64,000 nucleotides of DNA, taken from the NCBI RefSeq assembly GCF_026230195.1, contig NZ_CP036501.1, positions 2,542,001 through 2,606,000 on the forward strand, given 5' to 3'. Shown here piece after piece: positions 1-64,000 of the stretch. The notes under the pieces were generated by a model. It saw only the letters and a list, made by a program, of their open reading frames with translations, searched no databases and was not told the origin of the DNA. The first letter of the stretch is position 1, and the number at the start of each line of letters is the position of its first letter. Source of the DNA: Candidatus Paraluminiphilus aquimaris. GTDB lineage: Bacteria; Pseudomonadota; Gammaproteobacteria; Pseudomonadales; Halieaceae. The position numbers were made by a program, and so were the translations under genes.

Positions 1-483
1 GATATGCTGTGCGGTAGGGTAGCCCTTATGCTTAGCAAAACCGTACTCAGGGTAGTGTTGATCCAGTGCAATCAACTCCTGATCACGTGTCACCTTGGCG
101 AGAATTGAAGCCGCACTGATAGACGGAATCAACGCGTCACCACCTACCACCGCCTCAGCACTGTACTCCCAGGTAGGAAGCTTGTTGCCGTCAACAAGCA
201 CGTGGTCGGGTTTAATACCCAGGGCTTCGACCGAGCGCTTCATGGCGAGCAATGAGGCATTTAAAATATTGAGCTCATCAATTTCACTTACACTCGCCCG
301 GCCGATACCGAACGCAATTGCGTGATTTTCAATCTCAGAATACAAACGCAGCCGTTTTTTCTCCGACAGTTTTTTAGAGTCTGTGAGTCCTTCAGGCGTG
401 TACTCACCAAGAATAACGGCCGCAGCGACGACATCGCCGGCTAGGGGGCCTCGCCCGACTTCGTCGCATCCCGCTACGATCAT
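1..483 (-). CDS. rnhB: Ribonuclease HII (3' end outside window)
   Basis: RNase HII removes ribonucleotides from RNA/DNA hybrids and single misincorporated ribonucleotides in the cytoplasm. The start ATG at 483-481 opens with M-I-V-A-G followed by [11 protein letters not shown] and VVAAAVIL, the N-terminal metal-site motif (DEVGRG) typical of the family. About 161 codons are present and the reading frame runs off the left edge, so the last 30-40 residues are missing. Its ATG overlaps the lpxB stop in an ATGA arrangement, so it is translationally coupled as the distal gene of the lipid A operon, as in Pseudomonas and E. coli. Identity is clear from the motif and the synteny. Confidence 0.93.
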
Positions 484-1625
484 TCAAAGCCCTCGCCAGC
501 CATAAGCGCCTCTAATGCATCGGCTGAGCGCACAGCATAGTCATCGCCAATAGTTTGGCGAAGCTCGCTAAAGGTCGTCTTTTGCTCATCACCCTGACGA
601 GAGAAGCTCTCGAGTACCGATTGGTAAAGGTTTTCAACCGTTGCATTTCCCTGCAAAAACTCAGGCGCGACTGCCCTACCCGCAATAACATTAGGCAAGC
701 CCACAAAAGGCGAAGTGACCATGCGACTCAGAATCTGCCAAGAGAACCAGCTCATTTTGTAAGCTATTGTCATTGGCTTGCCAATCAGCATCGCTTCCAG
801 TGTTGTTGTACCGGACGCACACAGCACAGCATCCGATGCCGTCATTGCCAATCGACTCTGACCTTCGATGACTAAAAAGCGCTCATCATCAATTGGCATG
901 AGCCGGTTTATTTGATCCATGCGCTCCTCCGAGGAAGCCGGAAGGATAACGCGCATTTCACTGTCTGACGCAAGCAGTCGCATTACAACCTGCGTAAATG
1001 TAGGACCAATATGTTCGATTTCGCCCGATCGACTCCCAGGGAGGCATGCAAGAACCGGCGCATTCTGAGGAAGTCCAAGATAGTGCTTTGCCGTCGCCTG
1101 ATCCGGCAGGGCCGAGAACTCCTCAATAAGGGGGTGACCCACACACACCGCTTCAACACCGTGCTGCGCGTAAAAGTCTTTCTCAAACGGGAGCAAGCAC
1201 AACATCAAATCTACCGCTTTTTTAATCTTATTGATTCGTCCGGGTCGCCATGCCCACACCGAGGGACTCACTAGGTGCGCAGTTTTAAGACCTTTGGCAC
1301 GCAGCTGCTGTTCCAGTGTGAGATTAAAATCAGGGCTATCAACACCGAGAAAAACATCTGGACGCTCCAGCAACATATGCTGACGAATACCGCGCCGCAT
1401 AGATAAGAGCTCGGGAAGACGTTTTAGCGGCTCGGTAAAGCCAAAGACAGCAAGACGGTCCATGTCGTAGAGGCTCTCAAGCCCATGAAGTGCAGTAGCT
1501 TCGCCGCCAATACCGGTAACGCGTAATGTTTCGTTGCGGCGTTTGAGTTCACGAAGCACCGATCCGGCTAAAATATCGCCGCTCTTTTCACCCGCTAAAA
1601 CACCAAGGTATGGCGCACTCGACAT
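480..1625 (-). CDS. lpxB: Lipid-A-disaccharide synthase
   Basis: LpxB, a glycosyltransferase family 19 enzyme at the inner face of the cytoplasmic membrane, joins UDP-2,3-diacylglucosamine and lipid X to make the tetraacyl disaccharide of lipid A. At 381 residues it matches the usual length. Visible landmarks are the N-terminal [14 protein letters not shown] segment (family GExSGD), GVDSPDFNL near residue 95, [13 protein letters not shown] near 124-136, [11 protein letters not shown] near 195, and [17 protein letters not shown] near 270. The start overlaps the lpxA stop by one base (TAATG) and its stop overlaps rnhB, indicating a tightly coupled operon. Confidence 0.97.
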
Positions 1626-2395
1626 TACCGGACGATACCGCGCTCGGACGCCTCAAGTGACTCAATCAGCGGAAGGATTTCAGGTGTTTCTGTCGTCATG
1701 GTGGAGAGGCGTTCCATTGCAACGTCCAACGTCAGCCCCTGCCGATATATCAACTTAAACGCGCGGCGCAGGTTGGAAAGTGTGGATTCTGAAAATCCTC
1801 GGCGCCGGAGGCCTTCGGCGTTAATCGTTCTTGCTTCGGCAGGGCTACCCGATACGGTGACATAGGCAGGCACATCCTTACCAATCGCTGTGCCCATACC
1901 ACTGAAACTGTGAGCGCCAATTTTGCAAAACTGATGCACCAAGGTGTAGCCGGATAAAATCGCCCAGTCGTCAACGACAACGTGCCCAGCTAACGCCGTA
2001 TTGTTAACGAGAATTGTGTTATTTCGGACAACACTGTCATGGCCTATGTGGACATAACACATAATTAGATTGCTATTGCCAATATACGTATCGCCACGGT
2101 CTTGAACGGTACCGCGATGGATCGTAACGCTCTCTCGGATGACATTATCGTCACCAATCGTCAGCGTGGTGGGCTCTCCATGATATTTAAGATCAGGAGT
2201 GGCTTCGCCAATGGAGCTAAATTGGAATATATGATTTCTGGCACCGATCGTGGTCGGGCCCTTAATTACAACATGGGATTCGATAATCGTATCCGCACCA
2301 ACCACCACATCGGGACCAATGATGGAATAAGGCCCCACGTTCACCGACGGATGCAACGTCGCTCGGGGGTCAATGATGGCTGTTGAATGAATCAT
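1625..2395 (-). CDS. lpxA: UDP-N-acetylglucosamine acyltransferase
   Basis: LpxA is a soluble homotrimer that transfers a 3-hydroxyacyl chain from acyl carrier protein to UDP-GlcNAc, the first step of lipid A synthesis. The 256-residue protein has the left-handed beta-helix hexapeptide repeats (IIGPDVVVG, TIGARN) over the N-terminal two thirds and a helical C-terminus. The likely catalytic His is H119 in YVHIGHD. In the acyl-chain ruler region HSFSGMGTAIGKDVP, Met167 stands where E. coli has Gly173; Met at this place is known in Pseudomonas aeruginosa LpxA, which prefers C10 chains. It lies between fabZ and lpxB with a 3-base gap and a 1-base overlap. Confidence 0.97.
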   Translation of the reverse strand: MIHSTAIIDPRATLHPSVNVGPYSIIGPDVVVGADTIIESHVVIKGPTTIGARNHIFQFSSIGEATPDLKYHGEPTTLTIGDDNVIRESVTIHRGTVQDRGDTYIGNSNLIMCYVHIGHDSVVRNNTILVNNTALAGHVVVDDWAILSGYTLVHQFCKIGAHSFSGMGTAIGKDVPAYVTVSGSPAEARTINAEGLRRRGFSESTLSNLRRAFKLIYRQGLTLDVAMERLSTMTTETPEILPLIESLEASERGIVR

Positions 2396-2398
2396 TGC

Positions 2399-2830
2399 TT
2401 ATCGATCAGCACACAATATCGTGGCCGATGCCGCCGTCTTTCCGTCAACCGATGCGCGCACGTCAAATTTCCAAATACCGCGCTTCTCACTCACAATCGA
2501 CGCCTCAAGCTTGACGCAGTCGCCCGGCACACAAGGCCGCTTAAATCGGAGTTTGTCGGTACCAACCAAGTAGTATATGGAGCCGTCTTCTGGCGTTTTA
2601 CCCATGGTCACAAACCCCAAAATTCCCGCCGCCTGCGCCATAGCTTCAACGAGAAGCACGCCCGGAAAAACCGGATTACCCGGGAAGTGGCCGTCGAAAT
2701 ACGGTTCGTTAATGCTTAAATTTTTGTAGGCTTCAATCGACACACCAGGCTCGATTGCCACAACCCTGTCTACAAAAAGAAAGGGATAACGGTGCGGTAA
2801 GTGCTTTCTGATCCCCTCAATGTCCATCAT
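2399..2830 (-). CDS. fabZ: 3-hydroxyacyl-[ACP] dehydratase FabZ
   Basis: FabZ dehydrates 3-hydroxyacyl-ACP in fatty acid elongation and competes with LpxA/LpxD for the same substrates. The hot-dog fold signature is complete: [13 protein letters not shown] near the N-terminus, [12 protein letters not shown] with the catalytic His, and VEAMAQAAG with the catalytic Glu. The frame is open upstream to 2893, but the start is placed at the ATG at 2830 ([10 protein letters not shown]): it matches the family N-terminus, follows an AGGGA about 11 bases upstream and leaves a 13-base gap after lpxD. The longer reading would overlap lpxD and add a basic, non-homologous stretch. 143 residues, normal for FabZ. 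Confidence 0.96.
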
Positions 2831-2843
2831 AGTTTGGTGTTCC

Positions 2844-3875
2844 CTATTCGCCAGTGTTGGCTTTCTCCGATAACAGTTTTTCAAGCGCCTCAATGCGGCG
2901 AGCCATCTCTGTTAGCTTTTCGTAGCGCGCGGCGCTGCGCGCCCAATCGCGAACAGGCATTAGCGATGTTCCTGACGCGTAGTGACCCGCCTCACTGACA
3001 TCCCTAGAAACTCGACCCTGTCCACCAATATGCACATCATTGGCAATTTTGAGGTGCCCCGCAAAGCCAGCCTGTCCCCCTACGGTACAGCGCTCGCCGA
3101 GCTCCGATCCCCCAGCAAAACCCACCTGCCCCGCGACGGCCGATCCCCGGCCAATCTTCACACCGTGCGCAATATGCACCAGGTTATCAAGGATAACGTC
3201 GTCGCCGATCTGAGTATCCTCGAGTGCCCCACGATCGATGGCACAGCCCGCACCAATCTCAACACGATCGCCCACCTTGACCCCGCCCAACTGGAGAATT
3301 TTCTCCCAACCCGTGCTCGTGGGTGCAAAGCCAAACCCGTCGGAACCTATTACGGTGCTGGCGTGGATCAGACAATCGTGGCCAATAGCAACACCGTGAT
3401 AAATCGACACGTTGGCTCTGAGCTCAGTCCCCGAACCAATGGCGGTCCGCTCGCCGATCCAAACGTTAGGCCCAATCCACACATCGTTGCCAATCGTAGC
3501 GCCCTCACCAATAACAGCACCAGCGTCGACCGTTACGTGAGCGCCCAATTGGGCTGTCTTTGCGATAACGGCACTCGAATGAACTCTCCCAGATGGGCGT
3601 GGTCGATTATCAAACAGCTTAGTGGCACGCGCGAAATCGGCGTAGGGCTCATCGCTAAACAGTACAGCCCCCGCGTAGTCACCCACCCAGTCTCTGGGGC
3701 AAATGATCGCTGAGGCATCCGACGCAGAAAGCGATTTAACGAATTTCTTTTGTGCGATAAAGGAAAGATCGCCCGTCTCGGCCATAGAGATGGGCGCAAG
3801 GCGATTCAGCGTAAGGCTTGGGTCACCTTTATAGGTGAGACCCAATGCCGCGGCTGCATCGCCCAGAGTCGGCAT
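2844..3875 (-). CDS. lpxD: UDP-3-O-acylglucosamine N-acyltransferase
   Basis: LpxD adds the N-linked 3-hydroxyacyl chain in the third step of lipid A synthesis. The 343-residue protein has an N-terminal uridine-binding domain (about 1-100), a long left-handed beta-helix of hexapeptide repeats (about 100-300; e.g. [13 protein letters not shown]) and a short C-terminal helix. [13 protein letters not shown] near residue 230 carries the conserved active-site histidines. The gene lies one base after skp and 13 bases before fabZ, the standard bamA-skp-lpxD-fabZ-lpxA-lpxB order. Confidence 0.97.
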
Positions 3876-3876
3876 A

Positions 3877-4389
3877 TTACTCTTGAGGTAGCTGGTTGAG
3901 CTTGTCGGTTACTTTAGCCGTGATGTTGTAACCGAGATCGGCGTGGATCACCGATTGCGCTTGGAGCAAAAGACCAATCTGATCGGTCTCGATCACTTCA
4001 CCTAATACCTGTCGAGCGGCGGGAACAAGCTCTTGGAAAACGCGTTGCGCATTCTGCTGCTGCAAGGCCTGCAACTTCTTTGCGACATACTCAAGGTCGG
4101 CGTTTTTACTGGCCATCTTTTGGCGAGCAGCCACTTGGTCGTCCTCGCTCATTGCCGCCTGATCACGCTGGAAATCTTGCACCAACTTGTCGAGCTCAGC
4201 TTTTAAGCTATCAAACTCGGCTTTATCTTCAGCAAAAGATTCACCGGCCTCGAAATCACGCAAACGCTGCTGCGCGGAGTCGGTTTGTAAAATGGCCTCC
4301 TCCAAATTCACAACAGCGATACGACCTTGAGCGTGCGCTAGGGTCGATGCAACCATCAGTGCCAATACGGCGACAAAGCGGAACAACAT
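3877..4389 (-). CDS. skp: Periplasmic OmpH/Skp chaperone
   Basis: Skp is a trimeric periplasmic chaperone that carries unfolded outer-membrane proteins to the Bam complex. The 170-residue precursor starts with a clear Sec signal peptide (hydrophobic FRFVAVLALMVASTL, cleavage after AHA, mature end QGRIAVVNLEEAI). The middle is a long charged, Gln/Lys/Glu-rich coiled-coil region (about residues 50-130), as expected for the tentacles. A perfect AGGAGG lies 9 bases upstream of the ATG, the strongest Shine-Dalgarno of this cluster, fitting high expression. It sits directly downstream of bamA. Confidence 0.94.
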   Translation of the reverse strand: MLFRFVAVLALMVASTLAHAQGRIAVVNLEEAILQTDSAQQRLRDFEAGESFAEDKAEFDSLKAELDKLVQDFQRDQAAMSEDDQVAARQKMASKNADLEYVAKKLQALQQQNAQRVFQELVPAARQVLGEVIETDQIGLLLQAQSVIHADLGYNITAKVTDKLNQLPQE

Positions 4390-4413
4390 TTGGGATAACC
4401 TCCTGGTTAGTTA

Positions 4414-7080
4414 TTAGAATCCACGCCCCAGCGTGAATTGGAATACTTCTGTACGATCAGTGTCGCTAGCATTGAGCGGCTTCGCAAGTGCAAATGTAAG
4501 TGGTCCAAAACCACTTAACCACGTTACGCCAATGCCGACTGAATAGCGCAACTCACTGGCGTCAACGCCGAAGCAGTTGAGCTGATTTTCACGACAATTC
4601 GTGTTGAAAACATTGCCAACGTCTAAGAAGAACGCGGATCTTATAGAACTCCTATCCTTGACGAAAGGCATAGGGAAAAGAACCTCTGCAGAGCCCTCGA
4701 TGACGACATTGCCGCCAAACGGATCAGCGCGGCGACGTCCTGTGAATACCTGCTGCGTCTCGATTTGACCCGTCTCAGGATTCACAATGTAGCCAAAGCC
4801 TAAACCATCAGGGCCACCAATCTCAGTGGGCGCGCCATCCTCATCGACTCCTGTAACCGCAAGGCCCGTTTGATAGAGAATGGGAGGGGTGCTTCGCGGT
4901 CCTAGGGTATTCGCCTCGAATCCACGGACACTGCCAAAGCCACCCGAATAGAAGTGCTCATAAAACGGAAGTTCAGTGGTGTCGCCATAACCGTCGCCGT
5001 AACCGACCTCACCCCGCAAGTGGAACGTAAAATCACCGTAGATAGGAACGTACATCTCCCCCCGATAGTTGAGTTTGAAAAACTCAAGATCGGATCCCGG
5101 CATCTGCAATTGCGCTGAAATCGAGTTAGACACACCCCGTGTCGCAAGCTGCCCTCGGTTCAAGGTTGACTGAATCCAAGACCCCGTAATCGACCAATTG
5201 GTGAATTCACTGCCATTTTGATCTAGGAAACCGTCATTATTAAGATTGACGAACGCCTCAGGCGGTAAATCGGTGATGGGAAACAACTCTTCAGGTCCCG
5301 AGTAAGTCCCGTCTAGCTGCCTGGTGGAGGTATAGTACTGCTCCACACCGGTTATTAGTCGCGGACTGGTGCGTATTTCCTGTACCGCGTAGCGTCCCGA
5401 TGTAATGTCGGTATTCGTGATTCCCAGATTAAAACCGAGTCGCTGCGTTTCACTGATCGGGTAGCCAAACGACATGGTGGCACCCACCGTGTTCGTTGTG
5501 TAGCTAGCGACATTAATCTCAGAAAGGTCAGACTTTCGGTAAAAGACGCTGAACCCTCGACTCACACCGTCCTCAGTAAAATAAGGGTTGTTGTAGTTGA
5601 TGCTTGCAACGCTCTGCCACTGCGACGTGTTCAGATTCAGACCAACCTGCCGCCCCGTGCCCAAGAAATTATTTTGTTGCAGATTCAGGCCAACAATAAG
5701 CCCCGCAAACTGCGAGTAACCTAAGCTGCCGCCTATAGAGCCAAAGCTCTGCTCCTCAACTGAGAAGTCAATATCCACGAGATCGTCGTAACCGGGAAGC
5801 TCGACAGTCTCGACCTCGGCAGAGCTAAAGAAGCCTAACCGTTGAAGACGAATACGCGACTGCTCAATGGCCGCTGCGGAGGCAGGTGCTGCCTCCATTT
5901 GGCGCATTTCACGTCGCAAAACCTCGTCGGCGGTTCGTGAGTTTCCTTTGAAGTTAATGCGCCGGACATAAGTCCGCCTGCCGGGATCAATGAAGAACTT
6001 GATTGAGACCTCAGCCTCGCCGTCGCCAACTTCCGGGATGCCCGTTACCTTGGCAAAATTGTAGCCCTCATTCCCGAGTCGGCGGGTGAGGTATTCTTCA
6101 GTGCTGGTCACCAATTGCTGCGAAAAGACCTGACCTGGACCCACCAAAAGGAAGCGAGATAGATCCTCCTCTGACAGCACAAGGTCACCGGAAAGGTCCA
6201 CATCGGTGATCGTAAATCGATCCCCTTCGGCGACATTGGCAGTTATGAAGACTGAGTCCTTAGTCGGTGACACAGCCACCTGGGTCGACTCGATCTCAAA
6301 CTGCAAATACCCCCGGTCCTGGTAGTAACTGGTCAGGGTTTCTAAGTCGGATTCCAGCTTTTCCTTACTGTACTTATCAGCACTAGAGAAAAACGAGAAC
6401 CTGCCGCCAACCTGCAACTCGAACAGCTCAAGTAGCTCCTCGTCGTTATACACTTCGTTGCCGACAATATTGATGTGTTTGATTTTTGAGACTGTTCCCT
6501 CATCGATCTCGATGCTGATGGAGACTCGGTTCCTAGGCTCGGGTATCACCTCGGTATCAATTGACGAGTCATATCGCCCCTGAATCACGTACTGACGTCG
6601 AAGCTCACCCTGCATGCCCTGAAGCGTAGATCGTTGAAATACCTGCCCAACAGCAAGGCCGGCCCCCTTAAGGCCATCTAACAACGCTTCCGTCTCGATC
6701 GCTTTGTTACCCTCGATCGTGATCTCACTAATACTCGGTCGCTCCGCCACAGTAAGTACGAGTACGTTGCCGTCACGCCCCACCGAAATATCGTCAAAAT
6801 TCCCGGTGTAAAACAGATTGCGAGAGATACTTCGAATGGCGAGCTCATCGACAACATCACCAACGCTTACCGGCAAAGCCGCAAAGACGCTTCCAGGCGC
6901 AATGCGCTGCAAACCTTCGACGCGAATATCCGCAACAACAAAGGGCTCAGTTTGCGCAATTGAGGTCGGCGAAAGGCCAACGATAAAGCCGGTAACAATC
7001 AATGCCAGACCGCTGGAACGCTTCACACTTCCGAGCCAACAGCGAGCCCGGTCGCTTATTTTTTTGAGGACTAATTTCAC
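4414..7080 (-). CDS. bamA: Outer membrane assembly factor BamA (Omp85)
   Basis: BamA is the core of the beta-barrel assembly machine that inserts outer-membrane proteins. The 888-residue precursor has a signal sequence, five POTRA domains (first beginning FVVADIRVEGLQRI; repeats to about residue 450) and a C-terminal 16-strand barrel ending in aromatic GRGF. The lid-loop motif VRGF (SVRGFEANTLGPR) lies near residue 720. The start is uncertain: the GTG at 7080 gives a signal peptide with an unusually long basic n-region, while the in-frame GTG at 7026 (MKRSSGLALIV) would give a standard one; neither has a good ribosome site. It is about 80 residues longer than E. coli BamA, partly from this N-terminus. 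Confidence 0.96.
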   Translation of the reverse strand: MKLVLKKISDRARCWLGSVKRSSGLALIVTGFIVGLSPTSIAQTEPFVVADIRVEGLQRIAPGSVFAALPVSVGDVVDELAIRSISRNLFYTGNFDDISVGRDGNVLVLTVAERPSISEITIEGNKAIETEALLDGLKGAGLAVGQVFQRSTLQGMQGELRRQYVIQGRYDSSIDTEVIPEPRNRVSISIEIDEGTVSKIKHINIVGNEVYNDEELLELFELQVGGRFSFFSSADKYSKEKLESDLETLTSYYQDRGYLQFEIESTQVAVSPTKDSVFITANVAEGDRFTITDVDLSGDLVLSEEDLSRFLLVGPGQVFSQQLVTSTEEYLTRRLGNEGYNFAKVTGIPEVGDGEAEVSIKFFIDPGRRTYVRRINFKGNSRTADEVLRREMRQMEAAPASAAAIEQSRIRLQRLGFFSSAEVETVELPGYDDLVDIDFSVEEQSFGSIGGSLGYSQFAGLIVGLNLQQNNFLGTGRQVGLNLNTSQWQSVASINYNNPYFTEDGVSRGFSVFYRKSDLSEINVASYTTNTVGATMSFGYPISETQRLGFNLGITNTDITSGRYAVQEIRTSPRLITGVEQYYTSTRQLDGTYSGPEELFPITDLPPEAFVNLNNDGFLDQNGSEFTNWSITGSWIQSTLNRGQLATRGVSNSISAQLQMPGSDLEFFKLNYRGEMYVPIYGDFTFHLRGEVGYGDGYGDTTELPFYEHFYSGGFGSVRGFEANTLGPRSTPPILYQTGLAVTGVDEDGAPTEIGGPDGLGFGYIVNPETGQIETQQVFTGRRRADPFGGNVVIEGSAEVLFPMPFVKDRSSIRSAFFLDVGNVFNTNCRENQLNCFGVDASELRYSVGIGVTWLSGFGPLTFALAKPLNASDTDRTEVFQFTLGRGF

Positions 7081-7130
7081 GTATTTTGTCTTCGATTATC
7101 TTTGGTTACTGCGTAGCGCGCGGGAGTATC

Positions 7131-8477
7131 TCACAGTCGGGCCACATCGTTGTAGATGGCAAACATCATTAGTGTAAAAACAGCAGCTAAACCCAGCTGA
7201 AAACTCATTATTTGGATTTGCTCGGGCACTGGCCTACCCATTAGCCCCTCAACTACATGGAAGACGATGTGTCCACCATCAAGCACAGGTATGGGCAATA
7301 AATTTATTGCGCCGAGAGAAATAGACAGTAATGCAAGAAACGAGAGCCACGTGGTAAATCCGCTCTCTGCCGTACTGGCAGCGATTTGCGCGATAGCGAT
7401 TGGGCCCGACAAATTTTTTGTCGAAATCAGCCCTTGCACCATTTTCCACATCGACTCGAAGGTGAAAATAGTCAACTCATACGTACGATTAACAGCCGCA
7501 CCGAGCGCCTCTATCGGCCCGCGGCTCTGACGGCGAATCCGACTGTCCGGAATCTCTGGCAGCGCCAGACCCATGCCAACTGTTCCGATTGCATTGCGAT
7601 TTTGCGGCATCACGCTCAGCGTAACTTGACTGCCAGCGCGATCGACTAAGACATCAAATCGCTGATTAGGGCGCGCGCGGACAAATTCGACCCAATCCGT
7701 CCACTGCGCCATCGGCACACCCGCCGCGTCAATGATTACGTCTCCGACCTGAAAACCTGCACGAGCAGCTGCGCCCCCCTCGGACAGGGAGCCCACCTCG
7801 GGTCTGATCGGAAGAAAACCTAATGACAACCCGAGGGCTGCCGCGGGGTCTGGCGCCTCCGCCTCACCAAGCCAGTTCACAATGGGGAGTGCATAACGCT
7901 GTCCTACATCGCTCAAGGCATTTCCAATGGTCAGGTCAATGTGGCCTGTATCACCGAGACGCTTTAGTAAGGCGAACCTTACGTCTGAAACGGTGCTGGT
8001 GGCCTGCCCATCAACCGCTATGACCTCTTGCCCTACAACCAGCCCACTCTCTTCGGCAATGGAATTCACTGCAACAGCTTCGATAACAGGAGCCAAACCT
8101 GTTTCGCCCCTCAGAAAAAGGCCAAACAACACCATAACGGCCAAAAGAAAGTTAGCGGCGGGACCTGCAGCCACGATCGCAAGCTTGTTACGAACAGGTT
8201 GTGCATTAAAGGACTCAGAACGGTTAGCCTCCGTAACAACGGCCTCACCATCGCGCTCGTCCAACATTTTTACGTAGCCGCCCAGTGGAATGGCGCAAAG
8301 CGCAAACTCTGTTCCGTCTCGACCCTGCCAGCTGTAAAGCGTCCGCCCAAAGCCGATCGCGAATCTCAGCACTCGCACACCACAACGACGCGCAACCCAG
8401 TAGTGGCCAAACTCATGGATCGTCACAAGGACACCCAGCGTCACCAATGCCATCATGATAGAAAATAAAATTTGCAT
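7131..8477 (-). CDS. rseP: Site-2 intramembrane metalloprotease RseP
   Basis: RseP is an inner-membrane zinc protease that cleaves anti-sigma factor RseA after DegS and releases sigma E in the envelope stress response; it also clears signal peptides. The zinc motif HEFGH (H21, E22, H25) is in the first transmembrane segment, two PDZ-type regions lie between residues about 115 and 300 (e.g. GGAAARAGFQVGDVI), and the third zinc ligand region LLPIPVLDGGHIV is near residue 395. 448 residues, normal length. The position between dxr and bamA is the conserved one. Confidence 0.97.
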   Translation of the reverse strand: MQILFSIMMALVTLGVLVTIHEFGHYWVARRCGVRVLRFAIGFGRTLYSWQGRDGTEFALCAIPLGGYVKMLDERDGEAVVTEANRSESFNAQPVRNKLAIVAAGPAANFLLAVMVLFGLFLRGETGLAPVIEAVAVNSIAEESGLVVGQEVIAVDGQATSTVSDVRFALLKRLGDTGHIDLTIGNALSDVGQRYALPIVNWLGEAEAPDPAAALGLSLGFLPIRPEVGSLSEGGAAARAGFQVGDVIIDAAGVPMAQWTDWVEFVRARPNQRFDVLVDRAGSQVTLSVMPQNRNAIGTVGMGLALPEIPDSRIRRQSRGPIEALGAAVNRTYELTIFTFESMWKMVQGLISTKNLSGPIAIAQIAASTAESGFTTWLSFLALLSISLGAINLLPIPVLDGGHIVFHVVEGLMGRPVPEQIQIMSFQLGLAAVFTLMMFAIYNDVARL

Positions 8478-8490
8478 GCTTTGTTAACTA

Positions 8491-9669
8491 CTACCTAAAC
8501 GAGACATCAGAAATAAACGCGCCCGCAGCTTCGCGCGCCGCTCGATCTAACGCTTGGACCTCAGCGAGCGTCGTTGGTTCCGCCAATGTTACACAGTTGA
8601 GTGTGGCCGCAATTGTCTGATCAATATCGGTGAACCGAATCTTCTCTGATAAGAAGGCATCCACCGCCACCTCGTTAGCCGCACTAAAGGCACACATCCC
8701 ACCCGGCACATCAATAGCCTCGTAAGCAAGCCTCAAGCACGGAAAAGCATCGAGGTCGGGTGACTCGAAATCCAGCCTTGCTGTTTTGACCAAATCGAGA
8801 ATATCAACGCCCGCTGACACGCGATCTGGCCAAGATAGACTATAGGCTATTGGGGTTCGCATATCGGGCTGCCCGAGCTGCGCCAGCACCGAGCCATCAA
8901 CGTAACGAATGAGCGAGTGAATGATGCTTTGCGGATGAACGACTACCTCTATTTCCGATGGCTTTCTATCGAATAACCAGCATGCCTCAGCAAGCTCCAG
9001 ACCTTTGTTCACAAGCGACGCCGAATCCACCGAAATCTTTCGTCCCATCGACCAATTGGGATGTGCACAAGCCTCGTCGGGCGTCACATTGTGAAGCGAG
9101 TCCCGCGAGCGACCGCGAAACGGGCCACCCGATGCGGTCAGTAAGATCTTTTCAACACGCGCCATCTGCGGTCGTGCCTGTGTATCACAGGGCAAACACT
9201 GAAACATGGCGTTGTGTTCGCTATCCACGGGGAGGAGTAAGGCGCCACCCTCGCGAACGGCCGTCATAAATAAACCACCCGCGCTGACGAGTGCTTCTTT
9301 ATTGGCAAGCAGCAACCGCTTCCCCGCCTTTGCTGCTGCAAGGGCAGCTGATAGCCCTGCGAACCCGACGATGGCGGCCATAACCGTATCGACATCGGGG
9401 CTTTGTGCGAAGTCGACCATGGGCGCTTCGCCGGCATGGACGCGCGTCGCTACCCGACCGCTCAAGCGAGTTTCTAATTCTTCAGCAGCATCAGGGCAAA
9501 ACATTACCGCGTGCTGAGGTTCGTGCTGTAAGCACAGCGCCGCCATTTCGGCCACGGAGCGATTCGCACAAAGCACCTCGGCGCGATACTTGTCGGGGTG
9601 CCGCCCGATAACGTCAAGTGTGCTCAGCCCAATTGAGCCAGTCGCACCCAACACCATCACTCGCTGCAT
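8491..9669 (-). CDS. dxr: 1-deoxy-D-xylulose 5-phosphate reductoisomerase
   Basis: Dxr (IspC) converts DXP to 2-C-methyl-D-erythritol 4-phosphate with NADPH, the committed step of the MEP isoprenoid pathway that feeds UppS two genes away. The N-terminal NADPH-binding motif is GATGSIGLSTLDVI (residues 8-21). LLANKEALVSAGG, PVDSEHNAMFQ, LTASGGPF and the substrate/metal region HPNWSMGRKISVDSASLVNKGLE are all present. 392 residues, as expected. The start overlaps the cdsA stop by one base (TGATG). Confidence 0.97.
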   Translation of the reverse strand: MQRVMVLGATGSIGLSTLDVIGRHPDKYRAEVLCANRSVAEMAALCLQHEPQHAVMFCPDAAEELETRLSGRVATRVHAGEAPMVDFAQSPDVDTVMAAIVGFAGLSAALAAAKAGKRLLLANKEALVSAGGLFMTAVREGGALLLPVDSEHNAMFQCLPCDTQARPQMARVEKILLTASGGPFRGRSRDSLHNVTPDEACAHPNWSMGRKISVDSASLVNKGLELAEACWLFDRKPSEIEVVVHPQSIIHSLIRYVDGSVLAQLGQPDMRTPIAYSLSWPDRVSAGVDILDLVKTARLDFESPDLDAFPCLRLAYEAIDVPGGMCAFSAANEVAVDAFLSEKIRFTDIDQTIAATLNCVTLAEPTTLAEVQALDRAAREAAGAFISDVSFR

Positions 9670-10508
9670 CAGGCGTAGCCCACCAAGATAAGTGACAGCG
9701 CAAAAAACGGTGCCGCACCACAGATTGAATCCAATCGATCGAGCAAGCCACCGTGCCCTGGGAGCAATGTGCCCGAATCTTTACAGCCGCTCTCGCGCTT
9801 GAACATACTGATCGTGAGGTCCCCTAGTACCGAGGCACCGCAGCAAAAAAGTCCAATCAAAAAGATTTCAACAGGGTGTATGTGAGCGTATTCCGGGGGC
9901 AGTAACCACCATACAACCGCGGCCAGACCCAGTACGACGAGCAACCCACCCCAAAAGCCTTCGATCGTCTTTTTGGGACTGACATCGGGCGCCAGCGGAT
10001 TACGTCCAAGGGTGCTTCCTACAAAATAAGCGCCAACGTCTGAGGCCGCGACTACCACGATGAAGAGTGTTGTAAGGATCCACCCGTTAGGCAATCCCAC
10101 CATATAAGACAGAGACAACCAGCCAGCGCCCAAAACAAAAAGACCAATCAAAGACCGCGTGACACGTGCGCGCCACAAAAAAGACAACTTGGGGTAACTC
10201 TCCACCAAGAACGCATTAGCCAGCCATGTAAAACAAGCGACCCCCAGTACGGGACGTATGGCCGCAGAGCTCTCAATGAGGTCAGGGTGGTATACCAAAA
10301 TAAAGCCTGTGCAGAGTCCCACGAAGACCAGTGAAAATATCATTCTTATCCAGCGGGCATCCCAACCGGACAAACCCGCCCATTCCCAAGCCCCGGCGGC
10401 AAAAACAACGGCAACCACAACCGACATAGCAAAAGGAGACAACTGCGTCACCGCCACCAAAAAGATGCCCATCATTACCAGAGCGGTGTAGATTCGCTTA
10501 ACTAACAC
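9669..10508 (-). CDS. cdsA: Phosphatidate cytidylyltransferase
   Basis: CdsA is an integral inner-membrane enzyme that makes CDP-diacylglycerol from phosphatidic acid and CTP, the branch point to all major phospholipids. The 279-residue protein is mostly hydrophobic with about eight membrane segments. The complete family signature is near the C-terminus: SMFKRESGCKDSG followed by LLPGHGGLLDRLDS. Translation starts at a GTG that overlaps the uppS stop (TAGTG), so the two are coupled. Confidence 0.96.
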   Translation of the reverse strand: MLVKRIYTALVMMGIFLVAVTQLSPFAMSVVVAVVFAAGAWEWAGLSGWDARWIRMIFSLVFVGLCTGFILVYHPDLIESSAAIRPVLGVACFTWLANAFLVESYPKLSFLWRARVTRSLIGLFVLGAGWLSLSYMVGLPNGWILTTLFIVVVAASDVGAYFVGSTLGRNPLAPDVSPKKTIEGFWGGLLVVLGLAAVVWWLLPPEYAHIHPVEIFLIGLFCCGASVLGDLTISMFKRESGCKDSGTLLPGHGGLLDRLDSICGAAPFFALSLILVGYA

Positions 10509-11266
10509 TAGACGCTCTCCACCTTTGGCCGCGCACCGTATCGACGATCTCTCCCGCGGAAATGCTCAATGGCTACATCTAGCTCATCCACGTTGAAATC
10601 AGGCCAGAGCGTATCAGTGAACCAGAGCTCGGCATAGGCGAATTGCCATAAGAGGAAGTTCGACAGTCGCCACTCGCCACCCGTGCGTATGCACAAGTCA
10701 GGCGTTGGCTTGTCGGCAAGCGCCATCCGTGAACTCAGTAACGTTTCATCGATGTCGTCAGCTGACAACCTGCCTGCGGCGACATCTCGAGCCAGTGAGG
10801 CGGCGGCTTCGCTCACATCCCACCGACCGCCATAGTCGAGTGCCAATACGAGCGTAGATTCGGTGTTGTGAGAGGTCGCGCGCTCAGAGTCCTCGAGTAA
10901 TTTTGCAATTCTTGGGCTGAGCCGGTCTCGTCGACCAATAAATTGAATCCGCACACCATCGGCGGCGAGTTCTTTAATTTCGCGCCGGAGGTATCGAGAC
11001 AGCAAGGCCATCAGAGCACGAACCTCCGGCACGGGTCGCTGCCAATTTTCACTAGAGAATGCGAAAAGCGTCAAAGTTTTAATGCCGCGATCACGGCAGG
11101 CGTACATCAGCGGTTTCACCACGTCAGCACCTGCGCGGTGTCCAACGGGCCCCGGAACACCCTTTTTCTTCGCCCATCGGTTATTGCCGTCCATAATGAC
11201 GGCAATGTGTTGGGGGGCAGGCCCTGTCGGGCTGGCGGGAAGCGTCACTTCGCGATCAACCCGCAA
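10508..11266 (-). CDS. uppS: Undecaprenyl diphosphate synthase (cis-prenyltransferase)
   Basis: UppS condenses eight isopentenyl diphosphates onto farnesyl diphosphate to form the C55 carrier for peptidoglycan and O-antigen. The catalytic region IAVIMDGNNRWAKK is at about residues 22-35, followed by GHRAGAD, LTLFAFSSENWQRP and the C-terminal IRTGGEWRLSNFLLWQ and AELWFTDTLWPDF motifs. The outer start is a TTG immediately after the frr stop (TAATTG); an in-frame GTG at 11245 would give a 245-residue protein nearer to family length. Neither has a strong ribosome site, so translation probably relies on coupling to frr. Confidence 0.94.
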   Translation of the reverse strand: MRVDREVTLPASPTGPAPQHIAVIMDGNNRWAKKKGVPGPVGHRAGADVVKPLMYACRDRGIKTLTLFAFSSENWQRPVPEVRALMALLSRYLRREIKELAADGVRIQFIGRRDRLSPRIAKLLEDSERATSHNTESTLVLALDYGGRWDVSEAAASLARDVAAGRLSADDIDETLLSSRMALADKPTPDLCIRTGGEWRLSNFLLWQFAYAELWFTDTLWPDFNVDELDVAIEHFRGRDRRYGARPKVESV

Positions 11267-11824
11267 TTAAATTTCCATCAAATCGGCTTCTTTGGCACCG
11301 AGCGCTGCATCAACTTTCGCAACGAACGCGTCGGTAAGCTTTTGGATTTGATCCTGACCTCGACGTTCATCGTCCTCCGAGATCTCTTTTTCCTTTACGA
11401 GCTCTTTGAGCATGCCGTTCGCATCACGCCGCGCGCTTCGAATGGACACCCTCGCTGATTCCGCTTCGGCTCGCGCCTGCTTGATGTATCCCTTACGCGT
11501 TTCCTCGGTCAACATGGGCATGGGGATACGAATCACATCGCCTGCGGTAGACGGGTTCAAGCCCAAATCACTCTTCATGATTGCTTTTTCCACATCGGGC
11601 GTAATCGACTTATCGAAAACACTCACAGCCAGCGTTCTCGCGTCTTCGACGTTAATACTCGCCATTTGCTTCAGCGGCGTCTCGGCGCCGTAATAGTCGA
11701 TGCGAATGCCATCAAGAATACTGGGGTGGGCTCGCCCCGTTCTAATCTTATTGAAATTCTGCCCCAAAGCTTCAAGCGACTTTTCCATTCGCTCTTCAGC
11801 ATCGCTTTGTATGTCGTCAATCAT
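11267..11824 (-). CDS. frr: Ribosome recycling factor
   Basis: RRF works with EF-G to split post-termination ribosomes. The 185-residue protein shows the full family pattern: an N-terminal helix with [25 protein letters not shown], the small beta domain ([19 protein letters not shown]), the [16 protein letters not shown] hinge region and the long C-terminal coiled helices. It lies 42 bases after pyrH and immediately before uppS in the conserved tsf-pyrH-frr-uppS order. Confidence 0.97.
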
Positions 11825-11866
11825 CTTTTTGATCTCCAGATCGGTAGCGCAGCAAACAAACCGCCG

Positions 11867-12583
11867 CTACTGAATCAATGTACCCTCAGATCCACCCCGT
11901 ACGATACTCAATAACGCGCCTTTCATCGACATATTAAAAACGCGCACAGGCATTTCGTGATCACGTACTAAGCAAATGGCTGTGAGATCCATCACACCAA
12001 GTTTATTGTCTAGCACTTCATCATAGGTGAGGGACTCGTATTTAACTGCCGTCGAATCCTTCATGGGATCTGCGTTGTACACGCCGTCCACCTTTGTCGC
12101 TTTGAGAACAATGTCCGCCTCGACTTCAATGCCTCGCAAGCACGCTGAGGAATCAGTGGTAAAGAACGGGTTGCCCGTTCCTGCTGAAAAGATCACAACG
12201 TCGCCTTGTGACATTGCACGAATTGCCTTTCGTCGATCGTAATGATCGACCACACCGCTCATAGGGATCGCAGACATCACCTGCGTTGCGATGTTTGAGC
12301 GCTCGAGCGCATCGCGAAGCGCCAAAGCGTTCATTACAGTCGCCAGCATACCCATGTGATCGCCAGTGACGCGATCGAGACCGGCTGCTTGCAGTGCGGC
12401 ACCCCTAAAGAGGTTCCCGCCCCCAACAACCAATCCCACCTGGACACCAATACCGACCAGCTGCCCTATCTCCAGTGCCATTTGGTCGAGTACCTTTGGA
12501 TCGATGCCAAAGGGTTGATCGCCCGTTAGGGCCTCCCCGCTGAGTTTAAGTAAGATGCGCTTGTAGACTTTTTCTGTTGCCAT
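11867..12583 (-). CDS. pyrH: Uridylate kinase
   Basis: PyrH is a hexameric UMP kinase of the amino-acid kinase fold, essential for pyrimidine nucleotides. [12 protein letters not shown] near residue 7, [26 protein letters not shown], and the C-terminal [13 protein letters not shown] are family landmarks. The frame is open to 12637, but the ATG at 12583 (MATEKVYKR) is chosen: GGGAG lies 7 bases upstream and the 238-residue product matches the family. The 267-base gap to tsf (12584-12850) holds no recognisable gene and no convincing minus-strand terminator, so pyrH may have its own promoter there. Confidence 0.96.
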
Positions 12584-12850
12584 ACTTATCTCCCGGATCT
12601 GTACCGCCACCGCAAGGGTAGCGGCGTTTTTTCTCACAACCTTCTTACCGCTTAGTCGCCACCTTCTTACAACGGACTGACAACCTGCTCAAAACCCGCC
12701 ATGAGGAGCGCTAAGCCGGCCAAACTCAACCTCTGCGAGCCTTATTCCTAGCGTTTGTGGGCAGACCACCAACCGCCTCCACCTGCATCCACTCAACACA
12801 CTCGACCGTGCTCAAGCGGCACGGCTGAGCTGAGCGGCTTATATGTCGGT

Positions 12851-13708
12851 TTAGTTACCCAGCTGTGCGGCAACTTCAGCAGCGAAATCGACCTTCTCGA
12901 CCTCAATACCCTCACCCACTTCGAACCGTGTAAAGCCCGCTACGCTTGCGCCAGCTGCCTTCACGAGCTTCCCTACCGTAACGTCGGGATCTTTTACGAA
13001 CGCTTGCTCAGTCAAGCTGTTTTCGGCGAGGTACTTGCGAATGCGCCCTTCAATCATTTTCTCGACGATTTCTGGAGGCTTTCCAGAGTCCGCTGCCTGC
13101 GCGGTATAAATTTCGCGCTCTTTTTGCAGCTGATCTTCTGGCATATCTGCAGGTGACACCACCGCTGGATTCACAGCGGCCACGTGCATCGCCACATCTT
13201 TCGCCAACTCTTCATCACCACCAGTGAGCTCAACGAGCACCGCGATGCGACTGTTGCCGTGAACATAACCACCGACGACACCGTCGTTAGCTGTAACGAC
13301 TCCAACACGACGAACGGAAATGTTTTCACCGATCTTTTGAACCAGGGCTTGGCGAGCGTCCTCGATTTCGCCACCGGCAATCGCGGCAATATCGTCAGTC
13401 TGCAATTCGACAGCTTTATCCATAACCTGCGAGACGAAGCCTGCGAAATTTTCATCGCGAGCAACAAAGTCGGTTTCGCTGTTTACTTCACCGATCACAC
13501 CGGACTTACCGTCCGCAGAGATTCTCATCGCAACAACGCCATCAGCTGCCGTACGACCCGCTTTCTTCGCCGCCTTCATACCACTTGATTTGCGAAGCTC
13601 CTCGATAGCAACCTCGACATCACCACCTGCGGCAGCAAGTGCCTTTTTACACTCGAGCAAACCCAGACCTGTTCGTTCCCGCAATTCCTTAACTAATGCA
13701 GCAGACAT
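12851..13708 (-). CDS. tsf: Translation elongation factor Ts
   Basis: EF-Ts exchanges GDP on EF-Tu. The 285-residue protein starts with the UBA-like domain [25 protein letters not shown], then the core with [27 protein letters not shown] and the dimerisation/coiled region, ending [16 protein letters not shown] and the C-terminal module. It lies 91 bases after rpsB, separated from it by a strong intrinsic hairpin that should reduce tsf transcription relative to rpsB. Confidence 0.97.
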
Positions 13709-13763
13709 TTTTTAACCCTTCTAACGTCTCAAAACAGCCTCGCCTTTAGTGCGAGACCACACT

Positions 13764-13790
13764 TAAAAAAAAGCCGCGCTAGGCGCGGCC
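13764..13790 (-). terminator. Intrinsic terminator/attenuator between rpsB and tsf
   Basis: Read on the minus strand, GCCGCGC-CTA-GCGCGGC forms a perfect 7-bp GC-rich stem with a 3-base loop, followed directly by eight T residues (plus-strand coordinates: stem 13773-13779 and 13783-13789, A-run 13765-13772). It sits just after the rpsB stop and before tsf. A partial terminator in this gap is known in the rpsB-tsf operon of E. coli; here the geometry suggests strong attenuation, with read-through or another promoter supplying tsf. Confidence 0.88.
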
Positions 13791-13799
13791 GATAAATAT

Positions 13800-14573
13800 T
13801 TACTCGGCGTCGCCGGCAACCTCAGCGGGCGCCTCGGCTTCTTCTGTCTCAACGACTTCCATGAACTCATCGACAACGGGCGCTTCAGAACCCGCGCCTT
13901 TACCCGCCATGACCGCATCAGCAACCGCTGTAACGTATAACTTGATCGCGCGGATCGCGTCGTCGTTACCGGGAATGATGTAATCGACACCGTCGGGGTT
14001 ACTGTTCGTGTCCACAATGCCGATGACCGGAATACCCAGCTTGTTGGCTTCAGTGATCGCAATGCGCTCGTGATCTACGTCAACGACAAATAACGCATCG
14101 GGCAGTCCGCCCATGTCCTTAATACCGCCGATAGAGCGATCGAGCTTATCTTTGCTGCGCGAACGCATCAGAGCTTCTTTTTTCGTGAGCTTGTCGAACG
14201 TGCCGTCCTGCTCCTGAGTCTCAAGGTCTCGCAGACGCTTGATTGATGACCGGATGGTCTTGTAGTTGGTGAGCATGCCACCCAACCATCGGTGACTGAC
14301 GTACGGCATTCCGCAACGCGCCGCCTGCTCCTGAATAATTTTACCTGCGGCACGCTTCGTGCCAACGAACATGATTTGGTTCTTGTTCTCTGCCAAACGC
14401 TGAATAAATCCAAGCGCGTCATTAAAGGCGGGAACCGTGTGCTCGAGGTTAATGATGTGAATCTTGTTTCTTGCACCAAAGATGTATTGATCCATCTTGG
14501 GGTTCCAGAAACGAGTTTGGTGGCCAAAGTGCGCGCCGGCCTGCAACAAATCGCGCATGCTTACTTGTGTCAT
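13800..14573 (-). CDS. rpsB: 30S ribosomal protein S2
   Basis: S2 is a 30S subunit protein that helps recruit S1. The 257-residue sequence shows the family hallmarks: [22 protein letters not shown] at the N-terminus, then [25 protein letters not shown], then [16 protein letters not shown] and [19 protein letters not shown]. The C-terminus has an acidic, Ala/Glu-rich tail (about residues 235-257), common in this group. First gene of the minus-strand block; map is transcribed divergently 236 bases away. Confidence 0.98.
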
Positions 14574-14710
14574 AACTTTTCTCTAAGTTGGGTTTCACTT
14601 CCGTCTACGCAAAATGTCCAACCGACGTATCGGCACCCGGCACTTTGTTGTGTGTAAACGTGCTATTTATTACCGGCATATCCGATAACGGCGCGCTTTA
14701 TACCACAGGC

Positions 14711-14740
14711 TTGCTTTCTCCAGAAGCCTTTAACTGTAAT
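14711..14740 (+). promoter_or_regulatory. Candidate sigma-70 promoter for map
   Basis: In the 236-base divergent gap between rpsB and map, TTGCTT (14711-14716) and TGTAAT (14735-14740) are 18 bases apart and lie about 70 bases upstream of the map start. The -10 matches the consensus at five of six positions, the -35 only moderately. Assigned by eye; the opposing rpsB promoter must also lie in this gap, but I could not pick it out. Confidence 0.3.
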
Positions 14741-14809
14741 ATTGCCCCTCCCATGCGGTAAACTACCCAAAAACCCCCATCTGAAACGACAAGGCTTGGA
14801 ATCGAGTAA

Positions 14810-15592
14810 GTGAGCAACGTAGCTATTAAAACTGATGAAGACCTCGAAGGTATGCGCGAAGCAGGTCGCCTCGCAGCAGAGGTACTGGAAATGATCCGGC
14901 CCCATGTTGTCCCCGGCATCTCAACGGGTGAGCTTGACCGTATCTGTCACGATTACATCGTTAACGTTCAGAACGCCATCCCGGCGCCGCTCAACTACAA
15001 AGGCTTCCCCAAATCCATCTGTACCTCTGTCAACGAAGTAATTTGTCATGGCATTCCCTCAGAGGCCAAAGTTCTGAAGCAAGGCGACATTATCAACATC
15101 GATGTCACTGTCATAAAAGATGGTTGGCATGGTGATACCAGTATTATGGTTCCCGTCGGTAAAGTAGCGCCGCATGCGGAACGTCTCATGCGGGTTACGC
15201 AAGAGTGTCTCTATAAAGGACTGGCGCTGGTCAAACCAGGCGCGCGCTTAGGCGATATTGGACAGGTCATTCAACAGTACGCCGAATCTTCGTATTACTC
15301 CGTTGTAAGGGAGTACTGCGGCCATGGAATCGGCAAGGTTTTTCACGAAGAACCTCAAGTGCTCCACTACGGGCGTGCCGGCACAGGGCTTGTGCTAGAG
15401 AAAGGCATGACGTTTACCGTCGAGCCGATGGTAAACGCGGGTAAACGACACACCAAACTCAACACGCGAGACGGCTGGACTGTAACAACACGTGATGGCC
15501 GATTATCCGCCCAGTGGGAGCACACGATCGCGGTCACTGATGATGGATGCGAAGTACTCACCAAAAGACCCAGCGAGACACTTCCGTTTTAA
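14810..15592 (+). CDS. map: Methionine aminopeptidase, type I
   Basis: MetAP removes the initiator methionine from nascent proteins. The 260-residue protein has the pita-bread fold residues: GFPKSICTSVNEVICHGIP (His), IINIDVTVIKDGWHGDTS (two metal Asp), REYCGHGIGKVFHEEPQVLHYG (metal His), TFTVEPMVN (Glu) and WEHTIAV (Glu). The start is a GTG at 14810 with a weak upstream GAG; M15 downstream is less likely because it would remove conserved N-terminal residues. Divergent from rpsB, the usual arrangement. Confidence 0.97.
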   Translation: MSNVAIKTDEDLEGMREAGRLAAEVLEMIRPHVVPGISTGELDRICHDYIVNVQNAIPAPLNYKGFPKSICTSVNEVICHGIPSEAKVLKQGDIINIDVTVIKDGWHGDTSIMVPVGKVAPHAERLMRVTQECLYKGLALVKPGARLGDIGQVIQQYAESSYYSVVREYCGHGIGKVFHEEPQVLHYGRAGTGLVLEKGMTFTVEPMVNAGKRHTKLNTRDGWTVTTRDGRLSAQWEHTIAVTDDGCEVLTKRPSETLPF

Positions 15593-15723
15593 GACCTATC
15601 TTGAAGGGATAGGCAGAGTCGTAATGGCGGTAGCCGCAACCTAAGTATTTATTCGCTTACGACCTAAAAGCTCTAATCTGGTTTTCAACCCGTACTAAAC
15701 GAGAACACACGACACTCGAACCT

Positions 15724-18333
15724 ATGGCGACACCGTTACTGACAGCATTGATTGCAGAACTTAGAAGTGAGCTCAAAGCCCGTAATACCGAGCTTGCAGG
15801 TCAATTTTCGCCCGACGTATCGGTCACACCGTTATTGCGTTCGCGATGTCTAGCCGTAGATTCCGCGCTTCAGCGACTCTGGTACCACTTCGACCTCGAC
15901 GAGACTGGCGCAACATTAGCCGCCGTGGGGGGATATGGTCGCGGGGAGTTATTTCCCGAGTCCGACATAGACGTTCTTATTCTTGTGGCAAACGAGAGAG
16001 CCCCTGATACGACTGCACTGTCGGGCTTTATCAGTGCATTGTGGGACTTAGGACTAAAAATAGGCCACAGCGTCCGGACGCCCGATGAGTGCATTTCGCT
16101 CGCCTCGAGCGATATCACTGTCATGACGACCTTGCTTGAGACGCGCTTGTTAAGCGGGAGCAATGATTTACTTCTCGAAATTACTCGCCGGTTAGAGAGT
16201 GAGCAGGTTTGGCCAACGGCCACGTTCTTTAACGGAAAAATTGAAGAACAGAGCGCTCGTCATGAAAAGTTCGGTTTAACCGGGTACAGCTTGGAACCGA
16301 ATGTGAAATCGTCCCCGGGGGGTCTCCGCGATATTCAGGTTATTGGCTGGATAGCCCGCCGCCATTTTGGGATTGGGCTTGATGAGCTTCCGACTGGAGA
16401 GTTCCTGACAGAGGAAGAACTCGCTCTTTTGAACGAAGGGCACGACGCGCTAAGCCGTGTTCGTTTTGCGCTGCATGCCAAAACAGGACGAGAAGAAGAT
16501 CGTCTTCTTTTTGAGCACCAGCAAACGCTCGCCAAGCAATGGGGGTTTGAAGATCACGGCAAACTCGCCGTGGAACAATTCATGCAGGCGTATTTTCGCA
16601 ACGTGCAAGCTGTGTCACACACCACTGCGCTGCTGATCGATATCTTTCAAAAGACCTTGTTGCATAACGAGGCCTCGGCATCCGTCATTATCGATGAAGA
16701 TTTTGAATTGATTGATGACCGCATTTCCGCGCGACATGAGGCTGTTTTTTCAGCCAACCCCTCCAATCTGCTGCGGATTTTTTCCGTCATTGCGCGTGAT
16801 AGCCGCATTAAACGCATTGATCCAGAGACGACACGACTGTTACGGGGCTCCGCCCCGCTGCTTGATGATGACTTTAAACAGGACCCTGTAAATCGTCGTG
16901 CATTTCGCGACATCATTGCAGCGCCGCACAATATGACCAAGCAGTTGCGAAGGATGCTGCGCCATGGCGTACTCGCCCGGTACCTGCCGGCCTTTGGCGC
17001 TATTGTCGGACAGATGCAATTCGATATGTTTCATACCTACACGGTCGATGCGCATACCATGCAGGTGATTGCCAACTGCCGCAGATTCCTTCGCGCCGAC
17101 TACACCGATACCTTTCCCGTCACAACGCGCATTGCCCAACGCTTGAGAAACCCGACACTCTTGTTTGTTGCAGCCTTATTTCACGACATTGGAAAAGGGC
17201 GAGGAGGCGACCATTCCGAGCTGGGGGCGGTCGATGCTCGCGCCTTCTGTGAACAGCACTTTTTTGACGAGCCCGATACCGAATTAATCGTCTGGCTGGT
17301 AAGTAACCATTTATTCATGAGCTCTTTCTCACAAAAACGGGATATCTCTGATCCGGAAGAGATTCAGCGCTTTGCCGAACATGTCTCTACCGAAGAGCGC
17401 CTTGATTATTTGTTCACGCTAACCGTTGCTGACATTAACGGGACCAACCCTGAGCTCTGGAATGCGTGGCGAAGCTCTTTGCTACGACATCTCTACACGG
17501 AAACACGTCGCGCGCTGCGACGCGGCCTAACAAATCCGCTTGCGCGTGAAGATGTTATTAGTGCCACCAAGAAGGCGGCAGCGCACCTCCTCGAGTTCAG
17601 GGGATTCCTCGACGACGAACTTGATGAAATCTGGGCCGCACGAGGTGATGATTACTTTCTTCGCGAGCGCCCAGAGGATGTCGCCTGGCACACTGAGGCC
17701 ATTGCGGACTTTGATGACAGCGGCGAACCATTGGTATTAATCAAACAATCCTCGGAGTCGCTAATAGCCAATGCGACCCAGATCTTTGTGAACACCCAAG
17801 ACACGGAAAATGTATTTCCAAAAGTCTGCTCGGCGCTTGAACTTCTCGATCTAAGCATTAACGATGCGCGGATTTACAGTGGTACCGATGGTGCGACGCT
17901 CGATACGTTTTTTGTATTGAAGGCTGATGGTTCACCCGTTGACAGTGCTCCTGAAACCTTAAACATGATCGAACGCGCCATTATCGCTGCCCTGACAACG
18001 TCTACATTGAGTCAGAGCAATCAGCGCATAAACCGAACACTGCGCTCTTTTCTGTCACCCACTGAAGTGACGTTCATTGAGGACAGCAATCGAAACCTGA
18101 CGATTATGGAGCTTAGCTCACCCGATAGACCCGGTCTTTTAGCACGGGTTGGCCAAATCATGGCTGAAAACAATATCAGCATTCAAGGGGCAAAAATTCA
18201 AACACTGGGAGAGCGTGTTGAAGATGTGTTTTTCCTCACCACACAACAGGGCGATCGCCTTGCCGACGACGCTGTGTGTGAGCGTTTGCGAGAGCAGGTG
18301 TGTACGGCTTTAGACACGGGCTTAGCCGCATGA
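15724..18333 (+). CDS. glnD: Bifunctional PII uridylyltransferase / uridylyl-removing enzyme
   Basis: GlnD senses glutamine and uridylylates or de-uridylylates PII proteins, setting nitrogen control. Domains in order: nucleotidyltransferase with GGYGRGEL (69-76) and ESDIDVLIL (79-87); PII-uridylyltransferase helical domain; HD hydrolase with LFHDIGKGRGGDHSELG near residues 485-500; two C-terminal ACT domains (about 690-770 and 800-869; the last begins IMELSSPDRPGLLARVGQ). 869 residues, normal. The map-glnD gap of 131 bases contains a short hairpin (15595-15613) without a T-tract. Its stop overlaps the dapC start (ATGA). Confidence 0.97.
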   Translation: MATPLLTALIAELRSELKARNTELAGQFSPDVSVTPLLRSRCLAVDSALQRLWYHFDLDETGATLAAVGGYGRGELFPESDIDVLILVANERAPDTTALSGFISALWDLGLKIGHSVRTPDECISLASSDITVMTTLLETRLLSGSNDLLLEITRRLESEQVWPTATFFNGKIEEQSARHEKFGLTGYSLEPNVKSSPGGLRDIQVIGWIARRHFGIGLDELPTGEFLTEEELALLNEGHDALSRVRFALHAKTGREEDRLLFEHQQTLAKQWGFEDHGKLAVEQFMQAYFRNVQAVSHTTALLIDIFQKTLLHNEASASVIIDEDFELIDDRISARHEAVFSANPSNLLRIFSVIARDSRIKRIDPETTRLLRGSAPLLDDDFKQDPVNRRAFRDIIAAPHNMTKQLRRMLRHGVLARYLPAFGAIVGQMQFDMFHTYTVDAHTMQVIANCRRFLRADYTDTFPVTTRIAQRLRNPTLLFVAALFHDIGKGRGGDHSELGAVDARAFCEQHFFDEPDTELIVWLVSNHLFMSSFSQKRDISDPEEIQRFAEHVSTEERLDYLFTLTVADINGTNPELWNAWRSSLLRHLYTETRRALRRGLTNPLAREDVISATKKAAAHLLEFRGFLDDELDEIWAARGDDYFLRERPEDVAWHTEAIADFDDSGEPLVLIKQSSESLIANATQIFVNTQDTENVFPKVCSALELLDLSINDARIYSGTDGATLDTFFVLKADGSPVDSAPETLNMIERAIIAALTTSTLSQSNQRINRTLRSFLSPTEVTFIEDSNRNLTIMELSSPDRPGLLARVGQIMAENNISIQGAKIQTLGERVEDVFFLTTQQGDRLADDAVCERLREQVCTALDTGLAA

Positions 18334-19517
18334 ATCCGGGCCTTAATACACTTCACCCCTATCCGTTTGAGAAGCTTGCACAGCTGACAGCGAGCGCAGA
18401 GCTTCCCCCACTAGAGCGAATTGCGCTGACGATAGGAGAGCCAAAACACCAGCCGCCGGCACACGTGCTGGAGGCCCTAGTTGCCTCTGTTGAAGAAGTC
18501 GCAAAGTACCCCTCTATTATCGGACAAGCTGAGCTTCGAGAAAGCATTGCGCGCTGGGTGGCGTCGCGATTTAAGACCCGTGCGATCGACCCCGCCACCG
18601 AAGTGCTCCCGGTCAACGGGACTCGCGAAGGTTTATTTGCCATTACACAGGCGCTTGTGACACCGAACCGCAGGGGTGGCGTTGTCATACCCAACCCGTT
18701 TTACCAGATCTACGAGGGCGCAGCATTGCTCGCTAATGTTGAACCCCTGCTTGTTCCCGCAACCGAGGCCACAGGTCACCTCGCCGACTACAGCATACTG
18801 TCTGACGACGATTGGGAGCGCTGTGAGATGCTCTTCATTTGCACGCCGGGAAACCCCTCCGGCGCCGTCATTCCCGAAGCCGAACTCCATTTTCTCATCG
18901 AGAAAGCCCTTGAGCACAACGTCGTTCTGATCAGTGACGAGTGTTACAGCGAACTCTATTACGACGAGGAGCGTCCGCCCGTTGGGCTCCTTGAAGCAGC
19001 GAGCACTTACGGGAATACCGAGCTTAAGCAGTGCCTCGCTTTTCATAGCCTATCTAAGCGATCGAACTTGCCCGGATTGCGATCAGGATTTGTCGCAGGC
19101 GATGCTGAGCTCATCGCACAGTTCAAGCGCTACCGCACCTATCACGGTTGCGCGATGCCGTTACATCACCAATTAGCCAGTATCGCCGCATGGTCTGACG
19201 AGGACCATGTTGTTAAAAACCGCGCCCTTTATCGCGCGAAGTTTGACGCTGTAACCGATCGACTTTCGTCGGTTTTACCGGTCAGCATTCCCGAAGCTGG
19301 GTTTTATTTATGGGCAAGGACACCCACATCAGACACCACCTTTGCACGAGACTTACTCAGTCACACGCATGTTGCCGTTCTACCGGGGAGTTTTCTTGGC
19401 CGATCAGTAAACGGGATTAACCCGGGCTCCGACCATATTCGCATGGCGCTTGTGGCTACCCTCGCGGAAACGCTTGAGGCGGCAGATCGCATATGCCATT
19501 GGCTTAGGCGCGGGTAA
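18330..19517 (+). CDS. dapC: N-succinyldiaminopimelate aminotransferase DapC
   Basis: DapC is a PLP-dependent class I/II aminotransferase converting N-succinyl-2-amino-6-ketopimelate to N-succinyl-LL-diaminopimelate in the lysine/peptidoglycan pathway. NPGLNTLHPYPFEKLAQL at the N-terminus and NGTREGLF, CTPGNPSGAVI, ISDECYSELYYDE and the PLP-lysine region SLSKRSNLPGLRSGF are diagnostic. The ATG at 18330 is used because it overlaps the glnD stop (ATGA); the frame extends slightly further upstream inside glnD. The glnD-dapC pairing and the nearby dapD-dapE support DapC over other aminotransferases. 395 residues. Confidence 0.94.
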   Translation: MNPGLNTLHPYPFEKLAQLTASAELPPLERIALTIGEPKHQPPAHVLEALVASVEEVAKYPSIIGQAELRESIARWVASRFKTRAIDPATEVLPVNGTREGLFAITQALVTPNRRGGVVIPNPFYQIYEGAALLANVEPLLVPATEATGHLADYSILSDDDWERCEMLFICTPGNPSGAVIPEAELHFLIEKALEHNVVLISDECYSELYYDEERPPVGLLEAASTYGNTELKQCLAFHSLSKRSNLPGLRSGFVAGDAELIAQFKRYRTYHGCAMPLHHQLASIAAWSDEDHVVKNRALYRAKFDAVTDRLSSVLPVSIPEAGFYLWARTPTSDTTFARDLLSHTHVAVLPGSFLGRSVNGINPGSDHIRMALVATLAETLEAADRICHWLRRG

Positions 19518-19528
19518 GGCAAGAGACA

Positions 19529-20194
19529 ATGTCAGCCAACATGCTAAAACAAGAACGGGTTGCGTTTATCGACAAGCGGTTACAAGAGCTTTATCCCAAC
19601 CCACCCGTTCCCCTCGATCATTCAGACCCCTACACCCTGCTTGTCGCCGTGTTACTGAGTGCACAGTGCACAGACGAGCGAGTCAATTTGGTTACACCTG
19701 CGCTGTTTGCGTTGGCCGACAACCCCTTTGATATGGCGAAAGAAAGCGTTGAGACGATTCGTGAAATCATCAAGCCCTGCGGTCTGTCTCCGCAAAAATC
19801 AAAAGCCATTCGCGGCTTAAGTGAGATCCTAATTAATGAGCACGGGGGCGAAGTACCGCAGGACTTCGAGAGCCTCGAACGATTGCCGGGGGTAGGACAC
19901 AAAACGGCGAGCGTCGTAATGGCACAGTCCTTTGGTGTCCCAAGCTTCCCCGTAGACACGCATATTCACCGGCTAGCACAAAGGTGGGGCTTGACCCGTG
20001 GTCGAAATGTGAGTGAGACAGAGCGCGATTTAAAGCGGGTATTCAAAAAGAGCCGCTGGAATGATCTGCACCTTCAGATCATCTTTTATGGCCGAGAATT
20101 TTGCTCGGCGCGTGGCTGTGATGGCCGCGTTTGCGAAATTTGCACTACGTGCTATCCGACAAGAAAACATCCCAAACGCGTCAACAAACCCTAA
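19529..20194 (+). CDS. nth: Endonuclease III (DNA glycosylase/AP lyase)
   Basis: Nth excises oxidised pyrimidines and nicks the abasic site. The HhH-GPD fold is clear: LLSAQCTDERVN (about 47-58), the helix-hairpin-helix LPGVGHKTASVVM with the catalytic Lys, and VDTHIHRLAQRWGLT with the catalytic Asp. The C-terminal iron-sulfur region is odd: cysteines at 192, 197, 202, 205 and 208 (FCSARGCDGRVCEICTTC) do not follow the standard C-X6-C-X2-C-X5-C spacing. In E. coli nth follows the rsx operon; here it is inserted between dapC and the arsC-like gene, far from rsx. 221 residues. Confidence 0.93.
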   Translation: MSANMLKQERVAFIDKRLQELYPNPPVPLDHSDPYTLLVAVLLSAQCTDERVNLVTPALFALADNPFDMAKESVETIREIIKPCGLSPQKSKAIRGLSEILINEHGGEVPQDFESLERLPGVGHKTASVVMAQSFGVPSFPVDTHIHRLAQRWGLTRGRNVSETERDLKRVFKKSRWNDLHLQIIFYGREFCSARGCDGRVCEICTTCYPTRKHPKRVNKP

Positions 20195-20221
20195 CGTTCC
20201 CCAAGAGAGAAATCATCAAAA

Positions 20222-20566
20222 ATGACTACCATCTACGGCATTCCCAATTGCGACAGCGTAAAGAAAGCGCGAAAGTGGCTGGAAGAGAAAAATATTGAAT
20301 ACGACTTTGTGGACGTACGTGAGAACACGCCGGCTGCATCTCATATTAGCCACTGGGTGACCGCATTGGGCGCCGAAAAAATGGTTAACAAGCGCAGTAC
20401 AACGTGGAAGAACATGTCAGAGGACGAGCGGTTAGAAGCGCAAACAGGTAATACCGTTTCGGTATTACTTGCTAATCCAACGCTTATTAAGCGACCCGTA
20501 TTAGAGCACAACGAGGTACTCGACGTCGGTTTCAAGGCAGACGCCTACGCTACCTATTTCTCTTAA
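20222..20566 (+). CDS. ArsC/Spx-family thioredoxin-fold protein (YffB-like)
   Basis: A 114-residue protein of the ArsC/Spx family, of the subgroup represented by E. coli YffB. It starts MTTIYGIPNCDSVKKARKWLE, with a single N-terminal Cys (C10) in the thioredoxin-like position, and has the typical NKRSTTWKNM and NPTLIKRPVLE motifs. YffB-like proteins are commonly encoded next to dap genes (yffB-dapE in E. coli), as here before dapD and dapE; they are thought to be thiol reductases, but the physiological substrate is not established. True arsenate reduction is not implied. Confidence 0.88.
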   Translation: MTTIYGIPNCDSVKKARKWLEEKNIEYDFVDVRENTPAASHISHWVTALGAEKMVNKRSTTWKNMSEDERLEAQTGNTVSVLLANPTLIKRPVLEHNEVLDVGFKADAYATYFS

Positions 20567-20605
20567 ACCTCATTTATTCAAACCTACCTCAGGAGCACAT
20601 ACTCA

Positions 20606-21619
20606 ATGTCTCGCACCCTCCATGCCTTTGGTCTCGGCGTTGCGTCAGAAAATGCAAATGGCGACATACTCGACGTTTTCTTCCCCGCACCCAGAGCAAA
20701 TATCTCCGGTGGATTAGCCGATGCCCTCCACGGTGTATCAGGCACGCTCGACGACGCATCGCTCAGTTCAGTCGCCACCGACTGCAGAGCGGCTGGTGAT
20801 GAGGCGCTGGCAGCCCTCGCTGAACGGCTACGTGAGAGCGGACGCCGGATAGTTGCGTCATCGTTGAATGACAACTCGGCACCTGAGACGGTGGGGGACG
20901 CCTACCTAAAGCTGCACCTTCTTTCCCACCGGCTGGTTAAGCCGCATGGCACAGACCTGTCGGGTATTTTTCCGCTCCTTCCCAATGTGGCATGGACGGA
21001 TGAGGGCCCCGTTGATTTAAATGAGCTCGCAGATCGGCAGCTCACTGCGAGGCTCAAGGGGCGCGTGCTCGAGGTTGCAAGCGTTGATAAATTCCCAAAG
21101 ATGACAAACTACGTAGTGCCGGCAGGTGTTCGCATCGCACACAGCGCCCGAGTCCGTCTGGGCGCTCACCTTGGTGCAGGTACAACGGTAATGCATGAGG
21201 GTTTCATCAATTTCAATGCGGGTACCGAAGGCCCCGGGATGGTTGAGGGCCGTATATCGGCTGGAGTCATGGTTGGTAAAGGGTCCGACCTGGGTGGCGG
21301 ATGCTCTACCATGGGGACACTGTCCGGTGGCGGCAACATCATCATCTCCGTTGGTGAGGAGTGCTTAATTGGTGCCAACGCAGGCTTGGGCATTCCGCTG
21401 GGTGATCGTTGCACCATCGAGGCTGGGCTATTTGTAACGGCCGGAACAAAAGTAGACGTGCTCGACGATCAACGAAATACCATCGAAACCATTGCAGCGC
21501 GGCATCTGGCTACCCGTTCAGATTTACTCTTTCGCCGTAATTCACAGTCAGGGGCTGTAGAATGCCTTACGAACAAGACCGCCATAGAACTCAACGAAAG
21601 CCTTCATGCAAACAACTAA
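20606..21619 (+). CDS. dapD: Tetrahydrodipicolinate N-succinyltransferase (long Pseudomonas type)
   Basis: DapD transfers succinyl from succinyl-CoA to tetrahydrodipicolinate in lysine and peptidoglycan synthesis. At 337 residues it belongs to the longer class seen in Pseudomonas, not the 274-residue E. coli class. The N-terminal 170 residues are class-specific. The C-terminal half is a left-handed beta-helix with [60 protein letters not shown] and [24 protein letters not shown] lies 11 bases before the ATG. Its end overlaps dapE by 14 bases. Confidence 0.95.
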
Positions 21620-22751
21620 TTCGTACAACGACGCCATTGCGCTCACTCGAGAACTGATTGAGAAACAATCGGTGACGCCCGCCGACGACGGGTGCCAGCC
21701 GCTCATGGCAGAGCGACTCGCTAATATTGGGTTCACCTGTGAGTGCTTACAAGCCGAGGAAGTCCTTAACCTGTGGGCAACGCGTGGCAATGAGGGCCCA
21801 CTCCTCGTATTTGCGGGGCATACCGATGTGGTGCCACCCGGACCCCTAGAGCATTGGGATAGCGATCCGTTTGTGCCGACAGAGCGAGATGGCTTTTTAT
21901 TCGGTCGAGGTGCGGCAGACATGAAGTCGAGTCTCGCCGCCATGGTTGTTGCAACGGAATCGTTTATTGGGAAGCACCCGAACCACAAAGGACGCATAGG
22001 CTTTCTGATTACCGCTGACGAAGAGGGTCCGGCAGTTCACGGCACTCGCTATGTCGTTGATACGCTGATGGCAAGAGAGGAAACCATCGATTGGTGCGTC
22101 GTTGGCGAGCCTTCCAGCACATCCCAGCTCGGCGACATCATAAAGAACGGTCGCCGAGGCTCCATCAACGCAACGCTTACGATAAAGGGCAAACAGGGCC
22201 ACGTCGCCTACCCGCACCTTGCCGATAACCCTATGCACAAAGCCTTTGACGTGTTGAACCAACTCAGCGCATTGCAGTGGGATCAAGGCAATGCTTTTTT
22301 TGACCCTACACAGCTACAGTTTTCCAATATTCAGTCAGGGACAGGTGCCACGAATGTGATTCCCGGTGAGTTAAACGCTGTTTTCAATCTGCGGTTCTCG
22401 ACGGAAATCACCGCCGACGGTATCAAGAAGAAGTGTGAGGATTTATTGGATAAAAGCGGTGTTGACTATGATATTTCCTGGCAGTTAAGCGGAAATCCTT
22501 TTTTGACTGAACCCGGCGATCTTGTGGATGCAGCAACGCAGAGTATTTTGGAAGTCACAGGCGTCGATACAACACTCAGCACCGGTGGTGGGACGTCTGA
22601 CGGGCGATTTATTGCAAAAATGGGCGGGCAGATCATCGAGCTCGGCGTTATCAATGCGTCGATACATCAACGTAATGAGCACGTATTGATATCCGACATC
22701 CCAAAATTAGCCGCTATCTACGAGGGCATACTCACTCGGGTACTGACTTAA
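21606..22751 (+). CDS. dapE: Succinyl-diaminopimelate desuccinylase
   Basis: DapE is a di-zinc M20 amidohydrolase that releases LL-diaminopimelate. Zinc and catalytic motifs are present: [13 protein letters not shown] (His and catalytic Asp), [15 protein letters not shown] (bridging Asp), [14 protein letters not shown] (general base Glu and zinc Glu), VVGEPSS (zinc Asp) and the C-terminal [11 protein letters not shown] (zinc His). 381 residues, as expected. The ATG lies inside the dapD end (14-base overlap), so the two are translationally coupled. This is the last gene of the plus-strand dap block. Confidence 0.96.
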
Positions 22752-22774
22752 AGCAGAGGCGAGACCGCCGAACC

Positions 22775-23206
22775 TCATACAAAGGTGATTTTGGCCTGCG
22801 GTAGTTGTGTAGCGAGACCCTGAGCGAGCGTCCTAAAGTACGCCTCACAGGATTTTGACCAAATATCGGCATTTGCGTCGATGATAAACTCCCAGTGAAT
22901 CGACGCACTTAACATGAGCGTTGCTTCGAGAATCCGGGTCACGCCAACAACCTTAGCTTGTAAGAATTCCGAGGCGGCGCCCTCAAAGTCTGGACTATCT
23001 AAACGGCACTTTACGCAGCTCGGGACCGTATTCTGGCGGAGCCAATCCATCACGCGAGCCTGCCCTTCAACCGTAGCCAAGTCGACCGCGATCACGCTGT
23101 CGACGAGGTCGTCGTCCCCCAACGCCAAACCCACGTAAGTCATCGTGTGCTGTTTTTTCAGCTCAGGCGTCGGTACGTAATCCAACAATAGCAATGACGT
23201 TCTCAC
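22775..23206 (-). CDS. Conserved-looking hypothetical protein downstream of rsmJ
   Basis: A 143-residue soluble protein that I do not recognise. No signal peptide, membrane segment or catalytic motif is evident. The sequence reads as alternating strands and helices (MRTSLLLLDYVPTPELKK, then VGLALGDDDLVDSVIAVDL) and has two Cys in a PSCVKC pair (near residues 63-66). The start is a GTG whose GTGA overlaps the rsmJ stop, with GGGAGA upstream, so it is clearly a translated member of the cyclase-like/rsmJ operon. Its end faces dapE with a 23-base gap. Confidence 0.75.
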   Translation of the reverse strand: MRTSLLLLDYVPTPELKKQHTMTYVGLALGDDDLVDSVIAVDLATVEGQARVMDWLRQNTVPSCVKCRLDSPDFEGAASEFLQAKVVGVTRILEATLMLSASIHWEFIIDANADIWSKSCEAYFRTLAQGLATQLPQAKITFV

Positions 23207-23982
23207 AACTCTCCCTTGGCATTAGGCCGCACCAAAACATCGAATCTCACCGTTTTACCGGAAATTGCATGGGAGGGTTTCATGCCTCCCAAATAAGGGG
23301 ATTTTGCGGGTCGCTTTATCACTACGCGCCCAACGGGTTGCGACAGTGCCCAATCCAGCAGCGCCGCCCCCTGCTCGCCGGTTGCATCGTTTTCAAGAAG
23401 CGCCTGAACGGTCGCGAGATCTTTTTTGACTGCAGCTGATTTACTTCGATCAGGAAACATAGGGTCGAGGTAAATCACATCGAACCCCGCGAGGGAGCGC
23501 TGCGCACTGTCCCCGCGACTGATCGTCATCCGCTGGGCAGCATCCACAACTTTGGTCTGGGCACTCAGCAGCGCGGTTTGCTTTGCATGCGTCAGCAAAA
23601 AAAACAGTACCGGTGATGCCTCCGAAAGCTCGACGTTGCAACCCAGGTCAGCGAGGACAAAGGCATCTCGACCTAATCCTGCTGTCGCATCAAATACCCT
23701 CGGCTTCAGATCTTTCTTTACCCCAACGGCGCGCCCAAGCGGTTCGTTATGCCCCGATTTACGACGGTAAAGCATGTCAGGCGATGAGAAGTCGATCGTA
23801 ACTCGACCAGGACGGGGTTTCTCTAGAGCTTGCAACCAAACTTCATGAGTGTCCACCACTAAGGCAACCGGGGCCACGGCATGAGCGTAGGAACTCGCAA
23901 GTGGCAGTCCAAGTTCATTCGCCACACGCTTCGCCGCCTGCTCCGCTGATCTAGATGCAGGGATAACCTCACATGCCATCAT
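23203..23982 (-). CDS. rsmJ: 16S rRNA (guanine1516-N2)-methyltransferase
   Basis: RsmJ methylates G1516 of 16S rRNA using S-adenosylmethionine. The 259-residue protein has the Rossmann-type motif I VFDATAGLGRDAFVLADLG, LYRRKSGHNEPLGRAVG upstream of it (highly specific to this family), the catalytic-loop motif IYLDPMFPDRSKSAAVKK and the C-terminal VVIKRPAKSPYLGGMKPSHAISGKTVRFDV. It is coupled to the upstream cyclase-like gene by an ATGA overlap and to the downstream unknown gene by a GTGA overlap. Confidence 0.95.
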   Translation of the reverse strand: MMACEVIPASRSAEQAAKRVANELGLPLASSYAHAVAPVALVVDTHEVWLQALEKPRPGRVTIDFSSPDMLYRRKSGHNEPLGRAVGVKKDLKPRVFDATAGLGRDAFVLADLGCNVELSEASPVLFFLLTHAKQTALLSAQTKVVDAAQRMTISRGDSAQRSLAGFDVIYLDPMFPDRSKSAAVKKDLATVQALLENDATGEQGAALLDWALSQPVGRVVIKRPAKSPYLGGMKPSHAISGKTVRFDVLVRPNAKGEL

Positions 23983-25046
23983 CGATTTCGAACACCTAGC
24001 TCGAGTGGAACATCACCCAAAACCGCTTTAAATCCGACCGACAGCGCCTGCTGACGAAGCCCGTGTTTGTCGTTAAATTCAATAGTACGAGCATGGGACT
24101 CGCCTGCCGACCAGTCCTCAAAATCCATTGCTGTCAGCTGCCGCTCTCCAATTTGAAGGCCCGACATACTCAGCAACTCATCGCGTGCGTAATTCAAAAA
24201 ATCAGACGTTGTTTTTAACGCATCAGACTCGGGTAAACAGGAGGAAAATTGTCCGAAGTGGATACCACATGGCGGTACCTGTTCAATCAGTCTGGCCAAT
24301 CGTATCGTTACATCACCAACGATGTAGCTGAAGACAGTTGGATTTATTCCCTCGGCTTGAGACAGTTCGTAGTGACTCCCCAAGTGAAAGGCTGAGCGAA
24401 GAACCGGAACGGTACCCGCTTGCGATTTTTCTCTCGCAACCGCGTTGTCAATCAGTACGAGCAGGAAGAAGGTAAGCAAGTCGACATTGGGAAAGGCCCC
24501 CAAATCCCTATTCCAAACATAGTAACCATCCCCTGTGGTAGTCCGTGCAAAGTTTACTTCAACACCCTCGCGCTTCAGTTTTGAATAGGCCGAGTTCATT
24601 GAGTACGACAAGCTATTAAGCTGGCTCGCCTGCTCGAAGGGTCGAAATAAAGAAAAGTCTACAATATCGAAGAGCGCCACAGCGCGCTCTTCAACATGAG
24701 CGACGCTATAGCGCTTAACGAGCTCATCGATGGCTAAAATCGTCGCCTCGTCGTCAGCAGGCGCGAGATCCAACTTGATGAAACTCGGTGCAACGCCCAA
24801 ACGCGCCGCGATCTCGAAGATCTCTTTGTGCCCTTTATGCCTAGAGCCTGACAAGAGATCCCTGACAAACGCCTCGTTTGCTAAAGGGTCCGATACGTGT
24901 TCTTCAGGCGCTGTGAAGTTACCCAAAAAATAGTGAGGGACAACAAGCGTTAACAGGCCACTTGGGTCATAGGCCCAGCATAAAACAAGGCTTTGACCCA
25001 ATCGCCATTGTTTCTGTAATGTCGCCTCAAGCTGTTCTAGTGCCAC
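23979..25046 (-). CDS. Class III nucleotide-cyclase-like protein, probably degenerate
   Basis: A 355-residue soluble protein. Residues about 118-255 resemble a class III adenylate/guanylate cyclase homology domain: AVALFDIVDFSLF (D127 and D130, matching the first metal Asp of FxDIxxFT), ARTTTGDGYYVWN (G172-D173, second metal Asp) and FSYIVGDVTIRLARLIE (residues 239-255), matching the GDxVNxAxRLE block. The Arg (R252) is kept, but the transition-state Asn of that block is replaced by Ile248, and the usual Lys before GD is absent. Residues 1-117 and 260-355 are unrecognised. It may be an inactive or altered cyclase or a nucleotide-binding regulator. The stop overlaps the rsmJ start (ATGA). Confidence refers to the gene and the fold, not to cyclase activity. 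Confidence 0.6.
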   Translation of the reverse strand: MALEQLEATLQKQWRLGQSLVLCWAYDPSGLLTLVVPHYFLGNFTAPEEHVSDPLANEAFVRDLLSGSRHKGHKEIFEIAARLGVAPSFIKLDLAPADDEATILAIDELVKRYSVAHVEERAVALFDIVDFSLFRPFEQASQLNSLSYSMNSAYSKLKREGVEVNFARTTTGDGYYVWNRDLGAFPNVDLLTFFLLVLIDNAVAREKSQAGTVPVLRSAFHLGSHYELSQAEGINPTVFSYIVGDVTIRLARLIEQVPPCGIHFGQFSSCLPESDALKTTSDFLNYARDELLSMSGLQIGERQLTAMDFEDWSAGESHARTIEFNDKHGLRQQALSVGFKAVLGDVPLELGVRNR

Positions 25047-25151
25047 CGTGTCACCCTTACACGCTCACGAACCCAATAAGCACGTCGAGATTCGTTCTCG
25101 AACTTCGCTGCCTGCACTGGCATCATACTGACTCAGACACTGGATTTCGTC

Positions 25152-25709
25152 ATGTTTACTCATTTATTTAAAAAGCGGCCGCCCGGTAGGCGAAGGAGGA
25201 ACGTTGCCACTAAGTTTATTGCAGCAAGCTTCGTTTTCATGGGCCTGACCGCCTGCAAAAATATTGATAAATACGACGTAACCTTTAATGACCGTCCAGT
25301 CTACTCACCGCAACGACTCTTTACCGACTATCGCGTCAACGACAAAGCCCTGGCCAACTGTATTGAGCAAGCCATCGAAGATTTCGAGATATACACTGCC
25401 GATGGTTTAGAGGTTTTGAACTGCTCAGATGCCGGGATTAGCTCCTTGCTCGGTCTCTCCCAATTCGCAAACCTACGGCGCCTAAAGCTCTCAAATAATG
25501 AGATTCGAAATCTCGTAGAACTGTCAGTTATGACTGAGCTAATTGAGGTGCAGCTTGACGGTAATAATGTGATCGACAGCGTGCCCTTGACATCGCTACC
25601 TCGGGTAGAGCGGATTAACTTGGCCGATAATCCAGCCCTCCAATGTGACGGGGTTGCCAAGTTTTCGTCGGCGATCCAAATCACGCTACCGGAGCACTGC
25701 CAGTCATGA
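25152..25709 (+). CDS. Leucine-rich-repeat lipoprotein
   Basis: A 185-residue secreted lipoprotein. The N-terminus is very basic (KKRPPGRRRR), followed by a hydrophobic core and the lipobox LTAC with Cys35 as the predicted lipid-modified residue. Residues about 85-170 contain roughly four leucine-rich repeats of the LxxLxLxxNxI type (FANLRRLKLSNNEI, then LIEVQLDGNNVI, then VERINLADNPAL), capped by Cys pairs near the C-terminus. Such domains bind proteins; the target is unknown. The ATGA overlap with the next gene, an LpxL-type acyltransferase, suggests an envelope role. Confidence 0.8.
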   Translation: MFTHLFKKRPPGRRRRNVATKFIAASFVFMGLTACKNIDKYDVTFNDRPVYSPQRLFTDYRVNDKALANCIEQAIEDFEIYTADGLEVLNCSDAGISSLLGLSQFANLRRLKLSNNEIRNLVELSVMTELIEVQLDGNNVIDSVPLTSLPRVERINLADNPALQCDGVAKFSSAIQITLPEHCQS

Positions 25710-26611
25710 CTTACTGGCTCTACCGCACTATTGCGGCACTGCCGCTCGCATACGCCTACCATTTATCAACGGTGATTGCCTGGCTTACTCAATCGGTTGT
25801 CAAATATCGGGTCAAGACCGTTGACCGTAATTTGCGGGCGGCCTTTCCCGGCGAGACCGATGAGTGGTATCTCACTACACGCAAACGGTTTTACAAACAA
25901 TTCGCTGAAGTCGCCATTGAGTCACTCTATGGCTGGCGCATCCCGAAAGCCGAATTAGAAGAACGTATGAAACTGGTTGGCTGGGAGCCGTTGCAGGCTT
26001 CTTCAGAAACAACACCCAAGCCCGGCATTTTGCTGTCAATACACCACGGAAATTGGGAGTGGTTGATGCAGCGAGCAAGCCTTGCCGCCTCGGCGCCGCT
26101 TGATGGTGTCTATAAACCGCTGCACGATAAAGGTGCTGACAGATTTGCGCTGGAGTCGCGCGGCCGCTGGGGTGCAACACTTGTCACAATGAAAGCGATG
26201 GGTCGTCATGTATTGCGCAATCGACGTAAACCTCGCGTCCTCGCCCTGCTCGCGGACCAAGCACCGGGCAAACGAGAGACTGCCCACTGGACGCAGTTCA
26301 TGAATCAGCCCGCGGGCTTTTTTCTCGGTCCAGCGACGCTGGCCAATATCACGCAATATCCTGTCTATTTTGTCCGCGGAAAACGTCTTAATCGGGGTTA
26401 TTACGAGGTAGAGCTCATTGAAATCTGTCGAGAACCCGGGACTTTATCGCAAGAAGCGCTGATCGAGCGTTACGTGGAACTCGCCGAGGAAACGATTCGC
26501 AGCGAACCTGAAAGTTACCTGTGGAGTAATCGACGGTGGAAACGAAGTCCGCCTCAGGCGACGTTAACCGAAAGCGGCGCCGTATCTGACGAAATCCAGT
26601 CAAATCCCTGA
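25706..26611 (+). CDS. LpxL/HtrB-family lipid A acyltransferase
   Basis: A 301-residue inner-membrane acyltransferase of the LpxL/LpxM (HtrB/MsbB) family, which adds secondary acyl chains to lipid A or related lipids at the cytoplasmic face. The catalytic HX4E motif is in LSIHHGNWEWLMQRAS (near residue 112), followed by GVYKPLHDKGADRF (KPLxN-like) and ALLADQAPGK. An N-terminal hydrophobic anchor is present. It is coupled to the upstream LRR lipoprotein by an ATGA overlap. The last 58 bases overlap the opposing MBL-fold gene. Whether it acts on lipid A or another lipid cannot be told from sequence. Confidence 0.88.
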   Translation: MTYWLYRTIAALPLAYAYHLSTVIAWLTQSVVKYRVKTVDRNLRAAFPGETDEWYLTTRKRFYKQFAEVAIESLYGWRIPKAELEERMKLVGWEPLQASSETTPKPGILLSIHHGNWEWLMQRASLAASAPLDGVYKPLHDKGADRFALESRGRWGATLVTMKAMGRHVLRNRRKPRVLALLADQAPGKRETAHWTQFMNQPAGFFLGPATLANITQYPVYFVRGKRLNRGYYEVELIEICREPGTLSQEALIERYVELAEETIRSEPESYLWSNRRWKRSPPQATLTESGAVSDEIQSNP

Positions 26612-27345
26612 CTCTGTGTGGCGTAAATTACTTGTGTTTGAGATGCTTTCGACCAGTCTCCAAGCCTTTCTGACACCGCCTCAAGAGAGTTATTTTGCTC
26701 AGAGATGTGACCCGCGACCACAATATTAGGTGTGCCTGACGTCATAGACGTCAGCATTGTCATCGCTTGATCATTATTTAAATGACCGTAATCGCCAGCG
26801 ACGCGACGCTTTAAGGTTGCTGGATAAGGTCCCCGCCTGAGCATGTCCAGGTCGTGGTTAAACTCGAGCAAAAGCATGTCGCAACCTGAGAAAGCTTTTT
26901 GCACGTGCGCTGAAACACAACCAAGATCGGTGAGCACACCCACCGCCACCCCGTTGTGAAAGAAGCGGTATTGCACGGGTTGCCTGGCATCGTGCGGAAC
27001 CGTAACCGCACTTACTTCAATGTCGCCCACCGCAAAGCGTGAGTCGCTCTCAATTTCGACCACTGAACGAGCTGAATCCAACTTGCCTGACTGTCGCGTA
27101 CCGTGTGTCGCATAAATGGGCGCGGATGCAGCCTTCGCCACGGCGGAAACGCCTGCGATATGGTCGGAGTGCTCATGCGTAACCAACACCGCATCGATGT
27201 CCGTGATCTCCAACCCCAATCGCGGTAGGCGAGCCATCATTTCGCGCACCCCAAAGCCGCAGTCGATCAGCACAACGGTATCTTGCGAAGCGACAAGTGT
27301 TGCATTGCCTTTACTGCCGGAGCCCAGCGAAGCAAGGCGCAACAT
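26554..27345 (-). CDS. MBL-fold metallohydrolase (YycJ/WalJ-like)
   Basis: A 263-residue metallo-beta-lactamase-fold hydrolase. The N-terminal pattern LRLASLGSGSKGNATLV, the metal motif VTHEHSDHIAGV (HxHxDH), TVPHDARQPVQYRF, GVLTDLGCV, LLEFNHD and VVAGHISEQNN are characteristic of the YycJ/WalJ subgroup, often annotated as phosphoribosyl-1,2-cyclic phosphodiesterase-like or 5'-3' exonuclease-like. Substrate not known. The start overlaps the bamC stop (TAATG) and the 3' end overlaps the convergent acyltransferase by 58 bases. Confidence 0.9.
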   Translation of the reverse strand: MLRLASLGSGSKGNATLVASQDTVVLIDCGFGVREMMARLPRLGLEITDIDAVLVTHEHSDHIAGVSAVAKAASAPIYATHGTRQSGKLDSARSVVEIESDSRFAVGDIEVSAVTVPHDARQPVQYRFFHNGVAVGVLTDLGCVSAHVQKAFSGCDMLLLEFNHDLDMLRRGPYPATLKRRVAGDYGHLNNDQAMTMLTSMTSGTPNIVVAGHISEQNNSLEAVSERLGDWSKASQTQVIYATQSQGFDWISSDTAPLSVNVA

Positions 27346-28406
27346 TACGTAATATTGCCCTGCAGGAGGATGAGCAATCCCTGTTGCTCAATTTGATCGA
27401 TGGGTTGACCTTGCGCATCGAGCACGTCGATGTAAATCAGTTTGCGCTCTTCGGTACTCAACATGACCTGAAACTCACGTCCAATGAGCGGATCATCGCT
27501 GTCACCGCCGCCCCAAAGCCACCCAAACCAACTCTCGCCGTCCTCACCGTCAGGCCCGAGGTAAGTCACATAAAACAATCCTGCACTTCGATTTTTGTCA
27601 TCGACTCTAAAGCCCGCATCAGCGAAACCTTTTTCTGTTGCCGCCCAAGCGCGATTGAATGGGAGCGCTAGCTTCAATCGTGTCCCGGCAGACGATTCTT
27701 CAAGCGAAATGCGTCCCGCGCCCGTCATCGCCTGTCCCGCCATCATCGAAACGGGCGCTGACTCCGCATTGTTGGCAATAAACTGTGCAATGTTGCGAAG
27801 CATTTTTTGTTCGAGATCGTCGTCGTCCGAATTTTCGGGCCATGACGTTAGATCGATATCCTTCGCCTGATTTTGCTGCAAAATGTGCAACTCAGACGTA
27901 TTGCGCTGAACGCCCGAGTCCACGCGGAATCTAAAACGCGATTCGAGCTCTCGGTCCTGCAGTAATACAAAGTTTGTATCGATCAGACCACCAGTTGCGT
28001 CCACACTAGAGACATCGATACCGCTGCTGACAAGAAAGGCACGTACCTGAGGCCATAACTGACCTGGCGCCACGTTGACCACGGCCCAGCTACTACCCCC
28101 TAGACGTTGCAAACGGACTGCATCTACCTGTGAGCTCGCCGTCAGTGGAGCAGGCCGAGGTACCTTTCCGGTCACAGGAATCGCGATATTAATAGCCACC
28201 TCTGGGATCGGATAGCCTTGCTGGATCGCCTCAGAATCCAAATCAGACGGCACCTCAATGGGCGAGGTTTCAATGGCGGTCTCGTAGTCCCCAGAGAGCT
28301 CATTCTCAGTCTCCCAAGGCAGTGTCTTCACCGACTCAGGTAGGTAACTACAACCGCTCACGAGTGTTGCCATGAGAAATGCGGCAGCGCCTTTTATTTT
28401 ATGCAT
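27345..28406 (-). CDS. bamC: Outer membrane assembly lipoprotein BamC
   Basis: BamC (NlpB) is an accessory lipoprotein of the Bam complex. The 353-residue precursor has a signal peptide and lipobox LVSGC (Cys19). The N-terminal acidic unstructured stretch, two helix-grip domains (about 105-215 with VAPGQLWPQVRAFL, and 245-340 with FNRAWAATEKGFADAGFRVDD) and the adjacency to dapA, as in E. coli dapA-bamC, support the call. Sequence divergence in this family is large, hence slightly lower confidence. The start overlaps the dapA end by 13 bases. Confidence 0.88.
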   Translation of the reverse strand: MHKIKGAAAFLMATLVSGCSYLPESVKTLPWETENELSGDYETAIETSPIEVPSDLDSEAIQQGYPIPEVAINIAIPVTGKVPRPAPLTASSQVDAVRLQRLGGSSWAVVNVAPGQLWPQVRAFLVSSGIDVSSVDATGGLIDTNFVLLQDRELESRFRFRVDSGVQRNTSELHILQQNQAKDIDLTSWPENSDDDDLEQKMLRNIAQFIANNAESAPVSMMAGQAMTGAGRISLEESSAGTRLKLALPFNRAWAATEKGFADAGFRVDDKNRSAGLFYVTYLGPDGEDGESWFGWLWGGGDSDDPLIGREFQVMLSTEERKLIYIDVLDAQGQPIDQIEQQGLLILLQGNIT

Positions 28407-29266
28407 TCGTCTATCGCCTTGTTCAATGTATCCCAGTGCGTCTCACTCAATGGTGTAAGCGGTAATCTCATCGTCGGTTCAATCAACCCCATCTTACCCA
28501 TGGCATATTTTACGGGAATCGGATTGGATTCGATAAAGAGTGTACCGTGTAACGCCCTCACTTGATCATCGATGGCTCGCGCTGATGCCATATCGCCTGC
28601 CAATGCCAGCTTACACATGTCCGCCATTTGAGCAGGCGCAACATTCGCCGTAACCGATATGCAGCCCGCAGCACCTACGTCGAGTAGATCACAGGTGGTG
28701 CTGTCGTCTCCTGAATAAACGGCAAAACCCTTAGGCAAGGCCTGAATCAGGGCTGCGCCCCTTGCAACATCACCGGTTGCATCCTTCAGCCCAACAATAT
28801 TTTCGATCTGACTAAGACGCAGGGTTGTCTCTACTGAGAGATCGCAGCCTGTACGCGAGGGTACGTTGTAGAGCACGATCGGGAGATTGATGGCCCCTGC
28901 GACCGCTTTGAAGTGCTGGTACAAACCTTCCTGGGTCGGCCGATTGTAATAAGGCGTGACCAGCAAGGCGCAATCAGCACCTGCCTCTGCCGCCGATACG
29001 GTCAATTCAACCGCTTCTAAGGTGGAGTTAGAACCTGTCCCGGCCATAATCGGGATACGACCACCCGCATGACTCACTCCGAAGCGAATGACTTCACGGT
29101 GCTCCGGGTGGCTGAGGGTCGATGCTTCACCCGTTGTTCCTACTAAACCTAGGGCCTGCGTGCCATTCGCGATGTGCCAATCGATGAGACGCTCAAGTGC
29201 CGCCCAATCAATATCCCCCGTCTCTGTCATGGGGGTTACCAGCGCAACGATGCTTCCGGTTATCAT
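28394..29266 (-). CDS. dapA: 4-hydroxy-tetrahydrodipicolinate synthase
   Basis: DapA condenses pyruvate with aspartate semialdehyde, the first committed step of diaminopimelate/lysine synthesis. The TIM-barrel motifs are GSIVALVTPM, GLVGTTGEASTLSHPEH, VTPYYNRPTQEGLYQHF, VLYNVPSRTGCDLS (active-site Tyr and Arg) and IVGLKDATGD with the Schiff-base Lys. The frame is open to 29320, but the ATG at 29266 (MITGSIVAL) matches the family and has AGGAG 9 bases upstream. 290 residues. It is separate from the dapC-dapD-dapE block. Confidence 0.97.
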   Translation of the reverse strand: MITGSIVALVTPMTETGDIDWAALERLIDWHIANGTQALGLVGTTGEASTLSHPEHREVIRFGVSHAGGRIPIMAGTGSNSTLEAVELTVSAAEAGADCALLVTPYYNRPTQEGLYQHFKAVAGAINLPIVLYNVPSRTGCDLSVETTLRLSQIENIVGLKDATGDVARGAALIQALPKGFAVYSGDDSTTCDLLDVGAAGCISVTANVAPAQMADMCKLALAGDMASARAIDDQVRALHGTLFIESNPIPVKYAMGKMGLIEPTMRLPLTPLSETHWDTLNKAIDECIK

Positions 29267-29308
29267 CAGCGTACTCCTGAGGCGGGGAAATTCGTAGTGA
29301 GGGTGAAT

Positions 29309-29872
29309 ATGAAGCCGCAATTATCCATGTCGAGCGCCGTTTCACAACCGGTTTCACCGGGACGGAAGTGGATGTTCGTCTCGTTTGTTTTTTTTATCAC
29401 TGCTTTGACCGTGCAGACAGCGAATAGTTCAGACTTTGAGCTACAGATTCGCCCACTCAGCGCCATAGATAAGCAGTATATGGTGCAGCAGCGTGCCGCT
29501 ATTGAAGCGCTGGCGAATCGTCTTGGCCGCAGGCTATCGGGAATGCCCAGTCGGGACTTGGATACTCTGCAAAGAATTATCGATCGCCGTTGGATCGATC
29601 CTGAGGATGCAAAGACTCAGCAAGCAATGGGAATCGTATTTGGAGACCTACTTGCGAAGGAGCTCAGTTTTGATTGGGTGGTTTATCGGGACCGAGCGGG
29701 CCGGTCACGCGCCCTTCGCTATCGGGACCAAGATATTTATATTTTCCCGATCACCATGATATCGCGCCGACTTGCCGCTAAGGCAGAAACGCCGGTTAAG
29801 GCACTCTTCGATGAGCAGTTGCGCAAGCAACGTAAGCGCCTGCCAGGGGCTCGCTGGATGCCCACCGACTAG
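29309..29872 (+). CDS. DUF3806-type secreted/membrane-anchored protein
   Basis: A 187-residue protein of unknown function that looks like the DUF3806 family (the segment MGIVFGDLLAKELSFDWVVY followed by an aligned RALRYRDQDIYIFP). A hydrophobic segment KWMFVSFVFFITALTVQTANS at about residues 20-40 is either an uncleaved anchor or a signal peptide, so the body is probably periplasmic. The start ATG at 29309 has GAGGGTG just upstream; the frame continues further upstream but would then overlap dapA on the opposite strand. Divergent from dapA with 42 bases between starts, so the promoters overlap. Confidence 0.72.
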   Translation: MKPQLSMSSAVSQPVSPGRKWMFVSFVFFITALTVQTANSSDFELQIRPLSAIDKQYMVQQRAAIEALANRLGRRLSGMPSRDLDTLQRIIDRRWIDPEDAKTQQAMGIVFGDLLAKELSFDWVVYRDRAGRSRALRYRDQDIYIFPITMISRRLAAKAETPVKALFDEQLRKQRKRLPGARWMPTD

Positions 29873-29996
29873 CGCCACAGCAGGGCATCACCGAGACTGC
29901 CTGTAGCGCTCAGGCGGCGCTAAGCTATCCCCTTTTGGACTAGGCCCTGTAAACGCAGCTGATAAAATCGGCAGTCCATAACGGCGTTGGTGAGTG

Positions 29997-30707
29997 CTAA
30001 CGCGAAGCAAACTCGAAACTACGTTCGTAATCGATAACACCGTCAACCCACCGCGCCCGGTGCCGCTCGCCGGGAGCGAGTTCGTCACTGCCATCGTATC
30101 CCGCATCGCCCGGGTACAGCATGACCACATTTTCCGGGTCTTCTGCGAGAATCTTGGGATAAAAATACGGCGCCCTGCGTGCATCCGCTTTGGCTATCGC
30201 CTGGGCAGTTGTCTCGCTTTCGGCGACATCGAGCAGACTCACAACAGTTGGGGGCGGCAGTCTCAAGCGACCCGCTTTGTGTTCGCTCACCGCATGCCGA
30301 GGGTTTATCCAGACGGCGTCCACCATTTCCTCGCCATCAACCTGCACAGACGCATCCGCGGGTAAGACAGCAATAAAAAACCACGTCGCGAACCGCCGTT
30401 TTTGACCCGCCGGTGTCAACCAATGAGAGAACGTTGTCAGCGACTCAACTTCAAGCGAGATGCTGGCCTCCTCACTTAACTCTCGCAGCCCACCCGCAGC
30501 TGCGCGTTCAAGCTCCGTATTACCCGTGTCTTCTGCATCGATTTTTCCGCCGGGAAACATCCATACATCAGCCATATTTTTTGCGTTGGAATTCCGCTTC
30601 AGCAGCAGGATTTCAAGCCCTTGGCCACCGTCTCGAATGAGTAGAATTGTGGCCGCTAAGACAGCACCATCGCGATCCCCTATCGGCAGATCAATGCTGG
30701 CTAGCAT
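29997..30707 (-). CDS. NUDIX hydrolase (NUDT7/19-like)
   Basis: A 236-residue NUDIX pyrophosphohydrolase. The Nudix box is visible as FPGGKIDAEDTG, a short insertion, then LRELSEEASI (the RExxEE core), an arrangement seen in CoA/acyl-CoA-type NUDT19-like proteins. A long C-terminal part (about 130-236) with EEMVDAVWINPRHAVSEH follows. CoA or acyl-CoA as substrate is inference. The ATG at 30707 is preferred; a TTG at 30719 is possible. It overlaps the sppA end by 17 bases, so expression probably depends on sppA translation. Confidence 0.85.
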   Translation of the reverse strand: MLASIDLPIGDRDGAVLAATILLIRDGGQGLEILLLKRNSNAKNMADVWMFPGGKIDAEDTGNTELERAAAGGLRELSEEASISLEVESLTTFSHWLTPAGQKRRFATWFFIAVLPADASVQVDGEEMVDAVWINPRHAVSEHKAGRLRLPPPTVVSLLDVAESETTAQAIAKADARRAPYFYPKILAEDPENVVMLYPGDAGYDGSDELAPGERHRARWVDGVIDYERSFEFASR

Positions 30708-32508
30708 AGTTACAGTCAAAACATTGGAGATAAATGTGCTTTGGATCCTGAAGTTGCGACAGCGTCACTAACGGTTCTTGAAAAGGGGCAAGCCACGCCA
30801 CAGCGTTTTGTAATGTCGCAGGCATCGCCACCTCCAAATTCTTACCTAGCTCCTCCAAAACCAACTGTTGTGGCGAAATGGGCGCACCAAATCGCTCCGC
30901 CTTGTAGTCATCAAGTCCTGCAAGTTCCGCGGCGGCCCTAATCGCATCGTTTAAACCGCCAAGCTCATCCACGAGGCCAATCTCGAGCGCTTGGCGGCCG
31001 ATCCACACTTGACCGCCGGCGATGGCATCGACTTGCTCAACAGTCATGTCTCGTCCGCCCGCAACCAACCCCAAAAACTCGTTGTAAACACCGTCGATCA
31101 TCGCTTGGAAAATACGACGCGTGTTCTCATCCAAGGGCTGTGCTGGATCAAACCCACTGGCCATGTTCGTCGTTCCAACGCCATCAACAGTAGCACCGAA
31201 ATAGTCGAATACGCCCTCGATCGTTGGAAAAACAGAAAAGGCGCCAATGCTGCCGGTAATGGTGGTTGGCAACGCCCAAATTTGATCCGTCTCAGCCGCA
31301 ATCCAATATCCGCCCGATGCCGCGGCGCCCCCCATCGACGACACAACAGGGACTCCTGCTTCTGAAATTTCCTGCACTTTTGTGCGAATTTCCTCAGAGG
31401 CAAAGACGCTACCACCACCCGAGTTTATGCGCAGAACAATGGCTGCTGCATCTGACTCCATTGCCTCTGTTAGCTGATTGACGATCGTCTCACTACCAGC
31501 AGAACCTTGAATACTCTCGCCCGGTATCAATGTGCCCTCCACGGGCACCACGGCAATCGTTGCCACGGTCTCATCGCGGGGTTGCCGAATATCGATCAGG
31601 TAACGACGAAGGCCCACCAAAACGACGTCGCCGTCATCATCGACCGCGTCCACGATCTCTGTCACACGGACATCGACCTCATCACCGCTCAAGAGCGCAT
31701 CGACATAGCCCTCTTGCAAAAATACCTGAGCTAAGTCGCCCCCATTAGCTTCAAGCCTTGCGGGGAAGTCATTAACGAATGCCGTCACGTCGCCCTCGGA
31801 CTTACCGCGCCCCTTCTCTACTTGCGCCGTGTAATCGTCCCAAAGGCTATTGAGCCACCGTGCGACGACAATGCGCTCCTGCGGTGACATGTCATCACGG
31901 AGATAAGGCTCTACTGCCGATTTATTTTCACCGGCTCGAAAGACATGGAATTTGACCCGAATATTGTCCAAGAACTGCTTTAAATACGTGCGGTAAACAC
32001 CAAAACCCATCAGGCTAATACCACCCTCCGGGTGCAAAATAATCTCATCTGCTTGGGCGGCAAGTAGATAGTGTGACTGACTAAAGTAATCACCTACGGC
32101 GACAATGGGTTTTCCTGACGCCGAAAAACGTTCGATCGCTTGGATAATCTCCATCGCCTGACTAGTGGAGGGCCCTGCCAGATCCTCAAGGTCCAGTACG
32201 ATTGATGTAATACGTGAGTCAGCAGCTGCTTCGTCGATAGCCTCAATCAACGAAGACAGCAGTACCTCACCTGCCAGCTCACTGGCGAAGAGCGCATCGA
32301 CGGGCTCCAGTGGTGTTCTGCTCTCAACCAGACGCCCCTTGGGGGCAATTAACAACCCTGCCCGCTCAGGTAACGGCTCAGGTACGGTCTCCGACAAACT
32401 TATCGAAAATGCGGTGATGAAAATACCGAGGAACAAGAGCGGTACTAAAACCGTGATCGCCTTACTGATACCCGATAAAATCCGCCATACTGCTTTGAGT
32501 AAATCCAT
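30691..32508 (-). CDS. sppA: Signal peptide peptidase SppA, 67K type
   Basis: SppA is a membrane-anchored serine/lysine protease that degrades released signal peptides. The 605-residue protein has an N-terminal transmembrane anchor (about 17-38) and two tandem S49 domains. The catalytic Lys is K196 in AGENKSAVEPYLRDDMSP and the nucleophile Ser is S398 in SMGGAAASGGYWIA, corresponding to E. coli K209 and S409. First gene of the sppA-NUDIX pair and 12 bases after the DUF2069 gene. Confidence 0.96.
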   Translation of the reverse strand: MDLLKAVWRILSGISKAITVLVPLLFLGIFITAFSISLSETVPEPLPERAGLLIAPKGRLVESRTPLEPVDALFASELAGEVLLSSLIEAIDEAAADSRITSIVLDLEDLAGPSTSQAMEIIQAIERFSASGKPIVAVGDYFSQSHYLLAAQADEIILHPEGGISLMGFGVYRTYLKQFLDNIRVKFHVFRAGENKSAVEPYLRDDMSPQERIVVARWLNSLWDDYTAQVEKGRGKSEGDVTAFVNDFPARLEANGGDLAQVFLQEGYVDALLSGDEVDVRVTEIVDAVDDDGDVVLVGLRRYLIDIRQPRDETVATIAVVPVEGTLIPGESIQGSAGSETIVNQLTEAMESDAAAIVLRINSGGGSVFASEEIRTKVQEISEAGVPVVSSMGGAAASGGYWIAAETDQIWALPTTITGSIGAFSVFPTIEGVFDYFGATVDGVGTTNMASGFDPAQPLDENTRRIFQAMIDGVYNEFLGLVAGGRDMTVEQVDAIAGGQVWIGRQALEIGLVDELGGLNDAIRAAAELAGLDDYKAERFGAPISPQQLVLEELGKNLEVAMPATLQNAVAWLAPFQEPLVTLSQLQDPKHIYLQCFDCNYASQH

Positions 32509-32520
32509 CTACAACCCTCT

Positions 32521-33527
<1,007 letters not shown>

Positions 33528-33590
33528 TCACGTCGTCACCGCGAGTCGGACCTCGTTATAATGGCGATGTCCATAAAAAGACAGGGCGAT

Positions 33591-34007
33591 ATGCGGTCAC
33601 TCAAACTATTAATCATAGCCTTTGTACTGGTAACAGTCGGAAGCTGTTCAGGCTCAGACGACCTATTTGACGGCGATAATTGGACTGTCATTAATTACTG
33701 GGCAGTTTGGTGTAAACCTTGTCGAGAAGAGATTCCCGAGCTTAATCACCTCAATGGCGTCACAGGCATTGAGGTGCTGGGTGTCAATTTTGATCGTAAA
33801 TCGGGTGAGGCGCTGCATTCAGATGCCCTAAATTTAGGTCTCGAGTTCAAAAACATTAAGGATCCAAGCCACCAATTGGGTATCGAACGTCCCAATGTAC
33901 TGCCCACCACGGTCGTTTTATCACCGTCGGGAAACGTTGAGGCTGTACTTGTCGGACCGCAAACCAAGGAGACGATCCTTGAGGTAATAAGATCTGACAA
34001 GGGTTAA
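33591..34007 (+). CDS. TlpA-like thioredoxin-fold lipoprotein
   Basis: A 138-residue exported lipoprotein with a thioredoxin fold. The signal MRSLKLLIIAFVLVTVGSC ends in a VGSC lipobox. The active site is WAVWCKPCREEIPELN, the WCxPC form of TlpA/ResA-type disulfide reductases, and the cis-Pro region is NVLPTTVVLSPSG. Possible periplasmic thiol reduction or cytochrome c maturation support is inferred. The start ATG at 33591 follows AGGG at 6 bases; ATGs at 33561 and 33567 are in frame but would give an N-terminus that spoils the signal peptide. Confidence 0.88.
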   Translation: MRSLKLLIIAFVLVTVGSCSGSDDLFDGDNWTVINYWAVWCKPCREEIPELNHLNGVTGIEVLGVNFDRKSGEALHSDALNLGLEFKNIKDPSHQLGIERPNVLPTTVVLSPSGNVEAVLVGPQTKETILEVIRSDKG

Positions 34008-34016
34008 CGATGGCGC

Positions 34017-34044
34017 AAAAAAAACGCCGACTAAATAGTCGGCG
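34017..34044 (-). terminator. Intrinsic terminator, minus strand
   Basis: CGCCGACTA and TAGTCGGCG (34025-34033 and 34036-34044) form a perfect 9-bp stem with a tiny loop; on the minus strand it is followed by eight T residues (plus A-run 34017-34024). It should end transcription coming from the PTPS-family gene at 34191-34673, although it lies about 150 bases past that stop; on the plus strand, just after the TlpA-like gene, it lacks a T-tract but could still act as a 3' stabilising hairpin. The stretch 34045-34190 holds no gene that I can support, only an AT-rich T6/A7 run near 34174-34190. Confidence 0.85.
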
Positions 34045-34190
34045 AATATAAAGGAGCCACTCAAATCGGGAGATGATCTCTCACCTGTCCCCCAGACGTT
34101 TCCCTTGCACTGCGCCCGCCGCACTGCCGCCTGATGGACATAATTTAAGAACACTCGGATAGGCAAAAGTTCACAAATTTTTTAAAAAAA

Positions 34191-34673
34191 TTAATCCGCG
34201 CGCCAAATCGCTGACGCCGCCTGCCCGCTCCCCGATGAGACGGTCAGCTCAACCTCAACTAAATCGGGGTCGGCCTCCGCAGCAATAAGCTCAGAAAGTA
34301 AGAGTTGTGACAGCTCCTCAACCGTGACATTCGTGACCGGCAACACCCAAGTTTCATCCGCTAAAAACTTCAAGACTCGACCGGCAAAGTGCGCATGGAT
34401 CTCGTCACCCACCCGCTCAATAGTTTGATAGGGCGAGAATTCAGGTAACAGCATGTACTCGTCGTAACGATCACAAAGCGCCTTAATTCGGCGCTTGTAG
34501 ACGTTGTAGTCTGCCGAGAATCCGTTTTCACCCATGGCGGCGACGATGCGCGTGGTCAGAAAGTAGTTATGACCATGCAAACGTTCGCGCTCCGTTGCAG
34601 AAAAAATTGTGTAGTGGGCAGCGGAAAACTTGTGCGCCTGCTTATCGATGTGGAGAGTGACCAACCTAGACAA
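34191..34673 (-). CDS. 6-pyruvoyl-tetrahydropterin synthase family protein, PTPS-III-like
   Basis: A 160-residue member of the PTPS/QueD family acting on dihydroneopterin triphosphate. The zinc histidines are in KFSAAHYTIF (H20) and LHGHNYF (H33, H35). QueD enzymes have the catalytic Cys as C-x3-HGH; here that place is Arg29 and no Cys occurs, while Glu30 gives E-x2-HGH, the motif of PTPS-III enzymes known to supply 6-hydroxymethyl-dihydropterin to folate synthesis in place of FolB. A folate role is therefore more likely than queuosine; this is inference from one motif. NVTVEELSQLLL matches the family PTxENLA block. Confidence 0.82.
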   Translation of the reverse strand: MSRLVTLHIDKQAHKFSAAHYTIFSATERERLHGHNYFLTTRIVAAMGENGFSADYNVYKRRIKALCDRYDEYMLLPEFSPYQTIERVGDEIHAHFAGRVLKFLADETWVLPVTNVTVEELSQLLLSELIAAEADPDLVEVELTVSSGSGQAASAIWRAD

Positions 34674-34701
34674 TGAGCAATTCCTTATACATTTGTGTTT
34701 T

Positions 34702-34740
34702 GCATTAATGCGCTGAGCGGCGGCTATTTCGCCCGCTCAG
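34702..34740. promoter_or_regulatory. Palindrome plus hairpin in the divergent PTPS/SDR gap
   Basis: The 230-base gap between the PTPS-family gene (minus) and the SDR gene (plus) contains a perfect 10-base palindrome GCATTAATGC (34702-34711) immediately followed by an 8-bp inverted repeat CTGAGCGG/CCGCTCAG (34713-34720 and 34733-34740). No T-tract follows on either strand. On the minus strand it would lie in the PTPS leader, about 30-65 bases before the start. It could be an operator or leader structure; I do not recognise a known riboswitch. Confidence 0.35.
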
Positions 34741-34903
34741 TGCTCGTAGCACCAACCCCTGATACTCAGACAGGCGCCGCAACATCCTCTCGTCAGGTAA
34801 GTGTCAACAAGATAGAGACGATTGCCTATACGCTTCGTGCAATCCTAGCCGATCATCAGCGCGTAGGATAATCTCTACCTAAATTAGCGTTAGTGTGAGT
34901 GCA

Positions 34904-35608
34904 ATGAGCAAAACAGCAATCATTACCGGTGCAAGTTCGGGAATCGGAGCCGCAACCGCTCACCGATTTATTGAGCTTGGCCATAAGGTCATTAATATCG
35001 CTCGGCGCGCGAGCCCTGTTGAAGGTGTTATCAACATTAGTGCGGACTTAAGCACGGAAGAAGGTGCTAAGCGTGCAGCGCTTGAAGCTGCCGAGTCCGC
35101 CGTCAAAGGCGAATCCATATCCTTGGTGCACAACGCATCGTTGATGCTCAAAGACACGGTTCGCGAATGTGATACGGCTGATTTGATGCGTGTGCTGGCA
35201 GTGAATGTGGCAGCGGTCAACACCCTCAATCGAGAGCTGTTACCCCACATGGTAGCTGGATCAAGCATCCTGTACGTCGGCTCGACTTTATCTGAAAAAG
35301 CAGTCGCTGGCGCACACAGTTACGTCATCAGTAAACACGCGCAGCTGGGCCAAATGCGCGCGACCTGCCAGGATTTGATCGGCGCTGAAATCCACACGGC
35401 GATGATCTGCCCCGGATTCACTGATACGGAAATGCTCAAGCAACACTTAGGCGGGGACACCGAATTGATGCATGAAATAGGTTCCCAAAATAGCTTCGGA
35501 CGTTTAGTCACACCCGACGAAATAGCGAGTGTCATAACCTGGGCGCATCAGAGCCCTGTGGTTAACGGCACAGTAATTCATGCCAATCTGGGACAAATGG
35601 AACGGTGA
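34904..35608 (+). CDS. Short-chain dehydrogenase/reductase
   Basis: A 234-residue SDR. The nucleotide motif TGASSGIGAATAHRF lies at residues 8-22, followed by INIARR (Arg suggesting NADPH preference), HNAS in place of the usual NNAG/NAG, and SYVISKHAQLG with the catalytic YxxxK. The substrate cannot be assigned. The ATG at 34904 is preferred; an in-frame GTG at 34895 would add three residues. Its stop overlaps the GTG of the YhhQ-type transporter gene (GTGA), so the pair is co-expressed. Confidence 0.85.
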   Translation: MSKTAIITGASSGIGAATAHRFIELGHKVINIARRASPVEGVINISADLSTEEGAKRAALEAAESAVKGESISLVHNASLMLKDTVRECDTADLMRVLAVNVAAVNTLNRELLPHMVAGSSILYVGSTLSEKAVAGAHSYVISKHAQLGQMRATCQDLIGAEIHTAMICPGFTDTEMLKQHLGGDTELMHEIGSQNSFGRLVTPDEIASVITWAHQSPVVNGTVIHANLGQMER

Positions 35609-36390
35609 GTTTGGAAGTGACACTCAGTGCGGGGGAACTAACGGAGCGTCGCGAGCGCGTTTTTCTCGTCCTCGCCGGTGTATTTTTGTCTGCCATGACG
35701 TTGTTGAATGTGATCGGCATCACCAAGTTCATACAACTCGGGCCACTCGCCCTCGCTGTTGGCGTTCTTCCCTATCCGCTAACGTTTCTGTGTACCGATC
35801 TGATTTCAGAGCTGTACGGGAAGTCGCGCGCCAATTTTCTCGTTACGGTTGGCCTCTTCATCAATGCTTTTATTTTATTAGTGATGACGGCGGGGCATTA
35901 CGCGGCATCGGTTGACCCTTCAAACATGCCACCCTGGCAAATTCTCCAGCTTTCCCAACCCGTACCCCTTCCCTCGGGCGGGACGCTTGAGGGCAGCGTC
36001 GAGCTATTTACGCTTATGTATGCAATGACAAGCGGCGCTGTCACAGCTTCTATGGTTGCCTACATCACGGCACAGTATTGTGACGTCCAGCTATTTCACT
36101 TCTGGAAACGGGTGACTAAAGGTAAGCACCTTTGGATCCGCAACAACTTCAGCACGCTTCTCAGTCAGTTAGTCGATTCAATAATGGTCGTAACCGTGAC
36201 CTTTGGCGCTGTTTTCTTTCGCGGCGAAATCGCTTTCCAGACACTGTTGCTTCTGATTGCCAGCAACTACGGATTCAAAGCCGCAGTCGCCCTTTTGGAT
36301 ACCATCCCGCTCTACATTTTGGTCGCACGATTGCGGCGTTATCTCGTCTTGGACGAGGGTGAGTTAGCGGCCAGTGAACCTACCGGCTAA
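35605..36390 (+). CDS. yhhQ: Queuosine precursor transporter, YhhQ/VUT family
   Basis: A 261-residue inner-membrane protein with six to seven hydrophobic segments. The start LVLAGVFLSAMTLLNVIGITKF and the motif PLTFLCTDLISELYGKSRAN are hallmarks of the COG1738 (YhhQ) family, which imports queuosine precursors preQ0/preQ1 in E. coli. The loop GKHLWIRNNFSTLLSQLVDS matches the family conserved RN..ST..SQ..DS block. A transporter role here is inferred from the family. Translation starts at a GTG coupled to the SDR stop. Confidence 0.88.
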   Translation: MSLEVTLSAGELTERRERVFLVLAGVFLSAMTLLNVIGITKFIQLGPLALAVGVLPYPLTFLCTDLISELYGKSRANFLVTVGLFINAFILLVMTAGHYAASVDPSNMPPWQILQLSQPVPLPSGGTLEGSVELFTLMYAMTSGAVTASMVAYITAQYCDVQLFHFWKRVTKGKHLWIRNNFSTLLSQLVDSIMVVTVTFGAVFFRGEIAFQTLLLLIASNYGFKAAVALLDTIPLYILVARLRRYLVLDEGELAASEPTG

Positions 36391-36417
36391 TTGACTGATC
36401 ACCTCACTGCACCTAGC

Positions 36418-36446
36418 GCACGGTGTATTGGCATGTGCTTTTTTTT
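36418..36446 (+). terminator. Probable intrinsic terminator after the YhhQ-type gene
   Basis: GCAC (36418-36421) and GTGC (36435-36438) form a short stem followed at once by eight T residues (36439-36446) in the 59-base gap between the convergent YhhQ-type and hda genes. The stem is weak, so the assignment rests mainly on the T-run and position. Confidence 0.5.
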
Positions 36447-36449
36447 GCC

Positions 36450-37142
36450 CTAAAGCCCGAGTGTCTTCAAAAACGGGATAGTAGGCGTTCGCTGCTCGAT
36501 GAGACTTGAGAGCTCAATTTTCTCGATTGCCACCAAGGCATCAACAGGTGTATGCCTCAAGCGCCGGTTGAGATAGCGAGCGACCTCCTCGGTAAGAATC
36601 AGTCCTCGATGCTTTGCCAAACGAATCAGCAACGACTCGAACGCATCCATCTCCCAACTTGGCAGCCTAAATCCAGTCAGCAAAGCAAGCCGCGAGGTTA
36701 GGTCTGGCAGTAAATCCGAGAGACCTGAGATCGCAGTCTTTGATGAGACAACAAGAGGCGTTCCCGCTGCCACGCAACGGTTAAAGCAGTGAAACAACCC
36801 CTCCTGCCATTCGGGCTTGGTAATAGACAAATGAACATCGTCAATCAGAACCGCGCTGCTGCTTTCAATACCCTCCAGCATGGCGCTCGGCATGGCATCC
36901 ATTACGACACCCAACGGAATATAACTCGCCCCGCGACCAAGCTGTGCGCAAACAGCCTGCAGTAGGTGGCTCTTTCCCAAGCCCTCCTCACCCCAAATGA
37001 GCACGCCAGGCGGTGTTAATGCCGGACTGCCCACCAATGCGTGCTCCAATAACTGAGTCTCACTCCTGGAAACCCAATGCTCCCAGGTTGCGTCCGGATC
37101 AGTGGAAATGGGCAGCACAAGCTGCGTCGGGTTGGGGTCCAT
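36450..37142 (-). CDS. hda: DnaA regulatory inactivator Hda
   Basis: Hda is a DnaA-related AAA+ protein that, with the DNA-loaded beta clamp, stimulates ATP hydrolysis by DnaA after initiation. The 230-residue protein has an N-terminal QLVLPI clamp-binding-like segment (residues 7-12), Walker A GEEGLGKSHLL, Walker B VLIDDVHL and sensor/lid region LIRLAKHRGL. No DNA-binding domain follows, consistent with Hda rather than DnaA. It is preceded by the perM-like gene, the order DUF2066-perM-hda seen upstream of purM in Pseudomonas. Confidence 0.93.
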   Translation of the reverse strand: MDPNPTQLVLPISTDPDATWEHWVSRSETQLLEHALVGSPALTPPGVLIWGEEGLGKSHLLQAVCAQLGRGASYIPLGVVMDAMPSAMLEGIESSSAVLIDDVHLSITKPEWQEGLFHCFNRCVAAGTPLVVSSKTAISGLSDLLPDLTSRLALLTGFRLPSWEMDAFESLLIRLAKHRGLILTEEVARYLNRRLRHTPVDALVAIEKIELSSLIEQRTPTIPFLKTLGL

Positions 37143-37151
37143 GAGGGCAGC

Positions 37152-38234
37152 TCACTCCCCGAGATAGGTATCAGTGGTGAGGTAAACCCCAACCAATCGC
37201 CGACAAAACACGAGTAGAACAGCCGCCACAGGTAAGGCGATCAAAATGCCAGTGAACCCGGCGAGTTGCCCACCCGCCATCAGAGCAAAAATAACGGCGA
37301 CAGGGTGGAGCCCAATGCGATCCCCTATCAGCATTGGAGTCAGCGCGAAGCTCTCGATGAGCTGACCGAAAATAAATACTGATCCGACGAGGCCCAAGGC
37401 CCATAGATCCAGACCGAATTGCAGATAGGCGACGATCAGTGCACTACCGATACCGATGACTGCGCCCGCATAAGGAATAATGCTGGCTGCGCCCGCCAAG
37501 AGACCGAGCGCGACGGCATAGTTTAAACCGATCAACCAAAGGCCCGTGCTGTAGATCACTGCCTGAGCACTCATGACGACCAACTGGCCCCGTACAAAAG
37601 CCTCCAGGACTGAGTGCGCATCGTTAATAGCCGTTTTAACTCCTCGCACCATTGCACGAGGCACTAGTTTCATGATGGCCGCCATCATGACGTCCCAATC
37701 TCGCATCAAATAAAAAGCGACAACGGGCACCAGGGCCACGTTGAGAAGGCCAGTGAGGAGTGAGAGGCTCGAGGCGGTGACTTGTTGCACGACGCCGCCC
37801 GTCATCTTACCGACTGAAGACCAGTGTTCGCTAAGACTTGTCTGCCAATCGATCTCGGGTAGGTTGATGGGCGTCAGACTGAGCCAAGCCTGTAGTTTTG
37901 GCACCGCAACCAATGCTAACCAGCGATAAGCGTCAGGAATACCTGCAGCAACATCGGATAGTTGCTGTAAGAGGATGGGAGCGACCACAGCTATTATCAG
38001 GATGAGCAGTCCTATGAAGAGTGCAAAAACGATCGCCACACCACTTGTGCGTCCAAAGCCACGATTTTCAAGGCGATCAACCATAGGATCCCCCAGATAA
38101 GCGATCAAGGCGCCAATCGCGAACGGCATTAAAATGTCTCTCAGCCCAATTAGGGCAACGAGTGCAAGGGCTGTCACGATCGCGATACCCAGCCATGGCG
38201 TTTGTGAGGGCTTATAACGCTCGAGGTCGCTCAT
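37152..38234 (-). CDS. AI-2E family (PerM-like) transporter
   Basis: A 360-residue polytopic membrane protein of the AI-2E exporter/PerM family, with about eight hydrophobic segments. ALIAYLGDPMVDRLENRGFGRTSGV near residue 45 and GAASIIPYAGAVIGIG, then IGDRIGLHPVAVIFALMAGGQLAG near the C-terminus are family-defining. Substrate unknown; family members have varied reported roles. The ATG at 38234 overlaps the DUF2066 stop (TAATG) and is preferred over an in-frame start at 38249. Confidence 0.9.
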   Translation of the reverse strand: MSDLERYKPSQTPWLGIAIVTALALVALIGLRDILMPFAIGALIAYLGDPMVDRLENRGFGRTSGVAIVFALFIGLLILIIAVVAPILLQQLSDVAAGIPDAYRWLALVAVPKLQAWLSLTPINLPEIDWQTSLSEHWSSVGKMTGGVVQQVTASSLSLLTGLLNVALVPVVAFYLMRDWDVMMAAIMKLVPRAMVRGVKTAINDAHSVLEAFVRGQLVVMSAQAVIYSTGLWLIGLNYAVALGLLAGAASIIPYAGAVIGIGSALIVAYLQFGLDLWALGLVGSVFIFGQLIESFALTPMLIGDRIGLHPVAVIFALMAGGQLAGFTGILIALPVAAVLLVFCRRLVGVYLTTDTYLGE

Positions 38235-39283
38235 TAGAAAGACTCCCAAATCAATTCAAGCTCGCCACGACGTGTAACGGGCTGAGCCAGCAGGCCCGAG
38301 CGAGAAGGAATGAGTCGTGCAACTTGCTCCGCCGAAGGAACACCCACAACGCGATAAATCACCGTGTCACCGTTCAAGGAGTCAATTCGTAAATCAACGA
38401 GCTGTCCGAGCTCATCAAAGACACTGGATATGGCGCGATAATCGGCATAGGACTTAACGCCTTTGACAGACACGGCAATTGCTTCTGACATCTCGAACTG
38501 CTGCAAGGTCACAGCCAGTGAATCACGCATCGCATCCACTGCCAAATCGACACCGCGATCCCAAATATCGGAGAGCTCAGTGGCCCGAAATTGCAGGTTC
38601 TCTGACTGCTCTGGCCCAACGTAGTACCAGTCAACCAACTTGCTTCCGTCGCTCAAATCGATCCAACGCCCCACCAGCGCGTGCTCCGTTCCATATCTCG
38701 CTGAGGCACGTCTAACTTGATCGAAGTCTCGCTCCCAAATAGCGTTTACCGACAGCGCAGCAGAATCGGCGAGGTCTAGCAGTGGAAAACGGACCTCTAC
38801 TCCACGTAACTCCAAGCGCTCCAGCGAAGGCGCCAGCAATTCCACATCGTCCGATCGGGCAGCAAAACGCCTTGAAAACGGCTCATCGAGTGCTAACCAA
38901 ATTACCAGCGGCGGCCGACGCTGCTCCCAGTACAATATCGAATGGTCTCTGAACAAACTTCTAACAAACGCATCGTCGAATTCGAAAAAGACACGGGTGC
39001 CACCGGCCTGATCATCTTGGTAGCTGTAGAGCAACACATGTGACTGCGCGTTTTGTACCGCTTCGTTAAATGGCGCCTCATCTAAGATTTGCTCATCCCC
39101 TGAAACTCTTACAAACACCCGGGTCAGAGCGTCACCAGCAGCTCGCGCCAACTCACCCGCACTGCGGTCCTCAACAGCCACCGCCTCGGCGAAAAATTCA
39201 TCCGCCGCGAGCGCGATGCCACTACCGAACAAACACGCGGTGGTGATCAAAATTACCAAAGGGTTAGCGTAAATACGTCTCAT
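38234..39283 (-). CDS. DUF2066 exported protein
   Basis: A 349-residue periplasmic or membrane-associated protein of unknown function. The signal peptide MRRIYANPLVILITTACLFG is followed by a cleavage region near ALAA, and the body starts with FFAEAVAVEDRSAGELARAA and ALTRVFVRVSGD, the conserved start of the DUF2066 family. The genes around it (purM divergent, perM and hda downstream) are the known neighbourhood of this family in gammaproteobacteria. It shares an 88-base promoter gap with purM. Confidence 0.88.
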   Translation of the reverse strand: MRRIYANPLVILITTACLFGSGIALAADEFFAEAVAVEDRSAGELARAAGDALTRVFVRVSGDEQILDEAPFNEAVQNAQSHVLLYSYQDDQAGGTRVFFEFDDAFVRSLFRDHSILYWEQRRPPLVIWLALDEPFSRRFAARSDDVELLAPSLERLELRGVEVRFPLLDLADSAALSVNAIWERDFDQVRRASARYGTEHALVGRWIDLSDGSKLVDWYYVGPEQSENLQFRATELSDIWDRGVDLAVDAMRDSLAVTLQQFEMSEAIAVSVKGVKSYADYRAISSVFDELGQLVDLRIDSLNGDTVIYRVVGVPSAEQVARLIPSRSGLLAQPVTRRGELELIWESF

Positions 39284-39371
39284 ATTTGCAGTTTACCAGC
39301 GAAAGTTGCGTTGGTCGCTTTCCTCAAGTAAAGGCAACGAGTAATCTTCCCGACCATACGAGAGGGACGTT

Positions 39372-40412
39372 ATGACAGACCGGCAACAAACCCAAGGATT
39401 AACTTACAAAGATGCGGGCGTTGATATCGACGCCGGCAATGCTTTAGTAGACCGTATCAAACACGTTTCAAAAGCTACACGGCGTCCTGAAGTGCTCGGT
39501 GGGCTCGGGGGCTTCGGTGCACTTTGCGAAATTCCAGAGGGCTATCGCAGCCCAGTGTTGGTATCCGGTACCGATGGCGTTGGCACGAAACTTCGTCTGG
39601 CAATGCAATTGGGAAGGCACGACACGATTGGCATCGACTTGGTTGCCATGTGCAGCAACGATATCGCGGTTGTGGGTGCTGAGCCCCTCTTATTTTTAGA
39701 CTACTACGCGACTGGAAAACTCAATATTGATGTGGCCGCCAAGGTCATTGAAGGCATCGGGAAAGGCTGCGAATTGGCAGGTGCTGCGCTGGTGGGCGGC
39801 GAGACGGCTGAGATGCCAGGCATGTATGAAGGTGAGGACTATGACCTTGCTGGCTTTTGTGTCGGTGTCGTTGAGAAAAATCAAATAATCGATGGCCATA
39901 AGGTTGCGCCAGGGGATGTCATCATAGGCATTGCGTCGTCCGGCCCCCACTCAAACGGCTACTCGCTTATCCGAAAAATTATTGATATCTCGGGCGTTGA
40001 CCTTGCGAGCCCCTGCGGATCAACAACGCTTGCTGATGCGTTAATGGCGCCCACACAAATTTACAATAAACCCCTCCTTGCGCTTCAGCGCGAGATAAAG
40101 CCCCATGCGCTTGCGCACATTACGGGCGGGGGTCTGTTAGAGAATATTCCGCGCGTGCTGCCTGAAGGGTGCTCAGCCGTTCTGGATAAGACCTCTTGGG
40201 ATATGCCGCCAGTATTCACATGGCTTGCAGAGGCGGGGGGCGTCGCTGAAGAAGAGATGCACCGAACCTTTAACTGTGGTGTTGGCATGACGGTAATCGT
40301 CGGTCCAGCAAAAGCTGAAGCGGCCATCCAGCTTCTCAGTGATCACGGCCTAGACTGCTGGGAGCTGGGACGCATCGAAGCTGGTGATGGCTCGGTCGTA
40401 TTCAGTTCCTGA
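39372..40412 (+). CDS. purM: Phosphoribosylformylglycinamidine cyclo-ligase
   Basis: PurM (AIR synthetase) closes the imidazole ring in purine synthesis. The 346-residue protein has [65 protein letters not shown] and [18 protein letters not shown], all diagnostic of the family. GAGGGAC lies just upstream of the ATG. It is 34 bases before purN, the usual purMN operon. Confidence 0.98.
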
Positions 40413-40446
40413 GTGAAGCCCACTGAGACGGCCTTAGGACATATCC

Positions 40447-41136
40447 TTGCAAGAGTCGATTACAACGCCCGCGAAGAAATCATTGAAGAACATTGTCATT
40501 CTGATTTCGGGCCGGGGCTCAAATATGGAAGTCTTCCTAGAGGCTGCCACTAGCGGAGCGCTTGCGGGAAACATTGTCAGCGTCATCAGTAACCGACCCG
40601 ACGCTCAAGGCATCATCACCGCCAGAAATCGTGGTATTGCGACAACTGTTATTGATCACCAACAGTTCGCAACGCGCGAAGCTTTTGATGCGGCGCTCGC
40701 AGACGAGGTCGCGGCTCATAACCCTGACGTCGTTGTCCTTGCGGGCTTCATGCGCATTTTAACCCCCGTCTTTATCAATCGATTTTTAGGCAAGTTGGTG
40801 AACATTCACCCGTCTTTGTTGCCTAAATACGCAGGTCTGCATACGCATCAACGCGCCATCGATGCGGGTGATAAAGAAGCGGGAGCCACTGTGCACTACG
40901 TAACCAATGAACTTGATGGGGGTCCTGCAATCCTGCAGGCGCGAGTCAACATAGCGAACACTGATGATGCTCAAACACTCGCTTGTAAGGTGCTTGAGGT
41001 TGAACACCTTATATTTCCCGAGGCGGTAAATTGGCACTTGCAAGGGCGTGTAGTTCACGCAAACCAGGGCGCACAACTCGATGGTGAGCTCTTGCCACCC
41101 ACGGGTGCCCAGTGGAAACACCCCCGTGGTGAATAA
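40447..41136 (+). CDS. purN: Phosphoribosylglycinamide formyltransferase PurN
   Basis: PurN transfers formyl from 10-formyl-THF to GAR. The core KNIVILISGRGSNMEVFL, the catalytic VNIHPSLLPKYAGLHTHQRAI with His, and VHYVTNELDGGPAILQARV with the catalytic Asp region are present. The start is a TTG at 40447, supported by AGGA 7 bases upstream and a stop in frame at 40435; another TTG at 40483 would match the shorter E. coli N-terminus but lacks a good ribosome site. 229 residues. Its 3' end overlaps the DUF3108 gene by 8 bases. Confidence 0.95.
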   Translation: MQESITTPAKKSLKNIVILISGRGSNMEVFLEAATSGALAGNIVSVISNRPDAQGIITARNRGIATTVIDHQQFATREAFDAALADEVAAHNPDVVVLAGFMRILTPVFINRFLGKLVNIHPSLLPKYAGLHTHQRAIDAGDKEAGATVHYVTNELDGGPAILQARVNIANTDDAQTLACKVLEVEHLIFPEAVNWHLQGRVVHANQGAQLDGELLPPTGAQWKHPRGE

Positions 41137-41857
41137 ACACTTGTCACGGTGTTTTGGCTGGCAAATGACCGCCGCCCTCTCGCTCGTTATGACTTCCATA
41201 AATTGTTCATCGGCTTTAGCTGAGGCGTTCAAAATAAGGCCCTTTGAGGCCGTATATGAGACAAGCGCACTCGGCATGACACTCGATTTAACGCGAACAT
41301 TAGTGCGCGAGGGCGATGTTTACCGCCTAAAGAGTAGCGGTAAAAATTTTCTCATTAAGATGGATGAATCGGCCGAGTTCCGAATAAACGAAACCGGTAT
41401 TGAAGGCATCCGTTTTGATTCAAAAGTCAGGACCTTGAAGACCAACAAGCGCTCCGTTGAATTCGATACAGAGAATGGTTTAATCAAAAGCTTGAAGCGT
41501 GGCAAGTGGACCGAGCACCCCTTGTCACCCGGCATACTCGATCAGTTTTCGCAGCAACAGCAGCTGCGACTGACACTTATGCGCTCGAGTGAACCACCCA
41601 GCACCTTACAGTTCCGTGTCGTGGACGGTGCCAAGATTAGTGATAAGTCTTGGCTTAGATTACCCAATGAGACCCTAAAAACACCGCTCGGTGAAATAGA
41701 TACCGTTCGCTATCAGGCGCAACACAAAAATCCTAAAAAACGGGCCTCGGAGATATGGCTGGCACCCAGCCTCGACTACCTGATGTTAAAGACGAAGCAC
41801 GTCGAGGGCGCCTCAACCATTAAAGTGGACATTAAGACACTCACTTGGCTGGATTAG
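41129..41857 (+). CDS. DUF3108 exported protein
   Basis: A 242-residue exported protein of the DUF3108 family, commonly found right after purN. From the GTG at 41129 the N-terminus is MNKHLSRCFGWQ, followed by a hydrophobic core ending SSALA, a plausible Sec signal peptide. The body begins FKIRPFEAVYETSALGMTL, with the long beta-rich pattern of this family (RTLVREGDVYRLKSSG, and PLGEIDTVRYQ). The frame is open to 41081 inside purN; the ATG at 41165 is an alternative. Function not established. Confidence 0.78.
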   Translation: MNKHLSRCFGWQMTAALSLVMTSINCSSALAEAFKIRPFEAVYETSALGMTLDLTRTLVREGDVYRLKSSGKNFLIKMDESAEFRINETGIEGIRFDSKVRTLKTNKRSVEFDTENGLIKSLKRGKWTEHPLSPGILDQFSQQQQLRLTLMRSSEPPSTLQFRVVDGAKISDKSWLRLPNETLKTPLGEIDTVRYQAQHKNPKKRASEIWLAPSLDYLMLKTKHVEGASTIKVDIKTLTWLD

Positions 41858-42007
41858 GTGGCATTTTCCGCCCACCGCTAGTGACAACGCGCCCGCACCC
41901 CATGCACTGAGTTTAAACCGCGTCCTTTTGGTTCAACCAAGATGATGTGCAGAGCAGAATGCCAATCGAGACTGGGGGCACCCATGGCGTCGCACCACGC
42001 CTTAAAC

Positions 42008-42031
42008 CCGAATACTTACTCGGCTTTTTTT
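42008..42031 (+). terminator. Possible intrinsic terminator after the DUF3108 gene
   Basis: CCGA (42008-42011) and TCGG (42020-42023), extendable by three A-T pairs across a mismatch, form a weak hairpin followed by seven T residues (42025-42031) in the 227-base gap between the convergent DUF3108 and dcd genes. The rest of the gap contains no supported gene. Confidence 0.4.
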
Positions 42032-42084
42032 GTAGGGCTTGGATATCCCGCCCCTAGGCTACGTGGCGAGTTGCTCAAAAAGAC

Positions 42085-42651
42085 TTATGTCTTTGGCAAC
42101 GTGACGCCCGTCTGCCCCTGGTATTTTCCTCCACGGTCAGCATAGCTCGTCTCGCAAACCTCGTCAGACTCAAAGAACAACATTTGCGCTACGCCTTCAT
42201 TTGCGTAGATTTTTGCAGGCAGCGTGGTGGTATTGGAAAACTCGAGTGTGACATGCCCCTCCCACTCGGGTTCTAGTGGCGTCACATTTACGATAATGCC
42301 GCAGCGTGCATAGGTCGACTTACCCAGACAGACCGTCAATACATTCCGGGGTATTCTGAAGTATTCGACCGTGCGAGCGAGCGCAAACGAGTTGGGTGGT
42401 ATGACACAAACATCGCTCTCGACGTCAACAAAGGAGTTGCTATCGAATGCCTTAGGGTCAACCGTTGCCGAGTTAATATTAGTGAAGACTTTAAATTCAC
42501 GAGAGCAACGCACGTCGTAGCCATAGCTGGACGTACCGTAGGAAATCAGCTTTTCACCGTCCTTGTGTCTGACTTGCCCTGCTTCAAAGGGCTCAATCAT
42601 TTTGTGCTGATCGGCCATTCGACGAATCCAAAGATCTGACTTAATACTCAC
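42085..42651 (-). CDS. dcd: dCTP deaminase
   Basis: Dcd deaminates dCTP to dUTP, the main route to dTMP in many gammaproteobacteria. The 188-residue trimer-type protein shows [60 protein letters not shown] with the catalytic Glu, and the C-terminal [12 protein letters not shown] nucleotide-binding tail. Identity is unambiguous. It lies 44 bases downstream of the mrp/apbC gene on the same strand. Confidence 0.97.
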
Positions 42652-42695
42652 ATTTACTCCTGAAGTTTTTTGTTACTGAGCCGGGCTTACCATGC

Positions 42696-43508
42696 CTAGT
42701 CAGTCATGCTTATAGTGGGCGCTGCAGGGCGCGCAGCCTTATCCAGCGATGCCATAATGACCGATGCGGCATCACGGTAAGCTAATGCGCCTGCGTTATC
42801 TGGCTCTGCAAGAACAATCGGCTCTCCTGCGTCGCTAGTTTCGCGAATACGTCTCGACAGAGGAATATTCGCAAGCAAACGCGAATCGTATTCATTTGCT
42901 AGGTTCTCGCCTCCCTCGCTGCCAAAAATTGGGTCTTCATGACCGCAATTAGAACAGACATGCGTCGCCATATTCTGAATCATCCCGAGCACTGGCACAG
43001 AGACTTTATTGAACATTTCAACAGCGCGCCTTGCGTCAATGAGTGCAATATCTTGGGGAGTGGTGACTACGACGACACCGGAGAGTTGTGTTCTCTGAGA
43101 GAGTGTTAACTGAATATCGCCTGTGCCCGGTGGCATATCGACAAATAAAACATCCAGATCACCCCAACGGGTGGATTCAATCATTTGCTGAAGTGCTCCG
43201 CTGGCCATCGGCCCGCGCCAAACCATGGCTGTTTTTTCACGTGTCAAAAAGGCCATCGACATCGAAGCGACTCCCTGCGCCTCAATGGGAAGAAAAATCT
43301 TTTCTTCAACCACCTCAGGCATAACGCCGTCTGCCACACCCAGTAAGCGGGCTTGGCTCGGTCCATAGATATCGGCATCGAGCAGTCCCGCTTTAAAGCC
43401 GAGCTGTGCAGCGGCCACCGCGAGGTTCACGGATACGGTCGATTTACCCACACCACCTTTACCAGACGCTATGGCCACGACATGCTTAACTGTGCTGACG
43501 CCCTGCAC
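42696..43508 (-). CDS. apbC: Mrp/ApbC iron-sulfur cluster carrier ATPase (short form)
   Basis: A P-loop ATPase that binds and transfers Fe-S clusters. The deviant Walker A is IASGKGGVGKSTVSVNLA, followed by GLLDADIYGPSQARLLG, VDMPPGTGDIQLTLSQ and the cluster-binding CxxC in HVCSNCGHED. It lacks the N-terminal MIP18/DUF59 domain of E. coli Mrp. GTG at 43508 (MQGVSTVKHVV) is preferred because GGAGG lies 8 bases upstream; the frame extends to a GTG at 43523 without a good site. 270 residues. Divergent from metG with about 150 bases between starts. Confidence 0.93.
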   Translation of the reverse strand: MQGVSTVKHVVAIASGKGGVGKSTVSVNLAVAAAQLGFKAGLLDADIYGPSQARLLGVADGVMPEVVEEKIFLPIEAQGVASMSMAFLTREKTAMVWRGPMASGALQQMIESTRWGDLDVLFVDMPPGTGDIQLTLSQRTQLSGVVVVTTPQDIALIDARRAVEMFNKVSVPVLGMIQNMATHVCSNCGHEDPIFGSEGGENLANEYDSRLLANIPLSRRIRETSDAGEPIVLAEPDNAGALAYRDAASVIMASLDKAARPAAPTISMTD

Positions 43509-43657
43509 TATTTTAGCCTCCACCGAAAAAGTCGCGAGTATATATCAGCAGCTCTCCGATAGGTGATATGTAATCAGTTGTGAACAAGTGACAACAGCTG
43601 TTCCCGATCGTCCTGTAACGCTACAATAGCGCCCGTTTTACAGTGAGCCCATAATCA

Positions 43658-45295
43658 ATGTCATCGCGCAAGATACTCGTCACGTCTGCCCTGCCCTACG
43701 CTAACGCTCCATTGCACTTGGGGCACATGTTAGAGCAAGTGCAAACCGATATTTGGGTAAGGTTTCAACGCTCACGCGGCAACCATTGCCAGTATGTCTG
43801 CGCCGACGACGCTCACGGTACCGCCATCATGTTGTCGGCGGAAAAACAGGGCGTCACCCCCCAAGCCCACATCGGAAATATTAAGGCGTTGCACGAAGCC
43901 GATTCAGCTGGTTTTCACATTTCGTTCGACAACTACCATTCAACGCACTCGCCTGAAAATAAAGCCTGGTCTGAGACGATTTTCCAACGTTTGGAAGCCA
44001 ACGATCACATTGCTGTGAGAAGTGTTGTGCAAGCCTACGACGAGGTAAAAGGTCTATTTCTGGCCGATCGCTTTATTAAAGGTACGTGCCCAAAATGTAA
44101 GACCCCGGACCAGTACGGCGATAATTGCGAAGCCTGCGGCGCGACTTACTCGCCCACGGAAGTCATCGATCCAATCTCTGCCTTGTCCGGTTCCACACCC
44201 GTCGAAAAAGCATCTGATCATTTATTTTTCAAGCTGAGCGCCTTTCAAGAGCTCTTGGCGGATTGGGTCTCGGGTGAGCAACTGCAGACGCCGATTGCTA
44301 ATAAACTTCGAGAATGGATTGATGCTGGACTCCAGGATTGGGACATCTCGCGAGATGCACCCTATTTTGGCTTTGAGATCCCGGGGTATCCCGAAAAGTA
44401 TTTTTATGTGTGGCTGGACGCACCCATAGGCTACATCGCGAGCCATCAAAATCTGTGCGCGCGAACCGGGGATGATTTCGAGAGCTTCTGGCAGCCGGGT
44501 AATGACACAGAGCTCTATCATTTCATCGGCAAGGACATCATTAACTTTCACGGGCTGTTCTGGCCCGCCATGTTAGCGAGTGCTGGACTGCGTCAGCCGA
44601 CTGCGATTTTTGCGCACGGGTTCCTAACCGTAGATGGGACCAAAATGTCAAAAAGCCGCGGTACGTTTATTATGGCGTCCACCTACCTTGACCACCTCGA
44701 CGCGGAATATCTCCGCTATTACTTTGCCGCGAAACTCAGCCCTAATGTCGACGACATGGACTTGAATCTCGAGGATTTTATACAGCGAGTTAACAGCGAT
44801 CTTGTTGGCAAAGTAGTGAATATCGCGAGTCGCTGCTCGGGGTTCTTGCGTAAACGCTTCGACAACGAAATCAGCACTACTTGCAGTGAGCCCGCGTTTA
44901 TCAATGAGCTTATCAGTGCCGGTGATTCGATTGCTGCTCTCTACGAAACGCGCGATTTCCAGCGCGCAATGCGTGAAATTATCGCCCTGGCGGATCGCGC
45001 AAACCAATATATCGATGAGAAGAAGCCGTGGGTTCTCGCCAAAGAAGAGGGTCGCGATCAAGACGTTCAAGATGCCTGCTCGGTGGGTATTAACTGTTTC
45101 AGGGTACTCATGACTTACTTGAAGCCCGTTCTGCCGGTTATGGGACAAAAGAGTGAGGAATTCTTGGGGCTAACGCTTAACTGGACTGACCTGCAAGGCC
45201 CGCTGGAAGGTCATAAGATCAACAAGTTCTCGCCACTAATTCAGAGAATCGACCCCGAGGCTGTGACAGCCATGGTGGAAGCGAGTAAGCATTAA
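43658..45295 (+). CDS. metG: Methionyl-tRNA synthetase, without C-terminal domain
   Basis: MetRS charges tRNA-Met. The class I motifs are [15 protein letters not shown] (HxGH type) and [12 protein letters not shown] (KMSKS, near residue 330); a zinc knuckle [18 protein letters not shown] lies at about 145-162. The protein is 545 residues and stops after the anticodon-binding helical domain, so the C-terminal dimerisation/tRNA-binding domain of the about 677-residue E. coli enzyme is missing. The 114 bases that follow before rsxA hold no reading frame for it, so this is not a recent frameshift. Confidence 0.96.
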
Positions 45296-45345
45296 ACCGA
45301 TAACGCCAGGCACTATTGCTATTCCAAACTATCACTGTTCGATCG

Positions 45346-45365
45346 CCTTACTATTCCTTACTATT
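45346..45365 (+). repeat. Tandem 10-bp repeat upstream of the rsx operon
   Basis: Two exact, adjacent copies of CCTTACTATT occupy 45346-45355 and 45356-45365, about 45 bases before the rsxA ATG. Both contain a TACTAT that resembles a -10 element, so the duplication may provide or duplicate a promoter element for rsxABCDGE. A length-variable tandem here would be easy to compare between strains. Confidence 0.6.
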
Positions 45366-45409
45366 AGGTGCAGTTGAATGAGACAGGTCAAAAAGCCTGC
45401 TGGAGTAAG

Positions 45410-45988
45410 ATGCTAGGGGACTATGCCGTACTGCTGGTTGCCGCAGTGCTGGTCAACAATTTCGTACTGGTCCAGTTTTTGGGCCTGTGCCCCTTTATGG
45501 GCGTTTCAAACAAGCTCGATACGGCAATCGGTATGTCCGCCGCAACGACCTTCGTTCTAACACTTGCCTCGGTTTGCAGTTACCTCACGTATCGCTACTT
45601 ACTCGAACCGCTCGATTTGACGTACCTTCGAACACTATCGTTTATTCTCGTGATCGCGGTCGTTGTCCAATTTACGGAGATGGTTGTCCGAAAAACCAGC
45701 CCGCTGCTGCACCGGGTGCTTGGTGTTTATTTACCCCTCATCACAACGAATTGTGCGGTTTTGGGTGTTGCGCTGTTGAACATCAATCAAGCGCACAACT
45801 TTATGCAAAGCCTCATCTATGGCATGGGCGCGGCACTGGGATTCTCCTTGGTGCTGGTGCTGTTTGCTGCGATGCGCGAACGCCTCGTCGTGGCTGACGT
45901 TCCCGAAGCCTTCCAAGGTGCCGCGATTGGTATGGTCACCGCTGGGCTCGCGTCGCTGGCTTTCATGGGCTTTGCTGGGTTGGTCTGA
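45410..45988 (+). CDS. rsxA: Rsx/Rnf complex subunit A
   Basis: RsxA is an integral membrane subunit of the Rnf-type electron-transport complex that moves electrons between NADH and ferredoxin-like carriers and, in E. coli, keeps SoxR reduced. [20 protein letters not shown] and [20 protein letters not shown] with [19 protein letters not shown] are nearly invariant in RsxA. The ATG at 45410 (MLGDYAVLL) matches the family N-terminus and has GGAG 5 bases upstream; the frame extends to a TTG at 45368. 192 residues, six membrane segments. First gene of the operon. Confidence 0.96.
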
Positions 45989-46611
45989 TGATTGAGATGA
46001 TTCTCGCCAATCCGATATTGCTAGCACTCGCCGCATTGGTGGGTATGGCTATCGTTTTCGGTGCGCTTTTGGGCTTTGCGGCTGTCCGCTTTGAAGTTGA
46101 AGGGAATCCGCTCTCCGATCAAATCAATAGCATTCTTCCACAAACGCAGTGCGGCCAGTGCGGCTATCCCGGTTGCAGGCCTTACGCAGAGGCGATTGCC
46201 GAGGGTGATTCGATTAACAAGTGCCCTCCGGGTGGCGAAGATACCATTCAAGCGCTGGCAAACTTGTTGGACGTTGAGCCCGAGCCACTGGATGCAGAGC
46301 ACGGTATCGAAGCCGAGCCCACCGTTGCCTTTATCCGGGAGGATGAGTGTATTGGTTGCACAAAGTGCATTCAGGCGTGTCCTGTTGATGCAATCTTGGG
46401 TGCAGCCAAACAAATGCACACCGTTATTATCGATGAGTGCACGGGCTGTGACTTGTGTGTTGAGCCCTGCCCTGTCGATTGTATTGACATGATTCCAAGG
46501 AAAGGCGGTATTCAGCATTGGTACTGGCCACTGCCCAATGAAGCCTCCAGCGATAACCTTATTGCCACTGACAGGCCTTCAGAGAATACGCGGGAGCAGG
46601 CCGCGGCATGA
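45988..46611 (+). CDS. rsxB: Rsx/Rnf complex subunit B (ferredoxin)
   Basis: RsxB is a membrane-anchored iron-sulfur protein. It has an N-terminal transmembrane helix, the 4Fe-4S domain [20 protein letters not shown] (near residues 50-70) and two ferredoxin-type clusters [16 protein letters not shown] and [16 protein letters not shown] (about 125-175). 207 residues. The start overlaps the rsxA stop (TGATG) and the stop overlaps the rsxC start by 4 bases. Confidence 0.96.
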
Positions 46612-48131
46612 GGCAGATCTTTGATATTCATGGTGGCATTCATCCGCCAGAACGAAAGGAGCTTGCCGACCCGGGGTACGTTCACGAAATGCCGCTACCC
46701 TCCAAGCTAGTGCTCCCTATTTCCCAGCATATCGGTGCGCCCGCAAGACCTGTTGTGGAAGTGGGTGACGCCGTAAAAGGCGGGCAAATGATTGCTGAAG
46801 CGCAGGGCCCCGTCAGCGTGCCCGTTCACGCACCCAGCTCAGGCACCGTCACTGCCATTGAGTCACGTGCTGTGCCACACGCTTCTGGCTTAACCGCCAC
46901 GTGTATTGAGATCAGCTTGGACGGCAACGATAGCTGGATAGACTTAAAAGGCCTTGAGGATTGGCGTGAGACACCCAAACCTGAGCTCGTCGAGCGCGTT
47001 CGTCAAGCCGGTATCGCAGGTCTCGGCGGTGCAGGATTCCCGACAGCCATTAAGCTCGCCTCCGACCGTGAGCTCGGCATTCACACGCTGATCATTAACG
47101 GCACAGAATGCGAGCCATACATCTCGGCGGACGATACCGTCATGCAGTGTTGTGCGCGCGAGATTGTTGAGGGAGCGGAGATCCTCGCTCACATGGTTGG
47201 CGCACAGAACATCATTCTCGCTGTCGAGGACAACAAGCCGGAGGCTGCTGAGGCAATGGCAAACGCCGCCCAAGCGCTTGAGATCGCCGATGTGGTGACC
47301 TTCCCGACTAAATATCCCTCGGGCGGTGAAAAGCAGCTCATTGAGATTCTATTCGACATGCAGGTTCCCTCGGGCGGCATCCCCGCTGACATTGGGATCC
47401 TGTGCCAAAACCCGAGTACGGCTGTTGCGGTTCGCGATGCACTGATTAACGGTAAGCCCCTGACAGATCGGATTACGACTGTGACGGGCATGTCATTGAA
47501 AAAACCTGGCAACCGCCGTGTCATGCTGGGAACGCCCATTCGTGAACTGCTCGATGAGGCGGCCTTTGATGCCGAGACGGCTGACCGGGTCATTCATGGT
47601 GGCCCCATGATGGGCTTTGCAGTGACTGACCTCGACATGCCGGTGGTAAAGATCACCAACTGCATACTGGCGCCAACGCGCACTGAGATACCCTCTCCAC
47701 AGCCACAACAGGCCTGTATTCGTTGTGGTATGTGTGCCGAGGCTTGCCCGGCATCGCTCCTACCGCAACAACTGTATTGGTATGCACGCGCCAAAGATAA
47801 CGAGCAACTTGAGCGACATAACCTACTCGACTGTATCGAATGTGGGGCGTGTGCCTACGTGTGCCCAAGTCATATTCCGTTAGTTCAATATTATCGCTCG
47901 GCAAAAGGTGCGATTCGGGAGGCCGCAAATGAAAAAGTACGGTCCGACAACTCGCGTTTACGGTTCGAAGCGCGTCAAGAACGTTTAGAACGGGAAGCGG
48001 CCGCAAAAGAAGCGAAACGTGCAGCCAGAAAAGCGGCCGCCGAAGCGCGCGCAAAATCGGGAGATGATCCGGTCCAAGCAGCCATCGAGCGTGCAAAGGC
48101 GAAAAAAGCCAGTCAGGAGGCAGAGCAATGA
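46608..48131 (+). CDS. rsxC: Rsx/Rnf complex subunit C
   Basis: RsxC is the peripheral NADH-binding/iron-sulfur subunit. The 507-residue protein has the biotin-lipoyl-like SLBB start ([13 protein letters not shown]), the NADH/FMN region [33 protein letters not shown], and two 4Fe-4S motifs [15 protein letters not shown] and [15 protein letters not shown] (about 365-425). The C-terminal Ala/Lys/Glu-rich extension is short (about 80 residues), compared with the very long repeat tail of E. coli RsxC. Overlaps rsxB and rsxD by 4 bases each. Confidence 0.96.
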
Positions 48132-49162
48132 GCCTCATGCATGTCTCATCGCCTCACGTACACAAGCCTGTGACATCGGTTGAACAGGTCATGAAGCAGG
48201 TCTTACTTGCGACAGTTCCTGGCGTTCTTGCACTCACCTGGTTTTTTGGTCCGGGTACACTTGTGAACATTGTGTTTGGTTCTATGTTGGCTCTGGGATT
48301 CGAAGCTTGGGCGCTGTGGTTACGAGGTAAAGACTTTAAGTCGCCGCTCAAAGACCACAGTGTCATCGTAACGGCAACGCTGCTTTGTATTGCACTGCCT
48401 CCCTATGCGCCTTGGTGGTTAGTGGCGGTTGGAATAGGTGTTTCAGTTTTGCTGGGTAAGCATGTATTCGGTGGGCTGGGATACAACCCCTTTAACCCGG
48501 CAATGGTGGGATATGTCGTGTTGCTGGTGTCATTCCCTTTGCAAATGAGCTCCTGGACAGAACCCCGCGGGGTTGGCGAGGTCCCGGGACTCGTCGATGC
48601 CCTAACCGCGCTCTTTTTGCCAGCAAGCTTCGACGGTGTGACGGCAGCGACGCCGCTGGACCTGTTCCGACAAAACGCGGGCATGCTCTTTGATGATCTA
48701 ATGATGTCAAAAACGGAGCTTGCAGGTCCCCTCGCGGGAGTTGGGTGGGATATCGTCAATCTCGCCTTCCTCGCCGGCGGTATCTGGCTGCTTCGCCAGC
48801 GTATTTTTACCTGGCATGCACCTGTGGGCATGCTGAGTGCACTCACTATTTGCGCCCTGTTGGGCTTTGATGAGGGTAGCTCTACCGGTGGGGGCTCTGT
48901 CCTATTCCATCTGTTCAGTGGCGCTACAATGTTCGGCGCGTTCTTCATTATCACGGATCCTGTCAGTTCAGCCGTCTCGAATCGAGGTCGACTCATATTT
49001 GGCGCAGGTGTGGGTGTATTGGTCTATCTCATACGCGTAAATGGCAATTACCCCGATGCTGTCGCATTTGGCGTGCTGTTGCTGAACTTTGCCGCACCGT
49101 TTATCGATCAATACACACAGCCCCGGGTATATGGCACCAAAAAAATTGAGGTCGACGAGTGA
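48128..49162 (+). CDS. rsxD: Rsx/Rnf complex subunit D
   Basis: RsxD is a polytopic membrane subunit with covalently bound FMN. SSPHVHKPVTSVEQVMKQVL at the N-terminus, GGLGYNPFNPAMVGYVVLLVSFP, and the FMN-attachment motif SGAT in LFSGATMFGAFFIITDPVSS are diagnostic. 344 residues with nine to ten hydrophobic segments. The ATG overlaps the rsxC stop by 4 bases. Confidence 0.96.
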   Translation: MSLMHVSSPHVHKPVTSVEQVMKQVLLATVPGVLALTWFFGPGTLVNIVFGSMLALGFEAWALWLRGKDFKSPLKDHSVIVTATLLCIALPPYAPWWLVAVGIGVSVLLGKHVFGGLGYNPFNPAMVGYVVLLVSFPLQMSSWTEPRGVGEVPGLVDALTALFLPASFDGVTAATPLDLFRQNAGMLFDDLMMSKTELAGPLAGVGWDIVNLAFLAGGIWLLRQRIFTWHAPVGMLSALTICALLGFDEGSSTGGGSVLFHLFSGATMFGAFFIITDPVSSAVSNRGRLIFGAGVGVLVYLIRVNGNYPDAVAFGVLLLNFAAPFIDQYTQPRVYGTKKIEVDE

Positions 49163-49797
49163 GAACGGTTATTTCGAGCCTGATTGGTGCCGCGCTTCTC
49201 GCTGCTTTTGCCGCAGTCGGGTCGGGATTAATCAGCGGCGTCTACGAGCAGACCAAAGCACCCATTGCCGCGGCAGAGCGCGCCGCAGAAGCGCGACAAT
49301 TGCTGGAGATTTTTCCCGCCCTTACTCACGATAATCAATTGATCGACGATACTTTTAATCTCGACGCCGATGGACCTTTGCTAGCGCTGCGCGAGCAAAC
49401 ATCAGGGTATCGAGCTCGCAAGAACGGTGAGGTCGCAGGTGTGATTCTTCCTGTCACCGCACGCGACGGTTACAGTGGTGACATACGGTTACTGGTCGGT
49501 GTCTACCGGTCAGGGATGGTTGCTGGCGTTCGTGTACTGAGCCACCGGGAAACGCCAGGACTTGGTGATAAAGTTGAGCTTAAAAAGTCACCTTGGATTT
49601 TGTCCTTCGACAGCAAAACCTTGGTAAAGCCCTCGCTAGAGCGATGGGCTGTCGTAAAGGATGGCGGTGAGTTCGACGCGTTTACAGGAGCGACCGTCAC
49701 GCCTCGCGCTGTCGTCTCCGCCGTCAAAAGTGCCTTGGAATATGCGCAAACGCATAAACAAGACCTATTCGAGCTCGTCGAAGAGGATGCATCATGA
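49159..49797 (+). CDS. rsxG: Rsx/Rnf complex subunit G
   Basis: RsxG is a periplasmic, single-anchor subunit carrying covalent FMN. The N-terminal helix [20 protein letters not shown] is followed by the FMN-binding domain with [18 protein letters not shown] and the attachment motif TGAT in [15 protein letters not shown] (near residue 175). 212 residues. Translation starts at a GTG overlapping the rsxD stop by 4 bases. Confidence 0.95.
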
Positions 49798-50504
49798 GCA
49801 CCCAAAGCTATCGCCAGATCACCCACAATGGACTGTGGAAAAACAATCCAGCGTTGGTGCAGTTATTAGGACTCTGCCCTCTACTTGCCGTCACTGCGAG
49901 TGTGGTCAACGCATTGGGGCTTGCAGCGGCGACGCTGTTCGTCTTGGTCACTTCCAACTTGTGCGTATCACTCATTAGAAACGTCGTCACAGAGTCGATT
50001 CGTCTTCCGGCTTTTGTGCTTATTATCGCTGCCGCGGTGACCGGCACAGAATTGCTGATGCAAGCCTACGCGTATGAGCTTTATCAAATTTTGGGTATTT
50101 TCTTGCCGCTTATTACAACCAACTGCGTCATCCTGGGTCGCGCGGATGCCTTTGCCGCTAAAAACCCTGTCGCACCGGCTGTCGCTGACGGATTCATGAT
50201 GGGCATGGGTTTCGGCTTGGTACTGGTAGTACTGGGGGCGATTCGAGAATTACTTGGCACGGGCGCCGTATTTGCCAATATGGATTTACTTCTCGGGTCT
50301 ATGGCCGCCGACTGGACCTTGGTTGTAGCGGAGGACTACACAGGTCTTTTATTAGCGATTTTGCCACCAGGGGCCTTTATTATTACAGGCCTCTTGATCG
50401 CCGCGAAAAATGTTATCGATACACGAATAGAGAACATGCGGCGCTCTGAGACCACTGTCGAAGTAGGCAGTAAGCGGGTCCGTGTTACGGGAGAGATCGC
50501 CTAG
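49794..50504 (+). CDS. rsxE: Rsx/Rnf complex subunit E
   Basis: RsxE is the sixth membrane subunit, paralogous to Rsx[63 protein letters not shown] and [15 protein letters not shown] are typical. 236 residues with six membrane segments. It closes the rsxABCDGE operon. In E. coli nth follows here; in this window it does not. Its stop codon interlocks with that of the opposing unknown gene (4 bases, CTAG). Confidence 0.96.
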
Positions 50505-50908
50505 TTCTGTTGGGAATCTCCAACGACCAAGGTCCCTAGAAGCTCATCGACCGATGCATCATCAAGCCCTGCGTCGTCTTTATGGCAAACGTAGGTCACG
50601 AAGAGCAGTAAGCTCTCTGAACCCAAATACCATTCTCGAACGGCTGCGCCATCCTCAGTGTAGTGCCCATTTACACCCGAAAAAGCGCCGATATTAACCG
50701 CTGTCCAATGAGGAACCTCGGGCGATTCAATGCTTGCCATGTCCTGAATCTCTTCAGGCATTACCTTTCCCGATTGCTTGTGCAACGTGGTTATCTCAAT
50801 TTCACCGACCTCGTCCTGATCCGTAATTCGTACGATGTCGTCTTCAGTCTCAGCCTGCCACTCAGCTGGCAACATCAAACACCAATGGTCCGTCTCTAAA
50901 ATATTCAC
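50501..50908 (-). CDS. Hypothetical protein downstream of rimI
   Basis: A 135-residue soluble protein I do not recognise. It starts at a GTG ([20 protein letters not shown]) with GAGG about 10 bases upstream, and is rich in acidic residues with a beta-strand pattern ([20 protein letters not shown], then [18 protein letters not shown]). No signal peptide or membrane segment. It lies 7 bases after rimI on the same strand, so it is probably the last gene of the holD-like/rimI operon, and it ends convergently with rsxE. Confidence 0.7.
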
Positions 50909-50915
50909 TGATTCT

Positions 50916-51380
50916 TTACCTCTTAATCGAATCGTGACGCATCACAAGCGCGTCCTCTCGCCCCTGTGATGTCGCGTAGTAACCTTCTCGGCGGCCAATG
51001 GTGGCAAATCCAGCATGCTCATACAAAGTAATTGCTGCCACATTTGAGTCTCGCACCTCCAAGAAAACCGATTTGACGCCAGACACATTCAGGGTCCTCA
51101 ATGTCTCCCCCAATAAAAAACGGCCAACGCCTTGCTGTCTTACAGATGTGTCTACGCGAAAGTCGATGATTTCGGCTTCATCCCCAAGAACATTAAGCCA
51201 AATAACCGCAATTAGCCGGTTAGATGAGACGACACACCACGCCGCACCCGAAGGCTTGCGCGTCAGTTCCTGCAGGAACGTGAGCGATGGTCCGTCGGTC
51301 TGCTGATAGATAAGCGAGAGTTGCGCTGAATCAGATGGCGCTAGGCGTCGGCAAGTAAGATCTGTAAACGTCGAGACCAA
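50916..51380 (-). CDS. rimI: Ribosomal-protein-alanine N-acetyltransferase RimI
   Basis: A 154-residue GNAT acetyltransferase. The acetyl-CoA loop is VRQQGVGRFLLGETL (RxxGxG), and the RimI-specific block is VFLEVRDSNVAAITLYEHAGF followed by GRREGYYATSQGREDALVM, closely matching E. coli RimI, which acetylates the N-terminus of ribosomal protein S18. The start is a TTG directly after the upstream stop (TAG-TA-TTG); no other in-frame start fits. Coupled to the putative holD, the same pairing as in E. coli. Confidence 0.92.
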   Translation of the reverse strand: MVSTFTDLTCRRLAPSDSAQLSLIYQQTDGPSLTFLQELTRKPSGAAWCVVSSNRLIAVIWLNVLGDEAEIIDFRVDTSVRQQGVGRFLLGETLRTLNVSGVKSVFLEVRDSNVAAITLYEHAGFATIGRREGYYATSQGREDALVMRHDSIKR

Positions 51381-51382
51381 TA

Positions 51383-52081
51383 CTAATCGAGCTCAATGAC
51401 CCTGAGGGGTTTTAGCGCCTGCCAGGCCTCGCGCTTTAATGAGGCGTTGCTCAGCATCGCTAGGGTGGAGGGAATGACCACCGCCGACTGAGCAATACGG
51501 TCTGACAAAAATGGACACGTCCCCATAACCACTACGCGTTTTGCATTTACCTCGCGGGCCATACGTTGAATAAGTCCCTGGAGCGCTTGCTTGGCTGACT
51601 CCGCATCGGACGCCACAGCCGATCCCCCACGCATGGGCCAATCAAACTGTTGCTGCCTAATGGACGCTTGAGGGCTGATAGCCCGCGCCATCGCGTTAAT
51701 CAACGCCAACTGATCTTGGCGAATAAGGCCATCCGACAATTGCTCAATCCATAAAAAAGGACCTGCCGATGCCAAGAGCATGGAAAACCTCACCGCCTCG
51801 GAACGTTCACGCACGGCGGCTGACGTAACCGGGGTTGGCGCTGCTGTCTTGCTGCGTCGAGAAGCCGTCTCAGCCGCGACTGCACCCGTTTCACTCGAAT
51901 GATCCGACACTAATGAGGGGCTGCTAGACTCGACCTTTTGGCGCACTGCGGGCGCCGCACCGGGTAAATCGAACCGCGAGACATACACGTCGATCCCCAT
52001 TGCCTCTAGGGCTTTTCGACGCGCCATCTCGGCGGCAACAACCGATGGGGCAGCGGGCACGATGTCGGACACTTCACTCAT
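51383..52081 (-). CDS. Probable DNA polymerase III psi subunit (HolD-like, long form)
   Basis: A 232-residue protein with little obvious similarity except at its ends. Near the N-terminus, ALEAMGIDVYVSRFDLPGA resembles the chi-binding psi peptide of E. coli HolD (QLGI..W.LRRPGAL), and the C-terminus VVIPSTLAMLSNASLKREAW resembles SPALTDLRANPTARAALW of HolD. The middle (about 45-95) is Ala/Ser-rich and probably disordered. Adjacent rimI gives the same order as E. coli holD-rimI. E. coli psi is 137 residues, so this is an enlarged version. The identity is inference from these motifs and synteny. Confidence 0.55.
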   Translation of the reverse strand: MSEVSDIVPAAPSVVAAEMARRKALEAMGIDVYVSRFDLPGAAPAVRQKVESSSPSLVSDHSSETGAVAAETASRRSKTAAPTPVTSAAVRERSEAVRFSMLLASAGPFLWIEQLSDGLIRQDQLALINAMARAISPQASIRQQQFDWPMRGGSAVASDAESAKQALQGLIQRMAREVNAKRVVVMGTCPFLSDRIAQSAVVIPSTLAMLSNASLKREAWQALKPLRVIELD

Positions 52082-52343
52082 CAGTAGAGTGTCTCACGAG
52101 CCGATGTTGAGTTGTATCGATTTTGGGGACTTCACGACCATGGAGCGATTAACTAAACCCATTTTCAACGCGGACTGCACTATCCAGACAGCCCCTTAGC
52201 GCGCTGCTTTTCACACGACATCGTCGGATAAGGGAAAGATGGCCAGAGACGAGACCACTACCGAGACGCACTTTTAGCAGACTCGGTTTTTACCTTGCGC
52301 TATCCTTGCGACTCTGGGTTTAGAAAAATAACAGGTAATAAAC

Positions 52344-53489
52344 ATGTCGCTTATTCCGGCGGAGCAGCACTTCGCTGTATTCACGGCTATTTTGGTGCTG
52401 TCAGCCATGGCCTTTGCCTCTGAACGCACTGTCATTGGACAGAAAATCACAGGCACTGTGGTTGTTATTCTGTTGGCGATCACGGCCGCTAATCTTGGAG
52501 TCATCCCTCACGCTGCGCCCGCATACAGCTTCATCTTTAGCTACATTGTACCCATGCTTATTCCACTGTTCCTGTTTCAGGCAGATGTGCGCAGATTAGC
52601 AAGAGAGGCCTCTCGAACGACTGCAGCCTTTCTCGTCGCAACGCTCGGCACGGTAGCCGGTGTTGTGGTTGCCGCCCTGGTGCTTGATCTTGGGCAATTG
52701 GGTAGCGCATCCGATTTGGCGGCCGAGCGACGGGAAGCAGGCGTGGTCGGACTCTTCGCATCCACGTACATCGGGGGCTCCGTCAACTACGCGGCGCTGG
52801 GTGAAATTACGGGCTTGAGTAAAGACGCGTCATTCTTCTCAGCCGCCACAGCGGCCGACAATCTTTTCTCGGCTGTTTTTCTGAGCATTATCGCGCTGAT
52901 CCCCGGAGCACTTTGGGTGACTCGCCATTTTGTGCCACACACCCCGAGCACTGACATTGCTATTGAAAAGACTGAGGTCACACCTGCAAGTATCGTGTAC
53001 TCGCTTGCCGCAGCCGGCAGCATTGTCGCCCTCACTGATTTTCTATGTTGGTGGTTGGATCTGCCAAGTTGGCGATACGCCATCATGACCGTTATTACCG
53101 TCGGTATTGCGACGGGCTTCCCACAGATAAGGCTCTGGTTTGCGGGTGCGTTTGAGATCGGCGTAGCGTTGTCATTTACCTTTTTTGCTGCGATTGCGGC
53201 TGGCGCCAATATTCAAGCCATGATTAGCGTTGCCCCATTGCTCATTGTGCTGGTGATGATTCTGCTGAGCGTACACCTCCTTGTGCTACTTACACTGGGT
53301 CGCAAATTAGGCCTCACTATTCCTGAATTACTAACCGCCAGTAACGCAGCCATACTCGGTGCAACCACAGCACCGGCTATGGCGGCGGCAAAAGGGTGGC
53401 ACGATCAGGTAACGCCGGGCGTATTAGTCGGGGTGATCGGTTACGCGCTTGGTACATTTATTGGCACCGCGCTATTCCAGCTCTGGTAG
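52344..53489 (+). CDS. DUF819 family membrane protein
   Basis: A 381-residue polytopic inner-membrane protein with about ten to eleven hydrophobic segments. Features of the DUF819 (YjcL-like) family are visible: MLIPLFLFQADVRRLAREAS, FASTYIGGSVNYAALGEITG, FFSAATAADNLFSAVFLSI and the C-terminal LTASNAAILGATTAPAMAAA with KGWHDQVTPGVLVGVIGYA. Probably a transporter; substrate unknown. Upstream, the 262-base gap 52082-52343 has only a weak hairpin with a T5 run (52260-52291). It stands alone on the plus strand, divergent from the holD-like gene. Confidence 0.88.
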   Translation: MSLIPAEQHFAVFTAILVLSAMAFASERTVIGQKITGTVVVILLAITAANLGVIPHAAPAYSFIFSYIVPMLIPLFLFQADVRRLAREASRTTAAFLVATLGTVAGVVVAALVLDLGQLGSASDLAAERREAGVVGLFASTYIGGSVNYAALGEITGLSKDASFFSAATAADNLFSAVFLSIIALIPGALWVTRHFVPHTPSTDIAIEKTEVTPASIVYSLAAAGSIVALTDFLCWWLDLPSWRYAIMTVITVGIATGFPQIRLWFAGAFEIGVALSFTFFAAIAAGANIQAMISVAPLLIVLVMILLSVHLLVLLTLGRKLGLTIPELLTASNAAILGATTAPAMAAAKGWHDQVTPGVLVGVIGYALGTFIGTALFQLW

Positions 53490-53564
53490 GGATAAGGGCA
53501 GACGATACAGACGGACCCAATTTGACGAAAAAGACGGGTCATCGAAGTTTCATAAATCAAACGT

Positions 53565-53581
53565 AAGATTTTATTAATCTT
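53565..53581. promoter_or_regulatory. Inverted repeat upstream of the acyltransferase gene
   Basis: AAGATT-TTATT-AATCTT (53565-53570 and 53576-53581) is a perfect 6-bp inverted repeat with a 5-base spacer, about 50-65 bases before the start of the acyltransferase gene. No T-tract follows, and the size and AT-rich character fit an operator better than a terminator for the DUF819 gene. Regulator unknown. Confidence 0.35.
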
Positions 53582-53630
53582 TGAGACAGCACAAGACGTA
53601 ACACTAAGGATAAAAACTGGGTAAGCACAC

Positions 53631-54524
53631 ATGGCTATCACCAATACCACCGCCATAAACGATCCTCGATTCTTGCCAGAAGTGGATCCAATGTTCGAGT
53701 ACTACATCGTGGAAAAGCCACGACTGACGTACGAGTCGCCAGAGGATGGCCCATTGACCCGTGCCCTCGTACGGGTGCTTGAAGGCTTTTTAGGGCGTCA
53801 CGAAATGGAGGCACATTATCAGCGCCTCAAAGCCATGGATATTGATTCAAAAACGTTTTTTCGCGAGGCCTTTAAACTCACCAACATCACGCTTGATGGT
53901 GACACAAGCGCGCTGGGCAACATCCCAAAAGACCGTCCCGTTTTATTCATTGCCAATCATCCGTTTGGTGTTATCGACGGTCTTATCATGTGCAATATGG
54001 CACTCGACTTGGCCGACGATTTTCAGGTCGTAATCAACTCACTGCTCTGTCAGGATAGGGACTTAGTACCGCATTTTCTCCCCATTGACTTCACGGAAAC
54101 CAAAGACGCGACGAAGCGCAATGTGCGGTCCAAGCAATTAGCAGGGAAAGCGCTGTCAAACGGTACTCCCTTGATATTATTTCCTTCAGGCCATGTCTCA
54201 ACCGCTGACGCACCGGGTTTCGGCGATGTCATTGATGCCCCCTGGACCACCTTCATCGCCAAGCTCGTCATGCAATATCAACCCACAGTCGTTCCTGTGT
54301 TCTTCCATGGACAAAACACCCGACTGTTCCATGTTGCTTCGAATATCGCAGAGCCGTTTCGCATGGCGATGCACATGCGCGAAGCACTCAAACGTTTTGG
54401 GACCACGGTCTCGCTAGATGTTGGTGTACACCACTCGCCCGAGGACTATGCGCATATTCGTAGCCGGCAAGAGATGACACAACATTTCTATGACATTGTT
54501 CAGGGGACTCGACGCCCCCGCTGA
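53631..54524 (+). CDS. Lysophospholipid acyltransferase-like protein (PlsC superfamily)
   Basis: A 297-residue acyltransferase of the PlsC/LPLAT superfamily. The catalytic block is FIANHPFGVIDGLIMCN (NHPFGxxDG, the variant seen in OlsA-like and hemolysin-like acyltransferases), followed by LILFPSGHVST (substrate-binding loop) and VVPVFFHGQNTRLFH. No membrane segment is obvious apart from short hydrophobic stretches. It could acylate lyso-ornithine lipid or a lysophospholipid; the substrate cannot be assigned. It has its own 141-base upstream region with an inverted repeat. Confidence 0.85.
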   Translation: MAITNTTAINDPRFLPEVDPMFEYYIVEKPRLTYESPEDGPLTRALVRVLEGFLGRHEMEAHYQRLKAMDIDSKTFFREAFKLTNITLDGDTSALGNIPKDRPVLFIANHPFGVIDGLIMCNMALDLADDFQVVINSLLCQDRDLVPHFLPIDFTETKDATKRNVRSKQLAGKALSNGTPLILFPSGHVSTADAPGFGDVIDAPWTTFIAKLVMQYQPTVVPVFFHGQNTRLFHVASNIAEPFRMAMHMREALKRFGTTVSLDVGVHHSPEDYAHIRSRQEMTQHFYDIVQGTRRPR

Positions 54525-54572
54525 GCACTTTCTTGCACGCTTCGCTATGTGCCTACCCAAGTCCCGTGGTAC

Positions 54573-55391
54573 TCAGACAAGGACAAAGAGTGCGAAAATA
54601 CCTAGCCAAAGTAGGAAGCTACGATCAAGCAGTCTGAAAAGACCGCTTAGTCGCTCATAGACCGCTAACTCGTTCTTATCACCCTCTAACGCCGCGTCAA
54701 CGGCATCCTCGAAAAACTCAGCGGTGCTTGGTTGAAGCGAGGGCCCCTTCTGAATGACATGGCCCAAGGTCTTATCAAAGTCGCCAAAGACGGCAAAACT
54801 CAGCGCCATAAGTCGCGAGGGCAGCCACTCGATAACACGCATAACAGACTCGCTGACAGGGAATGCTGTTCCTTGCGTTTCATGCGCCAATCGATAAGCG
54901 ACAGCACCGGCTGGCCCCATCAAAAAGAAGTAAATAACGGGGCCGAACCATCGCTGCATCGCCATTTTGCTAAAAAATATGGATGCCTCACCACAGAACT
55001 CAGCGTCGTCATGAGCTTCGCCATCACTCTCAATCGCGTCAATCACACTCGCCGCACCGGCGCTATCGCCCGCTCTCGCCCGCGCTAAAACGCGTTGCGT
55101 GAGTGTTGGATAATCCTCTCGTCCAAACGAGTAAAAAAGTGCGGCGGTACCAAACAGCAGCATCGCAGCACCGCCAAACAGACCCTCGAAAATCATGAAG
55201 AGAACCGCAAATGCCGCCGTGGGGGCACCCACGAGCCAAAGCAATACACTATTTGCACGACTGGCGTCGTCTATCTGCGCTCTAAATGGACTCTGGACGT
55301 CGATGGCATGCAGCGGACCACCGGGGCCCATGAACCAATACAGCCCAGTTGCCACCATGAACGACAAAAACGCGAGGTAATCCAAGTTCAC
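54573..55391 (-). CDS. ampE: AmpE-like membrane protein
   Basis: A 272-residue inner-membrane protein of the AmpE/CobD-like family, encoded with AmpD as in E. coli ampDE. N-terminal membrane segments, the motif RFGPVIYFFLMGPAGAVAYRLAHE equivalent (here WFGPVIYFFLMGPAGAVAYRL), IEWLPSRLMALSFAVFGDFD and a C-terminal hydrophobic segment are characteristic. Its role in sensing cell-wall turnover is proposed, not proven. 22 bases downstream of ampD. Confidence 0.88.
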   Translation of the reverse strand: MNLDYLAFLSFMVATGLYWFMGPGGPLHAIDVQSPFRAQIDDASRANSVLLWLVGAPTAAFAVLFMIFEGLFGGAAMLLFGTAALFYSFGREDYPTLTQRVLARARAGDSAGAASVIDAIESDGEAHDDAEFCGEASIFFSKMAMQRWFGPVIYFFLMGPAGAVAYRLAHETQGTAFPVSESVMRVIEWLPSRLMALSFAVFGDFDKTLGHVIQKGPSLQPSTAEFFEDAVDAALEGDKNELAVYERLSGLFRLLDRSFLLWLGIFALFVLV

Positions 55392-55413
55392 TCTCCCCTA
55401 AAACTTATTGGTA

Positions 55414-56031
55414 CTAGATGCCTGGCAGTTCTCCGACGCCGAGGTCCTCACTCAAACGATGCCAATCAAACCCTGGCCCGGGATCGGTTTTTCGGCCCGG
55501 GGCAACATCACTGTGCCCGACAATCGCTGTGGGCTCAACGTCAGGGTGAGCCTGTCGGCAAGCTTTCACGAGCGCCTCGAGCGCCACGTACTGCGCGTCG
55601 CTGTAAACATGGGTATCGGTCCCCTCAAGTTCAATGCCAATACTGAAATCATTGCACTGAGAAAAACCGCGCCAACTCGATACGCCTGCGTGCCAGGCGT
55701 TCTCAGTCGTGGCCACAAATTGCACGACCTCACCATCGCGTCGAATGAGGAAGTGCGCCGATACATTTAGGTGGGCTATTTCTGCAAAGTACTCGTGTGC
55801 CTGAGAATCAAGCGTATTGGTAAACAAGGCTTCAATATGAGGGCCGCCAAACTCACCGGGCGGCAACGAAATATTGTGTACGACCAGGAGCCTTACTGAC
55901 ACCTCCGGCGGCCTTGGCGCGCAGTTGGGCGAAGGCACGTGTTTACACCCCTGAAGCCATCCACTCACAATTTGCCCGTATTTATTGCCGGTCACGTAAA
56001 AATCTTCGCCTGCCTTGTGTTTCAATACCAC
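55414..56031 (-). CDS. ampD: 1,6-anhydro-N-acetylmuramyl-L-alanine amidase
   Basis: AmpD is a cytoplasmic zinc amidase that recycles peptidoglycan fragments by cleaving anhydromuropeptides; its loss induces AmpC in species that have it. LVVHNISLPPGEFGGPHIEALF (zinc His), EIAHLNVSAHFLIRRDGEVVQFV, WHAGVSSWRGFSQCNDFSIGI, GIELEGTDT and VGHSDVAPGRKTDPGPGFDW (zinc His and Asp) are all conserved. The start is uncertain: GTG at 56031 gives 205 residues, GTG at 55995 gives 193 and fits the family length better. Divergent from nadC, as in E. coli. Confidence 0.95.
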   Translation of the reverse strand: MVLKHKAGEDFYVTGNKYGQIVSGWLQGCKHVPSPNCAPRPPEVSVRLLVVHNISLPPGEFGGPHIEALFTNTLDSQAHEYFAEIAHLNVSAHFLIRRDGEVVQFVATTENAWHAGVSSWRGFSQCNDFSIGIELEGTDTHVYSDAQYVALEALVKACRQAHPDVEPTAIVGHSDVAPGRKTDPGPGFDWHRLSEDLGVGELPGI

Positions 56032-56065
56032 ATGATATCAGGGCTCGCCAAAAGGACACTCCCGC

Positions 56066-56899
56066 GTGCTGACTCAAACCGACATTAACCCTATCGTAAA
56101 ACTCGCACTCGACGAGGATATCGGCAGCGGTGACATCACTGCCGCCCTAGTTTCACGTGGAGATGCCGCTCATGCGACGGTGATTACACGCGAGGCTGGG
56201 GTCTTGTGCGGGACACAGTTTGTGGACGCGGTTTTTAACGCGGTAGACCCGGGCGTTAGTGTGAAATGGAACAAAGCCGACGGAGACAGGCTCACGCCGA
56301 ACGACGTGCTGTTCACTTTGGCGGGCAATGCACGAAGCATTCTGACTGGTGAGCGTGCCGCGCTGAACTTTCTGCAGATGCTCTCGGGCACCGCAAGTTA
56401 CAGTGCGTCGCTAGCGAGCATCGTTCAGGGAACCAAGGCTAAGTTACTGGATACGCGAAAGACTATTCCGGGATTTCGAAATGCCCAGAAATACGCGGTG
56501 ACCTGTGGTGGCTGTTTCAATCACCGTATCGGCTTATTTGATGCCTTCCTCATCAAAGAAAATCACATCGCAGCCTGCGGCGGTATTCGGCAAGCAATCG
56601 AACAAGCGCGCCAGAGTGCGCCTGGAAAACCCATAGAAATCGAGGTTGAGAACCTTCAAGAACTCGAGCAAGCACTCACCGCCAAGGCGGATCGTGTGAT
56701 GCTAGACAACTTCACGCTTGACGATATGCGTCGAGCCGTAGCGATGACGAAGGGAGAAGCCGAGCTTGAGGCGTCGGGTAATGTCACTGAGGCGACCTTA
56801 AGAGGTATTGCCGAGACAGGTGTAGATTTCATCTCCATAGGCGCCTTGACCAAAGTGGTGATGCCACTCGATCTATCGTTACGTCTCAGCTCCTCCTAA
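56066..56899 (+). CDS. nadC: Nicotinate-nucleotide pyrophosphorylase (QPRTase)
   Basis: NadC converts quinolinate and PRPP to nicotinate mononucleotide in de novo NAD synthesis. [56 protein letters not shown] with the quinolinate-binding Arg/Lys, [15 protein letters not shown] and the barrel motif [15 protein letters not shown] are conserved. 277 residues. The start is a GTG with AAGGA about 10 bases upstream. Divergent from ampD with a 34-base gap, so their promoters overlap. Confidence 0.97.
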
Positions 56900-56990
56900 A
56901 TGAGTCGACTCAGGTACCACCGGAAAACCAAGGCTCAGTCGCAGCACTTAGTGACTTGCCATTGAGAGGGCACAATTCAGCGCCTTTTTG

Positions 56991-57470
56991 CTACGTCTCA
57001 GTGAAGGGTCCATCGAGTACAAGGACGCCATTTTCGTCCGCCGCTAGATAATCGCCGTCTCTCACATCAACCCCCTCAAACGTAAGCGTGACGCCGCGCT
57101 CACCCACCCCGAGTTTTTCGGTCTTAATAGGCGAGACACCCAGGGCCTTTACACCAAAGTCAAAGGTATTGATGACTTCAACATCACGGGCGGAACCAAT
57201 AATCACCATACCCACCCAACCATTATCCATGGCCTGCTTGGCAACCAAATCACCGGTCAACGCTTTGGCAAGCGAGCCACCGCCGTCAATTAATAAAACC
57301 CGTCCACAACCGGGCTCGCTCACGGCCTCTTTGACCTTCGAGTTATCCTCAAAACAACGGATGGTCGCAATTTGACCGCAGAACACCGAAGCACGACCGA
57401 AGGAACGAAACTGAAAGGGCAGCATTTGTGCGCGCGGATTGAGATCTGAAAGATCAGGCGTGCTTAACAT
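56991..57470 (-). CDS. rraA: Regulator of RNase E activity A (RraA)
   Basis: RraA is a ring-shaped trimer that binds RNase E and inhibits it; the same fold also includes aldolases. The 159-residue protein shows TPDLSDLNPRAQMLP, RSFGRASVFCGQIATIRCF, GRVLLIDGGGSLAKALTGD (conserved RVLVVDGGGS loop), AMDNGWVGMVIIGSARDV and GERGVTLTFEGV with DYLAADENGVLVL, matching RraA. The conserved lysine/acidic residues required for class II aldolase activity were not checked in detail. Transcribed alone on the minus strand, 128 bases after it comes the acyl-CoA dehydrogenase on the same strand. Confidence 0.92.
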   Translation of the reverse strand: MLSTPDLSDLNPRAQMLPFQFRSFGRASVFCGQIATIRCFEDNSKVKEAVSEPGCGRVLLIDGGGSLAKALTGDLVAKQAMDNGWVGMVIIGSARDVEVINTFDFGVKALGVSPIKTEKLGVGERGVTLTFEGVDVRDGDYLAADENGVLVLDGPFTET

Positions 57471-57598
57471 GCGACACCCCCACTACGCGCGCCGGCAGAA
57501 GCCCGCGGGTCGAATGGCGTTAGGATCGTCCCGTAAACAGTTAGCACACGCCACGCAGTGAACTGCGCAAACGATCCAAGCAGCCTTTCAGTCATATC

Positions 57599-59362
57599 TC
57601 ACAACCACTCAGTCGCGTAAGTGTCTAACTGGCTAAGCGGTGACAAGATAGCGTCTGCGTGCGCGCTTCCCCGCGGCAAGATTCGGTGTAGATAGAACTC
57701 AGTGGTGGCAATTTTGCGTTGGCAGAACAATGTTTTTTCATCGCGCGCTAACAGCTCGATCGCAACGAGCGAGCTCGCGGCAAGATGCCAACCCCCGAAC
57801 AAATAGCCCGTCTGCATCATATAATCAAAAGACGCGGCCAACGCTGCATTTTTATCCGCTTTAAACATCTCCAAAATAGTTTGACTAGACATCACATGCG
57901 CCGCGAGTGCATCAGATAGGGCCGTGCCCATTGCAGCAAGCCGGTCATCACTTGAGCCCGCTAAAGCCTCAGCGACTGATCTAATTTGCTCTTGCATGGC
58001 CTCCATAGTCGCTCCGCCATCACGCGCTAACTTACGATTTACGAGGTCTGCAGCTTGTATACCGTTTGTCCCCTCATAAATCGGTGTGATGCGCACATCA
58101 CGAAGGTATTGCGCGGCCCCTGTCTCTTCGACGTAGCCCATACCACCGTGAATTTGGACGCCGAGCGAGGTCACTTCCATGCCAATCTCAGTCATCCAGC
58201 CCTTTATCACCGGAATCATCAGATCGAGGCGCGCCTTCCACTGCCCACGATCTTCGGTAGGCGCTCCGTGGGATAGATCCATCGTGAGGGACTCAATGTA
58301 GGCGAGCGCTCGCATAGCCTCGTTCAGTGCACGCATTGTCATGAGCATTCGCTTAACATCCGCGTGCTCGATAATCGGCACACCACCCTGTACACGCTCC
58401 CGCGCGTAGGCCACGGCTTTTTGATAGGCCCCCTCAGACGCACCCAACCCTTGCAGACCCACTTTTAGTCGCGCCTCGTTCATCATGGTGAACATGCACG
58501 CAAGCCCGTTATTTTCCTCGCCCACGAGGTAACCAATGGCACCACCGTTATCACCGTAAGCCATCACACAGGTCGGACTTCCGTGAATGCCGAGTTTATG
58601 CTCAACGGAGACGGGGTAGGCATCATTACGCTCGCCCAAACTCCCATCATCATTGACCAAGAACTTCGGTACGACAAAAAGCGAAATGCCTCGACTGCCG
58701 GCCGGAGCATCGGGTAACCGAGCGAGTACCAGGTGAATGATATTTTCAGTAGCGTCGTGATCGCCCCATGTAATGTAAATTTTTTGACCAAAGATCTTGT
58801 AGTGGTCACCGTGACGTTCTGCACGTGTCTTCATGGGCCCGAGATCAGAACCGGCCCCTGACTCCGTGAGGTTCATGGTGCCTGACCAGATACCGGCATT
58901 GATGTTGGGCAGGTACTTATCTTTTAAATCTGGGCTCGCATGTGCCGAGATGGCAAGGGCTGCGCCCGAACTCAAAAAGGGCTCAAGTGCAAAGGCCATA
59001 TCAGCAGAGTTCCACATCTCGCAGGCAGCAGTCCCATATAGCTCCGGCAGCCCTTGACCGCCGTGTGACGCCTCGGCCGCGATACCTACCCAACCGCCAT
59101 CACCCAGTGCTCGAATCGCCTCACCGTAGCCAGGCGGGATAGTCACTGCACCGTTCGCACACCGAGAGGGCTGCATGTCACCCACGCGACGCAGCGGCGA
59201 GACAACGTCCGCCGCGAGCTTTCCGGCCTCCTCAAGCAGTGCCGTCGTAAGATCGGCGCCGACATCGAGCCCTTCAAAACGCGGCAAGCTGCCAAGACGG
59301 TCACCTGCCTTGCAAACGTCGTCGATCAAAAACTGCATGTCATCTAACGGTGCGGTGTACAT
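57599..59362 (-). CDS. Acyl-CoA dehydrogenase, long (about 590-residue) class
   Basis: A FAD-dependent acyl-CoA dehydrogenase of 587 residues. Core: NLTESGAGSDLGPMKTRAE (FAD/substrate loop), a KIFGQKIYITWGDHD segment, MNEARLKVGLQGLGASEGAY and the C-terminal IHGGMGYVEETGAAQYLRDVRITPIYEGTNGIQA, which carries the catalytic Glu. The extra C-terminal domain (about 470-587) places it with the long-chain/DmdC-like group (DmdC acts on 3-methylmercaptopropionyl-CoA); the exact substrate is not decidable here. Divergent from a LysR gene, which may regulate it. Confidence 0.92.
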   Translation of the reverse strand: MYTAPLDDMQFLIDDVCKAGDRLGSLPRFEGLDVGADLTTALLEEAGKLAADVVSPLRRVGDMQPSRCANGAVTIPPGYGEAIRALGDGGWVGIAAEASHGGQGLPELYGTAACEMWNSADMAFALEPFLSSGAALAISAHASPDLKDKYLPNINAGIWSGTMNLTESGAGSDLGPMKTRAERHGDHYKIFGQKIYITWGDHDATENIIHLVLARLPDAPAGSRGISLFVVPKFLVNDDGSLGERNDAYPVSVEHKLGIHGSPTCVMAYGDNGGAIGYLVGEENNGLACMFTMMNEARLKVGLQGLGASEGAYQKAVAYARERVQGGVPIIEHADVKRMLMTMRALNEAMRALAYIESLTMDLSHGAPTEDRGQWKARLDLMIPVIKGWMTEIGMEVTSLGVQIHGGMGYVEETGAAQYLRDVRITPIYEGTNGIQAADLVNRKLARDGGATMEAMQEQIRSVAEALAGSSDDRLAAMGTALSDALAAHVMSSQTILEMFKADKNAALAASFDYMMQTGYLFGGWHLAASSLVAIELLARDEKTLFCQRKIATTEFYLHRILPRGSAHADAILSPLSQLDTYATEWL

Positions 59363-59443
59363 AAAGCCTCCTAAGTTTGTCGCTATTGTAGCTGTTCACC
59401 CGTTCAGACCAAGAATTTCTACTTAGACGCGTAGAAGATGTAT

Positions 59444-59460
59444 TATTCATAATATGAATA
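59444..59460. promoter_or_regulatory. Inverted repeat, candidate LysR operator
   Basis: TATTCAT-AAT-ATGAATA (59444-59450 and 59454-59460) is a perfect 7-bp inverted repeat with 3-base spacer, ending 25 bases before the lysR ATG in the 123-base divergent gap. Its size and AT-rich dyad resemble LysR-type T-N11-A boxes. Binding by the adjacent LysR-type protein is inferred from position only. Confidence 0.5.
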
Positions 59461-59485
59461 GTAGTTTACGCCGGAGAGTACACGC

Positions 59486-60424
59486 ATGAGCCGACTAGGT
59501 CGCGTCGATTTGAACCTTCTTGTTTACCTTGATGCGCTGCTGCGTGAGCGAAACGTTACCCAGGCGGCGCACAGTCTAGGACTGTCCCAGCCTGCGATGA
59601 GTAATGGCTTAAAGCGACTTCGCGAGGTCTTCAACGACCCGTTGCTGATTCGCACATCCGACGGCATGACTCCCACGGCCAAAGCTGAGGAACTAGAGCC
59701 TCAGCTAAGAGAGATCCTCACCAATGTTGATCGAGCTCTGCAACCCACTGAGGAATTCATACCAGAGACAGAAAACCGCGTAGTGCGACTCATGGCCAGT
59801 GACTATGCCGAGTCGACGTTGCTTCCTGCCGTACTCAAAGAGCTTCGTGAAAAAGCGCCGGGCATCACGCTCGACATCATGAACCCTTCTGATGTGAGCT
59901 TTCTCGACGTAGAACGGGGGAAAGTCGACCTCGTAATCAACCGGTTTGTTCAGATGCCCCAGTCATTCCACCAGATTACGCTGTGGCAAGACACGTTTTC
60001 GTGTCTATTAAGCCCTGACAATCAAATTCTTGAAGACTTCAACCTCGACGCGTATCTCGCTGCGGACCACATCTGGGTGAGTAAAACGGGTATGGGTGTC
60101 GGAGTTGGCGTAAACCCAGACGATGTCCAACGCCTAGGATGGGTAGATGCGGCGCTTGATGGATTGGGTAAGAAACGCCGTATCAGGGTGTTTACCCGCC
60201 ACTATCAAGCGGCGATGACGCTGGCAGAACAAAACGATTTGATCGTAACGCTGCCCACGCGCGCCACCGAATTGAAACGTGACAACCCTCGCGTGGTAGC
60301 GAGGCCCGTACCTTTCGAGATTCCGCCTCTGGAGCTTAAGATGGCGTGGAGTCCGTTATTACAACACAACCCGGGTCATCGCTGGATTCGTCAACTTATC
60401 ACCCAGATTGCGCGGTCCATTTGA
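59486..60424 (+). CDS. LysR-family transcriptional regulator
   Basis: A 312-residue LysR-type regulator. The winged HTH is VDLNLLVYLDALLRERNVTQAAHSLGLS and then QPAMSNGLKRLREVFNDPLL (residues 7-60), a pattern of the NodD/SyrM-like subgroup. The C-terminal effector domain (about 95-310) is of the periplasmic-binding type. Divergent from the acyl-CoA dehydrogenase with an inverted repeat between, and 29 bases before the two-domain oxygenase gene on the same strand, so it may control either side. Effector unknown. Confidence 0.93.
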   Translation: MSRLGRVDLNLLVYLDALLRERNVTQAAHSLGLSQPAMSNGLKRLREVFNDPLLIRTSDGMTPTAKAEELEPQLREILTNVDRALQPTEEFIPETENRVVRLMASDYAESTLLPAVLKELREKAPGITLDIMNPSDVSFLDVERGKVDLVINRFVQMPQSFHQITLWQDTFSCLLSPDNQILEDFNLDAYLAADHIWVSKTGMGVGVGVNPDDVQRLGWVDAALDGLGKKRRIRVFTRHYQAAMTLAEQNDLIVTLPTRATELKRDNPRVVARPVPFEIPPLELKMAWSPLLQHNPGHRWIRQLITQIARSI

Positions 60425-60453
60425 CGGCCCTTTAAAGACATCGGCTAACCGTT

Positions 60454-62175
60454 ATGAGTGAAACGATCCATCTTAAAGGCAGTTATGAGGCCACCGAAGC
60501 CTACTCGCTAGACCCACTCGTAGGGGTTCGGAATAACGTACTCTCCCCTATTGAATGCGCCTACTTGATCGAGCTCGCCAAACCGCATGTTAAACGTGCG
60601 GGCGTTGTATTGGATGAAGGCTACAAGGCAAGTGAGGGTCGGACAGGTTCCAACCACTGGCTGAAATACGACGAAGACGATGTCGTGCAATCGATCGGTA
60701 AGCGCATCGCGGACATCGTGGGCTTACCTTTGGCCAACGCAGAGTCAATGCAAATCATTCATTACGGACCCGAGCAGGAGTACCGTCCGCACTTCGATGC
60801 CTTTAACTTGTCACTTCCCCGGGGACAGCGTGCTGCAAAATGGGGGGGGCAACGCTTGGTAACTGCACTCGTCTATCTCAACAACGTTCAAGCCGGCGGT
60901 GCGACACAGTTTCCCAAGCTCGGTATTACCGTACCCGCGACACCGGGTCGTATGGTGATCTTCCACAATACAACACACGATATCAGTGGTCCTCACCCAT
61001 TGAGCCTTCACGCTGGCATGCCGGTCGAGGCGGGGGAGAAATGGGCGTTTAACATGTGGTTCCGTTTGCAGGACACCACTGACGAATTTGTGCCAGGAGA
61101 GGTACTACCGACCGTCGCTATTGGTCAATCTGTCGATATACCTCATGGACCGCAGGTTTCCGACAATCCGTCTGCACCGGTGAAACCTGAGCGTCTTAAT
61201 ACCTCGAACACATCAAGCACATCGGGTGCGGCAGATACGGCCTCCGCCACGGGGGGCCTGACGGTTCGAGCGAATCGCGCCGATGCACTTTGGCAACGGG
61301 CGGTCTCGCGCACCCAAAACTCAGCACAAGACCTACCCGATCTCCACGTCAGCTACTGGGATACCTACGGCAATAAAACACAACCAGAGCCGCCCGAGAA
61401 CTGGCCAGGTGCCACATTCCGAACAGCAAGTCGCGAGGTGCTAAACCCCCTTTCAGACATCGCCTTTGTTGCATCTTCTTTGGCATCAAGCGGTCATTCG
61501 CAACTCATCCCAACCACCTTTACAACTTCGGCTGCGGCGATAGCTGTCGGACCGAAAGCCGACGATCTCTGGTTTATCCGCAGTAAGCTGAGAACAGCAA
61601 GAAATAAAACGCTCTGTTTGCCTACTCCGGTCATGATGGCAGCCACCGTACCCTCGGACAGGGTCATCCAGAAGGCCGTAGATCGATTAGCACTGATCGA
61701 TCAGCACAAATTTACGGCGCGCCTTTATCTCGCCATTATCGGTAATCAACTCTTTTGTGCCGACGAAAGTGTTTTGTTCGTGCACGGCGCGAGCTATGCG
61801 CCTAACGATCCCAATTTTGCCTCGCAAGTAGACAACTTGAGCTACCGCGAGACGGGGTCGTCTATTCGTGTGATAGCGGGCGGCCAGTCACCCTTTGCCA
61901 AGACGTTGATAACAGCTGGAAGAACGCTAGCGGCAGAGCTTGAAGGGTTGTTGGCCGATGTCATTACCGACTGCGCGGACGGGGCCTTTGCATTACTGGC
62001 ACTCGACACCCTGCTTACGCAGGCCAACGAGCTAAAACTGCTCCGTATCCATACCTTCCCAAACTTCATGATCAACGCCGACATTGACGCGGCTGTTCAT
62101 GTACCCCTCTTTGAGGACGTATTGAGGGTAATGGCAGGGAGCGCACCGAGCCAGCTGAGCCTTATCACAAATTAA
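60454..62175 (+). CDS. Fusion of prolyl-4-hydroxylase-like 2OG-Fe(II) oxygenase with TTL/ATP-grasp-like domain
   Basis: A 573-residue two-domain protein, no signal peptide. Residues about 1-210 are a prolyl 4-hydroxylase-type oxygenase: HFD in EYRPHFDAFNLSL (H113, D115), LVTALVYLNNVQAGGATQFP, distal His in SLHAGMPV (H186) and GEKWAFNMWFR with K196 for 2-oxoglutarate. A Ser/Thr/Ala-rich linker (about 235-270) follows. The C-terminal part resembles tubulin-tyrosine-ligase/ATP-grasp proteins: LWFIRS (372-377), VIQKAVDRLALIDQHKFTAR (404-423) followed by LYLAI, and FALLALDTLL (D518) with LLRIHTFPNF (529-538). In the last, the usual metal Glu and Asn (LLEVN) are Arg531 and His533, so activity may be altered or lost. 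Fold of the C-terminal part is inference. 29 bases after lysR. Confidence 0.72.
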   Translation: MSETIHLKGSYEATEAYSLDPLVGVRNNVLSPIECAYLIELAKPHVKRAGVVLDEGYKASEGRTGSNHWLKYDEDDVVQSIGKRIADIVGLPLANAESMQIIHYGPEQEYRPHFDAFNLSLPRGQRAAKWGGQRLVTALVYLNNVQAGGATQFPKLGITVPATPGRMVIFHNTTHDISGPHPLSLHAGMPVEAGEKWAFNMWFRLQDTTDEFVPGEVLPTVAIGQSVDIPHGPQVSDNPSAPVKPERLNTSNTSSTSGAADTASATGGLTVRANRADALWQRAVSRTQNSAQDLPDLHVSYWDTYGNKTQPEPPENWPGATFRTASREVLNPLSDIAFVASSLASSGHSQLIPTTFTTSAAAIAVGPKADDLWFIRSKLRTARNKTLCLPTPVMMAATVPSDRVIQKAVDRLALIDQHKFTARLYLAIIGNQLFCADESVLFVHGASYAPNDPNFASQVDNLSYRETGSSIRVIAGGQSPFAKTLITAGRTLAAELEGLLADVITDCADGAFALLALDTLLTQANELKLLRIHTFPNFMINADIDAAVHVPLFEDVLRVMAGSAPSQLSLITN

Positions 62176-62192
62176 AATCCAACCCTGTCCTT

Positions 62193-62214
62193 CCATAATA
62201 AATATAAATTATGG
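62193..62214. promoter_or_regulatory. Inverted repeat between the oxygenase fusion and glcB
   Basis: CCATAAT (62193-62199) and ATTATGG (62208-62214) form a perfect 7-bp inverted repeat with an 8-base AT-rich spacer in the 136-base gap before glcB. No T-run follows on either side, so an operator for glcB is more likely than a terminator. The rest of the gap shows no gene. Confidence 0.4.
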
Positions 62215-62311
62215 TCATTAATCAGTTCGCTTGGGTTCCCCGTAACAACCAAACGACAATAGCGTACTCGCTAAGTACATCATTGCATGTAACAACTCTT
62301 GGGAACTCACC

Positions 62312-64000
62312 ATGTCAGAACGTATCGATTGCGCCGGCCTTCAAGTCGCTCCAGAAATTCACAGCCTGCTTGAAAATGAGATTTTACCGGGCACGGGCTT
62401 GGAGCCCACTGCATTTTGGACCGCCTTAGCCGACATTGTTGCGCGTTTTTCACCGCGTAACCGTGAATTGCTCGCTGTCCGCGATGATATGCAGGCTCAA
62501 ATCAGCGCCTGGCACGTAGCCAATCCCGGACGTGACTACGACCGAGCAGCCTATAAAGAGATGCTGGAAGACATTGGGTACCTCCTCCCGCAACCTGCGC
62601 CCTTTAAGATTGCGACGCAACATGTTGACCCGGAGATTGCAGAGGTTGCAGGGCCGCAGCTCGTGGTGCCCGTGATGAACGCACGATATGCGCTCAATGC
62701 CGCCAACGCACGTTGGGGTTCACTCTACGATGCGCTTTATGGAACGGACGTGATTTCAGAAGAGGATGGTGCGGTTCGCGCTGGGGCTTACAACCCCGTT
62801 CGTGGACACAAAGTCATCGAGTGGGCGCGTGATTTTCTCGATTCACACTTCCCATTGAATCAAGGCACGCACAAAAATGCGGCACATTATGCAGTGGTTG
62901 ATGGCGGCCTCATTATTAATCAAATCGACGGTAGCTTAAGTGTGCTCTCGTCTCCCGATCAGTTCATCGGCTTCACTGGCGATGCTGACGACCCTGTAGG
63001 CGTGCTGCTAAAGCACAACGGCCTCCACGCCGAAATCCAAATCGATCGCGATCACTCGGTAGGAAGTACCGATGCGGCGGGCGTTAAAGACGTTTGCCTA
63101 GAGTCAGCGCTTACCACCATTCAGGACTGTGAAGACTCAGTAGCGGCAGTGGATGCCGAGGACAAAGCCATCGTTTATCGGAACTGGCTAGGACTCATGC
63201 GCGGCGATCTCAACGAGAGCTTTACCAAGGGTGGCCAGACACTCACTCGAAGCTTAAATAAAGACCGCGAGTTCACATCCCCCGGTGGCGATACCGTTAC
63301 CCTGCCCGGTCGCAGCCTCATGTTCGTTCGCAACGTCGGTCACCTGATGACCAACCCCGCCATTCTCGACGCTGAGGGCAACGAAATTTTTGAGGGCATC
63401 ATGGATGCGCTTTTCACCACAGCTTGCTCGTTGCACGACCTGCGCGGTGCCAACAAAGGTGGTAACTCTCGAACAGGCTCCATGTACATCGTAAAACCCA
63501 AGATGCATGGCCCCGACGAAGTCAGCATGACCGTTGATCTTTTCGGTGCAGTCGAGGATGCCTTCCACCTGCCACGTAATACTATCAAGATGGGCATTAT
63601 GGATGAGGAGCGGCGTACCACGGTCAACTTGGCCGAGTGCATCCGCCGCGCTTCAGAGCGTGTGGTGTTCATTAACACGGGCTTCTTAGATCGTACCGGC
63701 GATGAAATTCATACCAGCATGGAAGCCGGACCCATGGTCGCTAAGACCGCTATGAAAGGCGAGCTTTGGATTAATGCTTACGAGGATTGGAACGTAGACA
63801 CCGGTCTCAACTGTGGTCTGCGTGGCAAGGCTCAAATTGGTAAAGGTATGTGGGCTATGCCCGACCTCATGGCCGCCATGATCGACACCAAGCTAGGACA
63901 CCCTAAAGCCGGAGCGAACTGCGCATGGGTACCCTCACCCACGGCAGCGACATTGCATGCCACGCACTACCACGACGTCTGTGTTGCGGGCATCCAGGCA
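62312..64000 (+). CDS. glcB: Malate synthase G (3' end outside window)
   Basis: GlcB condenses glyoxylate with acetyl-CoA to malate. The frame is open from the ATG at 62312 to the window edge (563 codons of a usual 720 or so). It starts [20 protein letters not shown] and contains [42 protein letters not shown] with the catalytic Arg, [36 protein letters not shown] and a [14 protein letters not shown] segment, all typical of isoform G. The catalytic Asp near residue 630 would lie beyond the window. An ATG is clear, but no strong ribosome site precedes it. Confidence 0.96.

Follow-up and report, generated by a model that had tools for sequence, protein, structure and literature searches.

A Two-Domain Gene between LysR and Malate Synthase G

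The window (the whole stretch of 64,000 nt of the Candidatus Paraluminiphilus aquimaris genome analysed here) carries, at 60454..62175 on the forward strand, a gene with an ATG start for a protein of 573 amino acids, in which a prolyl 4-hydroxylase (P4H) domain is followed by a linker and by a degenerate domain resembling tubulin tyrosine ligase (TTL). A gene for a LysR-family regulator (59486..60424, +) lies 29 bp upstream; the malate synthase G gene (glcB; 62312..64000, +; NF002825, 7.1e-282), which runs past the end of the window, borders the insertion site on the opposite side. The two-domain P4H/TTL-like chain had been noticed in a preliminary description of this DNA: it is real, and the residues named there are all found at their places. 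A coding artefact or an assembly error was rejected, because orthologues share the domain order and the locus in 14 of the 57 genomes of the genus. Elsewhere in the window, the segment 45988-50504 carries Rnf/Rsx electron-transport genes (RnfB, C, D and E), which are ordinary.

The prolyl-4-hydroxylase-type 2OG-Fe(II) oxygenase domain spans residues 20-206 (60511..61071, +). PF13640 matches residues 99-204 (hmmscan; 3.8e-15, 57.1 bits against a cut-off of 27), and solved P4H structures match residues 19-205 or thereabouts (phmmer): 2jig (2.1e-29), 3itq (6.5e-27) and 7zsc, P4H subunit alpha-2 (6.5e-25), which we take to be from Chlamydomonas, Bacillus and human, respectively. The first two iron ligands, H113 and D115 (HxD; 60790..60798, +), the third, H186, and K196 (61009..61041, +, for the section from H186 to K196), the latter presumably the lysine that binds 2-oxoglutarate by family analogy, are all present in 20 out of 20 fusion sequences tabulated. 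P4H enzymes hydroxylate proline using O2, Fe(II) and 2-oxoglutarate; that the N-terminal half is P4H-like, as first proposed, is thus borne out by the profile match above the cut-off, the solved homologues and the four catalytic residues. Judged from these best hits, the P4H of the window is of the collagen/algal type. It shares with such enzymes the homology over those residues and the complete catalytic set; the matched solved chains count 224, 216 and 262 residues and, because of these lengths, include no TTL part, which the window protein adds. The fusion gene is the sole PF13640 match at E 0.001 in its genome (one contig of 2.72 Mb); the same search of 14 named control genomes gave matches in two, both above the cut-off.

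The C-Terminal Half Has a Predicted TTL Fold

A low-complexity linker (residues 207-273; 61072..61272, +), the length of which varies among orthologues, leads to the TTL-like domain (residues 274-573; 61273..62172, +). Here, the TTL profile PF03133 reaches residues 508-559 at E 0.0021, its 17.8 bits lying below the cut-off of 20.1 (hmmscan). In the genome search, the window protein scored 13.2 bits, and 21.8 bits together with its neighbours in frame, while the scores for L002, L036 and L009 were 20.7, 20.3 and 23.2 bits. Again, the fusion gene is the only match in the 2.72-Mb contig, here at E 1, a leniency at which 6 of the 14 control genomes gave matches, none above the cut-off. A phmmer comparison of the C-terminal half with solved structures yielded nothing better than E 0.3. 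Beside this profile similarity to TTL families, the predicted fold of the C-terminal half matches, among the best 1000 chains in Foldseek, TTL (3tig), TTLL6 (6vzt), TTLL7 (4ylr) and yeast Pby1 (6y3z). The model is least certain at the former glycine-rich loop, with pLDDT below 50 at domain residues 101-125, i.e., residues 374-398. Structure prediction had been set beforehand as the test by which a TTL/ATP-grasp fold could fail, and the predicted fold is that of TTL; the C-terminal parts of homologues, which might have belonged to another family, match PF03133 and TTL profiles.

One Genomic Site, Filled or Empty

The genus is represented by 57 genomes in the collection used. The fusion occurs in 14 of these, in one case (G008) cut at a contig end, and a fifteenth genome (G028) shows a 44-residue match at a contig end. 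When named genomes were scanned with the C-terminal profile, ten loci came up, each of them in a member of the genus. In two further members (G024 and G030), the P4H half alone was matched, at 27-28% identity, and these were not counted as fusions. The tables of 12 rows and the trees described below omit G014 (unknown residues) and G008 from the 14, and G028 was counted for position alone. The fusion protein is 55-75% identical to that of the window among nine other aligned sequences.

As far as the loci reach, the orthologous gene order is acyl-CoA dehydrogenase (-), LysR (+), fusion (+) and malate synthase G (+). The LysR gene was detected in 45 of the 57 genomes at E 1e-100, in 15 at 91-100% identity and in 30 at 77-81%. 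The 15 genomes with a close LysR are exactly the 14 fusion genomes plus G028, and in all 15, the fusion lies directly downstream of LysR. Among the 30 with a distant LysR, the 15 that were read run straight from LysR into malate synthase, the fusion being absent, and the other 15 gave no fusion match in the C-terminal profile search. The site between LysR and glcB is therefore filled in one subclade and empty in its sisters, for which a single gain by the subclade or a single loss by the sisters is the simplest account. The LysR protein itself is 91-98% identical to that of the window in the 14 other fusion genomes and 77-81% identical in the 30 genomes without the fusion.

Composition gave no signal of a recent foreign gene: GC and GC3 of the fusion (0.543 and 0.575) are like those of the neighbouring LysR (0.536 and 0.581) and glcB (0.550 and 0.593). 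In G114, an 80% complete genome with the same species label, both the fusion and its LysR neighbour are missing, which we take for an assembly gap, although it may be a difference between strains. In view of the short gap and the shared strand, the fusion is probably co-transcribed with LysR; promoter and terminator scans stayed at the level of shuffled sequence (3 against 2.7, and 4 against 3.6).

Relatives with an Intact TTL Domain

Matches with C-terminal profiles, counted by taxon and including known genomes or the query's own, fell from 17 of 140 genomes in the family (profile A2) to 6 of 390 in the order, 3 of 369 in the class and 2 of 398 in the phylum (profile A3). Profile A3 further matched 3 of 29 and 4 of 48 genomes of two families to which new hits belong, and in the order that includes one of these hits, profile A7 matched 5 of 376; the counts for the order (6/390) and the class (3/369), as well as the 5/376, each include two weak partial matches. 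The weak matches from order and class (L047-L050) are TTL proteins, with PF03133 at 5.8e-27 to 1.8e-48 and no PF13640 in the parts scanned.

In all, eight P4H-TTL fusions were identified outside the genus. Within the family, a second genus holds three of them (L040-L042); a single genus from a different family of the order holds four (L046 and L058-L060), and the last (L052) comes from a genome related at the phylum level only. In addition, L056:1474-2376 (-) and L057:52-960 (-) encode intact TTL-domain relatives with no hydroxylase in the same frame. PF03133 scored above its cut-off in all seven that were scanned of these ten relatives (L040-L042, L052, L053, which is a longer copy of L046, L056 and L057), and the alignment shows Lys376, Gly380, Gly383 and the Glu-Ile-Asn motif in 10 out of 10. 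In the loci read, none of the relatives from outside the genus has a close relative of the window's LysR alongside; for the loci of L052, L053, L054 and L055, inspection by eye of the ORF lists, a minority of whose ORFs were also scanned against a library, revealed no shared partner gene that would point to a substrate.

The protein at L052:3048-5672 (-) is a triple fusion of 875 residues, in which PF11397, a GlcNAc-transferase family (1.6e-65), stands between the prolyl hydroxylase and an intact TTL domain. We take the Skp1 enzyme Gnt1 to be a member of PF11397. The window protein gave no match to this family at E up to 1.

A P4H-TTL fusion is also present in Thioalkalivibrio sp. K90mix, on plasmid pTK9001 (typed conjugative): WP_018940603.1 (L066:7722-9590), annotated solely as a 2-oxoglutarate-dependent dioxygenase, matches PF13640 at 1.7e-16 and PF03133 at 6.9e-6. 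While alike in being such a fusion, it keeps a GSAGRG loop, with Arg in place of Lys and Asp-Ile-Ser in place of Glu-Ile-Asn, so the set of residues lost is partly unlike that of the window; its end branch in the tree has a length above 4. It is the one plasmid record matching the C-terminal half of the window protein. No relative of that half came up when viral contigs were scanned twice, once with the degenerate profile and once with the intact one, and the 10 phage records that match the window protein do so in the P4H half only; the idea that the C-terminal half came from a virus or phage was therefore discarded.

Replacement of the ATP-Grasp Residues

ATP-grasp enzymes, as generally known, need their metal-site residues and glycine-rich loop, and the catalytic roles of the Lys, Glu and Asn concerned are assigned from such enzymes in general and from the present alignments. 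In the intact relatives, residues 374-391 (61573..61626, +) hold the ATP-binding Lys followed by a loop of the GTGG, GTAG or GTSG type. In the lineage of the window, by contrast, the loop is absent from 12 out of 12 sequences, which have an invariant TLC.PT there, and the position of Lys376 is occupied by Arg in 11 of the 12, Lys being retained in L023. At the metal site, Asp518 (62005..62007, +) is kept in both groups, whereas the Glu and Asn of the E-x-N motif, present in all 10 intact sequences, are replaced by Arg531 and His533 (R531-I-H533; 62044..62052, +) in all 12 of the lineage, and also in G014, which, like G008, was aligned separately, outside the 12-row tables. The preliminary description had deduced precisely this exchange of the ATP-grasp Glu/Asn, and had asked for a survey of homologues: both the exchange and the fusion itself are conserved.

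Altogether, six columns are fixed in the lineage and hold a different residue in 9 or 10 of the 10 intact sequences: Arg531 for Glu, His533 for Asn, His549 for Asn (62098..62100, +; Asn in 10 of 10, His in 12 of 12), Trp280 for Phe, Ser463 for Gly and Phe512 for Tyr. Thirty positions are common to the degenerate and the intact groups, including Q406, K419, F420, R423, D518, P536, N537 and F538; the stretch of residues 404-425 (61663..61728, +) also shares T421 and Y425. Relative to the TTL and TTLL glutamylases and Pby1, which it resembles in predicted fold and profile, the lineage of the window thus differs by the missing glycine-rich loop, Glu/Asn pair and (in 11 of 12) Lys, and by being bacterial and fused to a P4H.

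In trees without an outgroup root, a branch supported at 100/100 sets the 12 lineage sequences apart from all others, for the TTL as well as the P4H domain, and it appears again at 100/100 in a TTL tree built after masking of the catalytic columns. Within the lineage, L023, with its retained Lys, branches off first in the TTL tree; where the g34 and window lineages join, a meeting of long branches was flagged. Because other groups have intact members and ordinary TTLs have the intact motifs, we infer that the ancestor had an intact ligase site, and that ligation would have been lost rather than never present.

A Probable Hydroxylase with a Putative Binding Domain

By a simple counting method, applied to those 21 or 22 of the 66 pairs in which dS is below 1.5, the median dN/dS is lowest for the P4H domain (0.027), higher for the TTL core (0.151) and highest for the linker (0.337); residues 274-330 gave 0.05 from 24 pairs, with values up to 0.445. 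The TTL half is under continuing purifying selection, and the constraint on its core is weaker than that on the P4H domain, which counts against the explanation that we prefer.

That explanation, which we regard as reasonably probable, is that the window protein is a relative, and probably a descendant, of a bacterial fusion of a P4H with a TTL-type ATP-grasp ligase, in which the hydroxylase would be active and the TTL half would bind instead of ligate. Using O2, Fe(II) and 2-oxoglutarate, the N-terminal half would most likely hydroxylate proline in some protein or peptide. The C-terminal half, having retained the TTL fold, is probably no ligase, because the glycine-rich loop, two out of three metal-site residues and usually the ATP-binding Lys are missing from it; it has probably been retained for binding, either holding the substrate in place in the former ligase groove or capturing the hydroxylated product, and the new Arg531/His533 pair could hold a carboxylate or a phosphate at the former place of Mg-ATP. 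As D518, K419 and R423 are retained, residual nucleotide binding or an unorthodox catalysis may persist. Of the original interpretation, the P4H half, the TTL/ATP-grasp fold, the Arg/His replacement, its conservation and the fusion stand; the TTL half may be a peptide reader, as was also proposed there.

Retention of Q406, K419, R423 and D518 in degenerate and intact sequences alike, purifying selection on the TTL domain and the Lys still present in L023, the first branch of the lineage, could also be expected of a working ligase with altered metal and nucleotide binding, in a protein that both hydroxylates and ligates. The change of two of the three metal-site residues to Arg and His, and the disappearance of the loop, each in 12 out of 12 sequences, remove what ATP-grasp enzymes generally need, and make a working ligase improbable.

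It appears just as improbable that the TTL half is an allosteric sensor, switching the hydroxylase on or off in response to a hypothetical ligand such as a nucleotide, an amino acid or a tail. The new motif, fixed at the former ATP site, would suit a sensor, and a LysR regulator is co-located in the orthologous loci read in the genus. However, substrate binding would be served just as well by the core residues common to this domain and intact ligases, and the relatives outside the genus have no such LysR relative beside them in the loci read.

Divergence bears on whether the TTL half is a decaying remnant. The median protein difference is 0.378 for the TTL half against 0.109 for the P4H half within the lineage, 0.605 against 0.408 among the intact fusions, and 0.720 against 0.476 when the lineage is compared with these. 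The TTL branch of the lineage is also the longer one as drawn (1.61 against 0.77 for P4H), but the idea of a burst of decay was dropped, because the TTL/P4H ratio of 1.51 between lineage and intact fusions, at differences that are possibly near saturation, resembles the 1.48 found among intact fusions. A remnant carried along with a useful hydroxylase, which the greater divergence of the TTL half in every comparison and its lower constraint would fit, is improbable as well, in view of these similar ratios (near saturation as they may be), the uncut copies in 13 genomes without any truncation or in-frame stop, the stronger constraint on the TTL core than on the linker, and the fixation, not scattering, of the new residues. 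As judged from the sequences, the pattern is that of a pseudoenzyme with a retained role, and not of a pseudogene.

Under the preferred explanation, of a hydroxylase with a non-ligating TTL half, the intact relatives would differ in that once the substrate is hydroxylated, the TTL ligase in the chain could attach an amino acid to it, and in L052, the Gnt1-type transferase could add GlcNAc to the substrate. More speculatively, and rather doubtfully, these proteins might constitute a group of bacterial single-chain modifiers of protein tails (P4H with TTL, once with a Gnt1-type transferase in addition), placing hydroxylation, sugar and amino acid on one substrate, of which the ligase half in the lineage of the window would now read the mark: a change from writer-writer to writer-reader at a single genomic site.

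Parallels and Meaning

The eukaryotic SET-TTL protein TTLL12, as described in passages of PMC3520985, lacks critical residues, is inactive in vitro and has been suggested to have non-catalytic roles. It resembles the window protein in joining a protein-modification domain to a TTL-like domain without critical residues. It differs in that its N-terminal partner is a SET domain instead of a P4H and also lacks critical residues, and in that it keeps EVN while other motifs are lost, the residues lost from the lineage of the window being different ones (as far as given in the same passages).

A second parallel is the modification of Skp1 in protists by the hydroxylase PhyA and the GlcNAc-transferase Gnt1: L052 likewise combines a P4H with a Gnt1-type glycosyltransferase, and adds a TTL domain. 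Passages of PMC9485057 deal with the Skp1 modification pathway, and fusions of protist genes for its hydroxylase to Gnt1-like regions are reported in passages of PMC6437050, which mention no TTL part. The window protein differs from these in having no glycosyltransferase domain and a P4H of collagen/algal type. Furthermore, bacterial ATP-grasp proteins that modify proteins are discussed in passages of a paper on CDC123 (PMC4431377), the main text of which does not contain the words hydroxylase, dioxygenase or 2OG. Among the matches listed in a search of the open-access literature, no title or beginning of an abstract names a P4H-TTL fusion; because of this scope, outside which subscription papers and preprints fall, the search is weak evidence that the fusion is unpublished.

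TTL enzymes are known mostly as modifiers of tubulin. A bacterial chain in which a TTL fold is tied to prolyl hydroxylation, and which exists in an intact and a catalytically stripped form that can be tested against each other, opens a direct approach to three questions: what the targets of non-tubulin TTLs in bacteria are, how an ATP-grasp ligase becomes a pseudoenzyme, and whether proline hydroxylation in bacteria feeds further modifications, as it does for Skp1 in protists.
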